Source: Streptomyces sp. NBC_01235
Lineage (GTDB): Bacteria; Actinomycetota; Actinomycetes; Streptomycetales; Streptomycetaceae
Direction of reading: 5' to 3'
DNA: 64,000 nt
Assembly: GCF_035989285.1 (NCBI RefSeq)
Contig: NZ_CP108513.1
Location: 10,230,001 to 10,294,000, forward strand
In this document: in pieces, positions 1 through 64,000 of the stretch
How the letters are laid out: each line of letters starts with the position of its first letter
Position numbering within the stretch: position 1 is the stretch's first letter
The notes under the pieces: generated by a model
What the model saw: the letters and a program-made list of their open reading frames with translations, nothing else
Databases searched by the model: none
Told to the model about the DNA's origin: nothing
Made by a program: the position numbers and the translations under genes

Positions 1-1151
1 TCGAGGTCGGAGACGTCGCCGTCGCAGCCGGGCAGGATGGTCGTGGACGGGACGTCGGCGACCGGATTCTGGCCGAAGATCGTCGGTCCGATGAGGACGG
101 TGCCACGGATCTTCCAGCGGACCGGCCCGTGGTAGCCGTCCTGGGCCGCGGGCGCCGGGTAGAGGCTGTCCATCGCGGCCCGGTTGACGCCCTCGCCGCC
201 GCGCGAGTGGCCGACCAGCAGGACGCGGGAGAGGTCGGCCTTCGCCGCGTCGGGCACCGCGGCCGGGGCGGTGGCCGGGTGGGCTGCCCAGTCGGCCCAC
301 TTGGCGAGGTGGCGGCGCACCAGCGAGGAACGGGCCTGCGCGCCGGCGTCCTCGGCCTCCGAGTCCTGGGCGTTGATGCCGTTCGCAGAGATCGACACCG
401 TCACATAACCCTGCGAGGCCAGGAGTTGCTGGTCCTGCAGGTAGCCCTTGTAGCTCGGGATCGACTTCATGCCCGCCGGGCACGGCCAGGAGATGTCGAG
501 GTCGTCGCTGCCCGGCGTGTAGCAGGTGGTGTGCCGGCCGTGCAGGAACAGCGCGAGCGGCCGCTTGCCGGTGGCGCCCTTCGGCGCCACCACGACGGCC
601 TGCATCTCGATCGGCTGGGCGTATCCGGGCAGCTTCACCGGGTCGAGGGCGTACTCGCCGCTGACCGTGCGGTACGCGCCGGGCTTGCCCGGGTCGACGG
701 AGTTGGCGGGAGCCGGAGCGGGGGTCCGGGCCGGGGGCTGCTCGGCGGTGAGCGAACGCCGTTCGCCCGTGGCGGAGTTGGCGGCGGGCGCGTCCAGACG
801 GTGTCCGCTCGCCAGTACCCGCAGGTCCTTCAGGGAGGTGTCGCCGGTCTCGTCGAGGGAGAGCCGGAACGTGCGGCCGTCCTTCCCCGCCTTCGGTACG
901 CCGAGCAGTCGGTCGCCCGTGTGGAACTCCACGCGGGCGTCGCCGATGGGCACGGGCGTGGGCGACCGCCAGACCAGCTCGCGTGCGGCGCCCTTCCCGC
1001 TGATCTGCCACCCTTGCGGCAGCCCGCTGTCGGCGGGCGAGGTCAACGGTCTCGTCTCGGACGGTTGTTGGGCTTGTGCCAGTCCCGGTGTTCCCGCCAG
1101 GGCCGCGATTGCGGCCACGGCGGTGACACCTATTCGCCGGGCACGGATCAA
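1..1151 (-). CDS. Secreted alpha/beta-hydrolase (partial, 3' end outside window)
   Basis: The reading frame starts at a TTG at 1151 behind a GAGTGGA-like ribosome binding site and runs off the left edge, giving 383 visible residues. The first ~27 residues form a Sec signal peptide ending in AQA. An Ala/Pro-rich linker (around residues 130-145) leads to a hydrolase domain with an oxyanion-type stretch (LFLHGRH) and the nucleophile elbow GHSRGGEG, whose Ser is near residue 316. The catalytic Asp and His would lie beyond the edge. This points to an exported esterase or lipase-like enzyme; the substrate cannot be told. The family is confident; the exact start is less so, because a signal peptide tolerates small shifts. 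Confidence 0.8.
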   Translation of the reverse strand, partial: MIRARRIGVTAVAAIAALAGTPGLAQAQQPSETRPLTSPADSGLPQGWQISGKGAARELVWRSPTPVPIGDARVEFHTGDRLLGVPKAGKDGRTFRLSLDETGDTSLKDLRVLASGHRLDAPAANSATGERRSLTAEQPPARTPAPAPANSVDPGKPGAYRTVSGEYALDPVKLPGYAQPIEMQAVVVAPKGATGKRPLALFLHGRHTTCYTPGSDDLDISWPCPAGMKSIPSYKGYLQDQQLLASQGYVTVSISANGINAQDSEAEDAGAQARSSLVRRHLAKWADWAAHPATAPAAVPDAAKADLSRVLLVGHSRGGEGVNRAAMDSLYPAPAAQDGYHGPVRWKIRGTVLIGPTIFGQNPVADVPSTTILPGCDGDVSDL

Positions 1152-1326
1152 GGGTCCACTCCTCAATACTCGGAGCGCGGGGGCCCCGTCCGTACCGGGC
1201 GCCCCTCACGTCCCGAAGGAAGCCGAACGGGTCCTGTGGGTTGCCTGTGCCGGCGGACTCTGCCCCGCAAGGACAAGAAACCGGCCAGGTGGACTGCCCG
1301 ACCGCGCCCGGGGAAAGGCCACCTGC

Positions 1327-2685
1327 ATGAGCCGAACTCCCCACCTCCGCACGGCAGTCGTCGGCACCGGACACCGCGCGCAGACCTTCACCCGGGATCT
1401 CGCCGTCCGCCCCGGCCACCGTGTCGTCGCCCTCTGCGATCCCAGCCCCACCCGCATGGCCTTCCACAACCGGCTGCTGGCCGGAGCCGGCGCCCCGCCC
1501 GCCACCGAGTGGGACCCGGAACACTTCGCCGACCTGCTCGCCGAGGAGGACGTCGACCAGGTCGTCGTCACCACCGTCGACGCCGAGCACGACCGCTACA
1601 TCGTGCCCGCCCTGCGGGCGGGCTGCCGCGTCGTCACCGAGAAGCCGATGACCGTCGACGAGGTCCGCTGCGCCCGCATCCTCGACACCGTCCGCGAGAC
1701 CGGCAACTCCCTCACCGTCGCCTTCAACTACCGCTTCAACCCCGTGCACGAGCGGGTGCGCGCGCTGCTCGCCGAGGGCGCGGTCGGGGAGATCCTCTCC
1801 GTCCACTTCGAGTGGCTGCTCGACACCCGGCACGGCGCGGACTACTTCCGCCGCTGGCACCGGGAGAAGCGGTACAGCGGCGGACTGATGGTGCACAAGG
1901 CGAGCCACCACTTCGACCTGGTCAACTGGTGGCTCGCCGACGAGCCGGACGAGGTCTTCGGCTACGGCCGGCTCGCCTTCTACGGCCCCGAGGCCGGCGC
2001 CCGGCACGGTCTGCGCCGCCCGTACGACCGCGCCCACGGCGCCGAGGAGGCCGCCGACGACCCGTTCGCGCTGGACCTCGCGGCCGACGACACGCTACGG
2101 GCGCTCTACCTCGACGCGGAGGGGGACGACGGCTACCACCGCGACCGCAACGTCTTCGGCGGGCCCGTCACCATCGAGGACGACATGGCGGTCCTGGTGC
2201 GGTACACGCGGGGCGCGACGATGACGTACCACCTCACCGCCTACTCCCCGTGGGAGGGCTACCGGGTGATGGTCAACGGCAGCGCCGGACGCCTGGAGCT
2301 GGAGGTCGAGGAGAGCCGCTGGCAGCCGCCCCGGACCCGCATCACCTCCGACAGCGGAGCGCTGCACGGGGACACGGCGGCCGAGCACGCGGGCGGTGTC
2401 CGGCTGACGCTGCGGCCGCTGTGGCGGCCGCCGGTCGACATCCCGGTCACGACACGGCACGAGGCGCACGGCGGGGGAGACACCCGGATGCTGGAGGCGC
2501 TGTTCGGACCCACGGCATCCGAGAGCACCGCGAGCGCCACCGGTACCGCAAGCACCGCCACCGAACGCGACGGCGCGCTCGCCCTCGCCGTGGGGCTCGC
2601 CGCGAACCAGTGCTTCGAGACGGGCCGGCCGGTCCGCGTCAAGGACCTGCTGCCGGGCCTCGCCCCGGTCACCCGAGGGTCCTAG
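1327..2685 (+). CDS. Gfo/Idh/MocA family oxidoreductase
   Basis: The product is 452 aa. Residues 10-18 (AVVGTGHRA) open a Rossmann NAD(P)-binding fold, and EKP at about 105-107 is the conserved family motif that places the catalytic Lys. The C-terminal half is the usual alpha/beta substrate domain. The FNYRFNP stretch following EKP is typical of family members acting on sugars or inositols. The ATG start fits the N-terminal Rossmann strand directly. It converges on the DUF35 gene: the two stop codons share the bases CTAG. The probable role is a sugar or cyclitol dehydrogenase; the substrate is unknown. Confidence 0.85.
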   Translation: MSRTPHLRTAVVGTGHRAQTFTRDLAVRPGHRVVALCDPSPTRMAFHNRLLAGAGAPPATEWDPEHFADLLAEEDVDQVVVTTVDAEHDRYIVPALRAGCRVVTEKPMTVDEVRCARILDTVRETGNSLTVAFNYRFNPVHERVRALLAEGAVGEILSVHFEWLLDTRHGADYFRRWHREKRYSGGLMVHKASHHFDLVNWWLADEPDEVFGYGRLAFYGPEAGARHGLRRPYDRAHGAEEAADDPFALDLAADDTLRALYLDAEGDDGYHRDRNVFGGPVTIEDDMAVLVRYTRGATMTYHLTAYSPWEGYRVMVNGSAGRLELEVEESRWQPPRTRITSDSGALHGDTAAEHAGGVRLTLRPLWRPPVDIPVTTRHEAHGGGDTRMLEALFGPTASESTASATGTASTATERDGALALAVGLAANQCFETGRPVRVKDLLPGLAPVTRGS

Positions 2686-3095
2686 TGCCAGGCCCGGTAC
2701 GGCTCGTCGAGGAGTTGGAAGACCGGTTCGCCGCGTACCGGGTCCTTGACCGTGGAAAGCCGGACGCGGTCGCCGCTGTGGATGCCGATGAGCGGGCCCA
2801 TGACCCGGCCGCGGACGACGAATCCCTCGGCCATCTCGACCAGTGACACGTTGCGCGCGGCGGGGGTGTTGCGGTGCACCACCGTGGCGTGGCGGACCGT
2901 GCCGGTGCCCTCGCTGCGCTCCGTGCGCAGGTCGCTGCCCTGACACACCGGGCACAGCAGCCGGTGGTACATGGCGGTGCCGCACCAGGTGCAGCGCTGG
3001 AAGAGGATCGTGTCGCCGTCGGCGTTCGCACGGTCGAGGACGCCCGCCGCGGAGCCGGCGGCCTGCTGAACGGCATTTCCTGAGTGGTGGTACAC
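2682..3095 (-). CDS. Zn-ribbon / OB-fold (DUF35 family) protein
   Basis: The product is 137 aa from a GTG at 3095 preceded by AGGGAG about 8 bases upstream. A rubredoxin-like zinc ribbon has Cys at 35, 38, 48 and 51 (two CxxC pairs), followed by an OB-fold with the strand VVRGRVMGPL. Family members bind acyl-CoA enzymes such as thiolases or HMG-CoA synthase-like proteins as accessory subunits. Here no thiolase lies next to it, so the partner is probably encoded elsewhere. A TetR gene lies just upstream, and a palindrome fills its promoter spacer (see 3189-3217), so repression by that TetR is the simplest reading. A longer reading frame reaches 3200 but lacks a better ribosome site and would start inside the promoter. 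Confidence 0.75.
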   Translation of the reverse strand: MYHHSGNAVQQAAGSAAGVLDRANADGDTILFQRCTWCGTAMYHRLLCPVCQGSDLRTERSEGTGTVRHATVVHRNTPAARNVSLVEMAEGFVVRGRVMGPLIGIHSGDRVRLSTVKDPVRGEPVFQLLDEPYRAWH

Positions 3096-3188
3096 GCGGG
3101 TCAACTCCCTGCACTCGGCCGGAATCCACGTGCGCGGCTCACCCGTGCACGCACGTGCCCGGCTCACCGTGCCACCGTGCACGCCCAC

Positions 3189-3217
3189 AGCGTATGGCAC
3201 TCAGTGCCAGTCGTAAA
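3189..3217 (-). promoter_or_regulatory. Probable promoter of the DUF35 gene with embedded TetR operator
   Basis: On the minus strand a -35-like TTTACG (3212-3217) and -10-like TACGCT (3189-3194) are separated by 17 bases. Those 17 bases contain the perfect palindrome TGGCACTGAGTGCCA (3195-3209), the ideal place for a repressor to block RNA polymerase. The 12-mer ATGGCACTCAGT occurs here (3194-3205) and again on the other side of the TetR gene (4015-4026). Sequence is seen; the operator role is inferred. Confidence 0.6.
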
Positions 3218-3231
3218 GGCACTGCGTACCC

Positions 3232-3984
3232 TTATTGCGGCGAGGGTCGGCCCTGGCCGAGCGTGGTCTCGATCTCCTGCACCACCCGCCACAGGGGCGC
3301 CCCGCGCCGGGAGACCACGACGACGACGTCCTCGGGCTGCTCGTCGGCGGGAGGCGCCGGGGCGGTCGGAGCGGTGGTTTCCGGGACCGCCGGGGACGCG
3401 CCGAAAGCCGACTGCACATACCCCAGGGCGTGGTCCACGGTCGCGCTCGCGTCGCCCCGGCCGTCCGAACGCAGCCAGGAACGCAGCGCGTTGTTGTGGG
3501 CGGCGACCACCGCGGCCGCGATCACGTCGGCGCGGAGGTTGCCGTCGGGCCGACCGGCGAAGCGGCCCCGCAGGTACTCGGCGAGGGCGCGCTCGTAGCG
3601 CCACACCACCGACAGTTCGTACGCGCGCAGCCCCGGCACCTGCTTGGTGAGCCGGTAGCGCTGCACGGAGAACGAGGGGTTCTCCGCGTACATCAGGAGC
3701 ACCAGCCGGGCGGCGTCGCAGACGCGGCGCACCGGCTCGTGGTCCTTCCCGCTCGCGGTGAGGAAGGCGGTCATGTCGGCCAGGCAGCGCTCGTGGTCGG
3801 GGAAGACCACGTCCTCCTTGGAGGGGAAGTAGCGGAAGAAGGACCGTCGGCCGACCCCCGCGAGCGCCACGATGTCGTCGACGGTGGTCTGCTCGTAGCC
3901 CCGCTCCAGGAACAGCCGGAAGGCCGCCGCGACCAGGGCGTCCCGCATGGGCGGCTTGGCCTCCGCCTTCTCAGTGGCGCTCAT
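3232..3984 (-). CDS. TetR/AcrR family transcriptional regulator
   Basis: The product is 250 aa. Residues about 13-60 form the TetR helix-turn-helix, with TTVDDIVALAGV and the recognition helix region RRSFFRYFPSKED. The ligand-binding domain follows to about residue 195, and then a Pro/Ala-rich linker and an extra ~50-residue tail make it longer than a typical TetR (about 200 aa). It lies between folD (upstream, same strand) and the DUF35 gene. Shared palindromic half-sites on both sides of the gene suggest that it represses itself and the DUF35 gene. The ligand is unknown; an acyl-CoA would fit the neighbour but is a guess. Confidence 0.85.
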   Translation of the reverse strand: MSATEKAEAKPPMRDALVAAAFRLFLERGYEQTTVDDIVALAGVGRRSFFRYFPSKEDVVFPDHERCLADMTAFLTASGKDHEPVRRVCDAARLVLLMYAENPSFSVQRYRLTKQVPGLRAYELSVVWRYERALAEYLRGRFAGRPDGNLRADVIAAAVVAAHNNALRSWLRSDGRGDASATVDHALGYVQSAFGASPAVPETTAPTAPAPPADEQPEDVVVVVSRRGAPLWRVVQEIETTLGQGRPSPQ

Positions 3985-4014
3985 GGACGGGAACGTAACA
4001 CCTGAGCGGCACCG

Positions 4015-4052
4015 ATGGCACTCAGTTCCCTCCGGGCAGGGAACCGAGTGCC
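4015..4052. promoter_or_regulatory. Long imperfect inverted repeat between folD and the TetR gene
   Basis: Arms of 15 bp (4017-4031 and 4038-4052, one mismatch) flank a 6-base loop. The left arm begins with the 12-mer also found in the DUF35 promoter palindrome. It lies 20 bases past the folD stop and 31 bases before the TetR start. It may act as an operator for the TetR gene, as a terminator for folD (no T-run follows), or as both. Confidence 0.5.
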
Positions 4053-4071
4053 CCGGCAGGGGGTGCCGGCC

Positions 4072-4920
4072 TCAGATCCGCTCCGCCGCCTCCACCACGT
4101 TGGTCAGCAGCATCGCCCGGGTCATCGGCCCGACCCCGCCGATCGGCGGTGCGAAGGAACCGGCGACATCGCTCACGTCCGGGTGGACGTCTCCGAGGAT
4201 GCCCTCGACCGTGCGCGTCAGGCCCACGGACAGCACCGTCGCCCCCGGCTTGATCCAGTCCGGCCTGACCAGGTGTGCCACGCCCGCCGCGGCCACCACC
4301 ACGTCCGCCTCCCGGGCGTGCGCGGCCGTGTCCTGCGTGGCCTCGTGGCACAGGGTCACCGTGGCGTGCTCGGTGCTGCGGGTCAGCATCAGGCCCAGTG
4401 GCCGGCCCACGGTGACACCGCAGCCGATGACGCAGAACTGCTGGCCGGTGATCGGCACGCGGTTGCGGCGCAGCAGGTCGATGATGCCCCGCGGGGTGCA
4501 GGGCAGCGGGCCCGGGATGCCCAGCACCAGGCGGCCCAGGTTCGTCGGGTGGAGCCCGTCGGCGTCCTTGACCGGGTCGATCAGCTCCAGTACGGCGTGG
4601 GTGTCGATGTGGGCGGGCAGCGGGAGCTGCACGATGAAGCCGGTGCACGCCGGATCGGCGTTGAGCCGCAGCACGGCGGCCTCGACATCGGCCTGGGAGG
4701 CGTCGGCGGGCAGCTCCACCCGGATCGAGGCGATGCCGACCTGCGCGCAGTCGCGGTGCTTGCCGCCGACGTAGGAACGGCTGCCCGCGTCGTCGCCGAC
4801 CAGGATCGTGCCCAGCCCGGGAGTGACGCCACGCTCCTTCAACGCCTCGACCCGGAGGGCGAGTTCGCTCTTGATGTCGGCCGCGGCGGCCTTGCCGTCG
4901 AGAAGTGTTGCGGTGGTCAC
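4072..4920 (-). CDS. folD: Bifunctional methylenetetrahydrofolate dehydrogenase / methenyltetrahydrofolate cyclohydrolase
   Basis: The product is 282 aa, the usual FolD length. It interconverts 5,10-methylene-THF, 5,10-methenyl-THF and 10-formyl-THF in the cytosol, supplying one-carbon units for purines and formyl-Met. Visible family features are the [10 protein letters not shown] stretch near residue 50 carrying the catalytic Tyr/Lys pair, the QLPLPAHID segment, the DGLHP loop, and the NAD(P) site residues [17 protein letters not shown]. The C-terminal [12 protein letters not shown] is the FolD signature. The ATG has no conflicting alternative. The gene stands alone on the minus strand ahead of the TetR gene. 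Confidence 0.95.
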
Positions 4921-5086
4921 GGGAGTCGACGAGCCCTTCGGGAGAAAACGACGGTCAGGTCATCGTACGACCCGCCTCTCCGCCGCCGACCAGGAGTCCC
5001 GCCCGTCACGGCCGTCCCGCCCCGGATCGCCGCTCGCCGCCTGACGTAACCTTTCCGCACCGCTCGACAGCCACCAGGAGACCCGC

Positions 5087-5914
5087 ATGCCCGCCGCCCG
5101 TCCCCGTCTCCTCTATGTCACCGACCTGGCCTACCAGGCCCGCGGGCGCCGCTACTGCGACGAGGACGTCTTCCTCACCTCACGGCTGCGCGCGGACTTC
5201 GACCTGGCCCTGTGCCATCCGAGGGACGCGGCCGCCCTGATGCACGCCTTCGACGGCGTGGTCGTCCGCAACAGCGGCCCGGTCCTGGGCTACCAGAAGG
5301 AGTACGAGGCCTTCCGGGAGCGAGCGCTCCACGACGGCGTACGCGTCTACAACCCGCTCACCGGCCGCGCCGACATGGCGGGCAAGCAGTACCTCCTCGA
5401 CCTGACCGCCGAGGGATTCCCGGTGATCCCCACCGTCGACCGCCCCGAGCACCTGCACCTTCTTCCCGAGGCCGACCGCTACGTCGTCAAGCCCAGGCTC
5501 GGCGCCGACTCCCTGGGCCTGCGCATCGTCCCGCCCGACGCCCTGCCCGCCCTGGCCGACGGCTCGGTCCTGGTCCAGCCGTGCGTCGACTTCGTCTACG
5601 AGGTCTCCTTCACCTATGTCGACCACGACTTCCAGTACGCGCTCCACGCCCCGGACCCCGACCGACGCTGGCAGCTCCAGCCGTACGAACCCACCGTGCG
5701 GGACCTGGAGTTCGCCCGTCGCTTCGTCGACTGGAACGGTCTCGCGCACGGCATCCAGCGCGTCGACGCCTGCCGGGCCCCCGACGGCGAACTGCTGCTG
5801 ATGGAGCTGGAGGACCTCAACCCGTACCTGTCCCTGGACGCCCTCGACGAGGCCGGACGGGACGCCTTCGTCGCCGCGGCCACCCGCTCCCTGCACCGCT
5901 TCCTCGCCCGCTGA
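5087..5914 (+). CDS. ATP-grasp-like protein of unknown substrate
   Basis: The product is 275 aa with a good AGGAG ribosome site 7 bases before the ATG. The middle has ATP-grasp-type features: YVVKPRLGADSLGL (lysine strand and small glycine loop, around residues 130-143), VLVQPCVDF (hinge), and LLMELEDLNPYLSLD near the C-terminus, which fits the metal-binding E-x-N pattern. It is shorter than most ATP-grasp ligases (300+ aa), and the N-terminal domain is reduced. No peptide precursor or amino acid biosynthesis gene is beside it; the next gene encodes a peptidoglycan-binding protein 84 bases away. It is probably a carboxylate-amine/thiol ligase; the substrate cannot be named. Confidence 0.65.
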   Translation: MPAARPRLLYVTDLAYQARGRRYCDEDVFLTSRLRADFDLALCHPRDAAALMHAFDGVVVRNSGPVLGYQKEYEAFRERALHDGVRVYNPLTGRADMAGKQYLLDLTAEGFPVIPTVDRPEHLHLLPEADRYVVKPRLGADSLGLRIVPPDALPALADGSVLVQPCVDFVYEVSFTYVDHDFQYALHAPDPDRRWQLQPYEPTVRDLEFARRFVDWNGLAHGIQRVDACRAPDGELLLMELEDLNPYLSLDALDEAGRDAFVAAATRSLHRFLAR

Positions 5915-5997
5915 AAGCGCCCACTGAACGCGCCGGCTGAACCCGGCGGCCCGCGCGTCCGTATCCCTCCTGGGGGACCCACGGGAGGGAGACGAGC

Positions 5998-6786
5998 GTG
6001 CCGACACCGGCCGAACCCGGACAGCCGCACGAACGCCCGGTCCTGGAACCCATTCGGGTCCTGCGACCGCGCAACACCGATGCCCTCGCGGAGCTGTTCC
6101 GCGAGATGACCGAACTGACCCAGGACACCAACGCCTACGAGTCGATACCCCTGCCGGCCAAGCAGGCCGAGGACGAGTGGGAGACGGAGGAGCTCCCGCC
6201 ACTGAGCCCACGCGCGGTCACCACGACGACGCCCCGAGGCGGCCGGGACTGGGCGAGGGAGCGCGGCGGTCCCGGATCCCTGCCCGGCGGCGGCGGAAGG
6301 GCGGTGCGGGGGCGGGGCGGATCCGCCGGGGTCGCACCGGTCGCGGACCGCGCGCGGACACGCGCCCGCACCGACTCCGGTGCGGGCCTGCGCCGCGGCG
6401 CCATCACGGTCGGTGTGTGCGCGGCGGCGCTCGTCGGCTTCGCCTGCGCGCTCCTGCTGCCGGGCCGGGGCAGCGAGGCCGCCGCACAGACGCCCGCGCC
6501 GACCCCCACCCCGGCCGCCACATCCTCACAGTCCGCCGACCCCGACGGAGCCGGCACCCTCCGTGAGGGCGACAGCGGCCCCGAGGTGACGGACCTCCAG
6601 CAGCGCCTGCTGCGCATCCCGAACGTGTACGACAACGGCCCCACCGACGGCCGTTACGACACCGTTCTCACCGAGGCCGTGGCCCGCTTCCAGCTCTGGT
6701 ACGGCATCCGCGGCGACGAGAGTGGCGTCTACGGCGACGACACCCGCCGCGATCTGGAGTCCCGCACCGCCTCGGGCACCGGATGA
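5998..6786 (+). CDS. Membrane-anchored peptidoglycan-binding (PG_binding_1) protein
   Basis: The product is 262 aa from a GTG at 5998 with a strong GGGAGGGAG upstream. The N-terminal ~130 residues are polar and low-complexity, probably cytoplasmic. One transmembrane helix follows (GVCAAALVGFACALLLPG, about residues 138-155), then a Pro/Thr linker, then a C-terminal peptidoglycan-binding domain with LREGDSGPEVTDLQQRLL and GVYGDDTRRDLE. The topology puts the sugar-binding domain outside the membrane. Its role is probably cell-wall anchoring or sensing; no enzymatic domain is visible. It may be cotranscribed with the ATP-grasp-like gene upstream. Confidence 0.75.
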   Translation: MPTPAEPGQPHERPVLEPIRVLRPRNTDALAELFREMTELTQDTNAYESIPLPAKQAEDEWETEELPPLSPRAVTTTTPRGGRDWARERGGPGSLPGGGGRAVRGRGGSAGVAPVADRARTRARTDSGAGLRRGAITVGVCAAALVGFACALLLPGRGSEAAAQTPAPTPTPAATSSQSADPDGAGTLREGDSGPEVTDLQQRLLRIPNVYDNGPTDGRYDTVLTEAVARFQLWYGIRGDESGVYGDDTRRDLESRTASGTG

Positions 6787-6814
6787 GCTGGCGGCGGCGC
6801 GACGACCGAGGGTT

Positions 6815-9202
6815 CTACCGCTCGCTGTTCCGCGGCAGCGGCACCCGGATGTCGAGCACGCACACGTCGTCGCGCCCCTCGGGGTCCAGCATCGCGCCGA
6901 GCAGCCGGTCCAGTGGGGCCGGCCCGGCTGCGCCGCGGTGGGTGGCGGCCCCGGCGAGCCGCTCCAGACCCCGGTCGATGCTCTGCGCGGGCCGTTCGAC
7001 CAGGCCGTCGGTGTAGAACAGCAGCCGGTCGCCGGGCTCCAGGCGGACCTCCGCCTCCTCGTAGCGAGGCGTGTCGGTCGCGCCGAGCAGCATCCCGAAG
7101 GGGCGCTCGAGGTAGTGCGCCGCACCGGCCCGCACCAGCAACGGCGGCGGATGGCCGGCCTGGGCCCACTTCAGCAGCCGCTCGCCGGGGTTGTAGCGGG
7201 CCAGGACCATGGTCGCCGAACCGTGCGGGTCGCGGGAGTGCAGCAGCAGGGCGTTGAGCCGGGCGAGCGCCCCGGTCAGTGACGAACCCGTGATGACCAT
7301 GCCCTTGGCGGTGAATCGCAGCAGGGCCATCGCGGCGACGGCGCCAACGCCGTGACCGGCGACGTCGCCGACCACGAACAGGGCGTCGCCGTCGGGCAGT
7401 TCGATGGCGCTGAACCAGTCGCCGCCGACGCTGAGGCCCGCCTGCGCGGGCAGGTAGGCGATGTCGACGCGCAGCCCGGCCAGTTGGACGGGCTGCTTCG
7501 GCAGGGGCAGCAGCGCGTCCTGCAACCGGGCGGCCACCGTGCGCTCGGCCTGGAGCACCCCGTGCTGGGTGAGGATCGCCCGCTCGCTGGCGACGAGCGC
7601 GAGTTCGGCGCTGCGCTGCGCGGTCAGGTCCTGCACGAAGCCGTGCACCTCGACGGGCGTGCCGTCCATGTCCGCCACCGCCTCGGCGACCACCCGCAGA
7701 TGGCGGATGCCGTCGCGGGTGACGATCCGGAACGGCACGTCGCAGGGCCGCCCGTGCCGCACGAGCTCCCCGACGGTACGGGCCAGCACGGGCACGTCCT
7801 CGGGCAGGGCGAGTCGGGGGAGCCGGGCGAGTGGGACGACCCCCTGAGCGGGATCACGCTCGAAGATGGTGAAGACCTGGGCGGACCAGTTCGCCTCGCC
7901 CGTGACCAGGTTCCAGGTCGCCCAGCCGAGGTTGCCCAGCCGCTGCACGTCCGCCAGCCGCTGCTCCTGCCGGTCGGAAGGGTCGTGTCTGCCCCAGCTG
8001 ACGACCAGTCCGTCGCCCAGCCGTGCCGCCCGCGCCGAGTACGTGGAGAGCTCGCTGACCCCGGCCACCACCTGCTGCCGGGCGAACGGCTCGCCCTCGT
8101 AGGGCTCTTCGCCGGCCAGTGTGTCCAGGCAACCCTGCCAGAGCGGCTCGTCGGCTATCTCCGGCCAGCACTCCAGGAAGCGCAGACCGACCAGCTCGCG
8201 CCCGCTGCGGCCCACGCCGTCGGAGGTCACAGCGGTCGCGGCGTCGATGCGGAAGTCCTCGACGCGTCCCGACGGGGAACGCAGCGGGGCGAGCAGCACC
8301 GCGGCGACCGGCAGCCGGTCGAACACCGTCTGTACGGCGTTCGCGGCCGCGCCCACGGCAGATCCCTGCCGGGTGCCGAACGTGCGCAGCGGGCCCGCGC
8401 ACAACTGGGCGACGGCCAGCAGGCGTTCGCGGACCCAGGACGGGAAGGCGCCCTCGCGGCGGCGCAGGATCCCGAGCGCGAAGTCGGCCGTGTCCCCGGT
8501 CCCCACCGGCAGCCAGGCCCGGGACCCCCACCGCTCGGGCGGGTCCCCGATCAGCAGGTACCGCTTGCGGTCCTCGCGGAGGTCCTCCAGCCAGCGCGGC
8601 CGGCCGGCCTCGAGGGCGTCCAGCGCGGCGATCCCGGCGAGCGGCGGCACCCGTCTCCACTGGGAGGCCAGCGTGTCGTCGATGCCGGCGTGCCCGACGA
8701 GCTCCAGTCCGCCGGCGGGCAGCCGCGCGAAGATCATCACGGCGTCGGCCGCCACGTCCGGGCCGAGCTGCTCCAGCAGGCACCGGGCGAGATCGTGCCG
8801 GGTGCCGACGCGAACGAGGGCCCGGCTCAGACGGCCGAGGGCGGCGGCGTCGATCTCCTCGGCGCCCTGGGCGGGTGCGGCTGCCCGCACGGCCGCGTCG
8901 GCCGGAGCCTGCTCCGGGGCGGTGGGCGGCGGCGGGGCGAGGGCGCCGAGGGTGATCCAGCACTCCTCCAGCAGCGTCCGCCGCGCGGTCTTCGCCCGCC
9001 GCTGGAGTTCCTCCTGCGCGGCGTCCGGCGAGCAGCCGAGCTGTGCCATCAGCGCGCCCTTGGCACGCTCCAGCACCGCCGAGGTGGCCGCCAGTTCCTG
9101 CAGCCGGTCCATCTCGGCGCGCTGGCGCGCCACGACCCGGGTCAGTGCGGCCATGTCGGGCACGCCACCGGACTCCGCGGGCAGGGCGGGTTCGCTCGTC
9201 AC
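6815..9202 (-). CDS. ANTAR-GAF/PAS-SpoIIE serine phosphatase
   Basis: The product is 795 aa from a GTG at 9202 preceded by AAGG. Residues about 15-85 match an ANTAR RNA-binding domain (ERAKGALMAQLGCS and the downstream Ala/Leu pattern). A GAF-like sensor, two PAS-like regions (the second before about residue 560) and a C-terminal PP2C/SpoIIE phosphatase domain follow. Phosphatase metal motifs are VGGDWFSAIEL, GDVAGHG and the late FYTDGLVERP. Such enzymes dephosphorylate anti-anti-sigma factors and so control alternative sigma factors; ANTAR domains elsewhere act as antiterminators. An N-terminal ANTAR joined to a SpoIIE output is unusual. No kinase or anti-sigma partner lies beside it. Confidence 0.8.
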   Translation of the reverse strand: MTSEPALPAESGGVPDMAALTRVVARQRAEMDRLQELAATSAVLERAKGALMAQLGCSPDAAQEELQRRAKTARRTLLEECWITLGALAPPPPTAPEQAPADAAVRAAAPAQGAEEIDAAALGRLSRALVRVGTRHDLARCLLEQLGPDVAADAVMIFARLPAGGLELVGHAGIDDTLASQWRRVPPLAGIAALDALEAGRPRWLEDLREDRKRYLLIGDPPERWGSRAWLPVGTGDTADFALGILRRREGAFPSWVRERLLAVAQLCAGPLRTFGTRQGSAVGAAANAVQTVFDRLPVAAVLLAPLRSPSGRVEDFRIDAATAVTSDGVGRSGRELVGLRFLECWPEIADEPLWQGCLDTLAGEEPYEGEPFARQQVVAGVSELSTYSARAARLGDGLVVSWGRHDPSDRQEQRLADVQRLGNLGWATWNLVTGEANWSAQVFTIFERDPAQGVVPLARLPRLALPEDVPVLARTVGELVRHGRPCDVPFRIVTRDGIRHLRVVAEAVADMDGTPVEVHGFVQDLTAQRSAELALVASERAILTQHGVLQAERTVAARLQDALLPLPKQPVQLAGLRVDIAYLPAQAGLSVGGDWFSAIELPDGDALFVVGDVAGHGVGAVAAMALLRFTAKGMVITGSSLTGALARLNALLLHSRDPHGSATMVLARYNPGERLLKWAQAGHPPPLLVRAGAAHYLERPFGMLLGATDTPRYEEAEVRLEPGDRLLFYTDGLVERPAQSIDRGLERLAGAATHRGAAGPAPLDRLLGAMLDPEGRDDVCVLDIRVPLPRNSER

Positions 9203-9302
9203 GCCTTGAGCATCGCACACGGACGGGGATCCGATCGGGGTCTCGTGACAACGCCCCCGCCAGGCGTGATGTCCGTCGGGACGGCGGAACGGATCGTCCC
9301 GT

Positions 9303-9677
9303 TCAGCGCCCGGAGTTCTGCTCCACGAGGGCCTGGGTGACCGCGCGGACACTGCGGGCGATGTGCTGCAACTGCATGACCTCGGCCGCGTACATCTTGA
9401 TCGTGTGCTCGATGACCGACTCCGGCAGGCCGAGCCGGGGCAGGTCGGCGCGGGCGGTCTGCAGGGCGGTGCGGGCCACTCGGACCTCGTTCTGGACCTG
9501 GATCTGCGCATGGCGGGCGAGCAGTACCGGGTGGCGCAGCAGCGCGGGGTAGCTCGCGTAGCGCGCGGGCACCAGCTCGCGCAGCCACTTGGCCGCCGAG
9601 CGTTCCCAGTCGTAGCTGCCGGGCGTCTTGACCTGGCACGGCCAGTCCGAGCTGATGCGCGTCGTCGTCAGGGTCAT
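9303..9677 (-). CDS. Hypothetical protein, helical, 124 aa
   Basis: The second ATG (9677) is preferred over the one at 9683 because GGAAG sits 8 bases before it. The protein is soluble and mostly helical, with a WERSAAKWLRELV segment early and a long amphipathic helix at the end. It has no Cys motif, membrane segment or recognised domain. Its stop lies 100 bases past the phosphatase start on the same strand, so the two might be cotranscribed, but the gap makes that uncertain. Codon use is normal for the genome. Function unknown. Confidence 0.65.
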   Translation of the reverse strand: MTLTTTRISSDWPCQVKTPGSYDWERSAAKWLRELVPARYASYPALLRHPVLLARHAQIQVQNEVRVARTALQTARADLPRLGLPESVIEHTIKMYAAEVMQLQHIARSVRAVTQALVEQNSGR

Positions 9678-9844
9678 GATCATCGCTTCCGGGTGTGTGG
9701 CGTCGTGACGGTGGTCCGACGGTTCGGGGCGGCCCCGGTCCAGGGGATGACCGGGGCCGCCACGGGCGCTCGCGCAAGCGATGCCCCGAACACCCTGGGC
9801 GCCGACGCGGGTAGGGGACGGCGGCTTCGGGTGCCCGTACAGGA

Positions 9845-9935
9845 GCCCTTGGCGGGCGGTGCGGCCGTGAGCAGTATTTATATATGCCGTCGGCTTTGCA
9901 AGGCGTATGAAAACATTCATGCGTGAATTGCCCGG
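9845..9935. promoter_or_regulatory. AT-rich upstream region with a palindrome
   Basis: In a genome of very high GC this stretch is strikingly AT-rich (TATTTATATATGC at about 9874-9886 and AAAACATTCATG at 9909-9921). It contains the palindrome ATTCATGCGTGAAT at 9915-9928. On the minus strand a TTGCAA-like -35 and the TATATA run lie at plausible spacing for a promoter of the gene starting at 9677. The regulator is not identified. Confidence 0.4.
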
Positions 9936-9983
9936 AATGATCCCTCTGTGTACTTCAGGGGGAGGGGGGTCTCGGAGCGGCGG

Positions 9984-10907
9984 TCACTCACGCAGGAAGA
10001 ACTGGTGCTGCTCGGCGATCTGCTCGTACTCCTCGAGCCTGGCCTGGGTGCGTTCGGGACCGGCGTCCGTCATGGCCTGGAGCAGCGCCGCCGCCATCAC
10101 CCCGGGGGCCGCGTAGGAGTCGAAGACCAGGCGGGACCCGGTGCCGGTGGCGAAGGTCGCGTCGGCCTCGTCGGCCACCGGCCCCAACGCCAGGTCGGTG
10201 ACCAGCGCGACCTTCAGACCGGCGCTGCGCGCGACCCGCACCGCGGTCAGGGTCTCCTGCGCGTGCCGGGGCATCGAGAACGCCAGCACCCAGGTCCCGC
10301 CCGCCTCCCGGGACTGCAGCAGCGCGTCGTAGGCGACGCTGCCGCCCCGGGTCACCAGCCGCACGTCCGGGTGGACCCGGCGGGCGGCGTAGGCGAAGTA
10401 CTCGGCGAGCGAGACGGAGATCCGCAGCCCCAGGATGGTCAGCGGCGTCGACTGCGACAGCTTGCGGCCGACGTCGATGACCCGGTCCGGATCGGCGAAG
10501 TCGCGCCGCAGGTTCTCCAGGTTCTCGATCTCCGCGTCGACCGCCGCCTGAAGCTCGTTGCTCCGGTTCACCTCGGCCGCCGCCGGACCGCCGGCCAGGG
10601 CGCCCAGCGCGATCGACTGGAGCTTCTCCCGCAGCGCGGGATACCCGCTGAAGCCGACCGCCGCGGCGAACCGGGTCACCGAGGGCTGGCTGACCCCGAC
10701 GCGTTCGGCGAGGTCGGTGATCGACAGGAACGCCGCCTCGGTGATGTGCTCGATCAGATACTGGGCGATACGCCGTTGGCCAGGGGACAGATGGGGCCCG
10801 TCGAAGAGCGCCCGGAGCCGGGAGGTCGGGGACACCTCCGTCTCCGGACCGGTTCTGCCCGAGGTGATCGCGGATGCCTGTGCGCGTGCCTGCTGAGGCG
10901 ATGGCAC
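9984..10907 (-). CDS. RpiR/MurR-type regulator (HTH + SIS domain)
   Basis: The product is 307 aa from a GTG at 10907. AGGAGG sits exactly 7 bases upstream, which decides this start over an ATG 36 bases earlier. Residues about 35-110 form the RpiR helix-turn-helix (SITDLAERVGVSQPSVTRF). Residues about 140-280 form a SIS sugar-isomerase fold that binds phosphosugars (ILGLRISVSLAEYFAY, LAFSMPRHAQET). Family members repress or activate sugar or amino-sugar metabolism in response to a phosphosugar. No sugar gene lies adjacent, so its targets are probably elsewhere. Confidence 0.85.
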   Translation of the reverse strand: MPSPQQARAQASAITSGRTGPETEVSPTSRLRALFDGPHLSPGQRRIAQYLIEHITEAAFLSITDLAERVGVSQPSVTRFAAAVGFSGYPALREKLQSIALGALAGGPAAAEVNRSNELQAAVDAEIENLENLRRDFADPDRVIDVGRKLSQSTPLTILGLRISVSLAEYFAYAARRVHPDVRLVTRGGSVAYDALLQSREAGGTWVLAFSMPRHAQETLTAVRVARSAGLKVALVTDLALGPVADEADATFATGTGSRLVFDSYAAPGVMAAALLQAMTDAGPERTQARLEEYEQIAEQHQFFLRE

Positions 10908-11007
10908 CGGTGCGCCTCCTTTGTCTTCCACGAAACTCAACATACTTCAGGGACCCCGCCGGTCAGGGAGGGCGAGGACGCCCTTTCGCACACCCGGTGA
11001 CCGCGGC

Positions 11008-12669
11008 TCATCGCCGGTACAGGGTGATCGAATGCCCGACCTCGTCGACCGGCCGGCTGGAGCGCAGCAGCTCCGCGAGCGGGCCCTTCGCCTTGGCGGC
11101 GGCGGAGTCCGACACGACCAGCAGTCCGTGCACCTCGCTCGCGGGCACCTGCCGCGGATCGGAGGCCTTGATGCCGTAGTAGGCGGGCACCCCGCTGCCC
11201 TTGTACACGAGCCACACCCGCTCGCCGCGGTACCGGCTGTGCAGCCGGTCCGCCAGCCGCCCCAGGTCCTGGCCCCAGTCCACGTTGGAGTCGTGCAGCC
11301 GCAGATGCGTCTTCGCCGGTCCGCCGAACGCCTCGTTGGAGTACGGCAGGTAGTAGGGATACGTCCGCAGCGAGCTGACGGCGACGAACGCCACCAGCGC
11401 CGACGCCACCACCGGCGCCCACCGTATGCGCACCGTGAGGACGCATCCCGCGGCCACGGCCAGGAACATCGGCAGGAACACGGCGTACCGGGTGCCCAGG
11501 TCCCGTGACCCGGTCATGGCCGAGGCCAGCAGCACGGCGGCCGGGACGAGCACGTACGGCGCCGCGGGCCGCAGCCGGCGCACCGCGATCATCGCGACCG
11601 CCCCGGCCGTCCACAGGGCGAGCGTGCCGAGCGGAGTCTTCACGACCAGCGCGGCCGGCAGGTAGTACCACCGCGAGCCGGAGTACACATGGCCGAACAG
11701 GAAGCCCTGCCACGTCTCGTTCTCCAGGCCGAACTGGATCCGCATGCCGTCCCGGTACGCCTCGGGGAAGGGCAGCAGCCGGACGAGGAGCCCGCGCAGG
11801 CCGTGCACCACGGGCACGTGGGCCGACCGCGGATCCCAGCGCAGCAGCGGATCGACCACGAGATAGGCGGCCCAGACGACGGCCACGGCGGTCACCGCCA
11901 CCACGCCCGCCCCCAGCAGGGCCCTGCGCAGGTCGCGGGGCCGCCGGGCCCACATCGACAGCGCGGCCAGGGCCACCAGTACCGGGATCGCGGGCAGCGC
12001 GCTCATCTTCGTGGCGAGGCCCGCGCCGAGAGCGGCCCCGGCGAGCGGCAGGTACAGGCGCGCCCTGCCGCGGCGGGCCCGCCACAGCAACCACGCCGAC
12101 GTCAGCAGGAAGCCCGCCGCGGGGACGTCCAGCGTCGCCAGCGAGCCGTGCGCGACGACGTCGGGGGAGAGGGCGTACAGGGCGAGCGCCGTCAGCGCGG
12201 TGGCGCGGCCGGCCAGGTCGCGGGCGAAGGCGAACACCACCATGCCGAACAGCAGCGTCAGCACGATCACCGGCAGTCGGGCCCACAGCATCAGCCGCCA
12301 GGGGTCGTTGCCGGACTCGTACAACAGGTGCCGGCCCGCCGCCTCCTGGGTGCCGCTGAACGAGGCGTCGACGTGCGGGTCGGCGAAGGCCACGCCGACG
12401 GCGACGACGAGCTTGCCGAGGGGCGGATGCTCCGGGTTGTAGCGCACACGGTGCTCGTGCAGGTAGTCGGCGGCCGTGGCGACGTACACGGGCTCGTCGA
12501 TGGTCGGCGTCTGCCGCACCGCGGAGGTGACCATCGCGACGGCCGTCTGGGCGAGCAGGAGCACCACCAGGAGCGGGACGAGCCACCGTCGGCGGGCCGA
12601 CGGCGAGGGTCGGGCCGGCCCCGCGTCGGAGGCGGGCTCCAGGACCGAGTGCAGTTCGCGCGCCATCAT
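11008..12669 (-). CDS. GT39/ArnT-like polytopic membrane glycosyltransferase
   Basis: The product is 553 aa from tandem ATG codons at 12669/12666. The first transmembrane helix is at about residues 28-46 and is followed by the external loop TPTIDEPVYVA. That acidic loop, with the DE pair, is the catalytic signature of protein-mannosyltransferase and ArnT-like enzymes, which use polyprenyl-phosphate sugars outside the membrane. The pair NPEHPPLGK is also typical. About 10-12 hydrophobic segments and a soluble C-terminal domain (residues about 430-550, with LHDSNVDWGQDLGRL) follow. That C-terminal motif is common in bacterial membrane glycosyltransferases of this family. Acceptor unknown. A haloperoxidase-like gene lies 92 bases upstream on the same strand. 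Confidence 0.8.
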   Translation of the reverse strand: MMARELHSVLEPASDAGPARPSPSARRRWLVPLLVVLLLAQTAVAMVTSAVRQTPTIDEPVYVATAADYLHEHRVRYNPEHPPLGKLVVAVGVAFADPHVDASFSGTQEAAGRHLLYESGNDPWRLMLWARLPVIVLTLLFGMVVFAFARDLAGRATALTALALYALSPDVVAHGSLATLDVPAAGFLLTSAWLLWRARRGRARLYLPLAGAALGAGLATKMSALPAIPVLVALAALSMWARRPRDLRRALLGAGVVAVTAVAVVWAAYLVVDPLLRWDPRSAHVPVVHGLRGLLVRLLPFPEAYRDGMRIQFGLENETWQGFLFGHVYSGSRWYYLPAALVVKTPLGTLALWTAGAVAMIAVRRLRPAAPYVLVPAAVLLASAMTGSRDLGTRYAVFLPMFLAVAAGCVLTVRIRWAPVVASALVAFVAVSSLRTYPYYLPYSNEAFGGPAKTHLRLHDSNVDWGQDLGRLADRLHSRYRGERVWLVYKGSGVPAYYGIKASDPRQVPASEVHGLLVVSDSAAAKAKGPLAELLRSSRPVDEVGHSITLYRR

Positions 12670-12761
12670 CCGCCCTGCGGTGACACCGGCCGGGCGGTGA
12701 CGGGAGCGATCCGGAGCAGCCTCATGGGCCCACTCTGCATCAGCTCCCGCCACCAGGGGCG

Positions 12762-14678
12762 TTACCGCTTCAGGAGTCGTACCGACAGACCGTCTGCCGT
12801 GTACACGGGTACGGCCCGCAGCCGGTCGGAGTTCAGCTCCACGCGGTCGAACTGACCGCGCAGCGCGCAGGCGTCGATCACCGGGACGGTCGTCCCCGCG
12901 GCCGGCGGCTGCTCGGCGTCGAGGCGCAGCGACAGCACCGAGCCCCGGTCGAGCCGGACCCGCCCGGACACGGTGAGGACGGGCCCGTGGTGTCCACGCA
13001 GCGTCAGGTCCAGCACCGCGCCGGACTCCTGGGCCCACGCTCCGCGCACCCGCACCGGCGCGCCCGCGCGCAGCGTGCCGCCGGCCAGCCGCACATCGCC
13101 CTGGCCGAGGGCGCCTGCGTGCCCGGCGACGAGCACGCCCTCCTCCAGCACGGTGCCGCCGTGGTAGCGGTTGTGCCCGGTCAGGGTGAGCGTGCCGGAG
13201 CCGCGCTTGGTCAGACCGCCCTCGCCCTCGATGTCGTTGCGCCAGGCGTCGGCCGCCTGGAAGCCACCCTTGGACGCGTCCAGGGTGACCGTGACGTCGG
13301 AGTCGAAGGCGCCGTAACCGTCTGCCGCCGCGAACAGGTTGAGCCGGCCCCACTGCTCGAAGCCGTCCAGCAGGACGTACCCGGAGGGCAGCGCGGTCGT
13401 GCGCAGCACCTCGCGGCGCTGGGCCGCGGTGAGGTACGGCAGCCGGGTCTCCAGCAGCACCTCGGCGCCCTTGGGCACGGTGAGCGGCTTCTGGCGGCCC
13501 TCCCGCTCGAGGACATAGGTCAGCCGGGGGAGCGCCGCACGCTCGTTGGCTTCGCGGTCGGCGTAGGCGTCGCCGGCGTCCGAGTGGGCGTAGTCGTACA
13601 GGGTGTCGGCCGTCGTGCCGGTCTTTGCCTGGAAGTAGGCGAGGGCCTGGGCGCGGGCCGCGGCCTTCAGCTCGGCGTTGGCCGGGTCGGCGAGCGTGGC
13701 GGCGGCGAGGGCGGTGGCCATGACGCGGCCGCCGATGACGTCCACCGTGGAGTGCATGCCCGAGACGATCCGGGTGTGGCTGAGCTCCAGTGCGCGGGTC
13801 ACCAGCTCCTGGAACCGCTCGGGCACGGCATACGCGAACGCCAGCGACGCCAGGTGGAAGGCGTTGGTGTGGCCGCTGGGGTAGCCGCCGTCGTCGACGG
13901 GGGAGGTGCTGCGCTGACGCAGCAGCTGGGGGGCGACGACCACCTTCGAGTCGTAGACGGGGTAGCCGAGCGCGTCCTTCCTGCCGGTGTCGACGACCTC
14001 GCTGTCCTCGTTCATGCGCCACGGGCGCGGGTACTGGAAGGCGTACTTGCCCGGGTTGCCGGAGGCGTACGGGCCGCGCACCGTGTCGACCAGCTCGGCC
14101 ACCTTGCCGAGCGCGGAGTCGTGTGAGCCGGCGCCGAGCGCGGAACCCGCCGGGGCGCCGGCCGGCACCGCGTCGTCGATCTTGGCGGGCGGGGTGCCGT
14201 CGGGCGCGCCGGTGATCGACGTGACCGCCTTGGCGCCCGCCCTGTACAGGTCGGCCAGCGGACCCAGGCCCGCGATCATCGCGTAGCTCTGGTGCTGGCG
14301 GTCGTAGACGAACGCCTCCTTGGCCTGCGCGTCCGTGCGGGCGGTGGTGATCCGGGCGCAGTAGCGCATGTTGGCGCGCAGCACCTCGGGCCGCAGCGGC
14401 GTTCCGGTGTTCCAGGCGGCACCGGTCTTCCACACCTGCGCGAACCCGCCCAGGACCCGCACCACGGCGTTGGTCTCGGGCGTGAGGTTCGTCATGACGT
14501 TCGTCTTGTAGTCGTCGACGAACGGGAGCGGGGCGGTGGCGGCCTTGGCGTCGGCGGCGGCCAGCCAGGAGACCAGCGTCGGGGCGGCGACCAGGGCCGC
14601 CGAGCCACCGAAGGAGACCTTCAGGAAGCGCCTTCTGTTCACGGCCGAGGGGGAGCTGAGCCCGGCGGGTGACGGCAT
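12762..14678 (-). CDS. Tat-exported PAP2/vanadium haloperoxidase-like protein with beta-strand repeat
   Basis: The product is 638 aa. A twin-arginine signal (NRRRFLKVSFGG, residues about 14-25) begins the protein. The PAP2/haloperoxidase metal-oxoanion site is visible as GGYPSGHTNAF and, later, SGMHSTVDVIGGR, with the essential His, Ser and Arg residues. The C-terminal third (from about residue 475) is a beta-rich region including an autotransporter-associated beta-strand repeat (LTKRGSGTLTLTGHNRYHGGT). The family covers acid phosphatases and vanadium haloperoxidases; the sequence alone does not decide between them, and phosphatase is the safer guess. It probably acts outside the cell. Confidence 0.8.
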   Translation of the reverse strand: MPSPAGLSSPSAVNRRRFLKVSFGGSAALVAAPTLVSWLAAADAKAATAPLPFVDDYKTNVMTNLTPETNAVVRVLGGFAQVWKTGAAWNTGTPLRPEVLRANMRYCARITTARTDAQAKEAFVYDRQHQSYAMIAGLGPLADLYRAGAKAVTSITGAPDGTPPAKIDDAVPAGAPAGSALGAGSHDSALGKVAELVDTVRGPYASGNPGKYAFQYPRPWRMNEDSEVVDTGRKDALGYPVYDSKVVVAPQLLRQRSTSPVDDGGYPSGHTNAFHLASLAFAYAVPERFQELVTRALELSHTRIVSGMHSTVDVIGGRVMATALAAATLADPANAELKAAARAQALAYFQAKTGTTADTLYDYAHSDAGDAYADREANERAALPRLTYVLEREGRQKPLTVPKGAEVLLETRLPYLTAAQRREVLRTTALPSGYVLLDGFEQWGRLNLFAAADGYGAFDSDVTVTLDASKGGFQAADAWRNDIEGEGGLTKRGSGTLTLTGHNRYHGGTVLEEGVLVAGHAGALGQGDVRLAGGTLRAGAPVRVRGAWAQESGAVLDLTLRGHHGPVLTVSGRVRLDRGSVLSLRLDAEQPPAAGTTVPVIDACALRGQFDRVELNSDRLRAVPVYTADGLSVRLLKR

Positions 14679-14870
14679 GTGTGTGCCTCTCTTGAGTTCT
14701 TCGGCCGTGGGGCCAGAGGGAAGAGGTGCGATCGTGTGCGGCTCGTGGGTCTTCTGATGACTTGTGAGCCGGATGACGCGTACGAGCGAAGATCTACGGC
14801 CGGGCTGTGTCTCTTCTGCGATGGCCCGGCGACCGGTGCGTGTCGTGCAGGTGAACGTGAGGCCGGCGGC

Positions 14871-15779
14871 TCACAGAAGCGAACGCGCCAGCGCCACCGC
14901 GCCCTCTACCGGCGGCACGGTGAGCGGCTGCGGCCGGGCCCCCGGCACCGCGTCGGCGAGCGCGGCGGTGAACGCCTCGTAGAGCGCCGGCTGACCGAGC
15001 ACGGTGCCGCCCGCCACGACCACGTCGTCGACCGGGACCCCGCGCGTGGCGAGCCGGGTGACGAGCGCGCCGAGCGCCCGACCGGCCTCGGCGATCACGG
15101 TCTTGGCGAGCGCGGAGTCCTCGGCGGCGGCCGCGAAGACGACGGGGGCGTGCCGTCCCCACTCGGCGGAGACGTCCGTGGCGCTCTCCAGAGCCGCGCC
15201 GAGCGCCGGGACCTCGGGCACGCCGAAGGCGGCGACGAGGCCGTGGGCCAGGGCGTCGGGCGCCTCTCCGCGATCGTGGGCCGCCCATACGGCCCGGGCC
15301 GCCTCGCGGACCAGACCGGCGGCGCCGCCCTCGTCGCCGAGGACCGCGCCCCAGCCGCCCACCTGGACGGGGCCGCCGTCGGGCAGTCTGCCCACCGCCA
15401 CCGAGCCGGTGCCGGCGACCAGGCCGACGCCCTTGTCCAGTCCGGCGGCGGGAACGAGCAACTCGGCGTCGCCCACGATGTGCGTGGGAACGCCGAGAAG
15501 TTCCTGAAGCGCGACACGGATCTGCGCGCACTGCAGGGGGGTCTCGCAGGCGTGCGCCCCCACCGCGAGCGCGACGGGGTGTGCGGCCTCGGGCAGTGCC
15601 TCGTGGACGAGGCCGGCCAGCCAGTGTGCGGCGGCGACCGGGTCGTGCGGCCGCCAGCCGCTGCTGGCGCGGACGTGGTCGGACACGACGTCGTCGCCCG
15701 CGGTTGCGCGCAGATGCGTCTTGGTACCGCCCACGTCGACGCCGACCACGAGGGGGCACGAAGGGGGAGAGTCCTGCAC
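14871..15779 (-). CDS. BadF/BcrA-type sugar kinase (N-acetylglucosamine kinase-like)
   Basis: The product is 302 aa from a GTG at 15779 behind GAGG. The N-terminal phosphate-1 motif is VGVDVGGTKTHL; GTGSVAVG (phosphate-2) and GGWGAVLGDEGG follow, then the adenosine motif VVVAGGTVLG. This is the ASKHA fold of the BadF/BadG family, whose Streptomyces members include N-acetylglucosamine and other amino-sugar kinases. It is transcribed divergently from a ROK repressor, and its promoter overlaps an inverted repeat. An ABC sugar importer lies beyond that repressor. It probably phosphorylates the imported sugar; the identity of that sugar is not fixed by the sequence. Confidence 0.8.
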   Translation of the reverse strand: MQDSPPSCPLVVGVDVGGTKTHLRATAGDDVVSDHVRASSGWRPHDPVAAAHWLAGLVHEALPEAAHPVALAVGAHACETPLQCAQIRVALQELLGVPTHIVGDAELLVPAAGLDKGVGLVAGTGSVAVGRLPDGGPVQVGGWGAVLGDEGGAAGLVREAARAVWAAHDRGEAPDALAHGLVAAFGVPEVPALGAALESATDVSAEWGRHAPVVFAAAAEDSALAKTVIAEAGRALGALVTRLATRGVPVDDVVVAGGTVLGQPALYEAFTAALADAVPGARPQPLTVPPVEGAVALARSLL

Positions 15780-15921
15780 GGATCCTCTTTCGTCGTTGCA
15801 TGGAACTGCGACGGCGGGCGAACCGTGACCGAAGGAAGGCGAGCCTGGATGAACTCTTGAGCGAATTAGGGAAGCCCCGGGACGGGCCTCTGACGAAGCA
15901 CGGCAGGCGTATACCGTGAAG

Positions 15922-15945
15922 TTCGTTAGGAAGTTAACTAACGAA
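15922..15945. promoter_or_regulatory. Inverted repeat, probable ROK repressor operator
   Basis: Perfect 8-bp arms TTCGTTAG (15922-15929) and CTAACGAA (15938-15945) flank 8 bases. The stretch is AT-rich against the genome. It lies between the divergent kinase and ROK genes and overlaps the kinase promoter (15931-15959). Confidence 0.65.
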
Positions 15946-15959
15946 GTACAGTGCGTCAA
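15931..15959 (-). promoter_or_regulatory. Probable sigma-70-type promoter of the sugar kinase gene
   Basis: The minus strand shows TTGACG (15954-15959), a 17-base spacer and TAACTT (15931-15936), close to the principal sigma factor consensus. The inverted repeat covers the -10 and the downstream part of the spacer, so a bound repressor would block it. The rest of the gap (15780-16099) holds no reading frame with coding character. Confidence 0.5.
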
Positions 15960-16099
15960 GAGGAATCGCGCACTCGACCACCGGGAGGCCCGTCCGGGCC
16001 GCCGCGGGGCGGGAACGCGCGACGTCGGAGCATCCCATCGCCGCAGCCCGCCGAGACGATCGGCCGGGCGCGCGGCCCTGTACCCGTGTGGGGGAAACT

Positions 16100-17245
16100 G
16101 TGGAACTCGACGTGGTGGAAGCCCCCCGCCTGACCGAGAGCGCGAGCGCGGTGTTCGCCGTGCTGGCCCAGGCGGGCAGCGCGACCCGGCCGCAGCTCGC
16201 CAGCCTGGCCGGGCTGTCCAAGCCGACGGTGTCCTCCGCCGTGGCGGAACTGGAGGCCGCTCGGCTCGCCGCGCACTCCGGGACCTCCTCCAGCGGCACC
16301 GGCCGCTCGGCCGCCGTCTACTGCCTCGGACCGGCCGCCGGCGCGGTGCTGGCCGTGGATCTCGGCCCGGCGCGCACCCGGGTCAGGGGCTGCGCGCTGG
16401 ACGGCGCCCTGCTCGCCGAGGCCACCGCCTCCCGGATGGACGCCGCCGACGCCGTGCGCGAGGCGCTCGCCGCGCTGCCCGGCGGCGTTCCGCTGCGCTC
16501 CATCGTCGTCGCCGTCGGTGACGTCGCGGCGCGGGACCTGCGGGGCAGCGGCATGCGCCCGGCGACCGAGAAGGCGGGCCCGGTCTTCGACGCCATGGCC
16601 GTCGCGCTGCCGCCGGGCGTGCCCGTCCACCTGGAGAACAACGTCAACTGCGCGGCGCTCGCGGAACTGCACGAGGGCGCCGCCCGGGGCCGCCACACCT
16701 TCGGCTATCTGCGGATCGGCGTCGGCATCGGTCTCGGCATCGTCGTCGGAGGGCAGGTGCTGCGCGGATCGAACGGGGCCGCCGGAGAGCTGGCCAGACT
16801 GCCCTATCCCTGGGACGACGGCCGTGAGCCGCGCCAGGAGGCCCTGGAGGAGTACATCGGCGCCCGCTCCCTGCTGCGCCGGGCCAGGGAGGCCTGGGAG
16901 GTCGCGGACGGGCCGTGCCCGCGCACCACCGAGCGGCTCTTCGCCCTCGCCGGGGAGGGCAGAGCCACGGCCGGCGCGGTCGTCGGCCGCCATGCCGTGG
17001 ACGTGGGCCGTCTCGCCGCCGCCGTGACCGCCGTGCTGGACCCGGGTCTCATCGTGCTCGGGGGCAGCACCGGCGCGGATCCGCAGCTCCTGCCCGGGGT
17101 GCGGGCCGAGCTGGCGCGGCTGAGCTGGCCCACCGAGGTGGTCAGCAGCACGGTCGGGGATTCCGGCACCGTCACGGGCGCCGCACGGCTCGCGGTCGCC
17201 CGGGGAGTCCAAACCGTGACCGAGACCGCGCGGGCCAAGGATTGA
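16100..17245 (+). CDS. ROK family transcriptional repressor
   Basis: The product is 381 aa from a GTG at 16100, chosen because GGGGGA precedes it by 5 bases; another in-frame GTG lies at 16088. A winged helix at about residues 10-65 (RPQLASLAGLSKPTVSSAVAEL) is followed by a ROK sugar-binding domain with VLAVDLGPARTRVRG, HLENNVNCAAL and a GVGIGLGIVVGG phosphate-loop-like segment. ROK repressors release DNA on binding a sugar or phosphosugar. The usual ROK zinc motif (CxCGxxGC) is not visible: the corresponding region reads PYPWDDGREPRQEALE. It is divergent from the kinase and immediately precedes the importer genes, so it is probably the locus regulator. Confidence 0.85.
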   Translation: MELDVVEAPRLTESASAVFAVLAQAGSATRPQLASLAGLSKPTVSSAVAELEAARLAAHSGTSSSGTGRSAAVYCLGPAAGAVLAVDLGPARTRVRGCALDGALLAEATASRMDAADAVREALAALPGGVPLRSIVVAVGDVAARDLRGSGMRPATEKAGPVFDAMAVALPPGVPVHLENNVNCAALAELHEGAARGRHTFGYLRIGVGIGLGIVVGGQVLRGSNGAAGELARLPYPWDDGREPRQEALEEYIGARSLLRRAREAWEVADGPCPRTTERLFALAGEGRATAGAVVGRHAVDVGRLAAAVTAVLDPGLIVLGGSTGADPQLLPGVRAELARLSWPTEVVSSTVGDSGTVTGAARLAVARGVQTVTETARAKD

Positions 17246-17273
17246 CGGCCCGCGACTCGGTCTGCCAATGTCC

Positions 17274-17290
17274 GGACAAGCGCTTTCTAA
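17274..17290. promoter_or_regulatory. LacI-type operator-like palindrome upstream of the sugar importer
   Basis: GACAAGCGCTTTCTAAGTC (17275-17293) contains the AAGCGCTT core typical of LacI-family operators and GAC...GTC outer bases. It lies about 230 bases before the binding-protein gene. No LacI gene is in the window; a remote regulator or the ROK protein could use it. The 277-base gap shows no gene. Confidence 0.35.
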
Positions 17291-17522
17291 GTCGGCCGGG
17301 ACGTCGGCTTGGGGTGAGCGTCCCGCCCGTACTCGACGTACGGCAACCGCGCCAGGGCGTACTTGTGCGGCGACGGCCACAGCGGCCGGGGACCCTCTCC
17401 CGTCAGGATGACGCGGCCGGGCGAGGCCGCGCCCTCGGAAAGCAAACCTTCCTGCAAAATGCACCTGTGCCGCCTCTGTCGGCGCCGTGCTCCGTCCCCT
17501 ACGACGAAACAAGGGATCGAAG

Positions 17523-18845
17523 ATGACCAATGTGGGTGTGCGGCGCTCTCGCCGACTCGGCCGCGGCGGCATACGCCGCGTGGTTCCCCTCGCTGCGGTG
17601 GCCACGGCAGGTGCCCTGCTGCTCTCCGCCTGCGGGTCGGGATCCGACTCGGGCGGTACCTCCAAGTCGCTGACGTTCTGGATCTCCACGGTTCCGGGGC
17701 AGGACGCGGGCTGGAAGAAGATGGTGGCGCAGTACAAGAAGGAAACCGGCGTCAACGTCAAGCTCGTCAACATCCCCTACGACGGCTACCCGACGAAGCT
17801 GCACAACGCCGCGCAGGCGAACTCCCTGCCCGACGTGGCGGCCGTGCCGGCGCTGGACCCGATCTGGTCGAGCAAGCTGATCGACCTCAGCTCCATCGCC
17901 AACAACAAGACCAACAAGATCAACGCCAACTTCCTCGCCAAGGACTCGTCCGGGAAGGTGCTGTCCATCCCCTCGGACGTCACCGCGTCCGGCCTGTTCA
18001 TCAACAAGACGCTGTTCGAGAAGGCCGGCGTCGCCGTCCCGACCTCGCCCCAGAACACCTGGACCTGGACGGACTTCATCAAGGCGGCGGACACGGTCCG
18101 GGAGAAGACCGGCGCCAAGTACTCCCTGACGTTCGACCAGTCGCCGTCCAGGCTCCGTGCCATGGTGTACGAGATGGGCGGGCAGTACGTCCACGCTGAC
18201 TCCTCCGGCAAGTTCTCGGTGGACGCGGCGACCAAGAAGGCCGTGAACTACTTCGTCGGACTGAACGACGACAAGACCATGCCGAAGTCGGTGTGGACCA
18301 GCGGCGCCGACCCGTCGGCCATGTTCCAGAGCGGTGACGTGGTCGCCTACTGGTCCGGCGTGTGGCAGGTTGCCTCCTTCGCGGAGAGCATCAAGAAGTT
18401 CGAGTGGGCGAGCGTCCCGACTCCCGCCCAGCCTGTGCAGGCCAGCGACGTCAACAGCGGCGGCATGACGGTGGGCTTCAACAACAACGGCGACGCGGCC
18501 ACCGCCGCGACGAAGTTCCTGTCCTGGCTGTACGAGCCGGCCCACTACCAGGCGCTGTGTGAGGCGTCCGGGTTCCTGCCGGTCGAGAGCGGTCTGAACC
18601 CGAAGTACCCCTTCACCTCCGAGGCGGCGCAGGCGGCGTTCAAGCTGTACAACGAGTCGATCCCGCTCTACGCCCCGATCTCCGGCTACTTCAGCGGCGC
18701 GCAGACGAACTGGGTGCTGAAGGGCAAGAGCCTCACCGAGGACCCGACCAAGACGGAGCTCGGCAAGGCGATCAACGGCCAGCAGTCGGCCGACAAGGCC
18801 CTGGAGAACATCGTGGCCGGCTACAACCAGCAGGTCGGCGGCTGA
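17523..18845 (+). CDS. ABC transporter sugar-binding lipoprotein
   Basis: The product is 440 aa. A positively charged N-terminus, a hydrophobic stretch and the lipobox LLLSACGS (Cys near residue 39) mark a lipoprotein. The mature part has the family-1 extracellular solute-binding fold (LTFWISTVPGQDAG, GLFINKTLFEKAGV, WSGVWQVASF). Downstream come two MalF/MalG-type permeases, so it is the capture subunit of a carbohydrate importer. It has no ATPase gene; Streptomyces sugar importers of this kind normally share the MsiK ATPase. The gene follows the ROK repressor. The substrate is unknown. Confidence 0.92.
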   Translation: MTNVGVRRSRRLGRGGIRRVVPLAAVATAGALLLSACGSGSDSGGTSKSLTFWISTVPGQDAGWKKMVAQYKKETGVNVKLVNIPYDGYPTKLHNAAQANSLPDVAAVPALDPIWSSKLIDLSSIANNKTNKINANFLAKDSSGKVLSIPSDVTASGLFINKTLFEKAGVAVPTSPQNTWTWTDFIKAADTVREKTGAKYSLTFDQSPSRLRAMVYEMGGQYVHADSSGKFSVDAATKKAVNYFVGLNDDKTMPKSVWTSGADPSAMFQSGDVVAYWSGVWQVASFAESIKKFEWASVPTPAQPVQASDVNSGGMTVGFNNNGDAATAATKFLSWLYEPAHYQALCEASGFLPVESGLNPKYPFTSEAAQAAFKLYNESIPLYAPISGYFSGAQTNWVLKGKSLTEDPTKTELGKAINGQQSADKALENIVAGYNQQVGG

Positions 18846-18858
18846 TCGTAGGCCAGAG

Positions 18859-18897
18859 GGCCGGGCGGCGGGGTCGAGACAACACCGCCGCCCGGCC
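18859..18897 (+). terminator. Strong stem-loop between binding-protein and permease genes
   Basis: A perfect 13-bp GC stem (18859-18871 with 18885-18897) surrounds a 13-base loop, starting 14 bases after the stop of the binding-protein gene. No T-run follows. Such intercistronic hairpins in sugar-importer operons reduce read-through and protect the upstream message, giving more binding protein than permease. Confidence 0.65.
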
Positions 18898-18969
18898 TGG
18901 GCGCCCACGCATGCCGGGCTCATGGCGTGAGCCCACAGGAATCCATTCGACCAGCACGGAGTCAGGAAG

Positions 18970-19890
18970 ATGACAAAACGCGCCTCGGACGTGTCCGCCG
19001 TGTCCGCGAGCCCGCCCAGGAGACGCAGTAAGTACATCCTTGCGCCGCTCGTCCTCATCGCGGCCAATGTTGTGCTCTTCGCGCTGTTCTTCGTCTGGCC
19101 GGCGGTGATCGGGCTCGTCTACTCCTTCACGAACTACACGGGTGTGGGGGCGTTCCAGTTCATCGGACTGGACAACTACCACAACCTGTTCGGGGACTCC
19201 ACCTTCTACGACGCGCTGACCCGGACGCTGCTGTACGCCGTGCTCTTCGTACCGCTGAACTTCGCGCTCTCGCTGCTCGCCGCCAACCTGGTGGTGGGCA
19301 AGCACGCCAAGGGCGCGTCGGTCGCCCGCGTCATCTTCTTCATCCCGTGGCTTCTGTCGCCCATTGTCGTGGGTGTCCTGTGGCGGTGGCTGTTCGGTGA
19401 GAACTTCGGACTGGTCAACTACGTCATCGAGAAGCTCGGCGGAAGTGCCGTTCCGTGGCAGTCGAACGCGGACCTGTCGTTGATAGTGGTGGTGATGGCG
19501 GCATCCTGGGCCTGGACGGGTTTCTCGATGCTGCTGTTCATCGCGGCGATCAAGAACGTACCGGTGTCGTACTACGAGGCGGCCTCCCTCGACGGCGCCG
19601 GCCCCTGGCGGCAGTTCATCAGCATCACGCTGCCGAGCATCGCTCCCACCTCGTTCATCGTCATCCTGCTCAACACGATCAACGCGATGAAGGAATACCC
19701 GGTGTTCGTCGCCCTCAACAACGGCGGACCCGGCACGTCGAACAACCTGCTTGTCCAGTACATCTATGAGACCGGCTTCAAACGGGGCCAGATCGGCTAC
19801 GCGAGCGCCGCGTCATTCGTGCTCATGCTCATCCTGATGGCCGTCGCGATCATCCAGCTGATCGTCAACCGGCGGGTGGAGAACCGATGA
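18970..19890 (+). CDS. ABC sugar permease, MalF type
   Basis: The product is 306 aa with six predicted membrane helices, starting at about residues 25-47 (YILAPLVLIAANVVLFAL). The cytoplasmic coupling (EAA) loop is present as EAASLDGAGPW near residue 205. It pairs with the next permease, whose start codon overlaps its stop (ATGA at 19887-19890), implying translational coupling and a heterodimeric channel. GGAAG lies just before the ATG. It imports the sugar captured by the upstream lipoprotein. Confidence 0.93.
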   Translation: MTKRASDVSAVSASPPRRRSKYILAPLVLIAANVVLFALFFVWPAVIGLVYSFTNYTGVGAFQFIGLDNYHNLFGDSTFYDALTRTLLYAVLFVPLNFALSLLAANLVVGKHAKGASVARVIFFIPWLLSPIVVGVLWRWLFGENFGLVNYVIEKLGGSAVPWQSNADLSLIVVVMAASWAWTGFSMLLFIAAIKNVPVSYYEAASLDGAGPWRQFISITLPSIAPTSFIVILLNTINAMKEYPVFVALNNGGPGTSNNLLVQYIYETGFKRGQIGYASAASFVLMLILMAVAIIQLIVNRRVENR

Positions 19891-20789
19891 CAACCACAGA
19901 CATGCCACGCCCGGTCGACGCCGATCCCGGACGGGCCGTCTCCAAGAAGCGGCCCCGCAGGGCGGGTAGTGGTGGGCTCCGGCGGGCGGTGCCCGCGACG
20001 ACACTGCTGTGGATCCTGGCGTGCCTGTACGGGTTGCCGGTGCTGTGGTTCATCCTCAGCTCCCTCAAGCCGGCCAGCGACCTGTTCTCCTATCCGCTGA
20101 CGGTGGTTCCGCACAACCCCACCCTGTCGGGTTACCTGACGGCGTGGCGCAGTGCCAACTTCTCCCAGTACTTCATCAACACGGCCATCGTGTGCGTGAT
20201 CACGACGATCCTCACGGTGGGAGTCAGCTGCTGCACCGGGTACGCGCTGGCCAAGTACGACAACAAGTGGCTCAAGGTCTTCTTCATCTGCATCCTGGCC
20301 ACCACGATGCTGCCGTCTGAGGTCATGCTCGCCCCGGAGTTCCTGGTGGTCCGCAACCTCGGCCTCTACAACTCGTTCGCCGGCATCATCCTCCCGGCCG
20401 TGCTCACCGCGACCGGATGCTTCATGTTCCGCCAGTTCTTCCTGACGGTTCCCGACGAACTCGTGGAGGCCGCACGCATCGACGGCGCCCGCGAACTGTC
20501 GATCTTCCTGCGGATCATGGTGCCACTCTCCCGGCCCATCATGCTGACCCTCGCCATCCTGTCCTTCCAGTGGCGGTGGAACGACTACATCTGGCCGCTT
20601 CTGATGCTCAACGACCCCAACAAGTTCACCGTGCAGATCGGCATCCAGAGCATCGTCGGCGCGCAGAACATCAACTGGTCGGTACTGCTCGGCGCATCGG
20701 TCATCTCCATGATCCCTCTGATCGCGATCTTCCTGGTGTTCCAGCGCTACGTCATGGGCGCCGACATCAACGCCGGACTGAAGGACTGA
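19887..20789 (+). CDS. ABC sugar permease, MalG type
   Basis: The product is 300 aa with six membrane helices; the first follows a charged N-terminus of about 30 residues rich in Lys and Arg. The EAA loop reads EAARIDGARELS near residue 195, and the C-terminus ends in the usual MalG-like GADINAGLKD. It overlaps the preceding permease by 4 bases and is followed after 2 bases by the next gene, so the whole group is one operon. Confidence 0.93.
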   Translation: MTTTDMPRPVDADPGRAVSKKRPRRAGSGGLRRAVPATTLLWILACLYGLPVLWFILSSLKPASDLFSYPLTVVPHNPTLSGYLTAWRSANFSQYFINTAIVCVITTILTVGVSCCTGYALAKYDNKWLKVFFICILATTMLPSEVMLAPEFLVVRNLGLYNSFAGIILPAVLTATGCFMFRQFFLTVPDELVEAARIDGARELSIFLRIMVPLSRPIMLTLAILSFQWRWNDYIWPLLMLNDPNKFTVQIGIQSIVGAQNINWSVLLGASVISMIPLIAIFLVFQRYVMGADINAGLKD

Positions 20790-20791
20790 CC

Positions 20792-22510
20792 TTGCCCACC
20801 CCGCTCGACCACGAGTTCGTCCGCGCGGTGGCCGGCGCCGCCGACCGGCCGGCCGCCCCGCTGGCGGCCGGTCCTGGCGAGGAACCGGCCGGTGTGACCC
20901 ACCGCGTTCTGGCACGCCGGGTGAAGACTCTGGTCGCGGCGTACCGTTCCCCGGACTCGGCACTGCACGGCAGCAGGCAGGCCGTCGCCGCCGCGATGAC
21001 CCACCTCCGCGCTCTGCGGGCCGCGCAGACCACCACCGGCCTCTTCGCCGGCGGCGACAACGTGCAGTCACCGCCTGACTCCGCGTTCACCGTCAACGAC
21101 GTGTGCGACGCGCACGTCCTCGCCGCCGGCGCGGGGCCGGAACTGCACGACGTCGCGGCCGTGCTCGCCGAGATCGCCGGCGCCGCCACCGAGAGTCTCC
21201 TGACCGGTGGGGTGCACACCCCGAACCACCGCTGGGAACTGTCCGCGGCGCTGGCCCGGCTGCACCGGTCGTTCCCGGACGACCGGCTGCTCGACCGCGT
21301 CGAGGAGTGGCTCGCCGAGGGCGTCGACATCGACGCGGAGGGCCTGTACTCGGAACGCAGCGCCAACTACGCGGCCCACGTGTCCAACCCTTCGCTGCTC
21401 CTGCTGGCCGAGGTCCTCGGCCGCGCCGACCTGCTGTACGCCGTCGAACGCAATCTCGCCACGACCCTGGACCTCATCAGGCCGGACGGCACGGTGGAGA
21501 CCGTCCACTCGCGACGGCAGGACCAGAACCGCCCGTTCCCGCTGACGCCCTACCTGCCGCACTACCGGCTGCTCGCGATCCGCACCGGCCGGGGCGACTT
21601 CGCCCGGGTGGCGCGGCTGGCGGCCGCCGGCGGCATCGACGACCCCGACCTGCTCGCCGAGACCCTCCTCACCCCGGACCTGTGCTGCGCCCTGCCGGCC
21701 CCGGCCGCGGAGGCACTTCCGCGCGACCGGTACCTCACCACAGCACGCCTCGCCGCACGCGCCTCGGCCACCGCGCACACGGTGGTGTACGGCGGCTCCG
21801 ACGTGCCCGAGCACCGGCGCATCCGCTCGGGCCTCGCCTGCAACCCCACCTTCCTGCGCCTGTTCGCCGGCAACGCCGTCCTCGACGCGGTCCGTCTTTC
21901 GCGGGGGTTCTTCGACCTGGGCCCGTTCCGCGCCGCCGACATGCAACGCCTCGCCGACAGCCGCTACCGGCTCACCGAAACCCTCTCGGCCGCCTACTAC
22001 CAGCCGCTCCCGCCGGACCAGCGGCGGGACGACGGCGCCTACCGGATGGCGGACGAAGGACGCTTCTCGGCCGCGATGGCCTTCCCGGACCGGCCTCGGG
22101 ACGAGGTCTCACACACGACCCGCGTCGAGGTGGACCTGAGGGACGACGGTGCCGACCTGCGGATCGACATCAGCGGACCACGGGTGCCCTGGGCCCTCGA
22201 ACTGACCTTCCGGCCCGGCGGCGTGCCAGAGGGCGCCGTACCGATAGGCGACGGACGCTGGTGCCTGACGACCGGGCCGATGACCTACCGGGTCGGTGAC
22301 GACGAGATCCGGGTCGAGGCCGACATCGAGGCAGGCGAATCGCTTGCCGGGCCGGACCGGAGCGACGTACTGCGGTACGACCCGGGGCAGGACCACACCG
22401 TGGTGGGCGGTACCGACGCGACGACCGGGAACCGCGTCTACATCGGTGGACATGGCCCGCAGACACTGACCGTCGCACTGCACGCCCGCCGGCCCGCACC
22501 CGTCGTGTGA
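20792..22510 (+). CDS. Large alpha/alpha-toroid-like protein, possible polysaccharide lyase or hydrolase (unassigned)
   Basis: The product is 572 aa from a TTG at 20792 with AAGGA 7 bases upstream; the gap to the permease stop is 2 bases. There is no signal peptide, so it should be cytoplasmic. The first ~400 residues are helical with Tyr/Asn/His-rich loops (SERSANYAAHVSNPS at about 187-201, ETVHSRRQDQNRPFPL at about 230-245), resembling the toroid of heparinase-II/III-like lyases. The last ~150 residues are beta-rich (VEVDLRDDGADLRIDI). Position in the importer operon implies that it acts on an imported oligosaccharide, perhaps a uronate. I do not recognise a named family; the fold call is by pattern only. 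Confidence 0.6.
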   Translation: MPTPLDHEFVRAVAGAADRPAAPLAAGPGEEPAGVTHRVLARRVKTLVAAYRSPDSALHGSRQAVAAAMTHLRALRAAQTTTGLFAGGDNVQSPPDSAFTVNDVCDAHVLAAGAGPELHDVAAVLAEIAGAATESLLTGGVHTPNHRWELSAALARLHRSFPDDRLLDRVEEWLAEGVDIDAEGLYSERSANYAAHVSNPSLLLLAEVLGRADLLYAVERNLATTLDLIRPDGTVETVHSRRQDQNRPFPLTPYLPHYRLLAIRTGRGDFARVARLAAAGGIDDPDLLAETLLTPDLCCALPAPAAEALPRDRYLTTARLAARASATAHTVVYGGSDVPEHRRIRSGLACNPTFLRLFAGNAVLDAVRLSRGFFDLGPFRAADMQRLADSRYRLTETLSAAYYQPLPPDQRRDDGAYRMADEGRFSAAMAFPDRPRDEVSHTTRVEVDLRDDGADLRIDISGPRVPWALELTFRPGGVPEGAVPIGDGRWCLTTGPMTYRVGDDEIRVEADIEAGESLAGPDRSDVLRYDPGQDHTVVGGTDATTGNRVYIGGHGPQTLTVALHARRPAPVV

Positions 22511-22559
22511 CCCCGACGAACCACGCCATGGCCACCCCAGGCATGAAGGGTTGATCCCC

Positions 22560-24392
22560 GTGTACCTCACGCACCAGCGCGGCCCGCTGCACGACCTGCC
22601 GGACACCCCGCAGGCGTACGACGCGGTCCTCGCGGACGTCACCGAGCAGGCGCTGGCCCGGCTGACGCCGGAAGGAAACCTCGAACACCCCGACTGCCTC
22701 GACGACATCGGCGACACCTCCCTCGGCATCACGTCCCTGCTGGCCCTGGCCTGGCAGCGCACCAAGGACCCGCGCCTGCCGGAGGCGGTGCGCCGCAGCC
22801 TCGCCTTCCATCTGCGCGAGCGGGTCTACCGGGAGGACAACCCCGGCTACCCGAACCTCACCGTGCGCGACTCGGGTCTCCCGTACGCCCGGTACGTCCT
22901 CGAGGCGGGCGCGCACCCCATCGGTGACTGGCCGAGCACGGTGTGGGCGCTGCTCCAGGCCGTCGACGTCCTCGACACGGCCGACGGACCGGTGGACGAC
23001 GCGCAGCGCGCAGAACTGCTGGAGGTGGCGCGCGGCTACTGGAGCTGGCTGACCGAGGCGACCTTCTTCAACCCGCAGGAGGCGGGCAACCAGGCGATCG
23101 GCTGCGTGGTGGGCGGTCTGATGCTGGCGCGCCATCTGCCCGCTTCCGACGGAGCCCGGGTCCGGTCCCGCGCACTCGCGCTGTACACCGAGGAGATCCG
23201 CGCGCACCGGGTCCGCGACCGGGGCGCCCTGCTGCCCCCCGAGCACGGCGGCGCCTACGACAACAACTACGGCCCGATCTCCCTCTCCTTCCTCGCCCAG
23301 GCCCACCGGGTGAGCGGCGAGGAGATCTTCGCCGAGGACGGCGACGCGCTCGCCCGCTACATCGACGCCCGCCTCACCGGCGGCGGCTTCGACAAGGGCG
23401 GCCCCCGCTACAGCGAGCAGCACTCCGCCTTCGAGTCGGTCCTCGGGCTGCGCTACTTCGGCGCCCGTATCGGCTCCGACCTGGGCCGTTACCGGGGCGA
23501 CAGCCGCTGGGCCCGGCACGCGGCCAAGGCGGACGGCGGGGTCGACGGGCACTTCGCGTGGATGCTGGTCTGGCAGATCCAGGACACCACGCGCTGGCAT
23601 CGCGAGCCCTCCCCGCAGGCCGCACGGCACCAACTGCGGGCCGGCACGGTCTCGGTGGCCTTCGACAACCGGATGACGCCGGCGGTGATCGAGGCGGCCG
23701 GCGCCTACTACCTGCCCGCCGCCGTCAACCGTCAGCACGGCTTCGGCCCCGTCACCGACGGCTTCCTGCTGTGCCGCCCCATGGGCGAGGTCCGCGTGCG
23801 CGACGTCCGCGCCGACGGCCTGACCGCCAAGCTGGTCACCAAGCCGGTCGTCGGCCGTGACCATGTCCTGCGTCATGTGCGCTCCCTGTACGTCACCGAC
23901 GGCACCACCCTGTGGACCACGGTCGCCGTGGAACGCCTCGACGGCACGCCCTACCTGCTGGCCGGCCTGCCGTACGCCGAGGACGACGGCGACCGGGTCC
24001 GTCGTACGGCACGCGCATCCGTCTCCTCGGGGGGCACCCTGCGTCTGACGCACCCCGAGGCGACCGGCGACGACTTCTTCGACGCCCGCGCCGAACTCAC
24101 CCAGGAACAGGCCGCCTTCGCCCTCGCGGAGGACCCGCGCGGCTACGGCAACCCCGACGAGGGCTGGAAGCACCTGGTCGCCTCGACCGCCCTGGAGGCC
24201 GGGCCGGTCGCCGACGCCCCTGACGACCTGCACGTCTTCGCGGTGCGGTACGGCACCGAGGAGCCGTTCACCGTGTCCGTGGCGTGGGGCGAGGAGGGCC
24301 TGACCGTGACCACGGACGCCTTCACCGCCGTACTCGGACCGGACGACGCGCACGCCGAGCCGGAGCTGACACTGCGCGCCGTCAGCGACTGA
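22560..24392 (+). CDS. Second alpha/alpha-toroid-like protein of the importer operon (unassigned)
   Basis: The product is 610 aa from a GTG at 22560; GAAGGG precedes it by 9 bases, whereas the TTG at 22551 has no room for a ribosome site. There is no signal peptide. Residues about 25-330 are helical with glycan-binding-looking loops (HGGAYDNNYGPISLSFLA near 230, GGPRYSEQHSAFESVLGLRY near 285), and the rest (from about 360) is beta-sheet. The architecture parallels the preceding gene, so the two may have related or sequential activity on the same glycan. No named family is recognised. Its end overlaps the convergent DUF6461 gene by 11 bases. Confidence 0.6.
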   Translation: MYLTHQRGPLHDLPDTPQAYDAVLADVTEQALARLTPEGNLEHPDCLDDIGDTSLGITSLLALAWQRTKDPRLPEAVRRSLAFHLRERVYREDNPGYPNLTVRDSGLPYARYVLEAGAHPIGDWPSTVWALLQAVDVLDTADGPVDDAQRAELLEVARGYWSWLTEATFFNPQEAGNQAIGCVVGGLMLARHLPASDGARVRSRALALYTEEIRAHRVRDRGALLPPEHGGAYDNNYGPISLSFLAQAHRVSGEEIFAEDGDALARYIDARLTGGGFDKGGPRYSEQHSAFESVLGLRYFGARIGSDLGRYRGDSRWARHAAKADGGVDGHFAWMLVWQIQDTTRWHREPSPQAARHQLRAGTVSVAFDNRMTPAVIEAAGAYYLPAAVNRQHGFGPVTDGFLLCRPMGEVRVRDVRADGLTAKLVTKPVVGRDHVLRHVRSLYVTDGTTLWTTVAVERLDGTPYLLAGLPYAEDDGDRVRRTARASVSSGGTLRLTHPEATGDDFFDARAELTQEQAAFALAEDPRGYGNPDEGWKHLVASTALEAGPVADAPDDLHVFAVRYGTEEPFTVSVAWGEEGLTVTTDAFTAVLGPDDAHAEPELTLRAVSD

Positions 24393-25017
24393 GGTCCATG
24401 TCCGGCTCGCCGCGCACCGCGTACGCGGGCAGCCGGGCGTCCCGGAGGAACGCGGGGGACAGGGACAGCCCGAACCGCCGCTCCACCACACCCAGGCTGC
24501 GGCGGTACGCCGTCTTGTAGTGCTCGTCCTCCGGCGGGAGGTACGTCTTCCCGTCGGCGCTCAGGATGCCCGCGGCGACCAGGTCGGGCAGGAGGAGATC
24601 CGGCTCCTGCCCCCAGCGCCAGATCTCCTCCGTCAGGCCGTACCCGGTCAGGGACACGCCGTCGCGCGTGTAGTGGAAGGTGGCGGGCGGGTGTTCCAGG
24701 GGCGGCACGTAGTGCACGGCCTCGACGCCGTCCGCGGATATCTCCTCGAGCAGGTCACCGCCGGTGGAGTCGCCGTACTCCAGGGCGAAGGACCACTCCC
24801 CGGATCTGCCGGCGCGGATCACGCCGTCCCCGTCCCCGCCCGGCCGGTAGATCTCCATCTCGAGCTCCGACACCTCCGCGTGGGTGATCGGCTCCGTCGC
24901 GCAGTCCGGGGCGCCTCCCATGCGTACGGCGAGTTCCTCGGGGGAGATGCCCCGCGCGAAGACGACGCCGGACGTCCAACCGCTGTCGTCCACCAGCCAT
25001 ACGATTCCGTCAGTCAT
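24382..25017 (-). CDS. DUF6461 family protein
   Basis: The product is 211 aa starting at the ATG at 25017. The N-terminus follows the DUF6461 pattern of a short tryptophan-containing strand with an acidic pair (IVWLVDDSGWTSGVVFARG) and a downstream EELAVRMGG helix. Such proteins are common, soluble and uncharacterised in actinomycetes. An extra C-terminal region (from about residue 140) is helical. It overlaps the importer operon's last gene tail to tail. No functional clue comes from its neighbours. Confidence 0.7.
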   Translation of the reverse strand: MTDGIVWLVDDSGWTSGVVFARGISPEELAVRMGGAPDCATEPITHAEVSELEMEIYRPGGDGDGVIRAGRSGEWSFALEYGDSTGGDLLEEISADGVEAVHYVPPLEHPPATFHYTRDGVSLTGYGLTEEIWRWGQEPDLLLPDLVAAGILSADGKTYLPPEDEHYKTAYRRSLGVVERRFGLSLSPAFLRDARLPAYAVRGEPDMDLSR

Positions 25018-25058
25018 GCCACCGACCGTAACGGCAGCCACTGACAACGCGGTCGGCG

Positions 25059-25703
25059 TCAGACGGGTATCCGCACCACCAGGTCCGCCCGTTCCTTCGT
25101 CGCCGCGACCAGCTCGGCGTTGTGCTGGTCGCTTCTGGCCACCCAGGCCACCGCTTCCTCCTGCCCCTTGCCGAACTCCACGTGCCGGGCGACCAGTCGG
25201 CGCACGCGCTCCTCCTCGTCCGTCTCGCAGAACCACACCTCGTCCAGCTCCGCCCGCACCCGCTGCCACGGGCCGGTGCCGAGGAGGAGGTAGTTGCCCT
25301 CCGTGACGACCAGCCGGGCCGTCGGCGCCACCGGCACGGCCCCGGCGATCGGCTGCTCCAGGACCCGCTCGAAGCCGGGCGCGTACACCACGTCCGTGCT
25401 GTCGGCGGGCTCCTCACGCAGCCGGCGCAACAGGGCCGCGTACCCGGCCGCGTCGAAGGTGTCGGGCGCGCCCTTGCGATCCCGGCGGCCGAGGCGGTCC
25501 AGTTCTGCGTCGGCGAGGTGGAAGCCGTCCATCGGGACGTGCGCGACCCAGGGCTCCCCGGTGCCGTTCAGCTCCCGCACCAGGCGCTCGGCGAGGGTCG
25601 TCTTGCCCGCGCCTGGGCTGCCGGCGATACCGAGGAGCGCACGCCCGCCGCCGTCCCCGGCGAGGGAGCGGGCGCGTGTGAGCAGGTCGTCGAAAGTGAG
25701 CAC
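25059..25703 (-). CDS. P-loop nucleoside/sugar kinase family protein
   Basis: The product is 214 aa from a GTG at 25703. A Walker A motif (GIAGSPGAGKTTLAERL, residues about 24-40) and PMDGFHL (about 57-63) are the hallmarks of the uridine kinase/pantothenate kinase-like group, including fructose-transport-associated kinases. TEGNYLLLG matches the substrate-proximal strand, and VFEFGKG-type residues near 170 the lid. Members phosphorylate a nucleoside, pantothenate or sugar with ATP; the substrate cannot be assigned here. The gene stands 41 bases downstream of the DUF6461 start on the same strand. No strong ribosome site is visible. Confidence 0.75.
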   Translation of the reverse strand: MLTFDDLLTRARSLAGDGGGRALLGIAGSPGAGKTTLAERLVRELNGTGEPWVAHVPMDGFHLADAELDRLGRRDRKGAPDTFDAAGYAALLRRLREEPADSTDVVYAPGFERVLEQPIAGAVPVAPTARLVVTEGNYLLLGTGPWQRVRAELDEVWFCETDEEERVRRLVARHVEFGKGQEEAVAWVARSDQHNAELVAATKERADLVVRIPV

Positions 25704-25758
25704 ACAGCAGAGTGTCGCAGTCTCCTGGAAGGAGACCCACAACGAAAGGAGGACGCCC

Positions 25759-26154
25759 GTGTCCGACGACGAGACGCAGATCCGCACGCTGATCACCCGC
25801 TGGGCCGACGCCGTCCACCGGGGCGACCTCGACACCGTCCTCGACCATCACGCGGAGGACCTGGTGATGTACGACGTGCCGGCGCCCCACGAGGGCATCC
25901 GGGGCCTGGCCGCCTACCGGGCGACCTGGCCGCCGTTCTTCGTCTGGCAGGCCCAGGGCGCCCGCTTCGACATCGACACCCTGGACGTCACCGCCGGTCA
26001 CGACGTCGCGTACGCCCATGCCCTGCTGCGCTGCGGCACACCCGAGGAGCTCGCCGCGTGCCCCACGCTGAGGCTGCGGCTCACCTTCGGTCTGCGCAAG
26101 GAGCGCGGCCGCTGGCTGATCGCGCACGAGCACCACTCCTTCCCGCACGACTGA
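25759..26154 (+). CDS. SnoaL/NTF2-like small protein
   Basis: The product is 131 aa from a GTG at 25759 with AAAGGAGG upstream, a decisive start. It has an NTF2/SnoaL cone fold pattern: helices (IRTLITRWADAVHRGDLD), VLDHHAEDLVMYDVP, and later beta strands ending in WLIAHEHHSFP. Members are isomerases, dehydratases or ligand-binding proteins. It is divergent from the kinase gene (55 bases between starts). Function unknown; a ligand-binding or ketosteroid isomerase-like role is typical of the fold. Confidence 0.75.
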   Translation: MSDDETQIRTLITRWADAVHRGDLDTVLDHHAEDLVMYDVPAPHEGIRGLAAYRATWPPFFVWQAQGARFDIDTLDVTAGHDVAYAHALLRCGTPEELAACPTLRLRLTFGLRKERGRWLIAHEHHSFPHD

Positions 26155-26229
26155 CCGCGCACGACACGGCGCCCAGATGTGGTGTGCGCCACACAGGTGA
26201 GGGGCCCGATGCGGGGGAACCAGGCCTGT

Positions 26230-26982
26230 ATGACGACGATGCTCGGTCTTCCCGAAGCCATCCAGGCCTGCCTCTTCGACCTCGACGGGGTGGTCACCCG
26301 GACGGCCGTGGTGCACGCGGCTGCCTGGAAGGAGACCTTCGACGCGTTCCTGCACGCGCGCGTGGGCGAGGGTTTCCAGCCGTTCGACGCGGGCGCCGAC
26401 TACGACGAGTACGTCGACGGCCGCCCCCGCGCCGACGGCGTCCGCACCTTCCTCGCCTCCCGCGGCATCGAACTCCCCGAGGGCGAATCCGACGACCCGC
26501 CGGACGCGCAGAGCGTCCACGGTCTCGGCAACCGCAAGAACGAGCTGCTCCTGGACCGGATCCGCACCCAGGGCGTCGAGGCCTACGACGGCACCCTGCG
26601 CTACGTCGAGGCGGCACGCGCGCGTGGCCTGCGGACGGCGATCGTCTCCTCCAGCGCCAACACCCGCGACGTGCTGCGCTCGATCGGCGCCGAGCACCTC
26701 TTCGAGGTACGGATCGACGGCGTCGTGGCGGCCGAGCGGGGCCTGCCGGGCAAGCCGCGCCCCGACACGTTCCTGGCCGCCGCCCGCGACCTAGGTGTCG
26801 AGCCGCCGGGGGCGGCCGTCTTCGAGGACGCGCTGGCCGGGATGGACGCGGGCCGCGCCGGGAACTTCGGGTATGTCGTCGGCGTTGACCGGGTCGGGCA
26901 GGCCGACGCGCTGTACGCGCACGGCGCGGACGTCGTCGTGAAGGATCTGGACGACCTGCGTGGGCAGGGAGGGCGGGCGTGA
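26230..26982 (+). CDS. pgmB: Beta-phosphoglucomutase family HAD hydrolase
   Basis: The product is 250 aa from the ATG at 26230; an ATG at 26209 with a closer GAGGGG is possible. The HAD nucleophile motif CLFDLDGVVTRT lies near residue 18; motif II is SSSANT and motif IV is FEDALAGMDAGR. These fit beta-phosphoglucomutases, which convert beta-glucose 1-phosphate to glucose 6-phosphate. The next gene overlaps by 4 bases (GTGA) and encodes a GH65 phosphorylase that releases beta-glucose 1-phosphate, so the pair forms a complete disaccharide phosphorolysis route. Confidence 0.85.
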   Translation: MTTMLGLPEAIQACLFDLDGVVTRTAVVHAAAWKETFDAFLHARVGEGFQPFDAGADYDEYVDGRPRADGVRTFLASRGIELPEGESDDPPDAQSVHGLGNRKNELLLDRIRTQGVEAYDGTLRYVEAARARGLRTAIVSSSANTRDVLRSIGAEHLFEVRIDGVVAAERGLPGKPRPDTFLAAARDLGVEPPGAAVFEDALAGMDAGRAGNFGYVVGVDRVGQADALYAHGADVVVKDLDDLRGQGGRA

Positions 26983-29321
26983 TCACTCACCGGTCGTACG
27001 CCGTGGAGCCCTGGTGCGTGCGCGAGACGGAGCTCAACCTCGACGTCCTGGCCCAGAGCGAGTCCGTGTTCGCCCTCTCCAACGGACACGTCGGCTGGCG
27101 CGGCAACCTCGACGAGGGCGAACCGCACGGCCTGCCCGGCGCCTACCTCAACGGGGTCCACGAACTGCACCCCCTGCCCTACGCCGAGGCGGGCTACGGG
27201 TATCCGGAGTCCGGGCAGACGGTCATCAACGTCACCAACGGCAAGGTCCTGCGGCTGCTGGTCGACGACGAGCCCTTCGACCTGCGCTACGGCCGGCTCG
27301 TCGCGCACGAGCGGGTGCTCGACCTGCGGCGGGGCGTCCTGGAGCGGACCTGTGAGTGGACCTCGCCGGCCGGGTCCACGGTCCGGGTGCGCTCGATCCG
27401 GCTGGTCTCGCTCACCCAGCGGGCCGTCGCCGCCGTCGCCTACGAGGTGGAGGCCGTCGGCAGCCGCTCCCGGGTGGTGATCCAGTCCGAGCTGGTCACC
27501 AACGAGAGCCTGCCCGACCCGAACGGCGACCCGCGCGCGGCCCGCGCCCTGAAGTCGCCGCTGGAGCCGGAGGAGGACATCGCGGTGGGCAGCCGGCTGC
27601 GGCTCGTCCACCGCACCAAACGCAGCGGGCTGCGGGTCGCCGTGGCCGCCGACCACACCGTCACCGGACCCGACCGGACCACCACCGACAGCGAGAGCAA
27701 CGTCGACGTCGCCCGGTTCACCGTCACCTCCGTGCTGGAGCCCGGTGAGCGGCTGCGCGTGGAGAAGCTCGTCGCCCACGGCTGGTCCGGCGCCCGATCC
27801 CGCCCCGCGATGAGCGACCAGGTGGAGGCGGCCCTCGCGGCGGCCGGACACAGCGGCTGGGACGGTCTACTCGACGACCAGCGTGACTACCTCGACGACT
27901 TCTGGTCCCGCGCGGACGTCGAGGTCGACGGCGACGAGGAGATCCAGCAGGCCGTCCGCTTCGCTCTCTTCCACGTCCTGCAGGCCGGCGCCCGCGCCGA
28001 ACAACGTGCCATACCCGCGAAGGGGTTGACCGGTTCCGGCTACGACGGCCACGCCTTCTGGGACACCGAGACGTTCGTGCTCCCCCTGCTGACCTACACC
28101 GCGCCCGGCGCCGTCGCCGAGGCCCTGCGCTGGCGGCAGAACACCCTGCCCGCCGCCCGCGAGCGCGCCACCCAACTCGGGCTGAGCGGCGCCGCGTTCC
28201 CTTGGCGGACCATCGAGGGCTCGGAGGGCTCGGCGTACTGGCCGGCCGGGACCGCCGCCTTCCACGTCAACGCCGACATCGCCGACGCCGTCGTACGGTA
28301 TGTCGCCGCGACCGGGGACGCGGAATTCGAACGGAGCACGGGCGTCGAGCTGTTGGTGGAGACCGCCCGGCTGTGGCGCTCGCTCGGCCATCACGACGCG
28401 CACGGCACGTTCCACATCGACGGGGTCACCGGACCCGACGAGTACAGCGCGGTCGCCGACGACAACACCTACACCAACCTGATGGCCCGCGCGAACCTCC
28501 TCGCCGCAGCCGACGCCGTCGAACGCCACCCGGAGGAGGCCGCCCGGCTCGGTGCGGACGAGGAGGAGAGCGCGGCCTGGCGGGACGCGGCCGAAGCGGT
28601 GCACGTGCCCTACAACCACGAACTCGGCGTACACGAACAGCATGCGGGCTTCACCCGCTACCAGCGCTGGGACTTCGCCGGCACCCGCCCCGACCAGTAC
28701 CCCCTGCTGCTGCACTTCCCGTACTTCGACCTCTACCGCAAACAGGTCGTCAAACAGGCCGACCTGGTCCTGGCGATGTACACCTGCGCGAGCCACTTCG
28801 ACGACGAACAACTCGCCCGCAACTTCGCCTACTACGAGCCGCTGACCGTCCGCGACTCCTCCCTCTCGGCCTGCTGCCAGGCCGTGATCGCCGCGCAGGC
28901 CGGCCATCTGCGCCTGGCCTACGACTACACGGCCGAGGCCGCGCTGATGGACCTGGCCGACCTGGAGAACAACACCCGCGACGGACTGCACATCGCCTCC
29001 CTGGCGGGTACCTGGATGGCGCTGGTCGCCGGTTTCGGCGGGCTGCGCGGCGACGGCGACGGCCTGCGCTTCGCACCCCGGCTGCCCGAGACGTTCAGCC
29101 GACTCGCCTTCAGCGTCCAGCTCCTCGGCCGCCGCCTGCGCGTGGAGATCGGCCCGGACAAGACCGCCTACACCCTGCTGTCCGGCCCACCTCTGACGAT
29201 CCGTCACCACGGCACGCCGGTAAGGGTGAACGGTGACGGACCCGTCGTGCGCGCCATGCCGCCCGCACCGACGCGACCAGCCCCCGGGCAACCCCCGCAC
29301 CGGGGGCCGAACACCCGCTGA
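26979..29321 (+). CDS. GH65 family disaccharide phosphorylase
   Basis: The product is 780 aa, the usual GH65 length, starting at a GTG overlapping the preceding HAD stop. A beta-sandwich N-terminal domain leads into an alpha/alpha barrel with the general acid in GPDEY (Glu at about residue 488). The phosphate site region contains KQADLVLAM, typical of phosphorylases of this family. Maltose, trehalose or kojibiose phosphorylase are possible; all yield beta-glucose 1-phosphate. Substrate cannot be chosen from sequence alone. The coupled HAD mutase supports phosphorolysis over hydrolysis. Its C-terminal tail is Pro-rich. Confidence 0.88.
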   Translation: MITHRSYAVEPWCVRETELNLDVLAQSESVFALSNGHVGWRGNLDEGEPHGLPGAYLNGVHELHPLPYAEAGYGYPESGQTVINVTNGKVLRLLVDDEPFDLRYGRLVAHERVLDLRRGVLERTCEWTSPAGSTVRVRSIRLVSLTQRAVAAVAYEVEAVGSRSRVVIQSELVTNESLPDPNGDPRAARALKSPLEPEEDIAVGSRLRLVHRTKRSGLRVAVAADHTVTGPDRTTTDSESNVDVARFTVTSVLEPGERLRVEKLVAHGWSGARSRPAMSDQVEAALAAAGHSGWDGLLDDQRDYLDDFWSRADVEVDGDEEIQQAVRFALFHVLQAGARAEQRAIPAKGLTGSGYDGHAFWDTETFVLPLLTYTAPGAVAEALRWRQNTLPAARERATQLGLSGAAFPWRTIEGSEGSAYWPAGTAAFHVNADIADAVVRYVAATGDAEFERSTGVELLVETARLWRSLGHHDAHGTFHIDGVTGPDEYSAVADDNTYTNLMARANLLAAADAVERHPEEAARLGADEEESAAWRDAAEAVHVPYNHELGVHEQHAGFTRYQRWDFAGTRPDQYPLLLHFPYFDLYRKQVVKQADLVLAMYTCASHFDDEQLARNFAYYEPLTVRDSSLSACCQAVIAAQAGHLRLAYDYTAEAALMDLADLENNTRDGLHIASLAGTWMALVAGFGGLRGDGDGLRFAPRLPETFSRLAFSVQLLGRRLRVEIGPDKTAYTLLSGPPLTIRHHGTPVRVNGDGPVVRAMPPAPTRPAPGQPPHRGPNTR

Positions 29322-29492
29322 GGACCGGGCCGGGCGCGAAACCCATCTGGCCGTACTCCACCCCGCAGGGCGGAACGGTGCGGGTTGCTTTGATCGTGTT
29401 TTTCCGGTCGATGACGAGGGGTGGACGATGGCCCGGGGCGGGAACGCCACGTTCGTCGGCCGGCGACGACGCACCCCGCCAGAGCGCCCGGC

Positions 29493-29863
29493 ATGTCGCG
29501 TCGCCGGCCCGGCGCATGGCCGCTCGCGGCCGTGGCCGGCGCCTTCACCCTGGCCCAACTGCTCCTCGTCCGCCGGACACGGGCCTCGGCTGGGACGAGA
29601 CGGCCCACGTCAGCCAGGTCGTCGCCCAGGCGCCGCCGGCCTTCTTCGGCGCACCGCGGGACCGGGGCGTCCGCCTGCCGGGACCTGCGGTGCCGCTCGT
29701 GGCCGCGCGGTTCGGCGTCGCCTCCGCCAACCACGTCCTGCGGTCCCCGGCCTGCCAGTGCTCGGCGCACTGGCCCGCGGCCGAGCGCTGTGAGCCGAAG
29801 TGGTGGGCTCCGGACATCGGATCCTGTGGGCCGTACATGTGTTTCCCGGGCGTCGGGCGCAGG
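29493..29863 (+). pseudogene. Decayed N-terminal fragment of a membrane glycosyltransferase
   Basis: Translation shows a membrane start (MSRRRPGAW, then a hydrophobic helix ending in LAQLLLV) in one frame, followed from about 29582 by LGWDETAHVSQVV in a second frame and by ARG-rich fragments in a third. The WDE loop after the first helix resembles GT39/mannosyltransferase-like membrane proteins, in which DE is catalytic. At least two frameshifts and loss of the downstream ~400 residues make this a remnant. It fills most of the 550-base gap between the GH65 and proteasome genes. Confidence 0.6.
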
Positions 29864-29903
29864 TAGGTAGGGGGTGTCGGAGGCAGCGGCGAGGGGGAGT
29901 GGC

Positions 29904-30758
29904 ATGGCGGAGAGCGGACACGACGGACGGCCGGCGGACGAGTTCTTCACGGTGGGCGGCTCGTCCTTCCGTGAGTTCCTGGCGGCGCACCGGCCCGAAC
30001 TGCTGCCCACGCGCAGAGCGTTCCCCGACGGTGTCCGGGCCGCCCCCGACAGCTTTCCGCACGGTACGACCGTGCTGGCCCTCTCCTACCGCGACGGCGT
30101 GCTGATCGCCGGTGACCGCCGGGCCACGATGGGCAACCTCATCGCCCAGCGCGACCTGGAGAAGGTGCACCCGGCGGACGACCACACCGCCGTCGCCTTC
30201 GCCGGCACCGTCGGACTCGCCCTGGACATGGTGAAGCTGTACCAGGTGGAGCTCACGCACTTCGAAAAGGTCGAGGGCGTCCCCATGACCCTCGCCGCGA
30301 AGGCGCGCAGGCTGGCCACGATGATCCGGCAGAACCTCGACCAGGCCATGCAGGGCCTCGCCGTCGTCCCGCTCCTCGCCGGCTACGACACCGCCGCCGC
30401 ACCGGGCGCCCGCGGCCGCATCTTCAGTTTCGACGTGGCCGGCGGCCTGTACGAGAAGTCGCCCTTCCACGCCGAGGGTTCCGGCTCCCCGTACGCCCGC
30501 GGGTCGCTGAAGAAGCTGTACCGCTCCGACATGTCCCGGCGCGAGGCGGCCCTGGCCGCGCTCCAGGCGCTGTACGACGCGGCCGACGACGACTCCGCCA
30601 CCGGCGGCCCCGACATCAACCGCCGTATCTTCCCGATCGTCTCGGTCATCACCGAGGAGGGCTTCGAACGGCTGCCGGAGACGGAGACGGAGGAACTCAG
30701 CCGAGAGATGGTCGAGCGGCGCCGCAGCAGGCCGGACGGTCCGACCGCCACCGCGTGA
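29904..30758 (+). CDS. prcB: Orphan 20S proteasome beta subunit
   Basis: The product is 284 aa from an ATG at 29904 (GGGGGAGTGG upstream); a GTG at 29874 is less likely. A 54-residue propeptide ends in PHG before the catalytic Thr55 (TTVLALSY). IAGDRRATMGN and LEKVHP carry the other active-site residues (Asp and Lys), and MKLYQVEL-like helices and AADDDSATGGPD match actinobacterial PrcB. The normal partner prcA and the pup gene are not adjacent; both flanks are decayed genes. The catalytic set looks intact, so this is an extra beta subunit that may assemble with the core PrcA or act alone. Confidence 0.85.
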   Translation: MAESGHDGRPADEFFTVGGSSFREFLAAHRPELLPTRRAFPDGVRAAPDSFPHGTTVLALSYRDGVLIAGDRRATMGNLIAQRDLEKVHPADDHTAVAFAGTVGLALDMVKLYQVELTHFEKVEGVPMTLAAKARRLATMIRQNLDQAMQGLAVVPLLAGYDTAAAPGARGRIFSFDVAGGLYEKSPFHAEGSGSPYARGSLKKLYRSDMSRREAALAALQALYDAADDDSATGGPDINRRIFPIVSVITEEGFERLPETETEELSREMVERRRSRPDGPTATA

Positions 30759-30778
30759 CACCCCGGGTCTACACGCAG

Positions 30779-31059
30779 CCGGTCCGCAAGGTCTACTACA
30801 ACCTCACCTCACCTCACCTCACCTCACCGTCACCGTCACCGTCACCGTCACCGGCCTGTCCCTGGCCCTCGTCACCTGCACCGTCGAACTCCTCGGCCTG
30901 TCGGCGGAGCGGCTCGGCCTGCACGGACGGTTCTGGGACGGGATCGCCGGCATGGACCTCAACACCCTGGGCTTCGTTGTCGTCGGCCTGTTCTTCGCCG
31001 CCTGGGCCGTCGCCCTGGTGGTGTGGAAGGTGGCCCGGGTCAAGGAGAAGTGGCCGGCG
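30779..31059 (+). pseudogene. C-terminal remnant of a NiCoT (HoxN/NixA) nickel/cobalt permease
   Basis: PVRKVYYNLT at the left end, GLSLALVTCTVELL and MDLNTLGFVVVGLFF at the right match the last part of HoxN/NixA-type transporters; the N-terminal ~270 residues are missing. Five tandem copies of ACCTC (30801-30825) and four of ACCGTC (30826-30849) lie inside the coding remnant. A single ACCTC would keep the frame; five add 20 bases and break it. The stop is lost, and the frame runs on into the next gene. This is a broken gene and not a functional transporter. Confidence 0.7.
30801..30849. repeat. Tandem ACCTC x5 and ACCGTC x4 microsatellite
   Basis: Five contiguous 5-bp units (30801-30825) are followed directly by four 6-bp units (30826-30849). 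The array sits at the frameshift in the nickel permease remnant. Slipped-strand replication would change the pentamer number and could restore or break the frame. Confidence 0.9.
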
Positions 31060-31090
31060 AACCCGATCCAAATCCGTCGTCCGCCGGTGT

Positions 31091-32050
31091 TCAGTCGCGC
31101 ACTCCCCACTCCTTGCGCCATCTCACGATCTGCTGCGCGGGATCCCCCGTGTACGACCAGGGTGTCCGCGTCGCCCGGCGGCCGAGGATTTCCAGGAGTG
31201 GCGTCGCCACGTCCGCCATGCCCGCCGAACACGCCGCGTGGGCCAGGTAGTTGACGTCGCGCAGCTCGCCCGGCGCGACGGTGTCCTCCTTGCGGCCCAT
31301 GATCCAGCGGTCCCAGGTGCGGCGGACGTCGCTGACGGCGCCGTCGTTGTTCCAGTGCTGGCCGAGGCCCACCGCGGTGGAGCGGCCCCGCGTGGTGTCG
31401 AGGGAGTGGCGGAACTCCTCGACGCGCGCGTACTGCACCAGTACCGGCAGTGGGCAGCCCGGCGGGGCCACGCCGGCCGCGTCACGGGCGAAGTCGTACA
31501 TCAGACCGTGCGAGCCGTGCCAGCGGGCCGAGTAGTAGTGCAGGACCTGGAGGTGGCCCTCCATGCTGTAGGGGTCCCGCCGGTGCAACTCGTCCCACCA
31601 GCGGGCCAGTTCCTGTCGGCGCACCCCGGCCGGATAGAGGCGGGCGACCGAGATCAGCGAGGTCCACGGCGTCGGATCGTCCAGATAGGCCTCGGCCGCG
31701 GCCAGGCACGCCAGCACCGCGGCGTCGATCCGGGTCTGGTCGATCGGCGCGCCCCGCCCCGCGGTGATCGCCAGGTTGAACGCCCGGGCCGTCTCCGTGG
31801 CGGCCCGCAGCACCAGCGCGTCGGCGCTGTACGGCTCGGCGGCCAGCCAGGTCTCCACGGTCGAACTGCCCGCGCAGGCCTGGGCGAGGAGCCGGACCCG
31901 GTGGCCGCGGGCGAGCCAGTCGGGGCCGGTCGCGCGCAGCAGGTCCCGCAGGCCCTGCCAGCGGCCGATGACGATGTCGTGCCGGGTGGAGGAGAGCGGA
32001 GCGTCCCCGCAGTCGGGGTCGAAATCGGGAGCGAAACGGTCCCGCGCCAT
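31091..32050 (-). CDS. Hypothetical protein, 319 aa, helical repeat-like
   Basis: The ATG is at 32050. The protein is soluble and largely helical, with recurring Ala/Leu helices (DAALACLAAAEAYLDDPTP-like segments) suggestive of a TPR-like or all-helical scaffold. Tryptophan-rich conserved-looking stretches include ELARWWDELHRRD and LGQHWNNDGAVSDVRRTWD. No enzymatic motif is seen. It starts 11 bases past the stop of the permease gene upstream, so the pair is probably one transcription unit. Function unknown. Confidence 0.7.
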   Translation of the reverse strand: MARDRFAPDFDPDCGDAPLSSTRHDIVIGRWQGLRDLLRATGPDWLARGHRVRLLAQACAGSSTVETWLAAEPYSADALVLRAATETARAFNLAITAGRGAPIDQTRIDAAVLACLAAAEAYLDDPTPWTSLISVARLYPAGVRRQELARWWDELHRRDPYSMEGHLQVLHYYSARWHGSHGLMYDFARDAAGVAPPGCPLPVLVQYARVEEFRHSLDTTRGRSTAVGLGQHWNNDGAVSDVRRTWDRWIMGRKEDTVAPGELRDVNYLAHAACSAGMADVATPLLEILGRRATRTPWSYTGDPAQQIVRWRKEWGVRD

Positions 32051-32061
32051 CGGGTTCCTTC

Positions 32062-33534
32062 TCAGAAGTCGGTGGACAGACCCTCATGGGCGGCGGAGCG
32101 CGCGGCCGGGCGCCCGTCGGGCACATAGCCGGCCTCCACGGTCCGTGAGGCGTCCAGCCGGGCGGGCCGGTAGTAGTCGCTGCCCTGTCGCCAGTACCAG
32201 AGCATCGGCATCAGTCCGACGGCGAGCCCGCCGATGCCGATGGCGACCGCCGCGGGGTTCAGCTCACCGAGCGACTCCAGGAAGATCCAGAACATGAACA
32301 GGGCGCCGAACAGCGGCCACAGTCCACCGAGGAGGAAGTCGGACGCGGACCTCAGCAGGGTCCTGCGGTACGCGACAACGGCCGCCAGGCCCGCCAGCCC
32401 GTAGTAGACGGCGATCTGGAGGCCGATCGCCGAGATCGCGTCGGCCAGGATGTCGCCCACCGAGCCCAGCGCGTTGGAGGCGACGAACAGCACCAGCGCC
32501 ACGCCGCCCACCACCGCGATCGCCACCCAGGGAGTGTTCCACGTGCGGTGCACCCGGCCCAGCGCGGACGGCATCGTACGGTCGCGGCCCATGGCAAACA
32601 GCGAGCGCGTGACCTGGATCAGGGTGGTCTCCAGGGTGGCGACGGTCGACAGCATGACCGCCACGATCAGCAGCTTGCCGCCCCAGCCCGGCCACACCTC
32701 CTCGCCCAGCGCCGCCAGCACGTTCGCCCCGTTGTTCTCGATCCGTTGCGAGCTGAGGACGACGTTCACCGCGATGGTGAAGACCTCGAACAGCAGGAAG
32801 ACGATGCCGACCCCGATCAGCCCCGCGAGACCGGTCGTACGGCGGCTGTTGCGGGTCTCCTCGCTGAGGTTGCTGGTGACGTCCCAGCCCCAATAGTAGA
32901 AGGCGGCGACCAGCGCGCCGGACGCGAACCCGGACACCCCGTCGAAGTGGCTGAACCCGAGCCAGGACCAGTCGAACGGCAGCGAGTTGTCCGTGTGGAA
33001 GAGGGCGAGCACCGCGAACAGCGCCAGGATCGCCAGCTCCACGCCCGACATGATCAGCTGCGCGCGCACGGTGAGCCGGGCCCCGCCCAGCACCACCGCC
33101 AGCATCACCAGGAACCAGGCGGCGCCGACGACGGTCGACAGCGCGGTGTTGTCGGCGAGGCCCTCGTCGAACAGGGCGAGCGTCATCGCCCCGGCGGGCA
33201 GCGACCCCGCCACCATGAAGATGGTCGCCGAGATCACCAGCGCCCAGCCGCTGATGAAGCCCAGGAAGGGATGGAGCGTGCGCCCCACCCAGGAGTAACT
33301 GGCCCCCGCGTTGACGTCGATCCTGCTGAGCCGGCTGAACGCCAGCGCGATGCCCAGCATCGGTATCGCGCAGTACAGCAGAGCCGCCGGACCGGCCAGC
33401 CCCACGGCGCCGGCCAGGACCGCCGTGGTGGCGGCGATGGAGTACGCCGGGGCACTGCCGGCGACCGCCATCACCACCGTGTCGAAGGTGCCCAGCACGT
33501 TCGCCTGGAGCCCTCTTCCGGTGCTGTTGCTCAT
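32062..33534 (-). CDS. APC superfamily amino acid permease
   Basis: The product is 490 aa with about 12 membrane helices. The first helix contains GSAPAYSIAATTAVLAG, a typical APC consensus. A conserved loop motif after helix 2 (SRIDVNAGASYSWVGRTL) and later GWDVTSNLSEETRN support a cationic or polar amino acid/polyamine permease. The substrate is not determined. The promoter at 33727-33754 lies about 190 bases upstream. It is likely cotranscribed with the 319-aa hypothetical gene. Confidence 0.88.
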   Translation of the reverse strand: MSNSTGRGLQANVLGTFDTVVMAVAGSAPAYSIAATTAVLAGAVGLAGPAALLYCAIPMLGIALAFSRLSRIDVNAGASYSWVGRTLHPFLGFISGWALVISATIFMVAGSLPAGAMTLALFDEGLADNTALSTVVGAAWFLVMLAVVLGGARLTVRAQLIMSGVELAILALFAVLALFHTDNSLPFDWSWLGFSHFDGVSGFASGALVAAFYYWGWDVTSNLSEETRNSRRTTGLAGLIGVGIVFLLFEVFTIAVNVVLSSQRIENNGANVLAALGEEVWPGWGGKLLIVAVMLSTVATLETTLIQVTRSLFAMGRDRTMPSALGRVHRTWNTPWVAIAVVGGVALVLFVASNALGSVGDILADAISAIGLQIAVYYGLAGLAAVVAYRRTLLRSASDFLLGGLWPLFGALFMFWIFLESLGELNPAAVAIGIGGLAVGLMPMLWYWRQGSDYYRPARLDASRTVEAGYVPDGRPAARSAAHEGLSTDF

Positions 33535-33726
33535 GGTTGTGCTGCTTTCCTTCGTGCACGCCGCCCGTGCGGGAACGACCCGACGGCGTATGGGGGGTGA
33601 GGAGTGGAGCAGTGGAGCGCCGCCGCGCGTCGAGAGGGATGACCTCGAAAAACGTCGGCGGAGAAGAGCACGGAGAGTACCGTTCCAGCACTGCGTCGCC
33701 GGACGGTCACACCGAGTGTGCGAGTG

Positions 33727-33754
33727 ACTATAGCCCCAACGGTTGAGCTTTCAA
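33727..33754 (-). promoter_or_regulatory. Probable sigma-70-type promoter of the APC permease gene
   Basis: The minus strand carries TTGAAA (33749-33754), a 16-base spacer and TATAGT (33727-33732), a near-consensus promoter in an unusually AT-rich context. It points to the permease start about 190 bases downstream. The rest of the 275-base gap to the transhydrogenase gene shows no reading frame with coding character. Confidence 0.55.
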
Positions 33755-33809
33755 GATTGACGGATGGGTAATGTTCATGACGAAAACCCCGAGCGGCGCC
33801 TCGCGGAAG

Positions 33810-35213
33810 TCAGTCGCCGATCCGGTCCAATTGCCGTAGCCGGTTGGTGGCGTCGAGCGCGGCGACCTTGTACGACTCCGCCAGCGTCGGATAGTTGAAC
33901 ACCGCGTCGACCAGGTAGTCGACGGTCCCGCCACAGCCCATCACCGACTGCCCGATGTGGATCAGCTCGGTCGCCCCGGTGCCGAAGCAGTGCACGCCGA
34001 GCAGCGTCCGGTCCTCGGGCGAGACCAGCAGTTTCAGCATGCCGTGCGCGTCGCCGATGATCTGCCCGCGGGCCAGTTCGCGGTAGCGCGCGACGCCCAC
34101 CTCGAACGGCACCCGCTCCTCGGTGAGCTGGTCCTCCGTCCGCCCCACGAAACTGATCTCCGGGATGGTGTAGATGCCGATCGGCTGGAGGTGGTGCATC
34201 TGCCCGACGGGCTCGCCGCAGGCGTGGTACGCGGCCGCCCGGCCCTGTTCCATCGCGGTCGCCGCGAGCGCCGGGAAACCGATGACGTCGCCGACGGCGT
34301 AGATGTGCGGGACCGGCGTGCGGTAGTGCTCGTCGACCTCGATGCGGCCGCGCCGGTCCGCCGCCAACCCGGCTTTGTCCAGGTCGAGTTCGTCGGTCAG
34401 GCCCTGTCGGCCGGCCGAGTACATCACCGCGTCCGCGGGGATCCTCTTCCCGCTCTCCAGCACGGTCAGCGCACCCCGCGGATGCCGCTCCACGGCGGCG
34501 ACGGTCTCCCCGAACCGGAAGGCCACCGCCAGGTCCCGCAGGTGGTACTTGAGCGACTCGATGACCTCGACGTCGCACATGTCGAGCATCCCGGCGCGCT
34601 TCTCCACCACCGTCACCTTGCTGCCCAGCGCGGCGAACATACTTGCGTATTCCATGCCGATCACACCGGCGCCGACGATCACCATGGACTGTGGAACCCG
34701 CTCGATCGTCAGGACGTTGTCGGAGTCGAGGATGGTCCGCCCGTCGAACTCCACGCTGTCCGGCCGCGCCGGCCGCGTCCCGGTGGCGATCACGATGTGC
34801 TCGGCGCTGATCAGCCGCTCCTGTCCGGTGATCTCCCGCAGGGCGATCGTGTGGTCGTCGACGAACCGGCCGGTGCCGGCGAACTGGGCGACGTGGTTGC
34901 GGGTCAACTGGCTGCGGATGACGTCGATCTCCCGCCCGACCACGTGTTGGGTGCGGGCCGTCAGATCGCCGACGGTGATGTTCTCCTTGAGCCGGTAGCT
35001 CTGTCCGTACAGGTCGCGCTGGGTGAGACCGGTGAGATAGAGCACCGCCTCGCGCAGCGTCTTGGAGGGAATGGTGCCGGTGTGGAGGGAGACCCCGCCG
35101 ACCATGTCGGGGCGGTCGACGACGGCGACTCGGCGGCCCAGTTTGGCCGCGGCGATGGCGGCCTTCTGACCGCCGGGACCTGATCCGAGGACGAGCATGT
35201 CGAAGTCGGGCAC
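33810..35213 (-). CDS. sthA: Soluble pyridine nucleotide transhydrogenase (SthA/UdhA type)
   Basis: The product is 467 aa. An FAD-binding GxGxxG start ([12 protein letters not shown], residues about 7-18) leads to [11 protein letters not shown], where the redox-active cysteines of lipoamide dehydrogenase-like enzymes are absent; this absence defines the transhydrogenase. A second nucleotide site is [11 protein letters not shown], and the dimerisation domain starts about residue 340. It moves hydride between NADH and NADP+ in the cytosol. The start is a GTG at 35213 with GGAGG directly abutting it. A small 68-aa gene lies just upstream on the same strand. Confidence 0.88.
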
Positions 35214-35264
35214 CCTCCGCAGTCTGGCAGTGCGGGGGGCCGCGGCGAAAGGGTGAAGGGGCGT

Positions 35265-35471
35265 CTACGGCAGCAGCTTCTCGATCGCGCTCTGGCCTTC
35301 CTTGTCGATCTTGCGCTTGGCCCACTCGAGGTTGCGCGGGGTCAGGTCCCTGCCCGTGGCCAGGACCACGTCCTCCGGCGACACCTCGGTGCCGGTACGC
35401 GTGTGGAGCAGGCGGTCCGGGGTGGCGCGGTCCGGGGAGGGCCGGGCGGCGCCGGGTTGTGACGTCGGCAT
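35265..35471 (-). CDS. Small hypothetical protein, 68 aa
   Basis: The ATG at 35471 begins a short soluble protein with an N-terminal Pro/Arg-rich segment and a C-terminal conserved-looking half (VSPEDVVLATGRDLTPRNL and KRKIDKEGQSAIEKLL). Codon third positions are GC-rich as in real genes here. It ends 51 bases before the transhydrogenase start on the same strand and may be in its operon. No domain recognised. Confidence 0.6.
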   Translation of the reverse strand: MPTSQPGAARPSPDRATPDRLLHTRTGTEVSPEDVVLATGRDLTPRNLEWAKRKIDKEGQSAIEKLLP

Positions 35472-35682
35472 GATGTCTGCTCCTCGCGTCCGAAGGGCTG
35501 CTTCGGCCCGGTGCGGTCATCGGGTCCACTAACACCATTCATCCTGGGGCCGCACCCTGCAATCCCACGCTGCCCGGGCGGATGCGTCCGAGATGCCACG
35601 ATGATCGGGACGGCGTCTAATGGGCTGTGTCGGGGCGTCCCAACCACTGTGCGGCACACCGCACGGCAGGAAGGCCCAGCTC

Positions 35683-37929
35683 ATGGAATCGACCACTGCC
35701 GGGAAACCGCGACGCGGGGGATTGCACAGGCTCGGCGCCTGGTGCGCCCGCCACTTCTTGGTCGTGATCATCGCCTGGCTCGTCGCCCTGGTCGCCCTTC
35801 AGGTGCTCAGCCGTTCCGTCGGCGGTACCTACGAGGACAACTTCCAACTGCCGGGCGTGCAGTCCCAGAAGGGCCTGGACGTGCTGGAGGAGCACGATCC
35901 GCAGGCCGGTGGCTACAGCAGCCAGATCGTGCTGCACGACGACCAGCAGGCCCTGGGCGCGCTCAGTTCCCAGATGTCCACGACCGTCGGTGACCTGCAG
36001 AAACTCCCGCACGTGCTCAGCGCGCAGAACCCCCTCTCACAGACCCCGACCAAGGTCGGCCCGGTCTCCGGCGACGGGAAGACCGGCTACATCACCGTCC
36101 GCTTCGACGTCCAGCCCTCCACCCTCGGTGACGACTACCTGACCGGCGTCGACCAGGCCGTGCAGCCGCTGCGGGCGGCCGGGGCCGAGGTCGAGTACGG
36201 CGGCTCACTCGGCGAACTGGCCCGCCCCGCCGCCGACGACCGGGTCAGCGAACTGATCGGCTTCGCGGTCGCCATCGTCGTCCTGCTGATCGGCTTCGGC
36301 AGCGTCATCGCCGCCGGGCTGCCCCTGGTCACCGCGCTGGTGAGCGTCGTCGTCGGGCTCGCCTGCCTCGGGCTGCTGGCCGCCGCCTTCACCTTCGCGA
36401 CCGTCTCGCCCACCCTCGCCACCATGATCGGCCTGGGCGTCGGCATCGACTACGCCCTCTTCCTGACCACCCGGCACCGGCAGAACCTGATGAACGGGTC
36501 CGACCCCGCCGAGGCGGCCGGACACGCCAACGCCACCAGCGGCCGGGCCGTCCTCGTCTCCGGCACCACCGTGGTCATCGCGCTCGCGGGCCTGTACGCC
36601 TCCGGGGTGTCCTTCATCGGCAAGCTCGGCCTCGCCGCCGCCGTCACGGTCGTCACCGCCGTCGTCGGCGCCCTCACCCTCGTGCCCGCCCTGCTCGGGC
36701 TCATCGGCCGCCGCATCGACCGCTACCACGTGCGCAAACCGGTCGCCGAGACCGACGCCGAACCGGGCGCCACCCCGCACGGCACCTGGCACCGCTACGC
36801 CAAGCGCGTCGAGCGCAGACCCTGGGAGTACCTCGGGGCCGGCGTCGCCGTCATCGCGATCCTCGCGATCCCCGTCTTCTCCATCCAGCTCGGCCACATC
36901 GGCGACGGCGCCGACCCGACCTCGTTCACCGACCGGCGGGCCTACGACCTGATGACCGGCGCCTTCGGCCCCGGCTCCAACGGGCCCCTCACCGTCGTCA
37001 TCGACCAGACCTCCGTCCCCTCCGACAAACGCTCCGACCTCGCCTCCCAGGCGCAGAAGACCCTGAACGCCGTGCCCGACGCGGCCACGGTCACCCCGTT
37101 GACGGCCACCCAGGACGGCGACGTCCTGATCGCCACCGTCTACTCCACCCAGGCCCCGCAGGACGCCACCACCACCGACCTGACGAACCGGCTCGAGGAC
37201 GACACCCTCCCCGACGCGGTCTCCGGCTACGACGCCAAGGGCTATGTCACCGGCACCACGGCCGCCCAGGTCGACTTCCGCGACATCGTCGCCAGCCGTC
37301 TGCCCCTGATCATCGGGGTGGTCGTCGGCCTGGCCTTCCTGATCATCCTGGCCGTCTTCCGCGGCCTCCTCGTCGCCGTCAAGGCCGCCGTCCTCAACGT
37401 CCTGTCGATCACGGCCTCGTACGGTGTCGTCGTCGCCGTCTTCCAGTGGGGCTGGGGAGGCCCCGCGCTGGGCGTCAACGGTGACGTGCCCATCGAGAGC
37501 TATGTGCCGATGATGATGTTCGCGATCATCTTCGGCCTCAGCATGGACTACGAGATCTTCCTGCTGTCCCGAGTCCACGAGGCATGGCTGCGCACCGGCG
37601 ACGCCAAGGACTCCGTCGCCCACGCCCTGGAGATCACCGCGAGGGTCATCACCTGCGCGGCCCTGATCATGGTGAGCGTGTTCTCGGCGTTCATCATCAG
37701 CGACAACATCGTGGTCAAGATGCTGGGCCTGGGCCTCGCGGTCAGTGTGCTGATCGACGCCACCGTCGTACGCCTGCTCATGGTGCCCGCCGTGATGACG
37801 CTGCTGGGGAAGCACGCCTGGTGGACGCCGCGATGGCTGGACCGGATCCTGCCGCACATCGACGCGGAGGGGGAGTCGGAGGGGCTCAGCGCCGCCGCGG
37901 ACGCGCAGGCGCGAGAACGAGCATCGTGA
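35683..37929 (+). CDS. MMPL/RND family transporter
   Basis: The product is 748 aa from the ATG at 35683 (AGGAAGG 8 bases before). Two homologous halves each have one N-terminal helix, a large extracytoplasmic loop and five more helices. The proton-relay region motifs are [11 protein letters not shown] in the first half and [14 protein letters not shown] in the second, each with the conserved Asp. Such proteins export lipids, siderophores or drugs in actinomycetes. The substrate is unknown. The end overlaps the convergent phosphatase gene by 44 bases. Confidence 0.9.
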
Positions 37930-38977
37930 CGTCGTCGCGAATGGCGGGGCAGTGACGCAGGACGTCGCGCCACACGCGGTCGGCCGTGGTCGCCGGGTCG
38001 GCGCCGGCGGCGAGGGACGGCAGCCGGTCGAGGAGGGGGTAGAAGACGCCGGCGGCGTCCCTGGCCTCCGAGACGCCGTCGGAGGCCAGGAAGAGACGGT
38101 CGCCGTGGCGCAGCGGCAGGACGTGGGAGGTGAGCGGGGCGTCGTCCGCGATGCCGAGCCCCAGGGGCGTCCACGGGACGACGTCCACCTCCGTGGCCGT
38201 GCCGTCGCGCAGCAGCACCGGCGGCGGATGCCCGCAGACGACGATGCGCACGGCGTCCGCGCCCGGGGTGAACTCCAGCAGGACGGCCGTCGCGAACAGC
38301 TCGGCGTGCGCGACCCGCGCCGAGTCCACCACCAGCCGCCGGTCGAGGCGGGCGGCCACCGCCTCCAGGGCCGGCTGGTCGAGCACCGCCTCCCGGAACG
38401 CGCCGAGGAGCGAGGCCACCGTCGCCACCGCCGCCAGCCCGTGCCCCTGCACATCGCCCAGCACCGCCCGCACCCCATGGGCGCTCATCCGCACGTCGAA
38501 GAAGTCGCCGCCGACCAGCGTCCCGCGCTGCGCCGCCCGGTACAGACCCGCGCAGCGCACCGACCCGACCCGCTCGGGCACCGGCGGCACCAGGGCGTTC
38601 TGGGCGGCCTCGGCGATCGTGCGCTCGATGTCCAGCTGAAGGTCACGGCGCCGGCGCACGAACGCCACGAACACGCTCAGAGCCGCGACGAAACACACCG
38701 TCAGCACGTCGGTCTGGCCCGGCTGGTCGAGGTGGAACGCGGGCACGTTGAGCATCACGACCACGGCCACGCCGAGCACCCCGGTCGCCACGGGACCGTA
38801 CGACAGCACAGCCAGCGGCGGGATCGCGCCCAGCAGGAAGCCGAGGTCCAGCGGCTCGGAGCTGACCAGCGCAGCCACGCACACGCACACGATCAGGACG
38901 AGCGGCAGCGCCCGCACCCAGCCCGGCGGCGGAGCGCCCCGCAGCCAGCCCCGCCGGTCCCCGTCCAGTCGTCCCAC
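37886..38977 (-). CDS. Membrane SpoIIE/PP2C phosphatase
   Basis: The product is 363 aa from a GTG at 38977 (GGAG 9 bases before); a GTG at 38992 is an alternative. Four hydrophobic segments lie in residues about 15-105 ([25 protein letters not shown]), followed by a coiled linker and a C-terminal phosphatase domain with [18 protein letters not shown] and LASDGVSEA. It is smaller than the phosphatase at 6815 and lacks sensory domains. It probably regulates an anti-sigma/anti-anti-sigma switch at the membrane. No partner genes are adjacent. Confidence 0.85.
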
Positions 38978-39096
38978 ACCCCTACGCTCCACCCCGGCAT
39001 CGGCCGCCGCACTCCGAAAAATCGGTGGACGTGATCGCCGACGACTCCCTACCGTGTGACCGCACGCCCGCAGACCCACGGAAGGAGGCGAGCGCC

Positions 39097-39153
39097 ATGC
39101 GAACCACATTCGTCCCGCGCTCCCACTCCGTGACCCCGGCGTGCCGCGTCTGA
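39097..39153 (+). CDS. Putative 18-aa leader peptide
   Basis: An ATG at 39097 follows GGAAGGAGG at ideal spacing and opens an 18-codon frame ending in a TGA at 39151-39153. The peptide starts MRTTFVPRSHS and ends in CRV. It precedes the GNAT gene by 54 bases. The strong ribosome site for so short a frame suggests translation-dependent control of the downstream gene, or a small peptide. It is seen only as a frame; the role is inferred. Confidence 0.45.
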   Translation: MRTTFVPRSHSVTPACRV

Positions 39154-39207
39154 CCCTCGTCCGACGCCCCGGGAGCGCACCACGCTGTACGCGACCCGGA
39201 GGAATCC

Positions 39208-40095
39208 GTGACCGATCTGGTCATCCGCGCTCTCGACGAGAGCGACGTCCGTCTCTTCGACACCCTGCCCGACCCGCTGCGCGCCGCCGAGGCATTCGGC
39301 AAGGTCACCTACCGGCCCGACTTCAGGCGCGTCGCCCTGCGGGACGGCCGGGTCGTCGCCCGCGCCGTCTGGTGGGGTGGGCCCGAGGACACCGAACCGC
39401 TCGTGGTGGAGTGGTTCGACTTCGCCGACGGCGAGGAGGAGGCCGCCGCCGAGCTCCTGCGCACCGCCCCCTGGCAGGTCGGCCTGAACCTGGTCATGCC
39501 CGGAGGCCGGCGAGACGACCCCGCCGTGCGGGCCGCCGCCGAGGCCCGGCACGCCGCGGCCCGCGCGGCCGGCCAGACCCCGCTGGTAGAACGCTTCGTC
39601 TACCGCTGGACGCCGGAATGCGGGCTGCCCGAACGCCCCGGACGCCTGCGCTTCGCCCCCGAACCCGACGACACGGTCTTCTTCGACGCCCTGCGCCGCA
39701 TCCACTGCGACACCCTCGACGCCCACGCCCGCAAGGCCATCGACGCGGGCGGCCTCGACCAGGCCGCCCAGGAGGAGCTGGACTTCTTCCGCTGGTGCCC
39801 TTCCCCACGCGAGTGGTGGCAGATCGCCCGCACCCCCGACGGAGAACTGGCCGGCATCCACATCCCGGCTCACAACCCCTCCGGCCCCTGCGTCGGCTTC
39901 ATCGGCGTGCTGCCGGAACACCGGGGACACGGATACGCCTACGACCTGCTCGCCGAGTGCACCCACTACCTCGTCGACCGGGGCGCCGAGTTCATCGCCG
40001 CCGCCACCGACCAGGACAACGTCCCCATGGCGGCCCACTTCACGAGGGCGGGCTATCCGGTGGTCCGGGAGCGGGTGAACTTCGAGGTCGGCTGA
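39208..40095 (+). CDS. GNAT family N-acetyltransferase
   Basis: The product is 295 aa from a GTG at 39208 with GGAGGA upstream. The C-terminal half carries the GNAT acetyl-CoA motif A: GFIGVLPEHRGHGYAYDLL (residues about 230-248), with the R/Q-x-x-G-x-G/A loop HRGHGYA. DQDNVPMAAHFTRAGYPVV provides motif B. The longer N-terminal region (about 180 aa) suggests a tandem or extended fold. The acceptor is unknown. A short leader frame with a strong ribosome site lies just upstream. Confidence 0.82.
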   Translation: MTDLVIRALDESDVRLFDTLPDPLRAAEAFGKVTYRPDFRRVALRDGRVVARAVWWGGPEDTEPLVVEWFDFADGEEEAAAELLRTAPWQVGLNLVMPGGRRDDPAVRAAAEARHAAARAAGQTPLVERFVYRWTPECGLPERPGRLRFAPEPDDTVFFDALRRIHCDTLDAHARKAIDAGGLDQAAQEELDFFRWCPSPREWWQIARTPDGELAGIHIPAHNPSGPCVGFIGVLPEHRGHGYAYDLLAECTHYLVDRGAEFIAAATDQDNVPMAAHFTRAGYPVVRERVNFEVG

Positions 40096-40162
40096 CGATC
40101 GACTGTCAGACCCCGGTGGCAGGCTGTCCCCAGGGTGATCGACCGGGGGTGACGGAGGCACG

Positions 40163-40489
40163 ATGGGGTTCGACGGCGAGGTCTGGTACGTGCGCGGTAC
40201 GGACGGCGGAGAGGACATCGGCGAGATCGCCGTCGCCGAGGCCGACTTTCCCTGGCTGTCGGGACGCTTCAGCGCCGGACGGGCGTACGACGCCGTCGAG
40301 CCCCTGTTCACCCGGGAACTGGCGCTCATGGAGGACGAGGACCGGGAGGCGTGGGAAGTCGTTCAGGCCGAGATACGCCGTCGGGTGTCGATGATCTCGC
40401 CCCGAGGACCTGTCCCGGAGTTCCTGCTGCACATCCAGGGGGACGAGGCCTGGTTCCGGTGGAGTGACGAGGCGTTCGAGGAGGACTGA
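40163..40489 (+). CDS. Hypothetical protein, 108 aa
   Basis: The ATG at 40163 opens an acidic, soluble protein with strands at the N-terminus (FDGEVWYVRG) and a helical middle (AVEPLFTRELALMEDEDREA). No motif is recognised; it looks like an actinomycete-specific small protein. It follows the GNAT gene by 67 bases and converges on the oxidoreductase gene. Codon use is normal. Confidence 0.6.
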   Translation: MGFDGEVWYVRGTDGGEDIGEIAVAEADFPWLSGRFSAGRAYDAVEPLFTRELALMEDEDREAWEVVQAEIRRRVSMISPRGPVPEFLLHIQGDEAWFRWSDEAFEED

Positions 40490-40490
40490 G

Positions 40491-41381
40491 TCAGCGTGCC
40501 GCGCCCTCCAACAGGGCCTCGGCGTCGGCCAGTATCTCGGTGACGCGCAGGCCGAACGCGGCGTCGCAGGGGTGCGGCGGGCCGTCGTGGGCCGTGGTGA
40601 GGAGGGCGTCGGCGGCCCGGGTGAGGGCGGTGGCGGCGTCCGTGCCGCCCTGGGGGAGCCGGGTGATCCCGGCCGTGCCGCGGATCTCGACGCTCGCGCC
40701 CGTCGCCTTGGGCGGGGCCGTCAGGCTGAGCGTCAGGGTGCTGGAGGCGCCGGTGACATGGTCCAGGACGACGTGGACCGTGTCGCCGGGGCCGTGGGCC
40801 GCTGCCGTCACCCGGCGGACCTCGCCGAGGACGGGCAGCAGCACGGACAACGCGTGCGGGCCCACGTCCCACAGGGCGCCCTTCTCACCGCGCCAGGGCG
40901 TGGCGAACGGGTGGTCGTCGGCACCGTGGAAGACGTCCCCCAGCCACTGGGCGTGTCCCGTGAACCACCCTGCGGTGTCCGCCTGTTCGGCGATCCAGTC
41001 ACCGGCCTCGGGCATGAACCGGGTGGTGAAGAAGACGACCGAGGCGACCCGCGCCTCCTGCGTGGCCCGCACCACGGCCCGCGCTCCCGCCACCGTCGTG
41101 GCGACGGGCTTGTCGAGCAGCAGATGACAGCCGGCCCCGGCGGCCCGCACCGCGAGTTGCGCCTGGACCTCCGGCGGCAGGGCGACGGCCACCGCGTCCA
41201 CGTCGTCGAGCAGGGCGTCGACCTCGTCGTAGGCCCGTGTCCCGTGACGGTCGGCCAGTTCCTTCGCGGCCTCCGGGCGCCGCCCCCACACGCCGACGAA
41301 GTCCAGCGCGTCGTGGGCCTCCAGGACGGGCGCGTGCACCATCCGGGCCCAAGGACCGGTGCCGAGCAGACCGATGCGCAT
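40491..41381 (-). CDS. Gfo/Idh/MocA family oxidoreductase (short)
   Basis: The product is 296 aa from the ATG at 41381; this is shorter than the usual 330-390 aa because of a compact C-terminal domain. The Rossmann start MRIGLLGTGPWARM sits at residue 1. The family motif appears as LLLDKPVATT (Lys-Pro conserved). GALWDVGPHALSVL matches the conserved His-containing helix. It lies between the 108-aa gene and a small membrane protein; the substrate is unknown. The ribosome site is weak. Confidence 0.8.
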   Translation of the reverse strand: MRIGLLGTGPWARMVHAPVLEAHDALDFVGVWGRRPEAAKELADRHGTRAYDEVDALLDDVDAVAVALPPEVQAQLAVRAAGAGCHLLLDKPVATTVAGARAVVRATQEARVASVVFFTTRFMPEAGDWIAEQADTAGWFTGHAQWLGDVFHGADDHPFATPWRGEKGALWDVGPHALSVLLPVLGEVRRVTAAAHGPGDTVHVVLDHVTGASSTLTLSLTAPPKATGASVEIRGTAGITRLPQGGTDAATALTRAADALLTTAHDGPPHPCDAAFGLRVTEILADAEALLEGAAR

Positions 41382-41470
41382 ACCGCTGACTCTCCCTGCC
41401 GTTGCCGAGTGACCGACCGTGGGCGAGCCTCGCACACGGAGGGCGCCGAGGACACCCCCGTCCGCGCCCT

Positions 41471-41656
41471 TCAGGCCGCCCGCGCGTCCTCCGTCCCCGC
41501 GCCCGAGGAGGTGCCCCCGACCAGACGGAGATGCCGCCGCTGCCCGGCATGGCGTCGCCTGGCCCGGGCCGGGGCGAACAGGCGATCCTCGACCCGGTCC
41601 ATGACCACGAGCAGGACGGACAACAGCGGCAGCAGGAGTACGGCGACCCAGAGCAC
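41471..41656 (-). CDS. Small membrane protein, 61 aa
   Basis: A GTG at 41656 with GGAGAG upstream opens a short protein whose first ~17 residues (LWVAVLLLPLLSVLLVVM) form one membrane helix, followed by Asp/Arg-rich cytoplasmic residues (DRVEDRLFAPARARRRH). Small proteins of this type are common in streptomycetes. It lies between the LysA-like gene and the Gfo/Idh gene on the same strand. Function unknown. Confidence 0.55.
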   Translation of the reverse strand: MLWVAVLLLPLLSVLLVVMDRVEDRLFAPARARRRHAGQRRHLRLVGGTSSGAGTEDARAA

Positions 41657-41726
41657 GGTTCTCTCCTCGTCAGGCGACGAGATGCCGGGTGCTCCGGATC
41701 GGGCCGTTGATGCGTGCCGGACGCCG

Positions 41727-43091
41727 TCAGGGGCGAACCGGGGCGGCGAAACCCGTCAGCAGGGCGTCCGCCTGGGCCAGGCCGCTCTCCGCGGAGATCT
41801 CCCGCACCGTCTGCGCGGGCCGGACCGTGGCGAACGAGACGTGACCGGCATCGAGCAGGTACCCGTACACGGCGGCCCTCGGCAGGCTGTTGTACGACCA
41901 GTGCGCCGAGAAGTAGTAGCCGCCCGTGTCGTGGAGCACGACCAGGTCCCCCTCGGCGAGCGCGGGCAGCGGCCGGTCGTGCGCCACCACGTCCCCGGCG
42001 AAACAGAGCGGCCCGGCGACGTCCTGCCGCACGAGGGGCGCCCGCTTGGGCGTGCCGTCCGGACCGTAGGCGGACACCCGCAGCGGCCACGCCTCCGGCA
42101 TGAAGACGGTACGGGTGGCGATCTGACCGCCGACGTGGGTGAGGGCGACCCGGCGCCCGCCGGCGTCCTTGACGTACTCGACGAGCGCCGCGGTGAAGCC
42201 GTTCTTGGCGATCAGGGAGCGGCCGAACTCGGTGACCACCTGATAGCGGCCGTCCAGCAGCGCCGGTTCGGCGGCGGTGAGCGCCGCCACGTATTCGGCG
42301 TACGTGGGCGTGACCGTGTCGTCGGCGAAGTTCACCGGCAGCCCGCCGCCCAGGTCGAGGCTGGTCACCTGGCGGCGGCCGACGTGGGCGTTGATCTCCT
42401 CGGCGAGCCGGTGCGTCGCCGCGAGGCCCTCCGCGATCAGGGACAGCGGGCAGCCCTGGGAACCCACGTGCGCGTGCAGCCGGGTCAGCCACGGCCGCCG
42501 CGCGAACGCCTCGACGACCCGGGCGCGGGCCCCGGGGTCGCGCAGGGCCACCCCGAACTTGGAGTGCGCGGTCGCCGTGCTCATCGCGCCGATGGACCCG
42601 CCGCCGACCTGGGGGTTGACCCGCACCCCGAGCACGGAAGCACAGTCCGCGGGGCGCAGCGCGTCGATCCGGTCGAGCTCGTCGAGGTTGTCCGCGTTGA
42701 GCGCGACGCCCAGGGCGAGGGCCTCACGGATCTCCTGACGGGTCTTGGCCGGCGAGTCCAGCACGATGCGCGCCGGCTCGAACCCCGCGTCCAGGGCCAG
42801 TCGCAGCTCCCCGGGGCTCGCCACCTCGCAGCCCATGCCGGCGTCGGCGAGCAGCCGCAGCACGGGCACCAGCGAACAGGCCTTGGCGGCGAAGGTGTGC
42901 AGGACGTCCGGCACGTGCGCGAACGCGGCGTGCAGCCCGGCGACGCTGTCACGTACGCCCCGGACGTCGACGAAGCCGGCCACCGGCCGGTCCGCCCCGA
43001 CCAGCCCGTCCGCGACGGCCCGCCGGACGGCGAGCGCGACCCGCGAGTCGGGTGAGGCGTCGGCCTGATGGTTCTCTGTGGGCAGCAGCAC
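41727..43091 (-). CDS. PLP-dependent decarboxylase, LysA/ornithine decarboxylase fold
   Basis: The product is 454 aa. The PLP lysine lies in FAAKAC (about residue 70), the phosphate loop in SLDLGGGLPV, and HAHVGSQG is the typical barrel histidine strand. The dimer-interface catalytic motif appears as CFAGD (about residue 350) instead of the CESGD found in standard diaminopimelate decarboxylases, so the substrate may differ. HDTGGYYFSAHWSYNSLPR lies near the C-terminus. It may be a diaminopimelate-like or other amino acid decarboxylase. A PucR-type regulator gene lies just upstream on the same strand. Confidence 0.75.
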   Translation of the reverse strand: MLLPTENHQADASPDSRVALAVRRAVADGLVGADRPVAGFVDVRGVRDSVAGLHAAFAHVPDVLHTFAAKACSLVPVLRLLADAGMGCEVASPGELRLALDAGFEPARIVLDSPAKTRQEIREALALGVALNADNLDELDRIDALRPADCASVLGVRVNPQVGGGSIGAMSTATAHSKFGVALRDPGARARVVEAFARRPWLTRLHAHVGSQGCPLSLIAEGLAATHRLAEEINAHVGRRQVTSLDLGGGLPVNFADDTVTPTYAEYVAALTAAEPALLDGRYQVVTEFGRSLIAKNGFTAALVEYVKDAGGRRVALTHVGGQIATRTVFMPEAWPLRVSAYGPDGTPKRAPLVRQDVAGPLCFAGDVVAHDRPLPALAEGDLVVLHDTGGYYFSAHWSYNSLPRAAVYGYLLDAGHVSFATVRPAQTVREISAESGLAQADALLTGFAAPVRP

Positions 43092-43228
43092 GATCTGGTC
43101 TCCTTCGGACGAGGAAGGGCGTCACGGAGTCGGGTGACACTTCCACTTCCAGACTCGCCCCCGCGCCGCCCGTACGTCTTTGGGGAACCGCACAAAGACA
43201 ACCGGAACCTTCGTGTCCACGCATAAGG

Positions 43229-44893
43229 TCAGGGTGCCGTCAGCCGCACGGCGAGCGTCAGCAGCAGCCGGGTGTCGGGATCGTCCAGGTCCACCCCGTA
43301 CCGCTCCCGGACCCGGCTCAGCCGGTAACGGAGCGTGTTGGCGTGCACGACCAGCCGACGGGCCGCCTCCGGCACGTCGCCCCCGGTGTCGAGGTACGCC
43401 GCCAGGGACCGTACGAGCTCGCCACCCGCGGCGAGGTCCGTGCGGATCAGGTCGTGGACCGGCCCGCCGCCGGACTCCCACACCGGGCGCGCCGCGTCCA
43501 GCATCCGCAGCACCTCCAGCGCCGCGCCCGCCCCGGCCGCGTCGGCGTGCCGCGCGGGCCGGGGCCGGCCGGCGGCCAGCGCCCGGGCCTCCCGCTCCCG
43601 CAGCGCCCGCACGACGAGCACGGCCCGCTCGCAGGACAGACAGGCCCGCTCCGGAGTCACGACCGGACCGACGCCCAGCCACACCGCCGCCGACCCCGGC
43701 AGCGAGGACACGACCGCGTCGAGCTCGCGTACGACGCCCCGTACGGCGGCCTCGTGCTCCTTCGCCGGGGCGTCGCCGGTGAGCAGCAGCGTGAGCCGGT
43801 CGCCGTCCCGCAGGATCCCGGTCCCCGGGCGGTGCGCCGAGACCTCCAGGACGAGGACGTCCAGCGCCCGGTCGTCGGCCTTCGCGCCCTCCTTCCGTTC
43901 GGCCACCACGACCGCGCACGGCGCGTCCGGGGACAGGCCGAGCGACCAGGCGTGGGTGCGCCGGTCCCCGAGGCCGTGCAGCAGACCGCGCAGCGCGGCC
44001 TCCCGGCGGTGCGCCGTGCCGCTCTCGTGCAGCCGCTCGCGCACCAGCAGCGGGGCGGCGAGCCCGGCGGCCGTGCGCAGGTACCGGGCGGCGTCCGGGG
44101 CCAGGGCGGCGCCGTCGGCCGCGGCCCAGATCGAACCGAGGACCTCCCGCCCGCTGCGCACGGCGACGACCAGCCGCTCCGGGTTGTCGCCGTCGGCGGG
44201 CCGGTGGATGACGTCCTCGGAGGTCCACAACGCGCGCAGCAGCCCGCTGCGCCGCAGCTCGGCGACCCGCCAGTCGGGCACCCGGCCGCCGAGGATGACC
44301 GTCCGGCGCAGCGGGTCGGCGCCCGGGCCGGTGGCGGAGTGGGCCAGGACGCGCAACCGGGTGTCCTCGATGGTGATCGACCCCTTCACATACGCCGCGA
44401 CCCGCGCCGCCAGGACGGCGAGGGAGGGCGCCGCCTCCGGGCCCCGGAGCGCGTCGGCGTCCTCGCCGTCGCCGGCCCGGGCGTAGGACAGTGCCGACCT
44501 CAGCAGCGCGGCGGCCTCGGCCCAGTCGGTGCCCTCGGCGCGGGCGAGCAGGGCGATGCCGGTCTCCCGGGCTGCCGCCACCGCACCGATGACCTCCTCG
44601 CCCGTGTCGCCCGTGTCACCCATGCCGTCGATGTCGCCCAGGACGACGGCACAGGCGCCCCGCCGGGCGGCCTCCCGCACGGTCCCGGCGTCCGGGACGG
44701 AGCCCACGGCCAGCAGCAGGGTGCCCTGGTCCTGCGGAGGCTCCTGGCGCTCCCGGCGCGGACCCAGGTCGTCCAGGCCGACGGCGATCCGCCGGACGAC
44801 GGTGTCGGGTGCGGCGGGCGCGCACAGCAGGCGCACCGCGTCGCCGTCCTCGAAGGCCAGCAGGGACCGCAGGGTCGGCGTCTCCAGGTTCAC
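43229..44893 (-). CDS. PucR family transcriptional regulator
   Basis: The product is 554 aa from a GTG at 44893. The N-terminal ~160 residues form a PucR-like purine-catabolism regulator domain (LRSLLAFEDGDAVRLL). A sensor region follows, and then a C-terminal helix-turn-helix of the PucR type with SLAAYLDTGGDVPEAARRL and VHANTLRYRLSRVRERYGVDLDDPD (residues about 480-540), a strong family signature. It is divergent from nothing close by; the LysA-like gene is 137 bases downstream and is the likely target. It probably senses a small metabolite. Confidence 0.87.
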   Translation of the reverse strand: MNLETPTLRSLLAFEDGDAVRLLCAPAAPDTVVRRIAVGLDDLGPRRERQEPPQDQGTLLLAVGSVPDAGTVREAARRGACAVVLGDIDGMGDTGDTGEEVIGAVAAARETGIALLARAEGTDWAEAAALLRSALSYARAGDGEDADALRGPEAAPSLAVLAARVAAYVKGSITIEDTRLRVLAHSATGPGADPLRRTVILGGRVPDWRVAELRRSGLLRALWTSEDVIHRPADGDNPERLVVAVRSGREVLGSIWAAADGAALAPDAARYLRTAAGLAAPLLVRERLHESGTAHRREAALRGLLHGLGDRRTHAWSLGLSPDAPCAVVVAERKEGAKADDRALDVLVLEVSAHRPGTGILRDGDRLTLLLTGDAPAKEHEAAVRGVVRELDAVVSSLPGSAAVWLGVGPVVTPERACLSCERAVLVVRALREREARALAAGRPRPARHADAAGAGAALEVLRMLDAARPVWESGGGPVHDLIRTDLAAGGELVRSLAAYLDTGGDVPEAARRLVVHANTLRYRLSRVRERYGVDLDDPDTRLLLTLAVRLTAP

Positions 44894-45069
44894 CGGCCCG
44901 ACAATAGTTCGCCGCACGCGCACCGGCCCCCACCACGATTCAGCTCCCACGCTGCTGAATGCGTTCGGTTTCTTCCATTGGACCCGCGGCCGACGGCCGG
45001 GCCAGGCTGGAGTGCGTCCGGTGCGCCGCAATCACCCAGGGCCCGACGCAGCCTTGCCCACTGCACACG

Positions 45070-45219
45070 CTGACCCCCCGGCGCGTTCGCGAAAACCAGA
45101 CGATCGTGATCGAGGACCTGACCGTGCGCAAAATGGCCAAAACCGGACACTTGCCCGCGCCGTCGGCGACGCGGACTGGGCGCGGTTCCGGAACACGTCG
45201 GCCTACAAGGCCGCCTGGG
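45070..45219 (+). pseudogene. Remnant of TnpB-type transposon protein (IS200/IS605-like)
   Basis: RENQTIVIEDLTVRKMAK, then in another frame NRTLARAVGDADWARF and AYKAAWG, match the IEDL-N-V...R-S-LARAI...YKA-W-GR stretch conserved in TnpB. The change of frame occurs in AAAACC at about 45131-45137, consistent with loss of one A. The flanks show no terminal structures, and no TnpA is nearby. This is a fragment, not an active element. Confidence 0.6.
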
Positions 45220-45255
45220 GCAGGCGGACGCGGAGAAGGTGCAGCGGGGGCGGGG

Positions 45256-45342
45256 GCGCGGATCCTGGAGACCGGCACGCACGACGAACTCCTCCGCCGG
45301 AGCGGGGCGTACCCGCAACCGCACAGCGGGCAGGTCGCGTAA
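45256..45342 (+). pseudogene. 3' remnant of an ABC transporter ATPase gene
   Basis: Only the last ~28 codons remain: ARILETGTHDELLRRSGAY..., with a stop at 45340-45342. The ETGTHDELL element is the C-terminal signature of exporter-type ABC ATPases (after the Walker B and H-loop). The remnant is contiguous with the TnpB fragment, so a transposon may have caused the truncation. Confidence 0.55.
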
Positions 45343-45447
45343 CAGTACGTGGCCGGATCATGACCCCGGCGGGTGACATGAGCGGCCGGAATGCATGAAT
45401 CGCCCAGGTCCGGGCACACGCAGCGCAACACAGAGAGAGGGGCGCTC

Positions 45448-45693
45448 GTGATCGTTCCGGACCCGAAGGTCGCCAGGACGTTGCTGACCCGCTATGCGAC
45501 GCTGAAGATCGCTCAGGCGGAGAGGGAGAGCCCGCAGGCGGCTCGTGAACTGCGGGACGTGACGTACACCTTGTGCGTGCTGATGGGCACGGCCGACGTC
45601 CGGGAGGCGGTGGCCGCGGCGGACGCCCTGCTCGAGTCCGCGGCGGCGCTGCCCGCGAAGGACGAGGAGAGCGGACTGTCCCTGGCCGTCTGA
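45448..45693 (+). CDS. DUF5133 family protein
   Basis: The product is 81 aa from a GTG at 45448 (GAGAGGGG upstream). It is a small helical protein with the DUF5133 pattern: a helix starting with V-R/K-x-L-L-x-R-Y (VARTLLTRYATLKIA), then ELRDVTYTLCVLMGT and EAVAAADALL. Such proteins are streptomycete-specific and uncharacterised. It lies between the TnpB/ABC remnants and the graspetide locus. Function unknown. Confidence 0.72.
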   Translation: MIVPDPKVARTLLTRYATLKIAQAERESPQAARELRDVTYTLCVLMGTADVREAVAAADALLESAAALPAKDEESGLSLAV

Positions 45694-45757
45694 CGACGGT
45701 CCGCGGCCGGACCCGGCGCGGCGGGGGCGCTCCCTGCGAGCTCCCGCCGCGTCCGCG

Positions 45758-46744
45758 TCAGGAGGCGGCGGAGCCGCACCGGTCGGCGTGCCGGGTGCCG
45801 GCCTCCGACGGCGACCCGGCCAGCCATTCCGCGATCGTGCGGGCGATCGGCTGGCCGGTGTCCACCTCCACGAAGCCGAACTGCCCCGACTGGTTGCATT
45901 CCAGGAACCACCAGGTGCCGTCGGCGTCCTCCGCGAAGTCGAAGGCGCCGTAGGCCAGTTCCGCCTCCCGCAGATACGTCCGTACGGCCTCGCCGAGGCG
46001 CGGCGGGACGTCGACGGGGCGCCACGGCGTGGTGGAGGGCGAGAAGCGCACGTCCACCACCTCGGGGTCGCTGCCGGGGGCCGTCTCCTTGCGGGCGGCC
46101 AGCATGCGGTCGCCGACCGCGGTCAGCCGTATGTCGGCCCGCTTGGCCACCCGGCGTTGCAGCAGCGTCGGACCGTAGGCGACGGCGGCGAAGTCGGCGC
46201 CCGGCGGGACCCGGGTGGTGGGCACCGCGCGGGGCGGATCCTGCGGATGCGCCCCGGACACCGGTTTGACCACCAGGTCCGGGTAGCGGTCCGCGAACTC
46301 GCGCGCCGCCTGCGGGAACGTCGTGATGAGCGTGGCCGGCACGGGCAGGCCGCTGCGCTGTGCGAGCCGCAGCTGCCAGGGCTTGTGCCGGGCGCGCAGC
46401 GACGCGTCCGGGTGGTTCATCCAGCGTGCCCCGGTACCGCGGAGCATCCCGTACAGCGCCTGCGAGGCCTCCTCCGTGAGCCACGCGGACGGTTCGGGCG
46501 CCCGGGCGGCCGCGGCGCCGGGCCGGCGGATCCACACCGACCGCAGCCCGTCGAGGCTCACCAGCCGTCCGGCGGACGACAGATGGCCCCGGAAGGCCCC
46601 GTGCACGTACTCGCCGGAGAGCGCGACGGAATGGGTGAGGTCGGCGGGATCGAGCCGGACGACCGGAACGCCGGCGGCGTTCAGGTGCACGACCACCATG
46701 TCCGCCGTGACGTCCTCTTCACAGGTCAGAATGAGCACGGTCAT
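45758..46744 (-). CDS. ATP-grasp ribosomal peptide maturase (graspetide ligase)
   Basis: The product is 328 aa. An N-terminal pre-ATP-grasp domain (MTVLILTCEEDVTADMVV) leads to the ATP-grasp core with LVVKPVSGAHPQ (lysine strand), LLQRRVAKRADIRLTAV and the metal-binding C-terminal stretch TWWFLECNQSGQFGFVEV (E-x-N). This is the family that makes ester/amide macrocycles between Asp/Glu and Ser/Thr/Lys side chains of a precursor peptide. The 63-aa precursor gene lies 16 bases upstream on the same strand (46761-46952). No methyltransferase is adjacent, unlike most such loci. Confidence 0.85.
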   Translation of the reverse strand: MTVLILTCEEDVTADMVVVHLNAAGVPVVRLDPADLTHSVALSGEYVHGAFRGHLSSAGRLVSLDGLRSVWIRRPGAAAARAPEPSAWLTEEASQALYGMLRGTGARWMNHPDASLRARHKPWQLRLAQRSGLPVPATLITTFPQAAREFADRYPDLVVKPVSGAHPQDPPRAVPTTRVPPGADFAAVAYGPTLLQRRVAKRADIRLTAVGDRMLAARKETAPGSDPEVVDVRFSPSTTPWRPVDVPPRLGEAVRTYLREAELAYGAFDFAEDADGTWWFLECNQSGQFGFVEVDTGQPIARTIAEWLAGSPSEAGTRHADRCGSAAS

Positions 46745-46760
46745 GTTCGTCGGCCCGTGT

Positions 46761-46952
46761 TCAGTCGTCGAAGTGGGTCTTGGAGCCCGCCGTCGAGGTC
46801 GTGGTCCCGAGTTCTCTCAGGAGGGCGTGGTCACGAGCGGCGATCCGGCCGTCGAGAGTTACGTTCAACTGCAGTCCGGGGTCATAGGCGTACGGAGTGC
46901 TGAACTCCAACTCGGCCGCAGGCCGTGCGTAGTTGAGCGTGAACGGTTGCAT
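46761..46952 (-). CDS. Graspetide precursor peptide (ATP-grasp target RiPP)
   Basis: The product is 63 aa from an ATG at 46952 with GAGGGAGAG upstream. The leader half (MQPFTLNYARPAAELEF, PYAYDPGLQLN) matches the conserved leader of actinomycete ATP-grasp-modified peptides, and the core end TTTSTAGSKTHFDD (residues 50-63) offers Thr/Ser/Lys donors and two terminal Asp acceptors. The ligase gene is downstream. The product is predicted to be a cross-linked peptide; no peptidase or exporter gene is adjacent. It is too short for standard pipelines to name confidently but the motif is clear. Confidence 0.85.
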   Translation of the reverse strand: MQPFTLNYARPAAELEFSTPYAYDPGLQLNVTLDGRIAARDHALLRELGTTTSTAGSKTHFDD

Positions 46953-47052
46953 CGTCTCTCCCTCGTCGGTACTGCCTCGATCAAGCGGTGCCGCTGTGCG
47001 ACGTCACTCGGGCCCGCTGCTTGGTGCTGGATGGGTGCGACCTTCAGTCACT

Positions 47053-47081
47053 TATACGAATCGAACGGGTGGTTGGTTTCC
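47053..47081 (-). promoter_or_regulatory. Possible ECF-type promoter of the graspetide operon
   Basis: Minus strand GGAAAC (47076-47081), a 17-base spacer and CGTATA (47053-47058) resemble an extracytoplasmic-function sigma promoter. It is about 100 bases before the precursor gene. The match is weak evidence alone. Confidence 0.35.
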
Positions 47082-47175
47082 TTACTCTCCGTGATCATCG
47101 GGGAGTTGGGCACCGAACAGGGCGCGGAGCAGGGGAGATCGGGTCGAGCGGGAGTGAAAACGTCTTCCGGAGCGG

Positions 47176-47475
47176 TCAGTCGGGGACGTGCTCAGGGGTG
47201 TGCGCGGGGGTTTGATCGGGTGCGCGACGCAGGGAACGCAGGGCCAGCAGGAGGACGCCGATGTCGTCGAGGTAGACCGGGTCCGGCAGGAGGTCGGTCG
47301 GGAGTACGAAGTACAGGACCGCGCCCCAGAACACCCAGCGCGGGCCGGTGGGAAGTCCCGCCCGTCTCAGGCCCCTGCGGGCCCGGACCAGACGTACCAG
47401 TACCGCGGCTGCTACGGCGAACAGGGCCGCGGCCGACACCACAGCGACGACGACGAGCGTGGTTGGCGCATCCAC
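47176..47475 (-). CDS. DUF1232 (YkvA-like) membrane protein
   Basis: The product is 99 aa from a GTG at 47475 with GGAGGG 4 bases before; an ATG at 47487 is an alternative. One N-terminal membrane helix (VVVAVVSAAALFAVAAAVLV) is followed by the DUF1232 core YFVLPTDLLPDPVYLDDIG, which forms a re-entrant or second hydrophobic segment, and a short polar tail. The family is widespread and of unknown function. Confidence 0.72.
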   Translation of the reverse strand: MDAPTTLVVVAVVSAAALFAVAAAVLVRLVRARRGLRRAGLPTGPRWVFWGAVLYFVLPTDLLPDPVYLDDIGVLLLALRSLRRAPDQTPAHTPEHVPD

Positions 47476-47789
47476 GGGCCCTCCCATATGGTCCGTCGTG
47501 CGGCGTCTGCTCTCTTTGTCTTTCTCCGTCCGGACCCTGTCCCGTGGTCCCTGTCTGTCGATTTCCCCGCTTTCGGTTTCCGAATTCCCGTTTCCGCGGG
47601 GATTACCGCAACGGATGCATCTCGGGGGCGCAGGGGCGACCGCACCCTTCGGCGAGGGTCGGCCTGATCACCCGCTCCTCACGGTCCCTTCCGGACCGCC
47701 CCGTCCCCTCTCACCGGCGCGACGAGCGCCACCGCACCGCTACCCCCAGTGACACCACCCGCCCCCGTCGGGGGCTGGAGACAGTTCCG

Positions 47790-48035
47790 CCGAGCCAGGG
47801 CGGCCCCGTCCACCCCGGTCCCGTCGACGGCCTTCTCCACGCCGCAGCGGCCCACCGGCCGCTGGAGGACGTCGCCCAACTCATCTCGATGCCCGAACAG
47901 TCCGAGGAGGGTACGGAGGCGGCGGCCGACGTGCTGCGGGTGGTCGGCACGGACCGGCCCCTGGAGGACGTGCCCGGCTGGTGGCCGTGCTGTCCCGGCC
48001 GCCGCGCCACGCGGAGCACGCGGGAGTGGCGCGCA
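47790..48035 (+). pseudogene. Frameshifted remnant of an R-P-x-E-D-V repeat protein
   Basis: In one frame HRPLEDVAQL and TDRPLEDV repeat at 43-residue spacing, with AADVLRVVG between; from about 47973 the matching text (LVAVLSRPPRHAEHAG) continues in another frame, as if one G were lost in GAGGACGTGCCC. Repeats of this kind occur in uncharacterised streptomycete proteins. Start and end are missing. The rest of 47488-48111 shows no gene. Confidence 0.45.
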
Positions 48036-48111
48036 GTCGGCCGACATCGTGCCGGCGGGCCTCCTGCGGGCCCGTCAGCACCCGGTCGGGGGCGAAAGGC
48101 GGATCGCGACC

Positions 48112-49299
48112 TTACCGGTCGGTCGCCTGGGATTCGTCGTCGTCGGTGGTGTCGTCCGGCTGCGGCGAGTCGGCCGGAGCAGGGGAAGCCGGCGTCGTCG
48201 ACAACGGTCGCAGGCTCTTGGTCGATTCCTTGAAGCGCTCCAGGGTCCGGCCCAGTTGCTGGAAGGGGGAGCCGCTCTTCCTCGCCGGCGCCTGTCGCGG
48301 TTCGCCGGCCTCGGCGGCGGCCTCCCGGTACGCGTCCAGTGCCTCGTGGGCGTGTTCGGCGGCCTCCCGGTACAGGTCCCGGGACTCCGTCATCGCCTCC
48401 AGCGCCTCCTTGTACATCGCCACGAGCTTGCGTTCACGAGCGAGTTCCTCTTCCAGGGTCAGCAGCTGCCACTGCTCCCGCAGCGCGGTGAGCGCGGCGT
48501 CGGCGCCCTCGGGCAGCGGCGTGGGCAGGGCGGCGAAGCGCCGTACCGCGTCCAGCAGCTCGGTGGGATGCGTGCCGTCCAGGAACACGCTGCGCACCGA
48601 GAAGTCGGCCGCGTCGTAGTCGGCCGGAGCGGGAACGCCGGGCAGCACCAGCGCGCCGCCGCGCGGCACCTCCACCCTGGACTCCTTCAGGGCCCAGTTC
48701 ACGGTACGCAACTGGTGCGGGGCCGCCCGGTGCTCGATCACCCGGTGGTGCAGACCGGGCGGCAGCAGCGGGACCAGCGACCGGAGGCCCTGCTCGGTGG
48801 GCGTCATGGCCTCGTGGACGACGACGTGGACGGTCCAGGTGTCGCGCAGGGCGCTCCGGAGCGTACGCCGCAGCTCCTTCTCGTCCGCCGGCAGCGGGTT
48901 GGTGTCGAGGAACCGCTCACCGGTGACGGTCTCGTGCCCCCACGGGGTGTCCGCGTCCCACGGCCAGAACAGGCCGGCGGGCGACGGCCACCGCAGGTCC
49001 CACGGCCGCTCCGCCTCCGCCGTCAGCGTCCACTCCTGCCCCCGGCCCGACCACTCGGCGAGTGTGAGCCGGGCACGGACGGTGACCTCCTCCGCCACCT
49101 GCCACCGGGCTTCGAAGGCCGTCTCCCCCTCGGGGGTGTCGGCGTCGGGCAGTTCCTTGAAGTCCTGGACGGTCCCGGTGTCCTTGAGGGCCTGGAGGTT
49201 CTTGCGCAGGACGTCCGGCGCGGCGGGGCCGGTGTGGCGGCCACGGGCCTGCCACACCGTGGAGGGAGTCGTGGGCGGAACGGTCGCGGCGATGTGCAT
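48112..49299 (-). CDS. Hypothetical protein, 395 aa, with C-terminal coiled coil
   Basis: The ATG at 49299 is the best internal start; an upstream frame extends to 49440 with no ribosome site. The N-terminal ~280 residues are globular with many Trp/Pro residues (WTLTAEAERPWDLRWPSP). The region from about residue 285 is a long charged helix rich in Glu/Ala/Arg (LEEELARERKLVAMYKEAL) ending in a Pro/Ser/Asp-rich tail. No membrane segment. It may be a structural or surface protein; function unknown. Confidence 0.6.
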   Translation of the reverse strand: MHIAATVPPTTPSTVWQARGRHTGPAAPDVLRKNLQALKDTGTVQDFKELPDADTPEGETAFEARWQVAEEVTVRARLTLAEWSGRGQEWTLTAEAERPWDLRWPSPAGLFWPWDADTPWGHETVTGERFLDTNPLPADEKELRRTLRSALRDTWTVHVVVHEAMTPTEQGLRSLVPLLPPGLHHRVIEHRAAPHQLRTVNWALKESRVEVPRGGALVLPGVPAPADYDAADFSVRSVFLDGTHPTELLDAVRRFAALPTPLPEGADAALTALREQWQLLTLEEELARERKLVAMYKEALEAMTESRDLYREAAEHAHEALDAYREAAAEAGEPRQAPARKSGSPFQQLGRTLERFKESTKSLRPLSTTPASPAPADSPQPDDTTDDDESQATDR

Positions 49300-49455
49300 G
49301 AGTCCATTCGTGAGGGCGGGCGACGAGACGAAGACGTACGAGGCCAGTATCGCGCGCCGCGGGCCGTGGGCGATCAAGAGGGTCGGTGACGCGGGCGCCC
49401 GAAGACACCCCGTCCAGGCGCGCCTTCCCCACCACGGCACAGGTCACGCGTCCGG

Positions 49456-49971
49456 ATGCGTACGGGTATGTACGGGGTGCGTGTCGCTCGTTCGGGGTGT
49501 GCGCCGTTCACCAACGCCGGCGTCCGCGCACCCATGGGCTCGCCGGGGGCCGGAACCCGAGAATCGGACCCGGCGGACAGGGCTCGCCCACCATCCGCGT
49601 CGGGGCGAGCCCTGTCCGCGTGGCGGTTCGTGGCCGAGACGGTCGTCGAGGGCGCTCAGGGGCTGCGCGTACACCCAGCCGGCCCGGCCGCCCGTGCGTC
49701 ACCGTCCGCGGCCGATGACGCCTCCGGTGGTCGGCGTCCGCGCGCGATCGCCGAGGCCCTGCGGCCGGCTCAGGAGGCGACCGTCAAGACCAGGCACGCC
49801 GACCCCGTCGATGCCGTGATCCGCAGGCACGCCAACCGGACCGCCGCCGAACCGCGGTCCGACGACGCCCCCGCCCCGCTCGTGAAGAAGAGCGCCCGCA
49901 CCGGGGTCAGCGCCTCCTGCTCGCTCGACACCGGCCGGGTGGGCGCGCTCACCGGAGCTCCTTCCGTCTGA
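49456..49971 (+). pseudogene. Possible gene remnant of unknown origin
   Basis: The ATG at 49456 opens a 171-codon frame with no ribosome site. Codon third positions are weakly biased at the start but strongly GC-biased from about 49790 (residues HADPVDAVIRRHANRTA onward), suggesting that only the 3' half was once a real gene. No motif is recognised. The 725-base gap between the 395-aa gene and the histidine kinase gene holds nothing else with coding character. Confidence 0.25.
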
Positions 49972-50024
49972 TGCAGGGCCGTTGGCCGCCCCGGCTCAGC
50001 CACCGCTTCACGGTGAGGAGGGTG

Positions 50025-51437
50025 TCAGTCGGTTCCGGACCCGGGCTGCACACGGGACCCGGCCACGGTGAAGCCGATCCGGGTTCCGCCGCCGGGGCGA
50101 GGGCCCGCGCTGACGGTGCCCCCGTGGGCTTCGGCCACATCGCGGACGATGGCGAGGCCGAGTCCGGAGCCGGGCAGGGCGCGAGCGGTGTCGGCACGGT
50201 AGAAGCGGTCGAACACGCGGGGGAGGTCGTCGGCGTCGATACCCGGTCCACGGTCGGACACCGTGACCGCCCCCCGGTGGATGTGCACGTGGATGGGTTC
50301 GTCGCCGTCCGGGTCGAACTTGGCGGCGTTCTCCAGCAGGTTGCCCAGCGCGCGTTCGAGGCCCTGCGGGCGGCCACGGACCACGCTGTCGTCGGCGTCG
50401 ACGTGGACCAGGCGACCGCTGCGTCGGTACACGCGCCGCGCGACACGGCGGGCCACCACGGCGAGTTCCACCGACTCCTCGACCTCCTCATGGCCGCCGG
50501 CCAGCGCCAGTTCGACGAGTTCGTCCACGAGGTGGGCGAGTTCGCCGGTCTCGCCCTCGACGTCCTCGAGGAGCCGGTCGCGGGCCTGCGGGGAGAGCTC
50601 GGCGACGCGGCGCAGCACGGTGGCGTTGGTGCGCAGGCTGGTGAGGGGGGTCCGCAGCTCGTGGGCGGCGTCGTGCACCAGTCTTTCCTGGGCGTCGCGG
50701 GCGGCCGCGATACGGCCCAGCATCCTGCTGAACGACGTGGACAGTCGGCCCACCTCGTCTCGTCCGCCCGGCAGATCCGACGTGCCGAACCTGCCCCGGC
50801 CGTCGGCGCTGACCTTTTCGGCGACCTCGGCCAGCCGTACCAGGCGCCGGGTGATACGTCCCGCGACCAGTCGTCCCGCGCCGGCCGCGACCAGCGTGAC
50901 CGCGAGGCTGACCGCCATGATCTCCCTGGCCATTCCGCCCAGGACGTGGCGGGTCTGGTCGATCTGGACGGCCACCTGCAGGGCGCCCCGGTTCTCGCCC
51001 AGGGCGGTGGTCAGCCGACGGTAGGTGCGGCCCGCCACGACGACCTCGGCGATGTCCGTGTCCCCGGCCTCGCCCGAGGCGGCCAGGTTCCGCCCGGCGT
51101 CGGACACCGGCAGCGTCACGGGCGGGCCACCGACGCGCGTGGCGGATCCGTCGACGGCGACGGCCTGCAGGATCAGTCGCCGCTCCGGCTCGTCCCCGGG
51201 ACCGGGGCGGTCCGGCCCGGGAAAGAGCTCCGGCGCCTGAGCGATCACCTCGGAGGACAGTGGCTGCTGTCCCTGCTCCTGGGCGTGCGCCAGGGCCACC
51301 GTGGCCGACCGCAGTGTCCGGTCGATCTCGGCGAGGACCCGGTCGGAGGCGGCGCGATAACTCAGCGCTCCGACCAGGACCGCCACCACGGCCCCGATGG
51401 CGGCGAAGGCGAGCGCGAACCGCGAACGCAGGGTCAT
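50025..51437 (-). CDS. Two-component sensor histidine kinase
   Basis: The product is 470 aa from an ATG at 51437 overlapping the response regulator stop by 4 bases (ATGA). Two membrane helices (about 8-27 and 170-190) bracket an external sensing domain. HAMP (about 190-240), the phosphoacceptor motif HDAAHELRTPLTSLR (His near residue 255) and the ATPase boxes ENAAKFDPDG, DRGPGIDADDL and GSGLGLAIV follow. It is a canonical membrane kinase. The stimulus is unknown; a divergent DUF3500 lipoprotein gene is the likely target. Confidence 0.93.
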   Translation of the reverse strand: MTLRSRFALAFAAIGAVVAVLVGALSYRAASDRVLAEIDRTLRSATVALAHAQEQGQQPLSSEVIAQAPELFPGPDRPGPGDEPERRLILQAVAVDGSATRVGGPPVTLPVSDAGRNLAASGEAGDTDIAEVVVAGRTYRRLTTALGENRGALQVAVQIDQTRHVLGGMAREIMAVSLAVTLVAAGAGRLVAGRITRRLVRLAEVAEKVSADGRGRFGTSDLPGGRDEVGRLSTSFSRMLGRIAAARDAQERLVHDAAHELRTPLTSLRTNATVLRRVAELSPQARDRLLEDVEGETGELAHLVDELVELALAGGHEEVEESVELAVVARRVARRVYRRSGRLVHVDADDSVVRGRPQGLERALGNLLENAAKFDPDGDEPIHVHIHRGAVTVSDRGPGIDADDLPRVFDRFYRADTARALPGSGLGLAIVRDVAEAHGGTVSAGPRPGGGTRIGFTVAGSRVQPGSGTD

Positions 51438-52144
51438 GGCCGCGCCGCGTACCCCACGCCGCGCACGGTGTGGATCAGTTCGGGTGCTCCGGCCGCGCCG
51501 AGCTTGCGCCGCAGATACCCGACGTAGCCCGCGAGGTTCTTGGCGTCCACTCCGGCGTCGCGCCCCCACACCTGGTGGTAGAGCGTCTGGTGGTCCAGGA
51601 CGAGTCCCTCGTTGCGCACCAGGAGCTCCAGCAGGTCGAACTCGGTCCTGGTGAGCGGTATTTCCTCCTCGCCCCACCACACCCGGCGGGCCGACGGAGC
51701 GATCCGCAGCGCGGCCATGCGCAGGACGGCATCACCCCTGTTCGCGTCCCCGGTCTCCCGTGCGGGCGTCGGCGCCAGGGCGGCTCTGCGCAGCAACGCC
51801 CGTAGCCGCGCCGTCAGTTCGGGTACCGCGAAGGGCTTGGGCAGATAGTCGTCGGCACCGGCGTCGAGGCCGGCGGCCCGGTCCGGGGTGCGGGACCGGG
51901 CGGTGAGCATGAGGACCGGTGTGCGGTCACCGTCGGCGCGCAGCACGCGGCACACGGCCATGCCGTCGACATGGGGCATCATGACGTCGAGGACCAGCAC
52001 GTCGAAGGACTCCCGGCGGACCCGGGTCAGCGTCTCGACCCCGTCGGCGGCGGTGACGACGTCGTACCCCTCCAACTCCAGTGCGCGCGCGAGGGATTCA
52101 CGGACCGCGCGATCGTCGTCGGCGATGAGGACACGATCAGGCAT
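51434..52144 (-). CDS. OmpR/PhoB family response regulator
   Basis: The product is 236 aa from the ATG at 52144. The receiver domain has the acidic pocket in IADDDRA, the phosphoacceptor Asp in LVLDVMMPHVDG (about residue 51) and the Lys in PKPFAVPEL. The C-terminal winged helix carries TRTEFDLLELLVRNEGLVL and the recognition region VDAKNLAGYVGYLRRKL. It is translationally coupled to the kinase. It is divergent from the DUF3500 gene (135 bases), which it may control. Confidence 0.93.
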   Translation of the reverse strand: MPDRVLIADDDRAVRESLARALELEGYDVVTAADGVETLTRVRRESFDVLVLDVMMPHVDGMAVCRVLRADGDRTPVLMLTARSRTPDRAAGLDAGADDYLPKPFAVPELTARLRALLRRAALAPTPARETGDANRGDAVLRMAALRIAPSARRVWWGEEEIPLTRTEFDLLELLVRNEGLVLDHQTLYHQVWGRDAGVDAKNLAGYVGYLRRKLGAAGAPELIHTVRGVGYAARP

Positions 52145-52279
52145 CCGGGCATGATGGCACACCGCTCCGGGCCCGCCGGTTCTCATCGAATTCCCGACCG
52201 GCTCCTGACCGGGTCTGAGATCACTCGCCGAGCATGAGGGCCGCAGCACGATCACTCACACCCCCCGCAGGAGCCCCCC

Positions 52280-53542
52280 ATGTCGTCCGTTCCCCCACCG
52301 ATGGCCGCGAAGAGCGCCCCCGCGTCGCCGTCGTCGAACCCGGATCGCCGGCGGTTGCGCGCGCACCCCGCCGTGGTCCTCGCCGTCTGCCTCGGTCTCG
52401 GCGTCACGGGCTGCGCCGGCATCGGCCAGGCGTCGTCGTCGGCGGCACTGACGAAGCCGAAGCCGAAGGCGGTACCGGCGTCCGCCCTGCGCACCGGCGC
52501 CGGCGGCGCGAACACGGGGCAGGTCGTGGCCGCCGCCAACGCGTTCCTGGCCACGCTGTCCGACGAGCAGAAGGACACCGTCCTCTACGACTTCGACGAC
52601 CCGGCGAAGAAGACCGGCTGGTCCAACTTCCCGACGCCCGTCGTCGAGCGCAACGGCCTGAAACTCGGCGACCTCACCGACGCACAGGAGGCCGCGGCCC
52701 TGAAGGTCATGGAAGCCGCGCTCAGCAAGAAGGGCTACGAGGAACTCGTCGAGATCCGCAAGGCCGACGACTACCTCGCCTCGCTCCCGGACACCGGCGG
52801 CCCGGGCGGCGGCACCCCGACGGGCACCCCCACCACGGCTCCGTCCGGCACCCCCACGGCGACGCCCACCGGTGGCGGCCGTCCCCCCGGCGGAGGCGGC
52901 GGCGCCAACTTCGGCTCGGAGTGGTACTACATCTCGTTCTTCGGAACGCCCAGCAAGTCCGGGGAGTTCACGCTCCAGTACGGCGGTCACCACGCCGCCT
53001 ACAACCTCACCTACGCGGGCGCCAGCGTGAGCATCTCGCCCACCCTCACCGCCGTGGAGCCGATGGAGTTCGACTGGGAGAACCTGTACTACGCCCCGCT
53101 GGAGGACAAGCGCACCTCCACCATCGCCGCCATCCAGTCCCTCACCGCGGACGAACTGACCGCCGCCGAGATCGACGGCAGCTTCGACGACCTCTACCTC
53201 GGCCCCGGCCACGACGGCCCCTTCCCCGCCCAGCCGGAGGGCGTCCTGGTCAGCAGCCTCACCAAGAAGCAGCAGGCCAAGGTCACCGCGATGCTCAGGG
53301 CGTGGGTCGACGACCTCGACGAGAAGGCGGCGGCGCGGCTGCTGGCCAAGTACGTCTCGGAGTACGACCGGACGTACATCGGGTGGAGCGGCGGGACCAC
53401 GCTGGACAACGACCAGACATACGTCCGACTTGACGGCCCGTCGGCATGGGTCGAGTTCTCCAACCAGCCGGGCGCGTCCACCGACGGGATCCACCAGCAC
53501 ACCATCTTCCGGGACGAGACCGCCGACTACGGCTGGGAGTGA
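52280..53542 (+). CDS. DUF3500 domain lipoprotein
   Basis: The product is 420 aa. A signal with the lipobox GVTGCAG (Cys near residue 46) targets the membrane surface. A Thr/Pro linker (GTPTGTPTTAPSGTP) separates an N-terminal helical part from the C-terminal DUF3500 region, whose conserved-looking segments include SEWYYISFFGTPS, GGHHAAYNLTYAG and GIHQHTIFRD. The His residues suggest metal binding. The biological role is unknown. It is followed after 20 bases by the HupE/UreJ-like gene, so the two form an operon. Confidence 0.8.
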   Translation: MSSVPPPMAAKSAPASPSSNPDRRRLRAHPAVVLAVCLGLGVTGCAGIGQASSSAALTKPKPKAVPASALRTGAGGANTGQVVAAANAFLATLSDEQKDTVLYDFDDPAKKTGWSNFPTPVVERNGLKLGDLTDAQEAAALKVMEAALSKKGYEELVEIRKADDYLASLPDTGGPGGGTPTGTPTTAPSGTPTATPTGGGRPPGGGGGANFGSEWYYISFFGTPSKSGEFTLQYGGHHAAYNLTYAGASVSISPTLTAVEPMEFDWENLYYAPLEDKRTSTIAAIQSLTADELTAAEIDGSFDDLYLGPGHDGPFPAQPEGVLVSSLTKKQQAKVTAMLRAWVDDLDEKAAARLLAKYVSEYDRTYIGWSGGTTLDNDQTYVRLDGPSAWVEFSNQPGASTDGIHQHTIFRDETADYGWE

Positions 53543-53562
53543 CGGTGGGAGGGACATCAGCC

Positions 53563-54903
53563 GTGCGTCGGCTCCTGTCCGCGCTCGTGCTCGTGCTCGC
53601 GGCAATGACGCTGGTCGGTGGCCTCGCGTCACCGGCCGGCGCCCACCCGATGAGCACCTCCGCCGTGCTCCTCGACGTCCGTGACGACGAGGTCGCGGGG
53701 GAGGTGCAGCTGCCGATCGACCGGCTGGCCATCGCCGTGCACCGCGAGCTCACCCCCGCGAGCGTCGTCGGCGCCGACCGGACGTTCCTCGGCGACTACA
53801 CCGCCGAGCACATCGCCGCGGTCGGCGACGACGGCACCCCCTGGACGGTGACGCTCGGCACGCCGGTGGTCCGTACGATCGACGCGACGGCGCATCTGGT
53901 CTATCCGCTCGAGATCCGCCCGCCCGACGGGCGCGTCACCGGTTTCGACCTCCGCTACGACGTGATCGTCGAGGAACTGGTCACCCACCGGGTCATCGCC
54001 ACCGTCCGCTACGACTTCGACCGCGGCATCCTCGAGGCGGACGACGCCGAGACCCTCGGGGTCCTCGACTGGGACACCAAGAGCCTGAACGTCCCCGCCG
54101 GGGAAGGGTCATGGCTGCGGGGCTTCGTCACGACGGTACGCCTGGGGACGGAGCACGTCGGCGAGGGGGCCGATCACCTGCTGTTCCTCCTCATGCTGCT
54201 CGTCCCGGCCCCGCTGGTGGCGGCGGGCGGCCGGTGGCGCGCCGCCCGCGCGTCGAGGCGGCGCAGCATCCGCCGCGTCGTGCACGTGGTCTCCGCGTTC
54301 GCCGTCGGCCACTCGCTCACCCTGGCCCTGGCGGCGGCCGGAGCGATCCACGTACCGTCCCGGCCGGTGGAGACGCTGATCGCCTTCTCGATCGCCGTGT
54401 CCGCGGTCCACGCGATACGCCCTCTCGTGGCCCGCGGGGAGGTACTCGTCGCCAGTGGCTTCGGGCTCGTCCACGGGCTGGCGTTCGCCTCGCTCATCGG
54501 CGACCTCGGCCTGGACCGGGGGTCCCTCGTCACCACACTCCTCGGCTTCAACCTGGGCATCGAACTGACCCAGCTGCTCGTCGTCGCCCTGATCATGCCG
54601 TCGCTGCTCGTCCTGGCCCGCACGGCCTTCTATCCCGCGTTCCGCCTCGCCCTGGCCGCCCTCGGCCTGCTGTTCTCGGCCTCCTGGATGCTGGAGCGCG
54701 CGACGCTGACGTCCTCCGACCCGTTCGAAGGCGTGCAGACGTGGCTGGTCGGGCACCCGTTGTCCGTCGCCGCGTCGCTCGCGGCATTCGCCGTCGTCGC
54801 GCTGCGCCTGGCACCACGGACGCCTGTCGAGGATGCGGACACCGGCCGACCGGCGGTCCACGCGCTGGACGGCCGGGAGAGGACGGTCAGTTCACGAGGC
54901 TGA
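53563..54903 (+). CDS. HupE/UreJ-like membrane protein
   Basis: The product is 446 aa from a GTG at 53563 (GGGAGGG 9 bases before). A signal peptide ends at GAHP, and a roughly 170-residue extracytoplasmic domain follows. The C-terminal half has about seven helices with the HupE/UreJ consensus: VGEGADHLLFLL, AFAVGHSLTLALA, GLVHGLAFASL and FNLGIELTQL, each rich in His, Asp or Glu that could bind metal. Family members are proposed nickel or metal transporters. It follows the DUF3500 lipoprotein. The convergent end overlaps a decayed gene. Confidence 0.8.
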   Translation: MRRLLSALVLVLAAMTLVGGLASPAGAHPMSTSAVLLDVRDDEVAGEVQLPIDRLAIAVHRELTPASVVGADRTFLGDYTAEHIAAVGDDGTPWTVTLGTPVVRTIDATAHLVYPLEIRPPDGRVTGFDLRYDVIVEELVTHRVIATVRYDFDRGILEADDAETLGVLDWDTKSLNVPAGEGSWLRGFVTTVRLGTEHVGEGADHLLFLLMLLVPAPLVAAGGRWRAARASRRRSIRRVVHVVSAFAVGHSLTLALAAAGAIHVPSRPVETLIAFSIAVSAVHAIRPLVARGEVLVASGFGLVHGLAFASLIGDLGLDRGSLVTTLLGFNLGIELTQLLVVALIMPSLLVLARTAFYPAFRLALAALGLLFSASWMLERATLTSSDPFEGVQTWLVGHPLSVAASLAAFAVVALRLAPRTPVEDADTGRPAVHALDGRERTVSSRG

Positions 54904-55366
54904 CGTGCCGGCAGTGGTCCGGTGCCGTGAGGGACCGTGGGGGGAAGCTGTCGTCCGGTGCCTGGAGGCAGATGTCGTGCCGGTGGGCCACCACGCCGGT
55001 GGCCCGCACGGCGCGTGGACCGGCATCGGGCCTCCGGCGGCCGTGCGTCGCGCAGCGACGGCGGGAAACGGTCGCAGACGTCCGCGCCCCCCGCGAAGCC
55101 GAGGATCGCGCCGTCCGTGAACAGCTCCGTGTCGGCGGTCCAGCCCTGCCGGGTCCCGCCAGGAGGTGTCGGTGGGGAAGCCCCAGTGGTTGAGCAGCGG
55201 GCTGCGGCGCTGGTTCTCGTGGATGCAGTTGAGCAACGGGTTGCCGCCGGCGAAGGTCCCCGTCGGCTCGAGCGCGGTGTGGTTCTCCCGCCACGATCAC
55301 GTTCGGATTCGGGGGCGCGGACGCGGCGGCGTGGGCCGTCGATCTCCGTGTCCCGGACGACCAGTC
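54887..55366 (-). pseudogene. Multiply frameshifted secreted-protein gene
   Basis: Fragments in three frames read as one protein: NPLLNCIHENQRRSPLLN, then LNHWGFPTD, then GWTADTELFTDGAILGF, and finally HRHDICLQAPDDSF with a stop at 54887-54889. The Cys-containing segments suggest an exported protein. At least three frame changes occur within 480 bases, so it is a decayed gene. The original function is not recognised. Confidence 0.5.
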
Positions 55367-55369
55367 CGT

Positions 55370-56713
55370 TCACGGCAGCCGAATCCCGAGACCGCGCAGC
55401 ACGGTCGCGGTGTCGGCGCCGCTCGCCGAGGCGGCGGCGACGGGACGCCGTGGGCGTGGGACGGCCACCGGGAACGAGGTGCGGCCGGTGTCCACCAGCC
55501 AGTCGTCGCCCCGCCCGACGAGGCGGGCGTCACCGGCGGACGCGGAAAGACAGGTGGACACCACGTCCGCCATGGACACGTCCCAGATCACACCGCCTCC
55601 CCCCGGCTGCTCGGACAGGGCGAGCGCGGCGGCGAGCAGACCGGTGAGCGGGTCGGCGACGGCGTCACCGGCGAACACGGGCCCCCCGTCCGCGTCCGTG
55701 GCGAGGAGTCCGCGGGAGGCGGCCACGTCGTCGCCGAAGCCGACCCGTCCCGAGGCGCGCCCGTGCGCCGTGATCGAGATCCAGGTGCAGCCACGGGCCG
55801 CCTCCGCCTCCGCGTCCAGTCCGAATCCCGCCAGAGCGCGGGGCCGGGAGGCCTCGATCACCACATCCGCCCGGCCGACCAGCTCGTGCAGGGCGGTGCG
55901 GCCCCGCGGGTCGCCGGGGTCCAGGACGACGGAGTGGTGGCCCGCGTGCAGCAGATCGTAGAAGGAGGAGTCGCCGAACCGGGCCCCGTCCGGGCGGGAC
56001 GGTGTCTCCACCTTGACCACCCTGGCCCTCGCCGACCCCAGCAGATGCGCGCACAGCGGACCGGCCCACAGGGAGCTGAAGTCGACCACCAGCAGGCCTG
56101 CCACGTCCCGTGGCGGTCCCGGCAGCGGACAGGCGCGCTCGGGGCGGGGCCCGACCGTCCCGCCCGCGAGACCGAGGAGTTCCACCCGCTCGTCCAGTTC
56201 CGCTCCGTCGTGCGCGGCCAGCCAGTCGGCCAGCCGGCGGGGGAGCGCCTCGGCGTCCAGATCCCGGCCGATCAGCGCGCTCCACAGCAGGGGGTCGTCC
56301 GGACGCGCGTCGGAGACGGCGGCCCAGCCGTCCCTCGTCGGAAGCAGACGGCAACTGCCGCCGACCGAGAGCCGCCCCCGCCGTCCCCGCCCGCTGAACG
56401 CGGCCCGCTCGGCGAGCAGCCGGGCCCCGTCGAGCCGCGCCCCGCCGGCCGAGGCGACATGGTCGGCCAGCCAGGAGGCGAAGGCGGCCGCTCCGCCGGG
56501 GGGAAGCAGCGGCGGTCCGTCGGGGTGGCCGGTCAGGAGAGGGACGCCGCTGCGGGCCCAGTCCTCGGCGATCCGGGACGGAGCGGTCGCGGACCAGGGG
56601 CGGGGGGAGCGCGTGGCGCCGACGGGAGGCCGGTCCGCGCGGGGCGCCGTCGCGCCGACGGGCCCCCGATGCCGGGTGGCCCGCGGCGGGCTGCCGGGCG
56701 CCTGGTCGGACAT
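55370..56713 (-). CDS. CoA transferase (CaiB/BaiF family III)
   Basis: The product is 447 aa from an ATG at 56713. The CoA-transferase family III region appears in the middle: LLVVDFSSLWAGPLCAHLLGSARARVVKVET with the downstream SFYDLLHAGHHSVVLDPGDP and ADVVIEASRPRAL. The catalytic Asp of the family lies in the YDLLHAGHHS-type region. An extra N-terminal ~120 residues precede it. It transfers CoA between acids. Twenty-two bases separate its start from the divergent enoyl-CoA hydratase gene, so they share one control region. Confidence 0.82.
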   Translation of the reverse strand: MSDQAPGSPPRATRHRGPVGATAPRADRPPVGATRSPRPWSATAPSRIAEDWARSGVPLLTGHPDGPPLLPPGGAAAFASWLADHVASAGGARLDGARLLAERAAFSGRGRRGRLSVGGSCRLLPTRDGWAAVSDARPDDPLLWSALIGRDLDAEALPRRLADWLAAHDGAELDERVELLGLAGGTVGPRPERACPLPGPPRDVAGLLVVDFSSLWAGPLCAHLLGSARARVVKVETPSRPDGARFGDSSFYDLLHAGHHSVVLDPGDPRGRTALHELVGRADVVIEASRPRALAGFGLDAEAEAARGCTWISITAHGRASGRVGFGDDVAASRGLLATDADGGPVFAGDAVADPLTGLLAAALALSEQPGGGGVIWDVSMADVVSTCLSASAGDARLVGRGDDWLVDTGRTSFPVAVPRPRRPVAAASASGADTATVLRGLGIRLP

Positions 56714-56735
56714 GCCGGGATGGTAGACCGGAGTC

Positions 56736-57821
56736 GTGTCCCCGACCACACCGATCTCCGTCGCCGAACTCGCCGCCGGCGCGGCGGACGCCGACCTCCT
56801 CGACGGCGAGGCCGGACCGTACCGGCCACTGCTGGTCGTCGACCTGGACCTGACGCCCGCACCCACGGCCGCCGACCTCCGGCGTGCCGTCCGCCGAGCC
56901 CGTGAAGGCGACCGGCTGCTGGTCGGGCGTACCGTCCGCACGGTTCCCGACTGTCCCGGCGCCCTCCTGGACTCCCTGGACCTGACGCTCGTACCCGCTC
57001 CCCGCGCACGCCACGGCTCGGTGGACGCCGCCGGGTCCCCGGCCACGGTCGCCGTCGAAGACCCGGAAACAGAGGCCGAATTCCTGCGCGGCCGGGCGGA
57101 GGAGCAGCCGCAGGCTGCTCTGGTGCTGCACCAACTCCTCCTTCTTCAGGCACGGTTGACGGTGCCGCAGGCGCTCGACGCGGAGTCGCTGGCGTACTCG
57201 ACGCTGCTCGGCGGGTCGGGCTTCGCCGGGTGGCTCGCGGCCCGCGGTCCGCGCCCCGCGCCTCCCCGTACGAGCGGCGACCCCGTTCTGGTGCGCCGCG
57301 AGGGCGCCGTCCTGCGGATCACGCTCAACCGCCCCGAGCGGCGCAACGCCCACGGCGCGGAACTGCGCGACGCCCTGGCCGGCGCTCTCGACATCGCCCG
57401 CTGGGACGACAGCGTGCGCGAGGTGGTCCTGGACGGCAACGGGCCCTGCTTCAGCTCCGGCGGTGACCTGGACGAGTTCGGCGCCGCCACCGACCTCGCC
57501 GCCGCGCACCTCATCCGCACCCGGGCGGGTGCGGCGGCCCGGCTGCACGCCGTCGGCGGACGGCTCACGGCGAGGCTGCACGGTCACTGCGTCGGCGCGG
57601 GCATCGAGCTTCCGGCCTTCGCCTCCCGCGTCGTGGCCGCCCCGGACACCCGGGTCCGCCTGCCCGAGCTGGGCATGGGCCTGATCCCCGGCGCCGGGGG
57701 CACGGTCAGTCTGCCGCGCCGGATCGGCCGCCGGCGCACCCTGTTCCTGGTCCTCGACGGCCGGACCGTCGCGGTCGAACGCGCCCTGGCCTGGGGGTTG
57801 GTGGACCGGATCGAGGAGTGA
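56736..57821 (+). CDS. Enoyl-CoA hydratase/isomerase family protein with N-terminal extension
   Basis: The product is 361 aa from a GTG at 56736. The crotonase domain occupies about residues 195-361 with GNGPCFSSGGDLDEF (oxyanion hole), LHGHCVGAGIELPAFAS and a PELGMGLIPGAGGTVSL stretch. The N-terminal ~190 residues are unlike normal enoyl-CoA hydratases (about 260 aa total). It adds water to, or isomerises, an unsaturated acyl-CoA. The gene is followed directly by a thiolase remnant. Confidence 0.82.
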   Translation: MSPTTPISVAELAAGAADADLLDGEAGPYRPLLVVDLDLTPAPTAADLRRAVRRAREGDRLLVGRTVRTVPDCPGALLDSLDLTLVPAPRARHGSVDAAGSPATVAVEDPETEAEFLRGRAEEQPQAALVLHQLLLLQARLTVPQALDAESLAYSTLLGGSGFAGWLAARGPRPAPPRTSGDPVLVRREGAVLRITLNRPERRNAHGAELRDALAGALDIARWDDSVREVVLDGNGPCFSSGGDLDEFGAATDLAAAHLIRTRAGAAARLHAVGGRLTARLHGHCVGAGIELPAFASRVVAAPDTRVRLPELGMGLIPGAGGTVSLPRRIGRRRTLFLVLDGRTVAVERALAWGLVDRIEE

Positions 57822-57886
57822 GCCGTGCGGGGGTCCGGCCGCTCAGGGTCGGGGCCGGACCAGCCCCGCGTCGTAGTTGCCCGGTG

Positions 57887-58018
57887 GACGCGACCGGCGC
57901 GATCCTGTCACTGCGGGTGGCCAAGGACCTGGTCCGCCCGGACCTCGAACTCGGCATCGTCACGATGCGCATCGGCGGCGGGCAGGCCCTGGCCGCGCTC
58001 TTCCGCAGGGTGGGGTGA
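57887..58018 (+). pseudogene. C-terminal remnant of an acyl-CoA thiolase
   Basis: Residues DATGAILSLRVAKDL and LELGIVTMRIGGGQALAALF match the last ~45 residues of thiolases. The catalytic Cys of the MCIGGGQ motif is Arg here (MRIGGGQ), and more than 300 upstream residues are missing. The frame's start overlaps the enoyl-CoA hydratase stop. It is a fragment, not an enzyme. Confidence 0.7.
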
Positions 58019-58037
58019 GTTCCCACCCGGCCGGAGC

Positions 58038-58898
58038 TCAGGCGTCGTAGGCGTAGAAGCCTCGGCCGTTCTTGCGCCCGAGGTGGCCCGCGGCGACCAT
58101 GCGGCGCAGGAGTGCGGGTGGCGCGTAGAGCGGTTCCTTGAACTCCTCGTACATCGACTCGGCGACGGCCTGGGCGGTGTCGAGGCCGATGAGGTCGAGC
58201 AGGCGCAGCGGGCCCATGGGGTGGGCGCAGCCGAGTTCCATACCCCGGTCGATGTCGTCGGGCCGTGCGGAGCCGGATTCCACCATGCGCACGGCACTGA
58301 GCAGGTAGGGGACGAGCAGGGCGTTGACGACGAAGCCCGAACGGTCGGCCGCCTGGATGGCCTCCTTGCCCAGCTGTCCTGCGAAGTCGCGGGTGCGCCG
58401 CACGGTCTCCTGGCTGGTGGTGAGGGCGGGGATGACCTCGACCAGTCGCTGCACGGGCACGGGGTTGAAGAAGTGCATGCCGATGACCTGTCCCGGCCGC
58501 TCGGTGGCGACGGCGAGGTCGACGATGGGGATCGAGGAGGTGTTGGTGGCCAGGATCGCCGCGGGATCCTCGACCGCCTTGTCCAGGGCGCGCAGCACAT
58601 CGGTCTTGATGTCGCGCTTCTCGGCGACGGCCTCGACGACGAACTGGCGGTCGGCCAGATCGGCGAGGTCGTGGGTGAAGGACAGCCGCGCGAGGATCTG
58701 ATCGCGCTGCTCCTCGCCGAGTCTGCCGCGCCGCACGCCCCGGTCGAGGGAGGCGGTGATGCGGCGGCGGCCTGCCTCGACGGCGTCGAACGTGGCTTCG
58801 GCGACGCGGACGTCGATGCCGCCGCGGGCGGCGACTTCGGCGATGCCGGAGCCCATGAGGCCGCAGCCGACGACGCCGAGGCGGGTGACGGGATCCAT
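58038..58898 (-). CDS. 3-hydroxybutyryl-CoA dehydrogenase
   Basis: The product is 286 aa. The Rossmann motif GVVGCGLMGSGIAE starts near residue 7, the catalytic His lies in MHFFNPVPVQRLVE (about residue 142), and the C-terminal dimer domain contains GSARPDDIDRGMELG and AHPMGPLRLLDLIGLD. It oxidises (S)-3-hydroxybutyryl-CoA with NAD(P)+. The upstream icmF gene ends 20 bases before its start on the same strand, so they are an operon. The CoA transferase, hydratase and thiolase remnant nearby fit short-chain acyl-CoA metabolism. Confidence 0.9.
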   Translation of the reverse strand: MDPVTRLGVVGCGLMGSGIAEVAARGGIDVRVAEATFDAVEAGRRRITASLDRGVRRGRLGEEQRDQILARLSFTHDLADLADRQFVVEAVAEKRDIKTDVLRALDKAVEDPAAILATNTSSIPIVDLAVATERPGQVIGMHFFNPVPVQRLVEVIPALTTSQETVRRTRDFAGQLGKEAIQAADRSGFVVNALLVPYLLSAVRMVESGSARPDDIDRGMELGCAHPMGPLRLLDLIGLDTAQAVAESMYEEFKEPLYAPPALLRRMVAAGHLGRKNGRGFYAYDA

Positions 58899-58918
58899 GG
58901 GGGGTCCTCTCCGTTGGG

Positions 58919-61900
58919 TCAGACGTTGCGGCGGTACTGGCCGCCGACCTCGAAGAAGGCGTCGGTGATCTGCTCGAGCGAGCAGACCCGGGCAGCCTCC
59001 ATGAGGACGGCGAAGACGTTGCGGTCGCCGGTCGCCGCGTCCTTGAGGGCGGTCAGGGCCGCGTGTGCCGCGTCACGGTGACCTTGCTGGAAGTCCCGCA
59101 CGCGTCCCAGCTGGGAGACCTTCTCTTCCTCGGTGGCGCGGGCGAGTTCGACGGCGCCGGGCTCGGCCGTGTCGGCGTGGGGGTTGCGGAAGGTGTTGAC
59201 GCCGATGAGGGGGAGCGTGCCGTCGTGTTTGCGCTGCTCGTAGAGCATCGACTCGTCCTGGATGCGGCCGCGCTGGTAGCCGGTCTCCATGGCGCCGAGC
59301 ACGCCGCCGCGTTCGCTGATCCGCTCGAACTCCTGGAGTACGGCCTCCTCGACCAGGTCGGTGAGTTCGTCGATGACGAACGAGCCCTGGAGCGGGTTCT
59401 CGTTCATCGCCAGGCCCCACTCCCGGTTGATGATCAGCTGGATGGCCAGGGCCCGGCGAACGGAGTCCTCGGTGGGGGTCGTGACGGCCTCGTCGTAGGC
59501 GTTGGTGTGCAGGCTGTTGCAGTTGTCGTAGATCGCGATCAGTGCCTGGAGCGTGGTGCGGATGTCGTTGAAGTCCATCTCCTGGGCGTGCAGGGAGCGT
59601 CCGGAGGTCTGGACGTGGTATTTCAGCTTCTGGCTGCGCTCGTTCGCGCCGTACTTCTCCTTCATGGCGACCGCCCAGATACGGCGGGCCACCCGGCCGA
59701 GGACGGAGTACTCGGGGTCCATGCCGTTGGAGAAGAAGAACGACAGGTTCGGGGCGAAGTCGTCGATGCGCATGCCCCGCGCCAGGTAGGCCTCGACGTA
59801 GGTGAAGCCGTTGGCCAAGGTGAAGGCGAGCTGGCTGATCGGGTTCGCGCCGGCTTCGGCGATGTGGTAGCCGGAGATGGACACCGAGTAGAAGTTGCGG
59901 ACCTTGTGGGCGATGAACCACTCCTGGATGTCGGCCATCATCCGCAGGCTGAACTCGGTGGAGAACAGGCAGGTGTTCTGACCCTGGTCCTCCTTGAGGA
60001 TGTCGGCCTGCACCGTGCCCCGCACGCTCGCCAGCGCGTGGGCCCGCAGTTCGGCCGCCTCCTCCGGCGACGGTTCGCGGCCCTCGGCGGCACGGAACCT
60101 CTCCACCTGCTGGTCGATCGCGGTGTTGAGGAAGAACGCCAGGACGGTCGGGGCGGGTCCGTTGATCGTCATGGAGACCGAGGTGGTCGGCGCGATCAGG
60201 TCGAAGCCGTCGTAGAGCGCCTTCATGTCGTCCAGCGTGGCCACCGAGACGCCGGACGTGCCGACCTTGCCGTAGATGTCGGGGCGTTCGTCGGGGTCAC
60301 GGCCGTAGAGGGTGACGGAGTCGAAAGCGGTGGACAGGCGGGTGGCCGGCTGGCCCTCGGAGAGCAGCTTGAAGCGCCGGTTGGTGCGGAACGGGTCGCC
60401 CTCGCCGGCGAACATCCGGGCCGGGTCCTCGCCGTCGCGCTTGAAGGGGAACACCCCGGCGGTGAAGGGGAAATAGCCGGGCAGGTTCTCCCGCCGCCAG
60501 AACCGCACCAGTTCCCCGTGGTCGGTGAAGCGGGGCAGCGCGACGCGGGGGATCTTGTTTCCGGAGAGGGACTCTCGGGTCAGCCTGGTGCGGAGCTCCT
60601 TCTCCCGGACCTTCACCACCTGCTCGTCACCGGAATAGGAGGCCACGACAGCGGGCCAGTTCCGGATCTGCTGCGTGACCTGGTGCGGGAGGTTCTCGCG
60701 GGCGTCTTCGAGGAGTGCCCGCACGTTCGCGGCGTCGGAACCGGCCGCGACGAGTTCGCCGCTGACCGTCTCCAGGCGTTGCACCCGCCGTGCCGCCTCG
60801 GTCAGCCGGCCGGTCTCGGCGTGATAGGCGCGGACGCTGTCGGTGATCTCCGCGAGGTAGCGCACCCGGTCCGCGGGGACCACCTGACGGATGCCGGAGG
60901 AGTGGCGCACGTCGACCGGCGCCAGCGTGCCCTCCGACAGCGGCAGGTCCTTCCCGGCCAGGCCGGTCCTGAGGTGCTGGTAGAGAGCCGTGACACCGTC
61001 GTCGTTGAAGGTGGCCGCCGAGGTGCCGTACACCGGCATGTCCTCCGGGCGCATCCCGAACGCCTCGCGGTTGCGCACCAGTTGGCGGCCCACGTCGCGC
61101 AACGCGTCCTTGGCGCCGCGCCGCTCGAACTTGTTGATCGCCACGACGTCGGCGAAGTCGAGCATGTCGATCTTCTCCAGCTGCGAGGCGGCGCCGAACT
61201 CCGGCGTCATCACATACAGCGAGGTGTCGACGAACGGCACGATCGCCGCGTCGCCCTGGCCGATGCCCGGCGTCTCCACGATCACCAGGTCGAACCCGGC
61301 GGCCTTGACCACGTCGATCACGTCCGCCAGGTGCTCGGGAAGCTCGCGGCTGCCCCGGGTGGCCAGGCTGCGGAAGAACACCCGGTTGCCGTCGAGGGAG
61401 TTCATCCGGATCCGGTCGCCCAGCAGCGCGCCGCCGCCCCGGCGACGGGTCGGGTCGACCGCGATCACCGCGATCCGCAGCTTGTCCTGCTGGTCGACAC
61501 GCAACCGGCGCACCAACTCGTCGGTCAGCGACGACTTTCCCGAGCCACCCGTGCCGGTGATGCCGAGCACCGGCACCGCCCGCGACACCGCCGCGGCACG
61601 CACCTGCTCCAGGAACTCCCCGGGCAGCTTGCCGAGTTCCGCACCCGTGACGGCACGGGCGATCGCGAACCGGTCACCCGCCAGCACAGCGGCGGCGTCG
61701 GCCGGCCTGCCGTCCCAGAGGTCGAAGTCGCAGTCCCTCACCACTGAGTTGACCATCCCGGCCAGGCCCATCCGCTGCCCGTCCTCCGGGGAGAAGATGG
61801 TCACCCCGCTGCCCCGCAGCCGGGCGATCTCCTCGGGCACGATGACGCCTCCGCCCCCGCCCACCACACGGACATGGTCCGCTCCCTGCGCGCGCAGCGA

Positions 61901-62149
61901 CTCGACCAGGTACTCGAAGTACTCCACGTGCCCGCCCTGGTAGGAGGAGACGGCCACACCGTGGGCGTCCTCCTCCAGCGCCGCGTCCACGACCTCCCGC
62001 ACCGACCGGTTGTGCCCGAGGTGGATCACCTCGGCGCCCTGGGACTGGAAGATGCGCCGCATGATGTTGATCGAGGCGTCGTGCCCGTCGAACAGGGCCG
62101 AGGCCGTGACCAGACGGACGGGGTGCACGGGGCGGTGCAGATCGCTCAT
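58919..62149 (-). CDS. icmF: Fused isobutyryl-CoA mutase (IcmF)
   Basis: The product is 1076 aa, the IcmF length. A B12-binding domain with DGHDAS (residues 21-26) is followed by the MeaI-type GTPase domain with the P-loop GTGGSGKSS (199-207) and, further on, the mutase TIM barrel with TSVSMTINGPAPTVLAFF and SVSISGYHIAEAGANP. It rearranges isobutyryl-CoA to n-butyryl-CoA using coenzyme B12, with its own chaperone GTPase. The ATG at 62149 follows GGAAGG. Its promoter contains a 12-bp palindrome. It heads an operon with the dehydrogenase gene. Confidence 0.93.
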   Translation of the reverse strand: MSDLHRPVHPVRLVTASALFDGHDASINIMRRIFQSQGAEVIHLGHNRSVREVVDAALEEDAHGVAVSSYQGGHVEYFEYLVESLRAQGADHVRVVGGGGGVIVPEEIARLRGSGVTIFSPEDGQRMGLAGMVNSVVRDCDFDLWDGRPADAAAVLAGDRFAIARAVTGAELGKLPGEFLEQVRAAAVSRAVPVLGITGTGGSGKSSLTDELVRRLRVDQQDKLRIAVIAVDPTRRRGGGALLGDRIRMNSLDGNRVFFRSLATRGSRELPEHLADVIDVVKAAGFDLVIVETPGIGQGDAAIVPFVDTSLYVMTPEFGAASQLEKIDMLDFADVVAINKFERRGAKDALRDVGRQLVRNREAFGMRPEDMPVYGTSAATFNDDGVTALYQHLRTGLAGKDLPLSEGTLAPVDVRHSSGIRQVVPADRVRYLAEITDSVRAYHAETGRLTEAARRVQRLETVSGELVAAGSDAANVRALLEDARENLPHQVTQQIRNWPAVVASYSGDEQVVKVREKELRTRLTRESLSGNKIPRVALPRFTDHGELVRFWRRENLPGYFPFTAGVFPFKRDGEDPARMFAGEGDPFRTNRRFKLLSEGQPATRLSTAFDSVTLYGRDPDERPDIYGKVGTSGVSVATLDDMKALYDGFDLIAPTTSVSMTINGPAPTVLAFFLNTAIDQQVERFRAAEGREPSPEEAAELRAHALASVRGTVQADILKEDQGQNTCLFSTEFSLRMMADIQEWFIAHKVRNFYSVSISGYHIAEAGANPISQLAFTLANGFTYVEAYLARGMRIDDFAPNLSFFFSNGMDPEYSVLGRVARRIWAVAMKEKYGANERSQKLKYHVQTSGRSLHAQEMDFNDIRTTLQALIAIYDNCNSLHTNAYDEAVTTPTEDSVRRALAIQLIINREWGLAMNENPLQGSFVIDELTDLVEEAVLQEFERISERGGVLGAMETGYQRGRIQDESMLYEQRKHDGTLPLIGVNTFRNPHADTAEPGAVELARATEEEKVSQLGRVRDFQQGHRDAAHAALTALKDAATGDRNVFAVLMEAARVCSLEQITDAFFEVGGQYRRNV

Positions 62150-62194
62150 GGAGCCTTCCCAGGCAGATCGCGGGAACTCTGACTGAGTGGATAG

Positions 62195-62206
62195 TAGGAC
62201 GTCCTA
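62195..62206. promoter_or_regulatory. Palindromic operator in the icmF promoter
   Basis: TAGGACGTCCTA is a perfect 12-bp palindrome about 46 bases before the icmF start. On the minus strand a TACTAT -10-like hexamer (62191-62196) lies at its edge, so a bound repressor would occlude the promoter. The regulator is unknown; the TetR at 3232 recognises a different-looking site. Confidence 0.55.
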
Positions 62207-62450
62207 GTAAATGACAGAAGGTGATATCGATGTGACCAGAAGCACAGAGCGCGATGAGTGGTCGGCCGGCGTCGGCTGAGCACGCTCCGCTGTTTCACAT
62301 ACGTGCGGAGACTCCGCCGACCTGCGGGACTGGGCCGGCTGCGCGGTCCGCCCCGTGACCGGGCACCTGGCTGTGCGTCCAGCGCGGGCGCGCCCTGGCA
62401 GAGAACGTCCCCAAGGTCCGTGGCAGCCGGCAGAGCACGGCCTCCGGCCT

Positions 62451-62522
62451 GATCCACGCGATCCACGCGATCCACGCGATCCACGCGATCCATGCGATCA
62501 ACGCGATCCACGCGATCGACGC
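62451..62522. repeat. Tandem 9-bp repeat, eight units
   Basis: Eight contiguous units of GATCCACGC (three of them, units 5, 6 and 8, with a single substitution) occupy 62451-62522, within the 617-base gap between icmF and the roadblock gene. No gene with coding character covers it; one frame reads Ile-His/Ala-Trp repeats but lacks a start and a ribosome site. Confidence 0.85.
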
Positions 62523-62766
62523 GGTCTGGCGTGCGCCGGCCGCCGCGGGTGACCCTCCACCGAGTGCGGGCGCGCCCCGACCGACCCGTCGGTGCGCCCG
62601 GCGACGGGAGTCGAGGGGGGCGTCCGACCCGGCCCGGGGAACCCGACCCTGCCAAAGCCATCGTCTGCGTCTGCTGTTTTCCGTAGCCTCAAGGGCACAA
62701 GAACCACCGTGCGCCGCACCGTACTTGATCCGCATCAGTCGACAACGCGCCGAAGGGAAACCGGTC

Positions 62767-63255
62767 ATGGCCGTCGAGGCCGAGGTTCTGAACGAACTGC
62801 ACCGGCTGCGCAGCCGTATGCCGCAGCTGACGGGAGCGTTGGCGGCCGGCGTGGACGGCCTCGTCCTCGCCCAGGACATGGCGGATGTGGAGCCGGAAGG
62901 GTTGGCCGCGCTCACCGCGGCGGCGCTCGCCGTGGGGTGCCGCATGGCCGATCTCGCGGCCCGCGGCGAGTTCCGCGAACTACTGGTGCGCGGCGCCGGG
63001 GGATACCTCGCGACGTACGCGGCCGGGCCGTCCGCCGTCCTGACGCTGCTCGCCGACGACCGCGCCAACGTCGGCCGTCTGCACCTGGAGGGGCGGCGCA
63101 GCGGCGCACGCATCGCCGAGCTCGTGGCGACGCGGTTCACCGAGGACCGGCCCGTCGTCACCCGTGGCCTGCCGACCCCGCCGTCGGCCGCGCGCGGCCG
63201 GACCCTCGGCGCCCTGCCCATCCGTATCCCGCCGCAGTCCCGGTACCAGCCCTGA
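62767..63255 (+). CDS. Roadblock/LC7 domain protein
   Basis: The product is 162 aa from an ATG at 62767 (GAAGGGA upstream). The roadblock fold is visible as LNELHRLRSRMPQLTGALAAGVDGLVLA, then LAALTAAALAVGCRMADLA and the strands LLVRGAGGYLATYAA and AVLTLLADDRANV. In streptomycetes such proteins join small GTPases in conservon-like modules. Here no GTPase or DUF742 gene is adjacent, so it is a solitary copy. The C-terminus is Pro/Arg-rich. Confidence 0.82.
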   Translation: MAVEAEVLNELHRLRSRMPQLTGALAAGVDGLVLAQDMADVEPEGLAALTAAALAVGCRMADLAARGEFRELLVRGAGGYLATYAAGPSAVLTLLADDRANVGRLHLEGRRSGARIAELVATRFTEDRPVVTRGLPTPPSAARGRTLGALPIRIPPQSRYQP

Positions 63256-63288
63256 CGGAGCCCGGCGGCCGAGCCGTACCCGGCCCGG

Positions 63289-63966
63289 TCAGACCCCGCC
63301 GCCCTCCGCTTCCGCACGGCCGCGTCGGCCGCCGACGCCGCGCCGCCGCCCGCCACCGCGCTCCGGGCCCGCACCGGCGCCCGACGAGGGCGCGCTGAAC
63401 CCGCCGGGGACGAGACGCGGCGGCCCCACGGTCGGCGCCGGACGGCCGTGAGCCTCCCGACCTGCACCTGTACCTGTACCTGTACCTGGACCTGTACCTG
63501 TGGTCGGGCTCGGCCCTGACCCCGGACTCGTACGGGTGTCCGTCTCCGCATCCGGAACGCGCGGCGGTGGTGGAACCGCCCGGCTCAGGACGCGGGTGTG
63601 GGGCATCAACGGGGCGCAGGCGGAGCAGACTTCGCTGAGTGTCCAGACCTGGCCGACCGACGGGTCGTGCCGCAGGACGAGGACGACCGCGCCCGCGCAG
63701 GCGATCCGGGTGCCCTCGTGCGCGGCGCACCGCTGGCGGCGGCACCAGCAGGCCGCGTCGTGATGCACCGCGGCGGCTCTGGCGTGCGCGGCCGCGTGGG
63801 CCTCGGCGAAGCGGCGCAGGGCCGCCACGTCCCGGGAGCGCGGCGGCATCGCGCAGGCCGAGGAGCAGGTGACCGACGCGGTGCGGTCCCGGTGTCCGAC
63901 CACGCGGATCGTCCAGGAGCGGCCCGGACGACGGGCCGAAGGGGCGTCAGGGTGCATAAGAGCCAA
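63289..63966 (-). CDS. Cys/His-containing hypothetical protein with hexamer repeats
   Basis: The product is 225 aa from a TTG at 63966 (AAGGA 8 bases before); an ATG at 63957 is possible. Cys and His cluster in VTCSSACAMPP, HHDAACWCRRQRCAAHEGT and SEVCSACAPLMPH, which could bind zinc or a cluster. The C-terminal half is low-complexity (TGTGPGTGTGTG), encoded by a hexamer run at 63461-63503. The end has many Arg/Gly residues. No family is recognised. It converges on the roadblock gene. Confidence 0.55.
   Translation of the reverse strand: MALMHPDAPSARRPGRSWTIRVVGHRDRTASVTCSSACAMPPRSRDVAALRRFAEAHAAAHARAAAVHHDAACWCRRQRCAAHEGTRIACAGAVVLVLRHDPSVGQVWTLSEVCSACAPLMPHTRVLSRAVPPPPRVPDAETDTRTSPGSGPSPTTGTGPGTGTGTGAGREAHGRPAPTVGPPRLVPGGFSAPSSGAGAGPERGGGRRRGVGGRRGRAEAEGGGV
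63461..63503. repeat. CTGTAC-type hexamer repeat inside a coding region
   Basis: About six near-identical hexamers of CTGTAC type lie in the Gly/Thr-rich part of the Cys-rich gene. Because the unit is six bases, copy-number changes keep the frame and only alter the length of the linker. Confidence 0.75.
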
Positions 63967-64000
63967 AGCACATGTCCTTCGTGGGGGAGGAACAAGGGGA

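Follow-up and report, generated by a model that had tools for sequence, protein, structure and literature searches.

We describe a Streptomyces locus in which, on balance, an acidic, uronate-bearing oligosaccharide is probably imported under local control and cleaved in the cytoplasm by beta-elimination. The two large proteins encoded at the end of the locus, P1 and P2, look like new families on a known lyase scaffold, set apart by comparison with Pfam, NCBIfam and PDB sequences; the uptake locus is otherwise of ordinary type. We found no paper on this locus in the open-licence PMC literature.

Organisation and regulation of the locus

The locus lies in the window, by which we mean the whole stretch of 64,000 nucleotides that was analysed, within a host genome of 11.09 Mb on one contig. 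The initial annotation had described a sugar kinase, a divergent ROK repressor, an importer without its own ATPase and two proteins of 572 and 610 amino acids, and all of these are present in the same span (Table 1). The importer, whose class we take to be CUT1, comprises a binding protein and two permeases, and no match to the ABC ATPase model was found among the five plus-strand genes at 17523–24392. P1 starts 2 nt after the stop codon of permease B, and P2 follows on the same strand after a gap of 49 nt. Promoter and terminator consensus scans returned nothing exceeding shuffled sequences.

Table 1 Genes and regulatory sites of the locus, in window coordinates.
Feature	Position	Strand	Details
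BadF-type sugar kinase	14871–15779	-	GTG start; PF01869 57.1 bits against a cut-off of 31.5
Palindrome TTCGTTAG-N8-CTAACGAA, likely ROK operator	15922–15945		Between the divergent kinase and repressor genes
ROK-family repressor, divergent from the kinase	16088–17245	+	PF00480 89.8 bits
Block conserved in the importer promoter region, made up of palindrome TGTCCGGACA adjoining AAGCGCTTT	17260–17289	+	Locus alignments
Solute-binding lipoprotein of the importer	17523–18845	+	PF13416 111.7 bits
Importer permease A	18970–19890	+	PF00528 69.7 bits; top NCBIfam row UgpA, below cut-off
Importer permease B	19887–20789	+	PF00528 68.4 bits; top NCBIfam row UgpE, below cut-off
P1, 572 aa, toroid plus beta-sheet, lyase-like	20792–22510	+	TTG start; candidate residues N145, H146, Y193
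P2, 610 aa, toroid plus beta-sheet, lyase-like	22560–24392	+	GTG start; candidate residues N177, Y233, H393

The N-terminal winged helix of the ROK repressor scores 25.9 bits with MarR_2, slightly under the cut-off of 27. The palindrome between the kinase and repressor genes occurs once in the window against 0.01 occurrences expected in shuffles, and this exact copy is also the sole site in the host genome when up to 3 mismatches are allowed, compared with 2 per strand for a control in which the pattern was written backwards. Exact palindrome arms were recovered in 71 of the 80 P2 loci whose neighbourhoods we read (the best 80 of 166), including all 11 that carry another importer; the nine loci without them comprise four that are cut, two with another ROK gene (L025 and L037), two without the module, and L042. 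The window-type repressor itself is found in 73 of the best 80 loci, among which the arms are missing only in L042 and in the cut locus L046. The palindrome accompanies the repressor and is missing from the loci with another ROK gene, as would be expected of this repressor's operator, and on these sequence grounds we predict that it is likely to serve as such.

No second copy of the palindrome lies ahead of the importer. The block conserved in the importer promoter region is a different sequence, unique both in the window and in the host genome, with a core that is exact in 73 of the best 80 loci, again including all 11 with the differing importer. The shared operator proposed earlier is real as a palindrome between kinase and repressor, but it is found only at their promoter, so that a single regulon joining kinase, repressor, importer and enzymes is plausible rather than established.

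Predicted folds of P1 and P2

Neither P1 nor P2 matches any Pfam or NCBIfam model at E up to 1, and single-sequence searches of the PDB gave chance-level matches only (best E 1.2 for P1 and 0.31 for P2), in agreement with the initial annotation, which could name no family for either. A match to a non-carbohydrate family was likewise absent from the libraries searched. The PDB sequence matches of P1 to 7rdr and 1xxa, those of the single P2 sequence to BFT chains (E 0.31 and worse) and those of the P2 profile to OspA/PSI-G were set aside as repeats or chance.

The predicted structure of P1 (pLDDT 95) consists of an (alpha/alpha)n toroid followed by an antiparallel beta-sheet domain, and lies nearest to PL35, PL33 and PL8, its best fold matches being glycosaminoglycan lyases; the full-length Foldseek rows have modest TM scores of 0.40–0.58 and large rmsd values of 8–15 Å. 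The AF2 model of P2 (pLDDT 76.6, pTM 0.75) likewise shows, with moderate model confidence, a toroid and then a beta-sheet domain. Its nearest folds are PL15, PL39, PL35 and PL17, headed in Foldseek by PL15 3a0o (E 3.7e-7), with modest TM scores of 0.35–0.50 in the 24 best rows and a large full-length rmsd of 8–15 Å. For both proteins the full-length structural matches favour polysaccharide lyases, so the lyase-like toroid and beta-sheet layout first suggested from the sequence is now backed by predicted structures and Foldseek. On these models, we place P1 confidently, and P2 with moderate confidence, in the superfamily of lyases built from a toroid and an antiparallel beta-sheet domain.

Against 19 actinobacterial Hepar_II_III_N proteins, the P1 profile gave P values of 3.4e-5 to 1.3e-4 (reversed control 0.43), and the P2 profile gave weak values of 1.8e-4 to 1.2e-2 (reversed control 0.063), the worse of which lie only five-fold under the control. 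None of 82 P1-family members matched Hepar_II_III (PF16889/PF07940) at E up to 0.1, and the family profiles of P1 and P2 retrieved no PL35, PL33 or PL8 member from the PDB sequences. Assignment of P1 to PL8 by sequence found no support when hhalign was run with 11 PL8 proteins (P 0.28), nor did P2 join PL8 in the same comparison (P 0.073). Homology between P1 and P2 was also unsupported, with a probability of 0.2% in one profile comparison and 2.6% (P 0.018) in a second.

Candidate catalytic residues

The alignment with Hepar_II_III proteins sets N145-H146 and E188-x4-Y193 of P1 on conserved positions, H146 being the toroid His, and N145, H146, E188 and Y193 are invariant in all 82 P1 rows. 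No beta-domain His is invariant in these rows, and the spacing of 48 residues from Asn to Tyr is below that of PL12, PL15, PL17, PL21, PL33, PL35 and PL39, in all of which a catalytic beta-domain His is present. The three candidate residues of P2 are invariant in 70 of 70 rows. N177 is placed by the weak profile alignment and is followed by Gln, where the toroid His often sits; Y233 is a candidate assigned through the E228-x4-Y233 motif and distance, in a region modelled poorly (pLDDT under 50 at residues 218–237); and H393 is a candidate beta-domain His assigned by distance only.

PL35 (GAGase II/VII, 8khv and 8khw) provides the closest full-length fold match for P1 and ranks with the closest for P2; the two-domain layout of ~580 residues is common to all, and the catalytic Asn and Tyr positions are shared by P1 and, as candidates, by P2. 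Unlike PL35, P1 has no invariant beta-domain His, and identity over the structural alignments with P1 and P2 is 10–12%. The families covered by Pfam Hepar_II_III (PL33, PL12, PL21, PL15, PL17 and PL39) have the Asn and the Glu-x4-Tyr motif in common with P1 and, at candidate positions, with P2, and in PL33 the Asn, Tyr and His are spaced like the candidate residues of P2. Neither protein is matched by the Pfam models of these families at E up to 1, and neither has an invariant equivalent of the His-x-His of actinobacterial Hepar_II_III proteins (17–18 of 19). For the known enzymes, one source gives N192/Y246/H401, and others, for PL35 and a His near the Tyr in PL8 (His233 and Tyr242) (PMC12088678). 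Another gives the triad N238/Y291/H444 for PL33, Tyr as acid and base against D-glucuronate in PL12, PL21 and PL33, and a His base (H311 in PL15, H202 in PL21) with a Tyr acid against L-iduronate (PMC11848413).

By analogy, N145 of P1 would neutralise the carboxylate, with H146 as base and Y193 as acid in an arrangement like that of PL15 and PL21, and N177 of P2 would neutralise, with Y233, aided by the beta-domain H393, serving as acid and base in the manner of PL33. Given this difference between the sites, the uronates acted on by P1 and P2 may differ in configuration.

Distribution and gene neighbourhoods

P2 has at least 494 matching proteins at E up to 1e-3 and is matched in 41 of 199 Streptomyces genomes, six of which hold fragments only (G193, G381, G390, G396, G427 and G428). 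Among 296 genomes of the class, all strong P2 matches fall in Streptomyces, so that, at this depth of sampling, P2 seems restricted to the genus; three matches outside it, with E of 0.009–0.09, were set aside as chance. P1 has at least 1284 matching proteins at the same threshold, and the matches listed include many from actinobacteria, one from a Roseiflexaceae bacterium and one from a Paenibacillus, several relatives bearing the UniProt name 'Heparinase II/III-like protein'. In the 296 class genomes, P1 occurs in 7 of at least 27 Streptomyces (three with a full P2, two with a partial P2 and two with no P2), and nine P1-like genes occur in six genomes of other genera, from three families; eight further matches, with E of 0.01–0.25, were set aside as chance. 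Denser sampling found P1 in 8 of 149 genomes of the genus of G607 and in 3 of 22 genomes of the family of G569.

All seven genes are kept in 53 of the best 80 P2 loci. In nine the window-type importer is present but P1 is not (one of these loci is cut short of the kinase), and 11 have the repressor with a different importer and no P1, the kinase being missing in one. Importer, P1 and P2 occur without a kinase match in L025 and L037, where the ROK gene is on the other strand and unrelated to the window repressor (25–27% identity), and L037 has a Gfo/Idh oxidoreductase gene in place of the kinase. Kinase, repressor and importer are all missing in L076 and L078, and three of the best 80 loci are cut by contig ends. 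P1 is kept with P2 absent in G023, and with P2 in pieces in G193 and G381. As either importer can occur beside P2 without P1, and P1 without a full P2, the two proteins are separable, and the earlier view of them as a pair is too strong. P2 mostly goes with the kinase and repressor, and P1 with the importer; the importer is not consistently apart from the P1 and P2 genes in relatives.

We also read 15 P1 loci outside Streptomyces (L156–L170), calling genes by GC bias at codon positions, a crude procedure that missed some frames near P1. The same importer family lies near P1 in 12 of the 15 (not in L157, L162 and L163), with 57–63% identity in the permeases and 36–43% in the binding protein. 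A GH38 gene is found near P1 in six loci (L156 by Pfam; L159, L160, L165, L166 and L167 by 63–83% identity to that of L156), a GH2 gene in three (L158 by Pfam; L168 and L169 by 70–71% identity) and a GH95 gene, by Pfam, in two (immediately following P1 in L164 and ~5.5 kb off in L170). The P1 relatives of L162 and L163 look exported and have a GH3-CBM6 gene nearby; no such glycosidase gene was recognised among the portion of genes scanned in L157 and L161. Gfo/Idh/MocA oxidoreductase genes also lie near P1 or its relatives, in L157, L165, L168 and L037 by Pfam and in others by similarity.

These neighbours bear on a different explanation, in which the lyase scaffold of one or both proteins serves to hydrolyse a neutral or acidic oligosaccharide, P1 partnering the GH38, GH2, GH95 and GH3 enzymes near its relatives. 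The glycosidase families concerned act largely on neutral sugars, GH88, GH76 and GH127 chains are further matches to the toroid domains, and P1 combines invariant or near-invariant acids (D96, D103, E176, D179, E188, D244 and D337) with the lack of a conserved beta-domain His. Hydrolysis is nevertheless possible rather than probable in our view, given the preference of the full-length structural matches for polysaccharide lyases and the retention of the Asn and the Glu-x4-Tyr motif.

Substrate clues

Among solved structures, the best relatives of the window binding protein are 7bvt (E 3.2e-19) and 8art (E 2.3e-17), and no close relative with a known ligand was found. The alternative importer is uniform across its 11 loci (binding protein 79–100% identical to that of L010), and the binding protein of L010 has YesO (5z6b) as its closest match, with a further relationship to 2uvg/2uvh, which we take to be the oligogalacturonide-binding TogB. 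This kinship suggests pectic oligosaccharides for the alternative importer. In B. subtilis, YesR is presumably the cytoplasmic toroid enzyme of YesOPQ-YesR pectin oligosaccharide uptake, a system resembling ours in that an ATPase-less importer is followed by such an enzyme, and in that the alternative importer in 11 of the best 80 P2 loci is YesO-like. Unlike it, the window locus has a ROK/BadF module, lyase-like enzymes with a beta-sheet domain, and an importer of another family (25% identity between the binding proteins). No gene for the handling of unsaturated uronates was recognised within the locus; the host genome has three matches to PF04962 (KduI), a family that we assume to include IolB, and one to Hepar_II_III_N, all of them outside the locus. 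Rhamnogalacturonan I is reported to induce YesOPQ, and without YesOPQ growth is modestly slower on both polygalacturonan and rhamnogalacturonan I; the authors describe its role as merely suggested and perhaps marginal (PMC5730181).

The kinase belongs to the BadF/BadG/BcrA/BcrD family, with PF01869 above its cut-off, and its nearest solved chain is 8zo3, a MurNAc/GlcNAc kinase (E 7.2e-13), which hints weakly at an amino sugar. The substrate could accordingly be a hexosamine-uronate disaccharide of glycosaminoglycan or teichuronic-acid type, which the lyases would split and whose freed N-acetylhexosamine the BadF kinase would phosphorylate, an idea that also suits the glycosaminoglycan lyases heading the P1 fold matches. 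We consider this a tentative and rather doubtful alternative: the kinase scores 46.4 bits with the NCBIfam equivalog for NagK (SO3507 type), far below the cut-off of 370, the host genome has zero matches to Lyase_8_N with which to supply unsaturated glycosaminoglycan disaccharides, the alternative importer indicates pectic oligosaccharides, and the kinase is missing from L025 and L037 although importer, P1 and P2 are retained there. Of the sugar chemistry first proposed for the locus, the uronate part thus receives indirect support, and the amino-sugar part goes back to the kinase family only. The new catabolic route proposed along with it stays at the level of a hypothesis.

Discussion

Under the favoured reading, intracellular beta-elimination, the ROK protein would let go of its operator when a sugar ligand appears, and the importer, together with an ATPase encoded elsewhere, would bring in the oligosaccharide. 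P1 and P2 would then cleave it by beta-elimination in the cytoplasm, and the kinase would phosphorylate the released sugar. A bolder and distinctly unlikely extension would have two unrelated new lyase families of complementary stereochemistry in one cytoplasm, P1 (Asn-His and Tyr) catalysing anti elimination on L- or C5-inverted uronates and P2 (Asn, Tyr and beta-domain His) syn elimination on D-uronates, so as to dismantle a mixed acidic glycan that enters the cell intact, for example a pectic oligosaccharide or one of the cell-wall teichuronic type, the substrate being picked by an interchangeable importer.

It is improbable that P1 or P2 is instead a C5 epimerase or a sugar 2-epimerase that does not cleave. 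Both proteins have dermatan sulfate epimerase 6hzn in their lists of two-domain matches, and cellobiose 2-epimerases top the Z-ranked rows, yet the 2-epimerase matches cover the toroid only, ending at about residue 350 in P2 and 300 in P1, and we rejected membership of the 2-epimerases. More improbable still is beta-elimination on a sugar first oxidised by a partner oxidoreductase, which would make a uronate substrate unnecessary: the Gfo/Idh/MocA genes recurring near P1 or its relatives are frequent in many sugar and inositol pathways, and the window locus has none.

For two families whose members are mostly named 'hypothetical', the analysis supplies a fold, candidates for the catalytic residues and a probable role, and the exchange of importers gives a direct means of finding the substrate. 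If the beta-elimination reading is true, glycan catabolism would be extended by lyases of this scaffold that act, in Gram-positive soil bacteria, on oligosaccharides after their import.

Retention and possible loss at the P2 locus

The promoter block of the importer is kept in all of the fetched loci carrying a different importer (11/11), and the regulatory input therefore seems to have outlasted the transporter at this locus. Two other loci hold P2, the 610-aa protein, in pieces only; because P1 (572 aa) and the importer are kept beside these pieces, the arrangement suggests that P2 can be lost independently. Among the best 80 of 166 loci with P2, a GH65 gene lies close to P2 in 47, and a relative (at least 60% identity) of the PAP2/PATR protein is present in 75.

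P1-family members elsewhere

The strain's own genome contains a fragment of a P1-family protein, which matches other Streptomyces members (P0310, P0315 and P0316) at 50–57% and P1 at 32%, so that on sequence comparison it resembles these members more than P1. None of the 15 best matches, at an E-value limit of 1e-3, supplied an N-terminal part for this fragment.

In L162 and L163, both outside Streptomyces, P1 relatives occur without the importer and, judging from their N-termini, are possibly exported members of the family. Near them lie a GH3-CBM6 gene and a gene that, from its sequence, we take to be LacI-like. Gfo/Idh/MocA oxidoreductase genes, accompanied in L165 by a DUF993 gene, recur across four loci and might mark a common sugar pathway.

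Coordinates of features in the window and in fetched loci
Feature	Location	Strand	Remark
PAP2-domain protein with PATR repeat	window 12762-14678	-	domain matches; adjoins kinase
Importer promoter block	window 17260-17289		
Nucleoside-kinase-like, HAD hydrolase and GH65 genes	window 25059-29321		flanking locus
P2 pieces	L121 7546-8375; L119 11264-11455		
P1-family fragment	L115 6322-6741 = own genome C1:181333-181743		C-terminal beta-sheet part
P1 relatives	L162 8114-9955; L163 8093-9922		Tat-type N-terminal signal RRNFLRTAS
Gfo/Idh/MocA oxidoreductase genes	L157 10556-11827; L165 16599-19001; L168 5351-6358; L037 2471-3655		near P1 or P1 relatives
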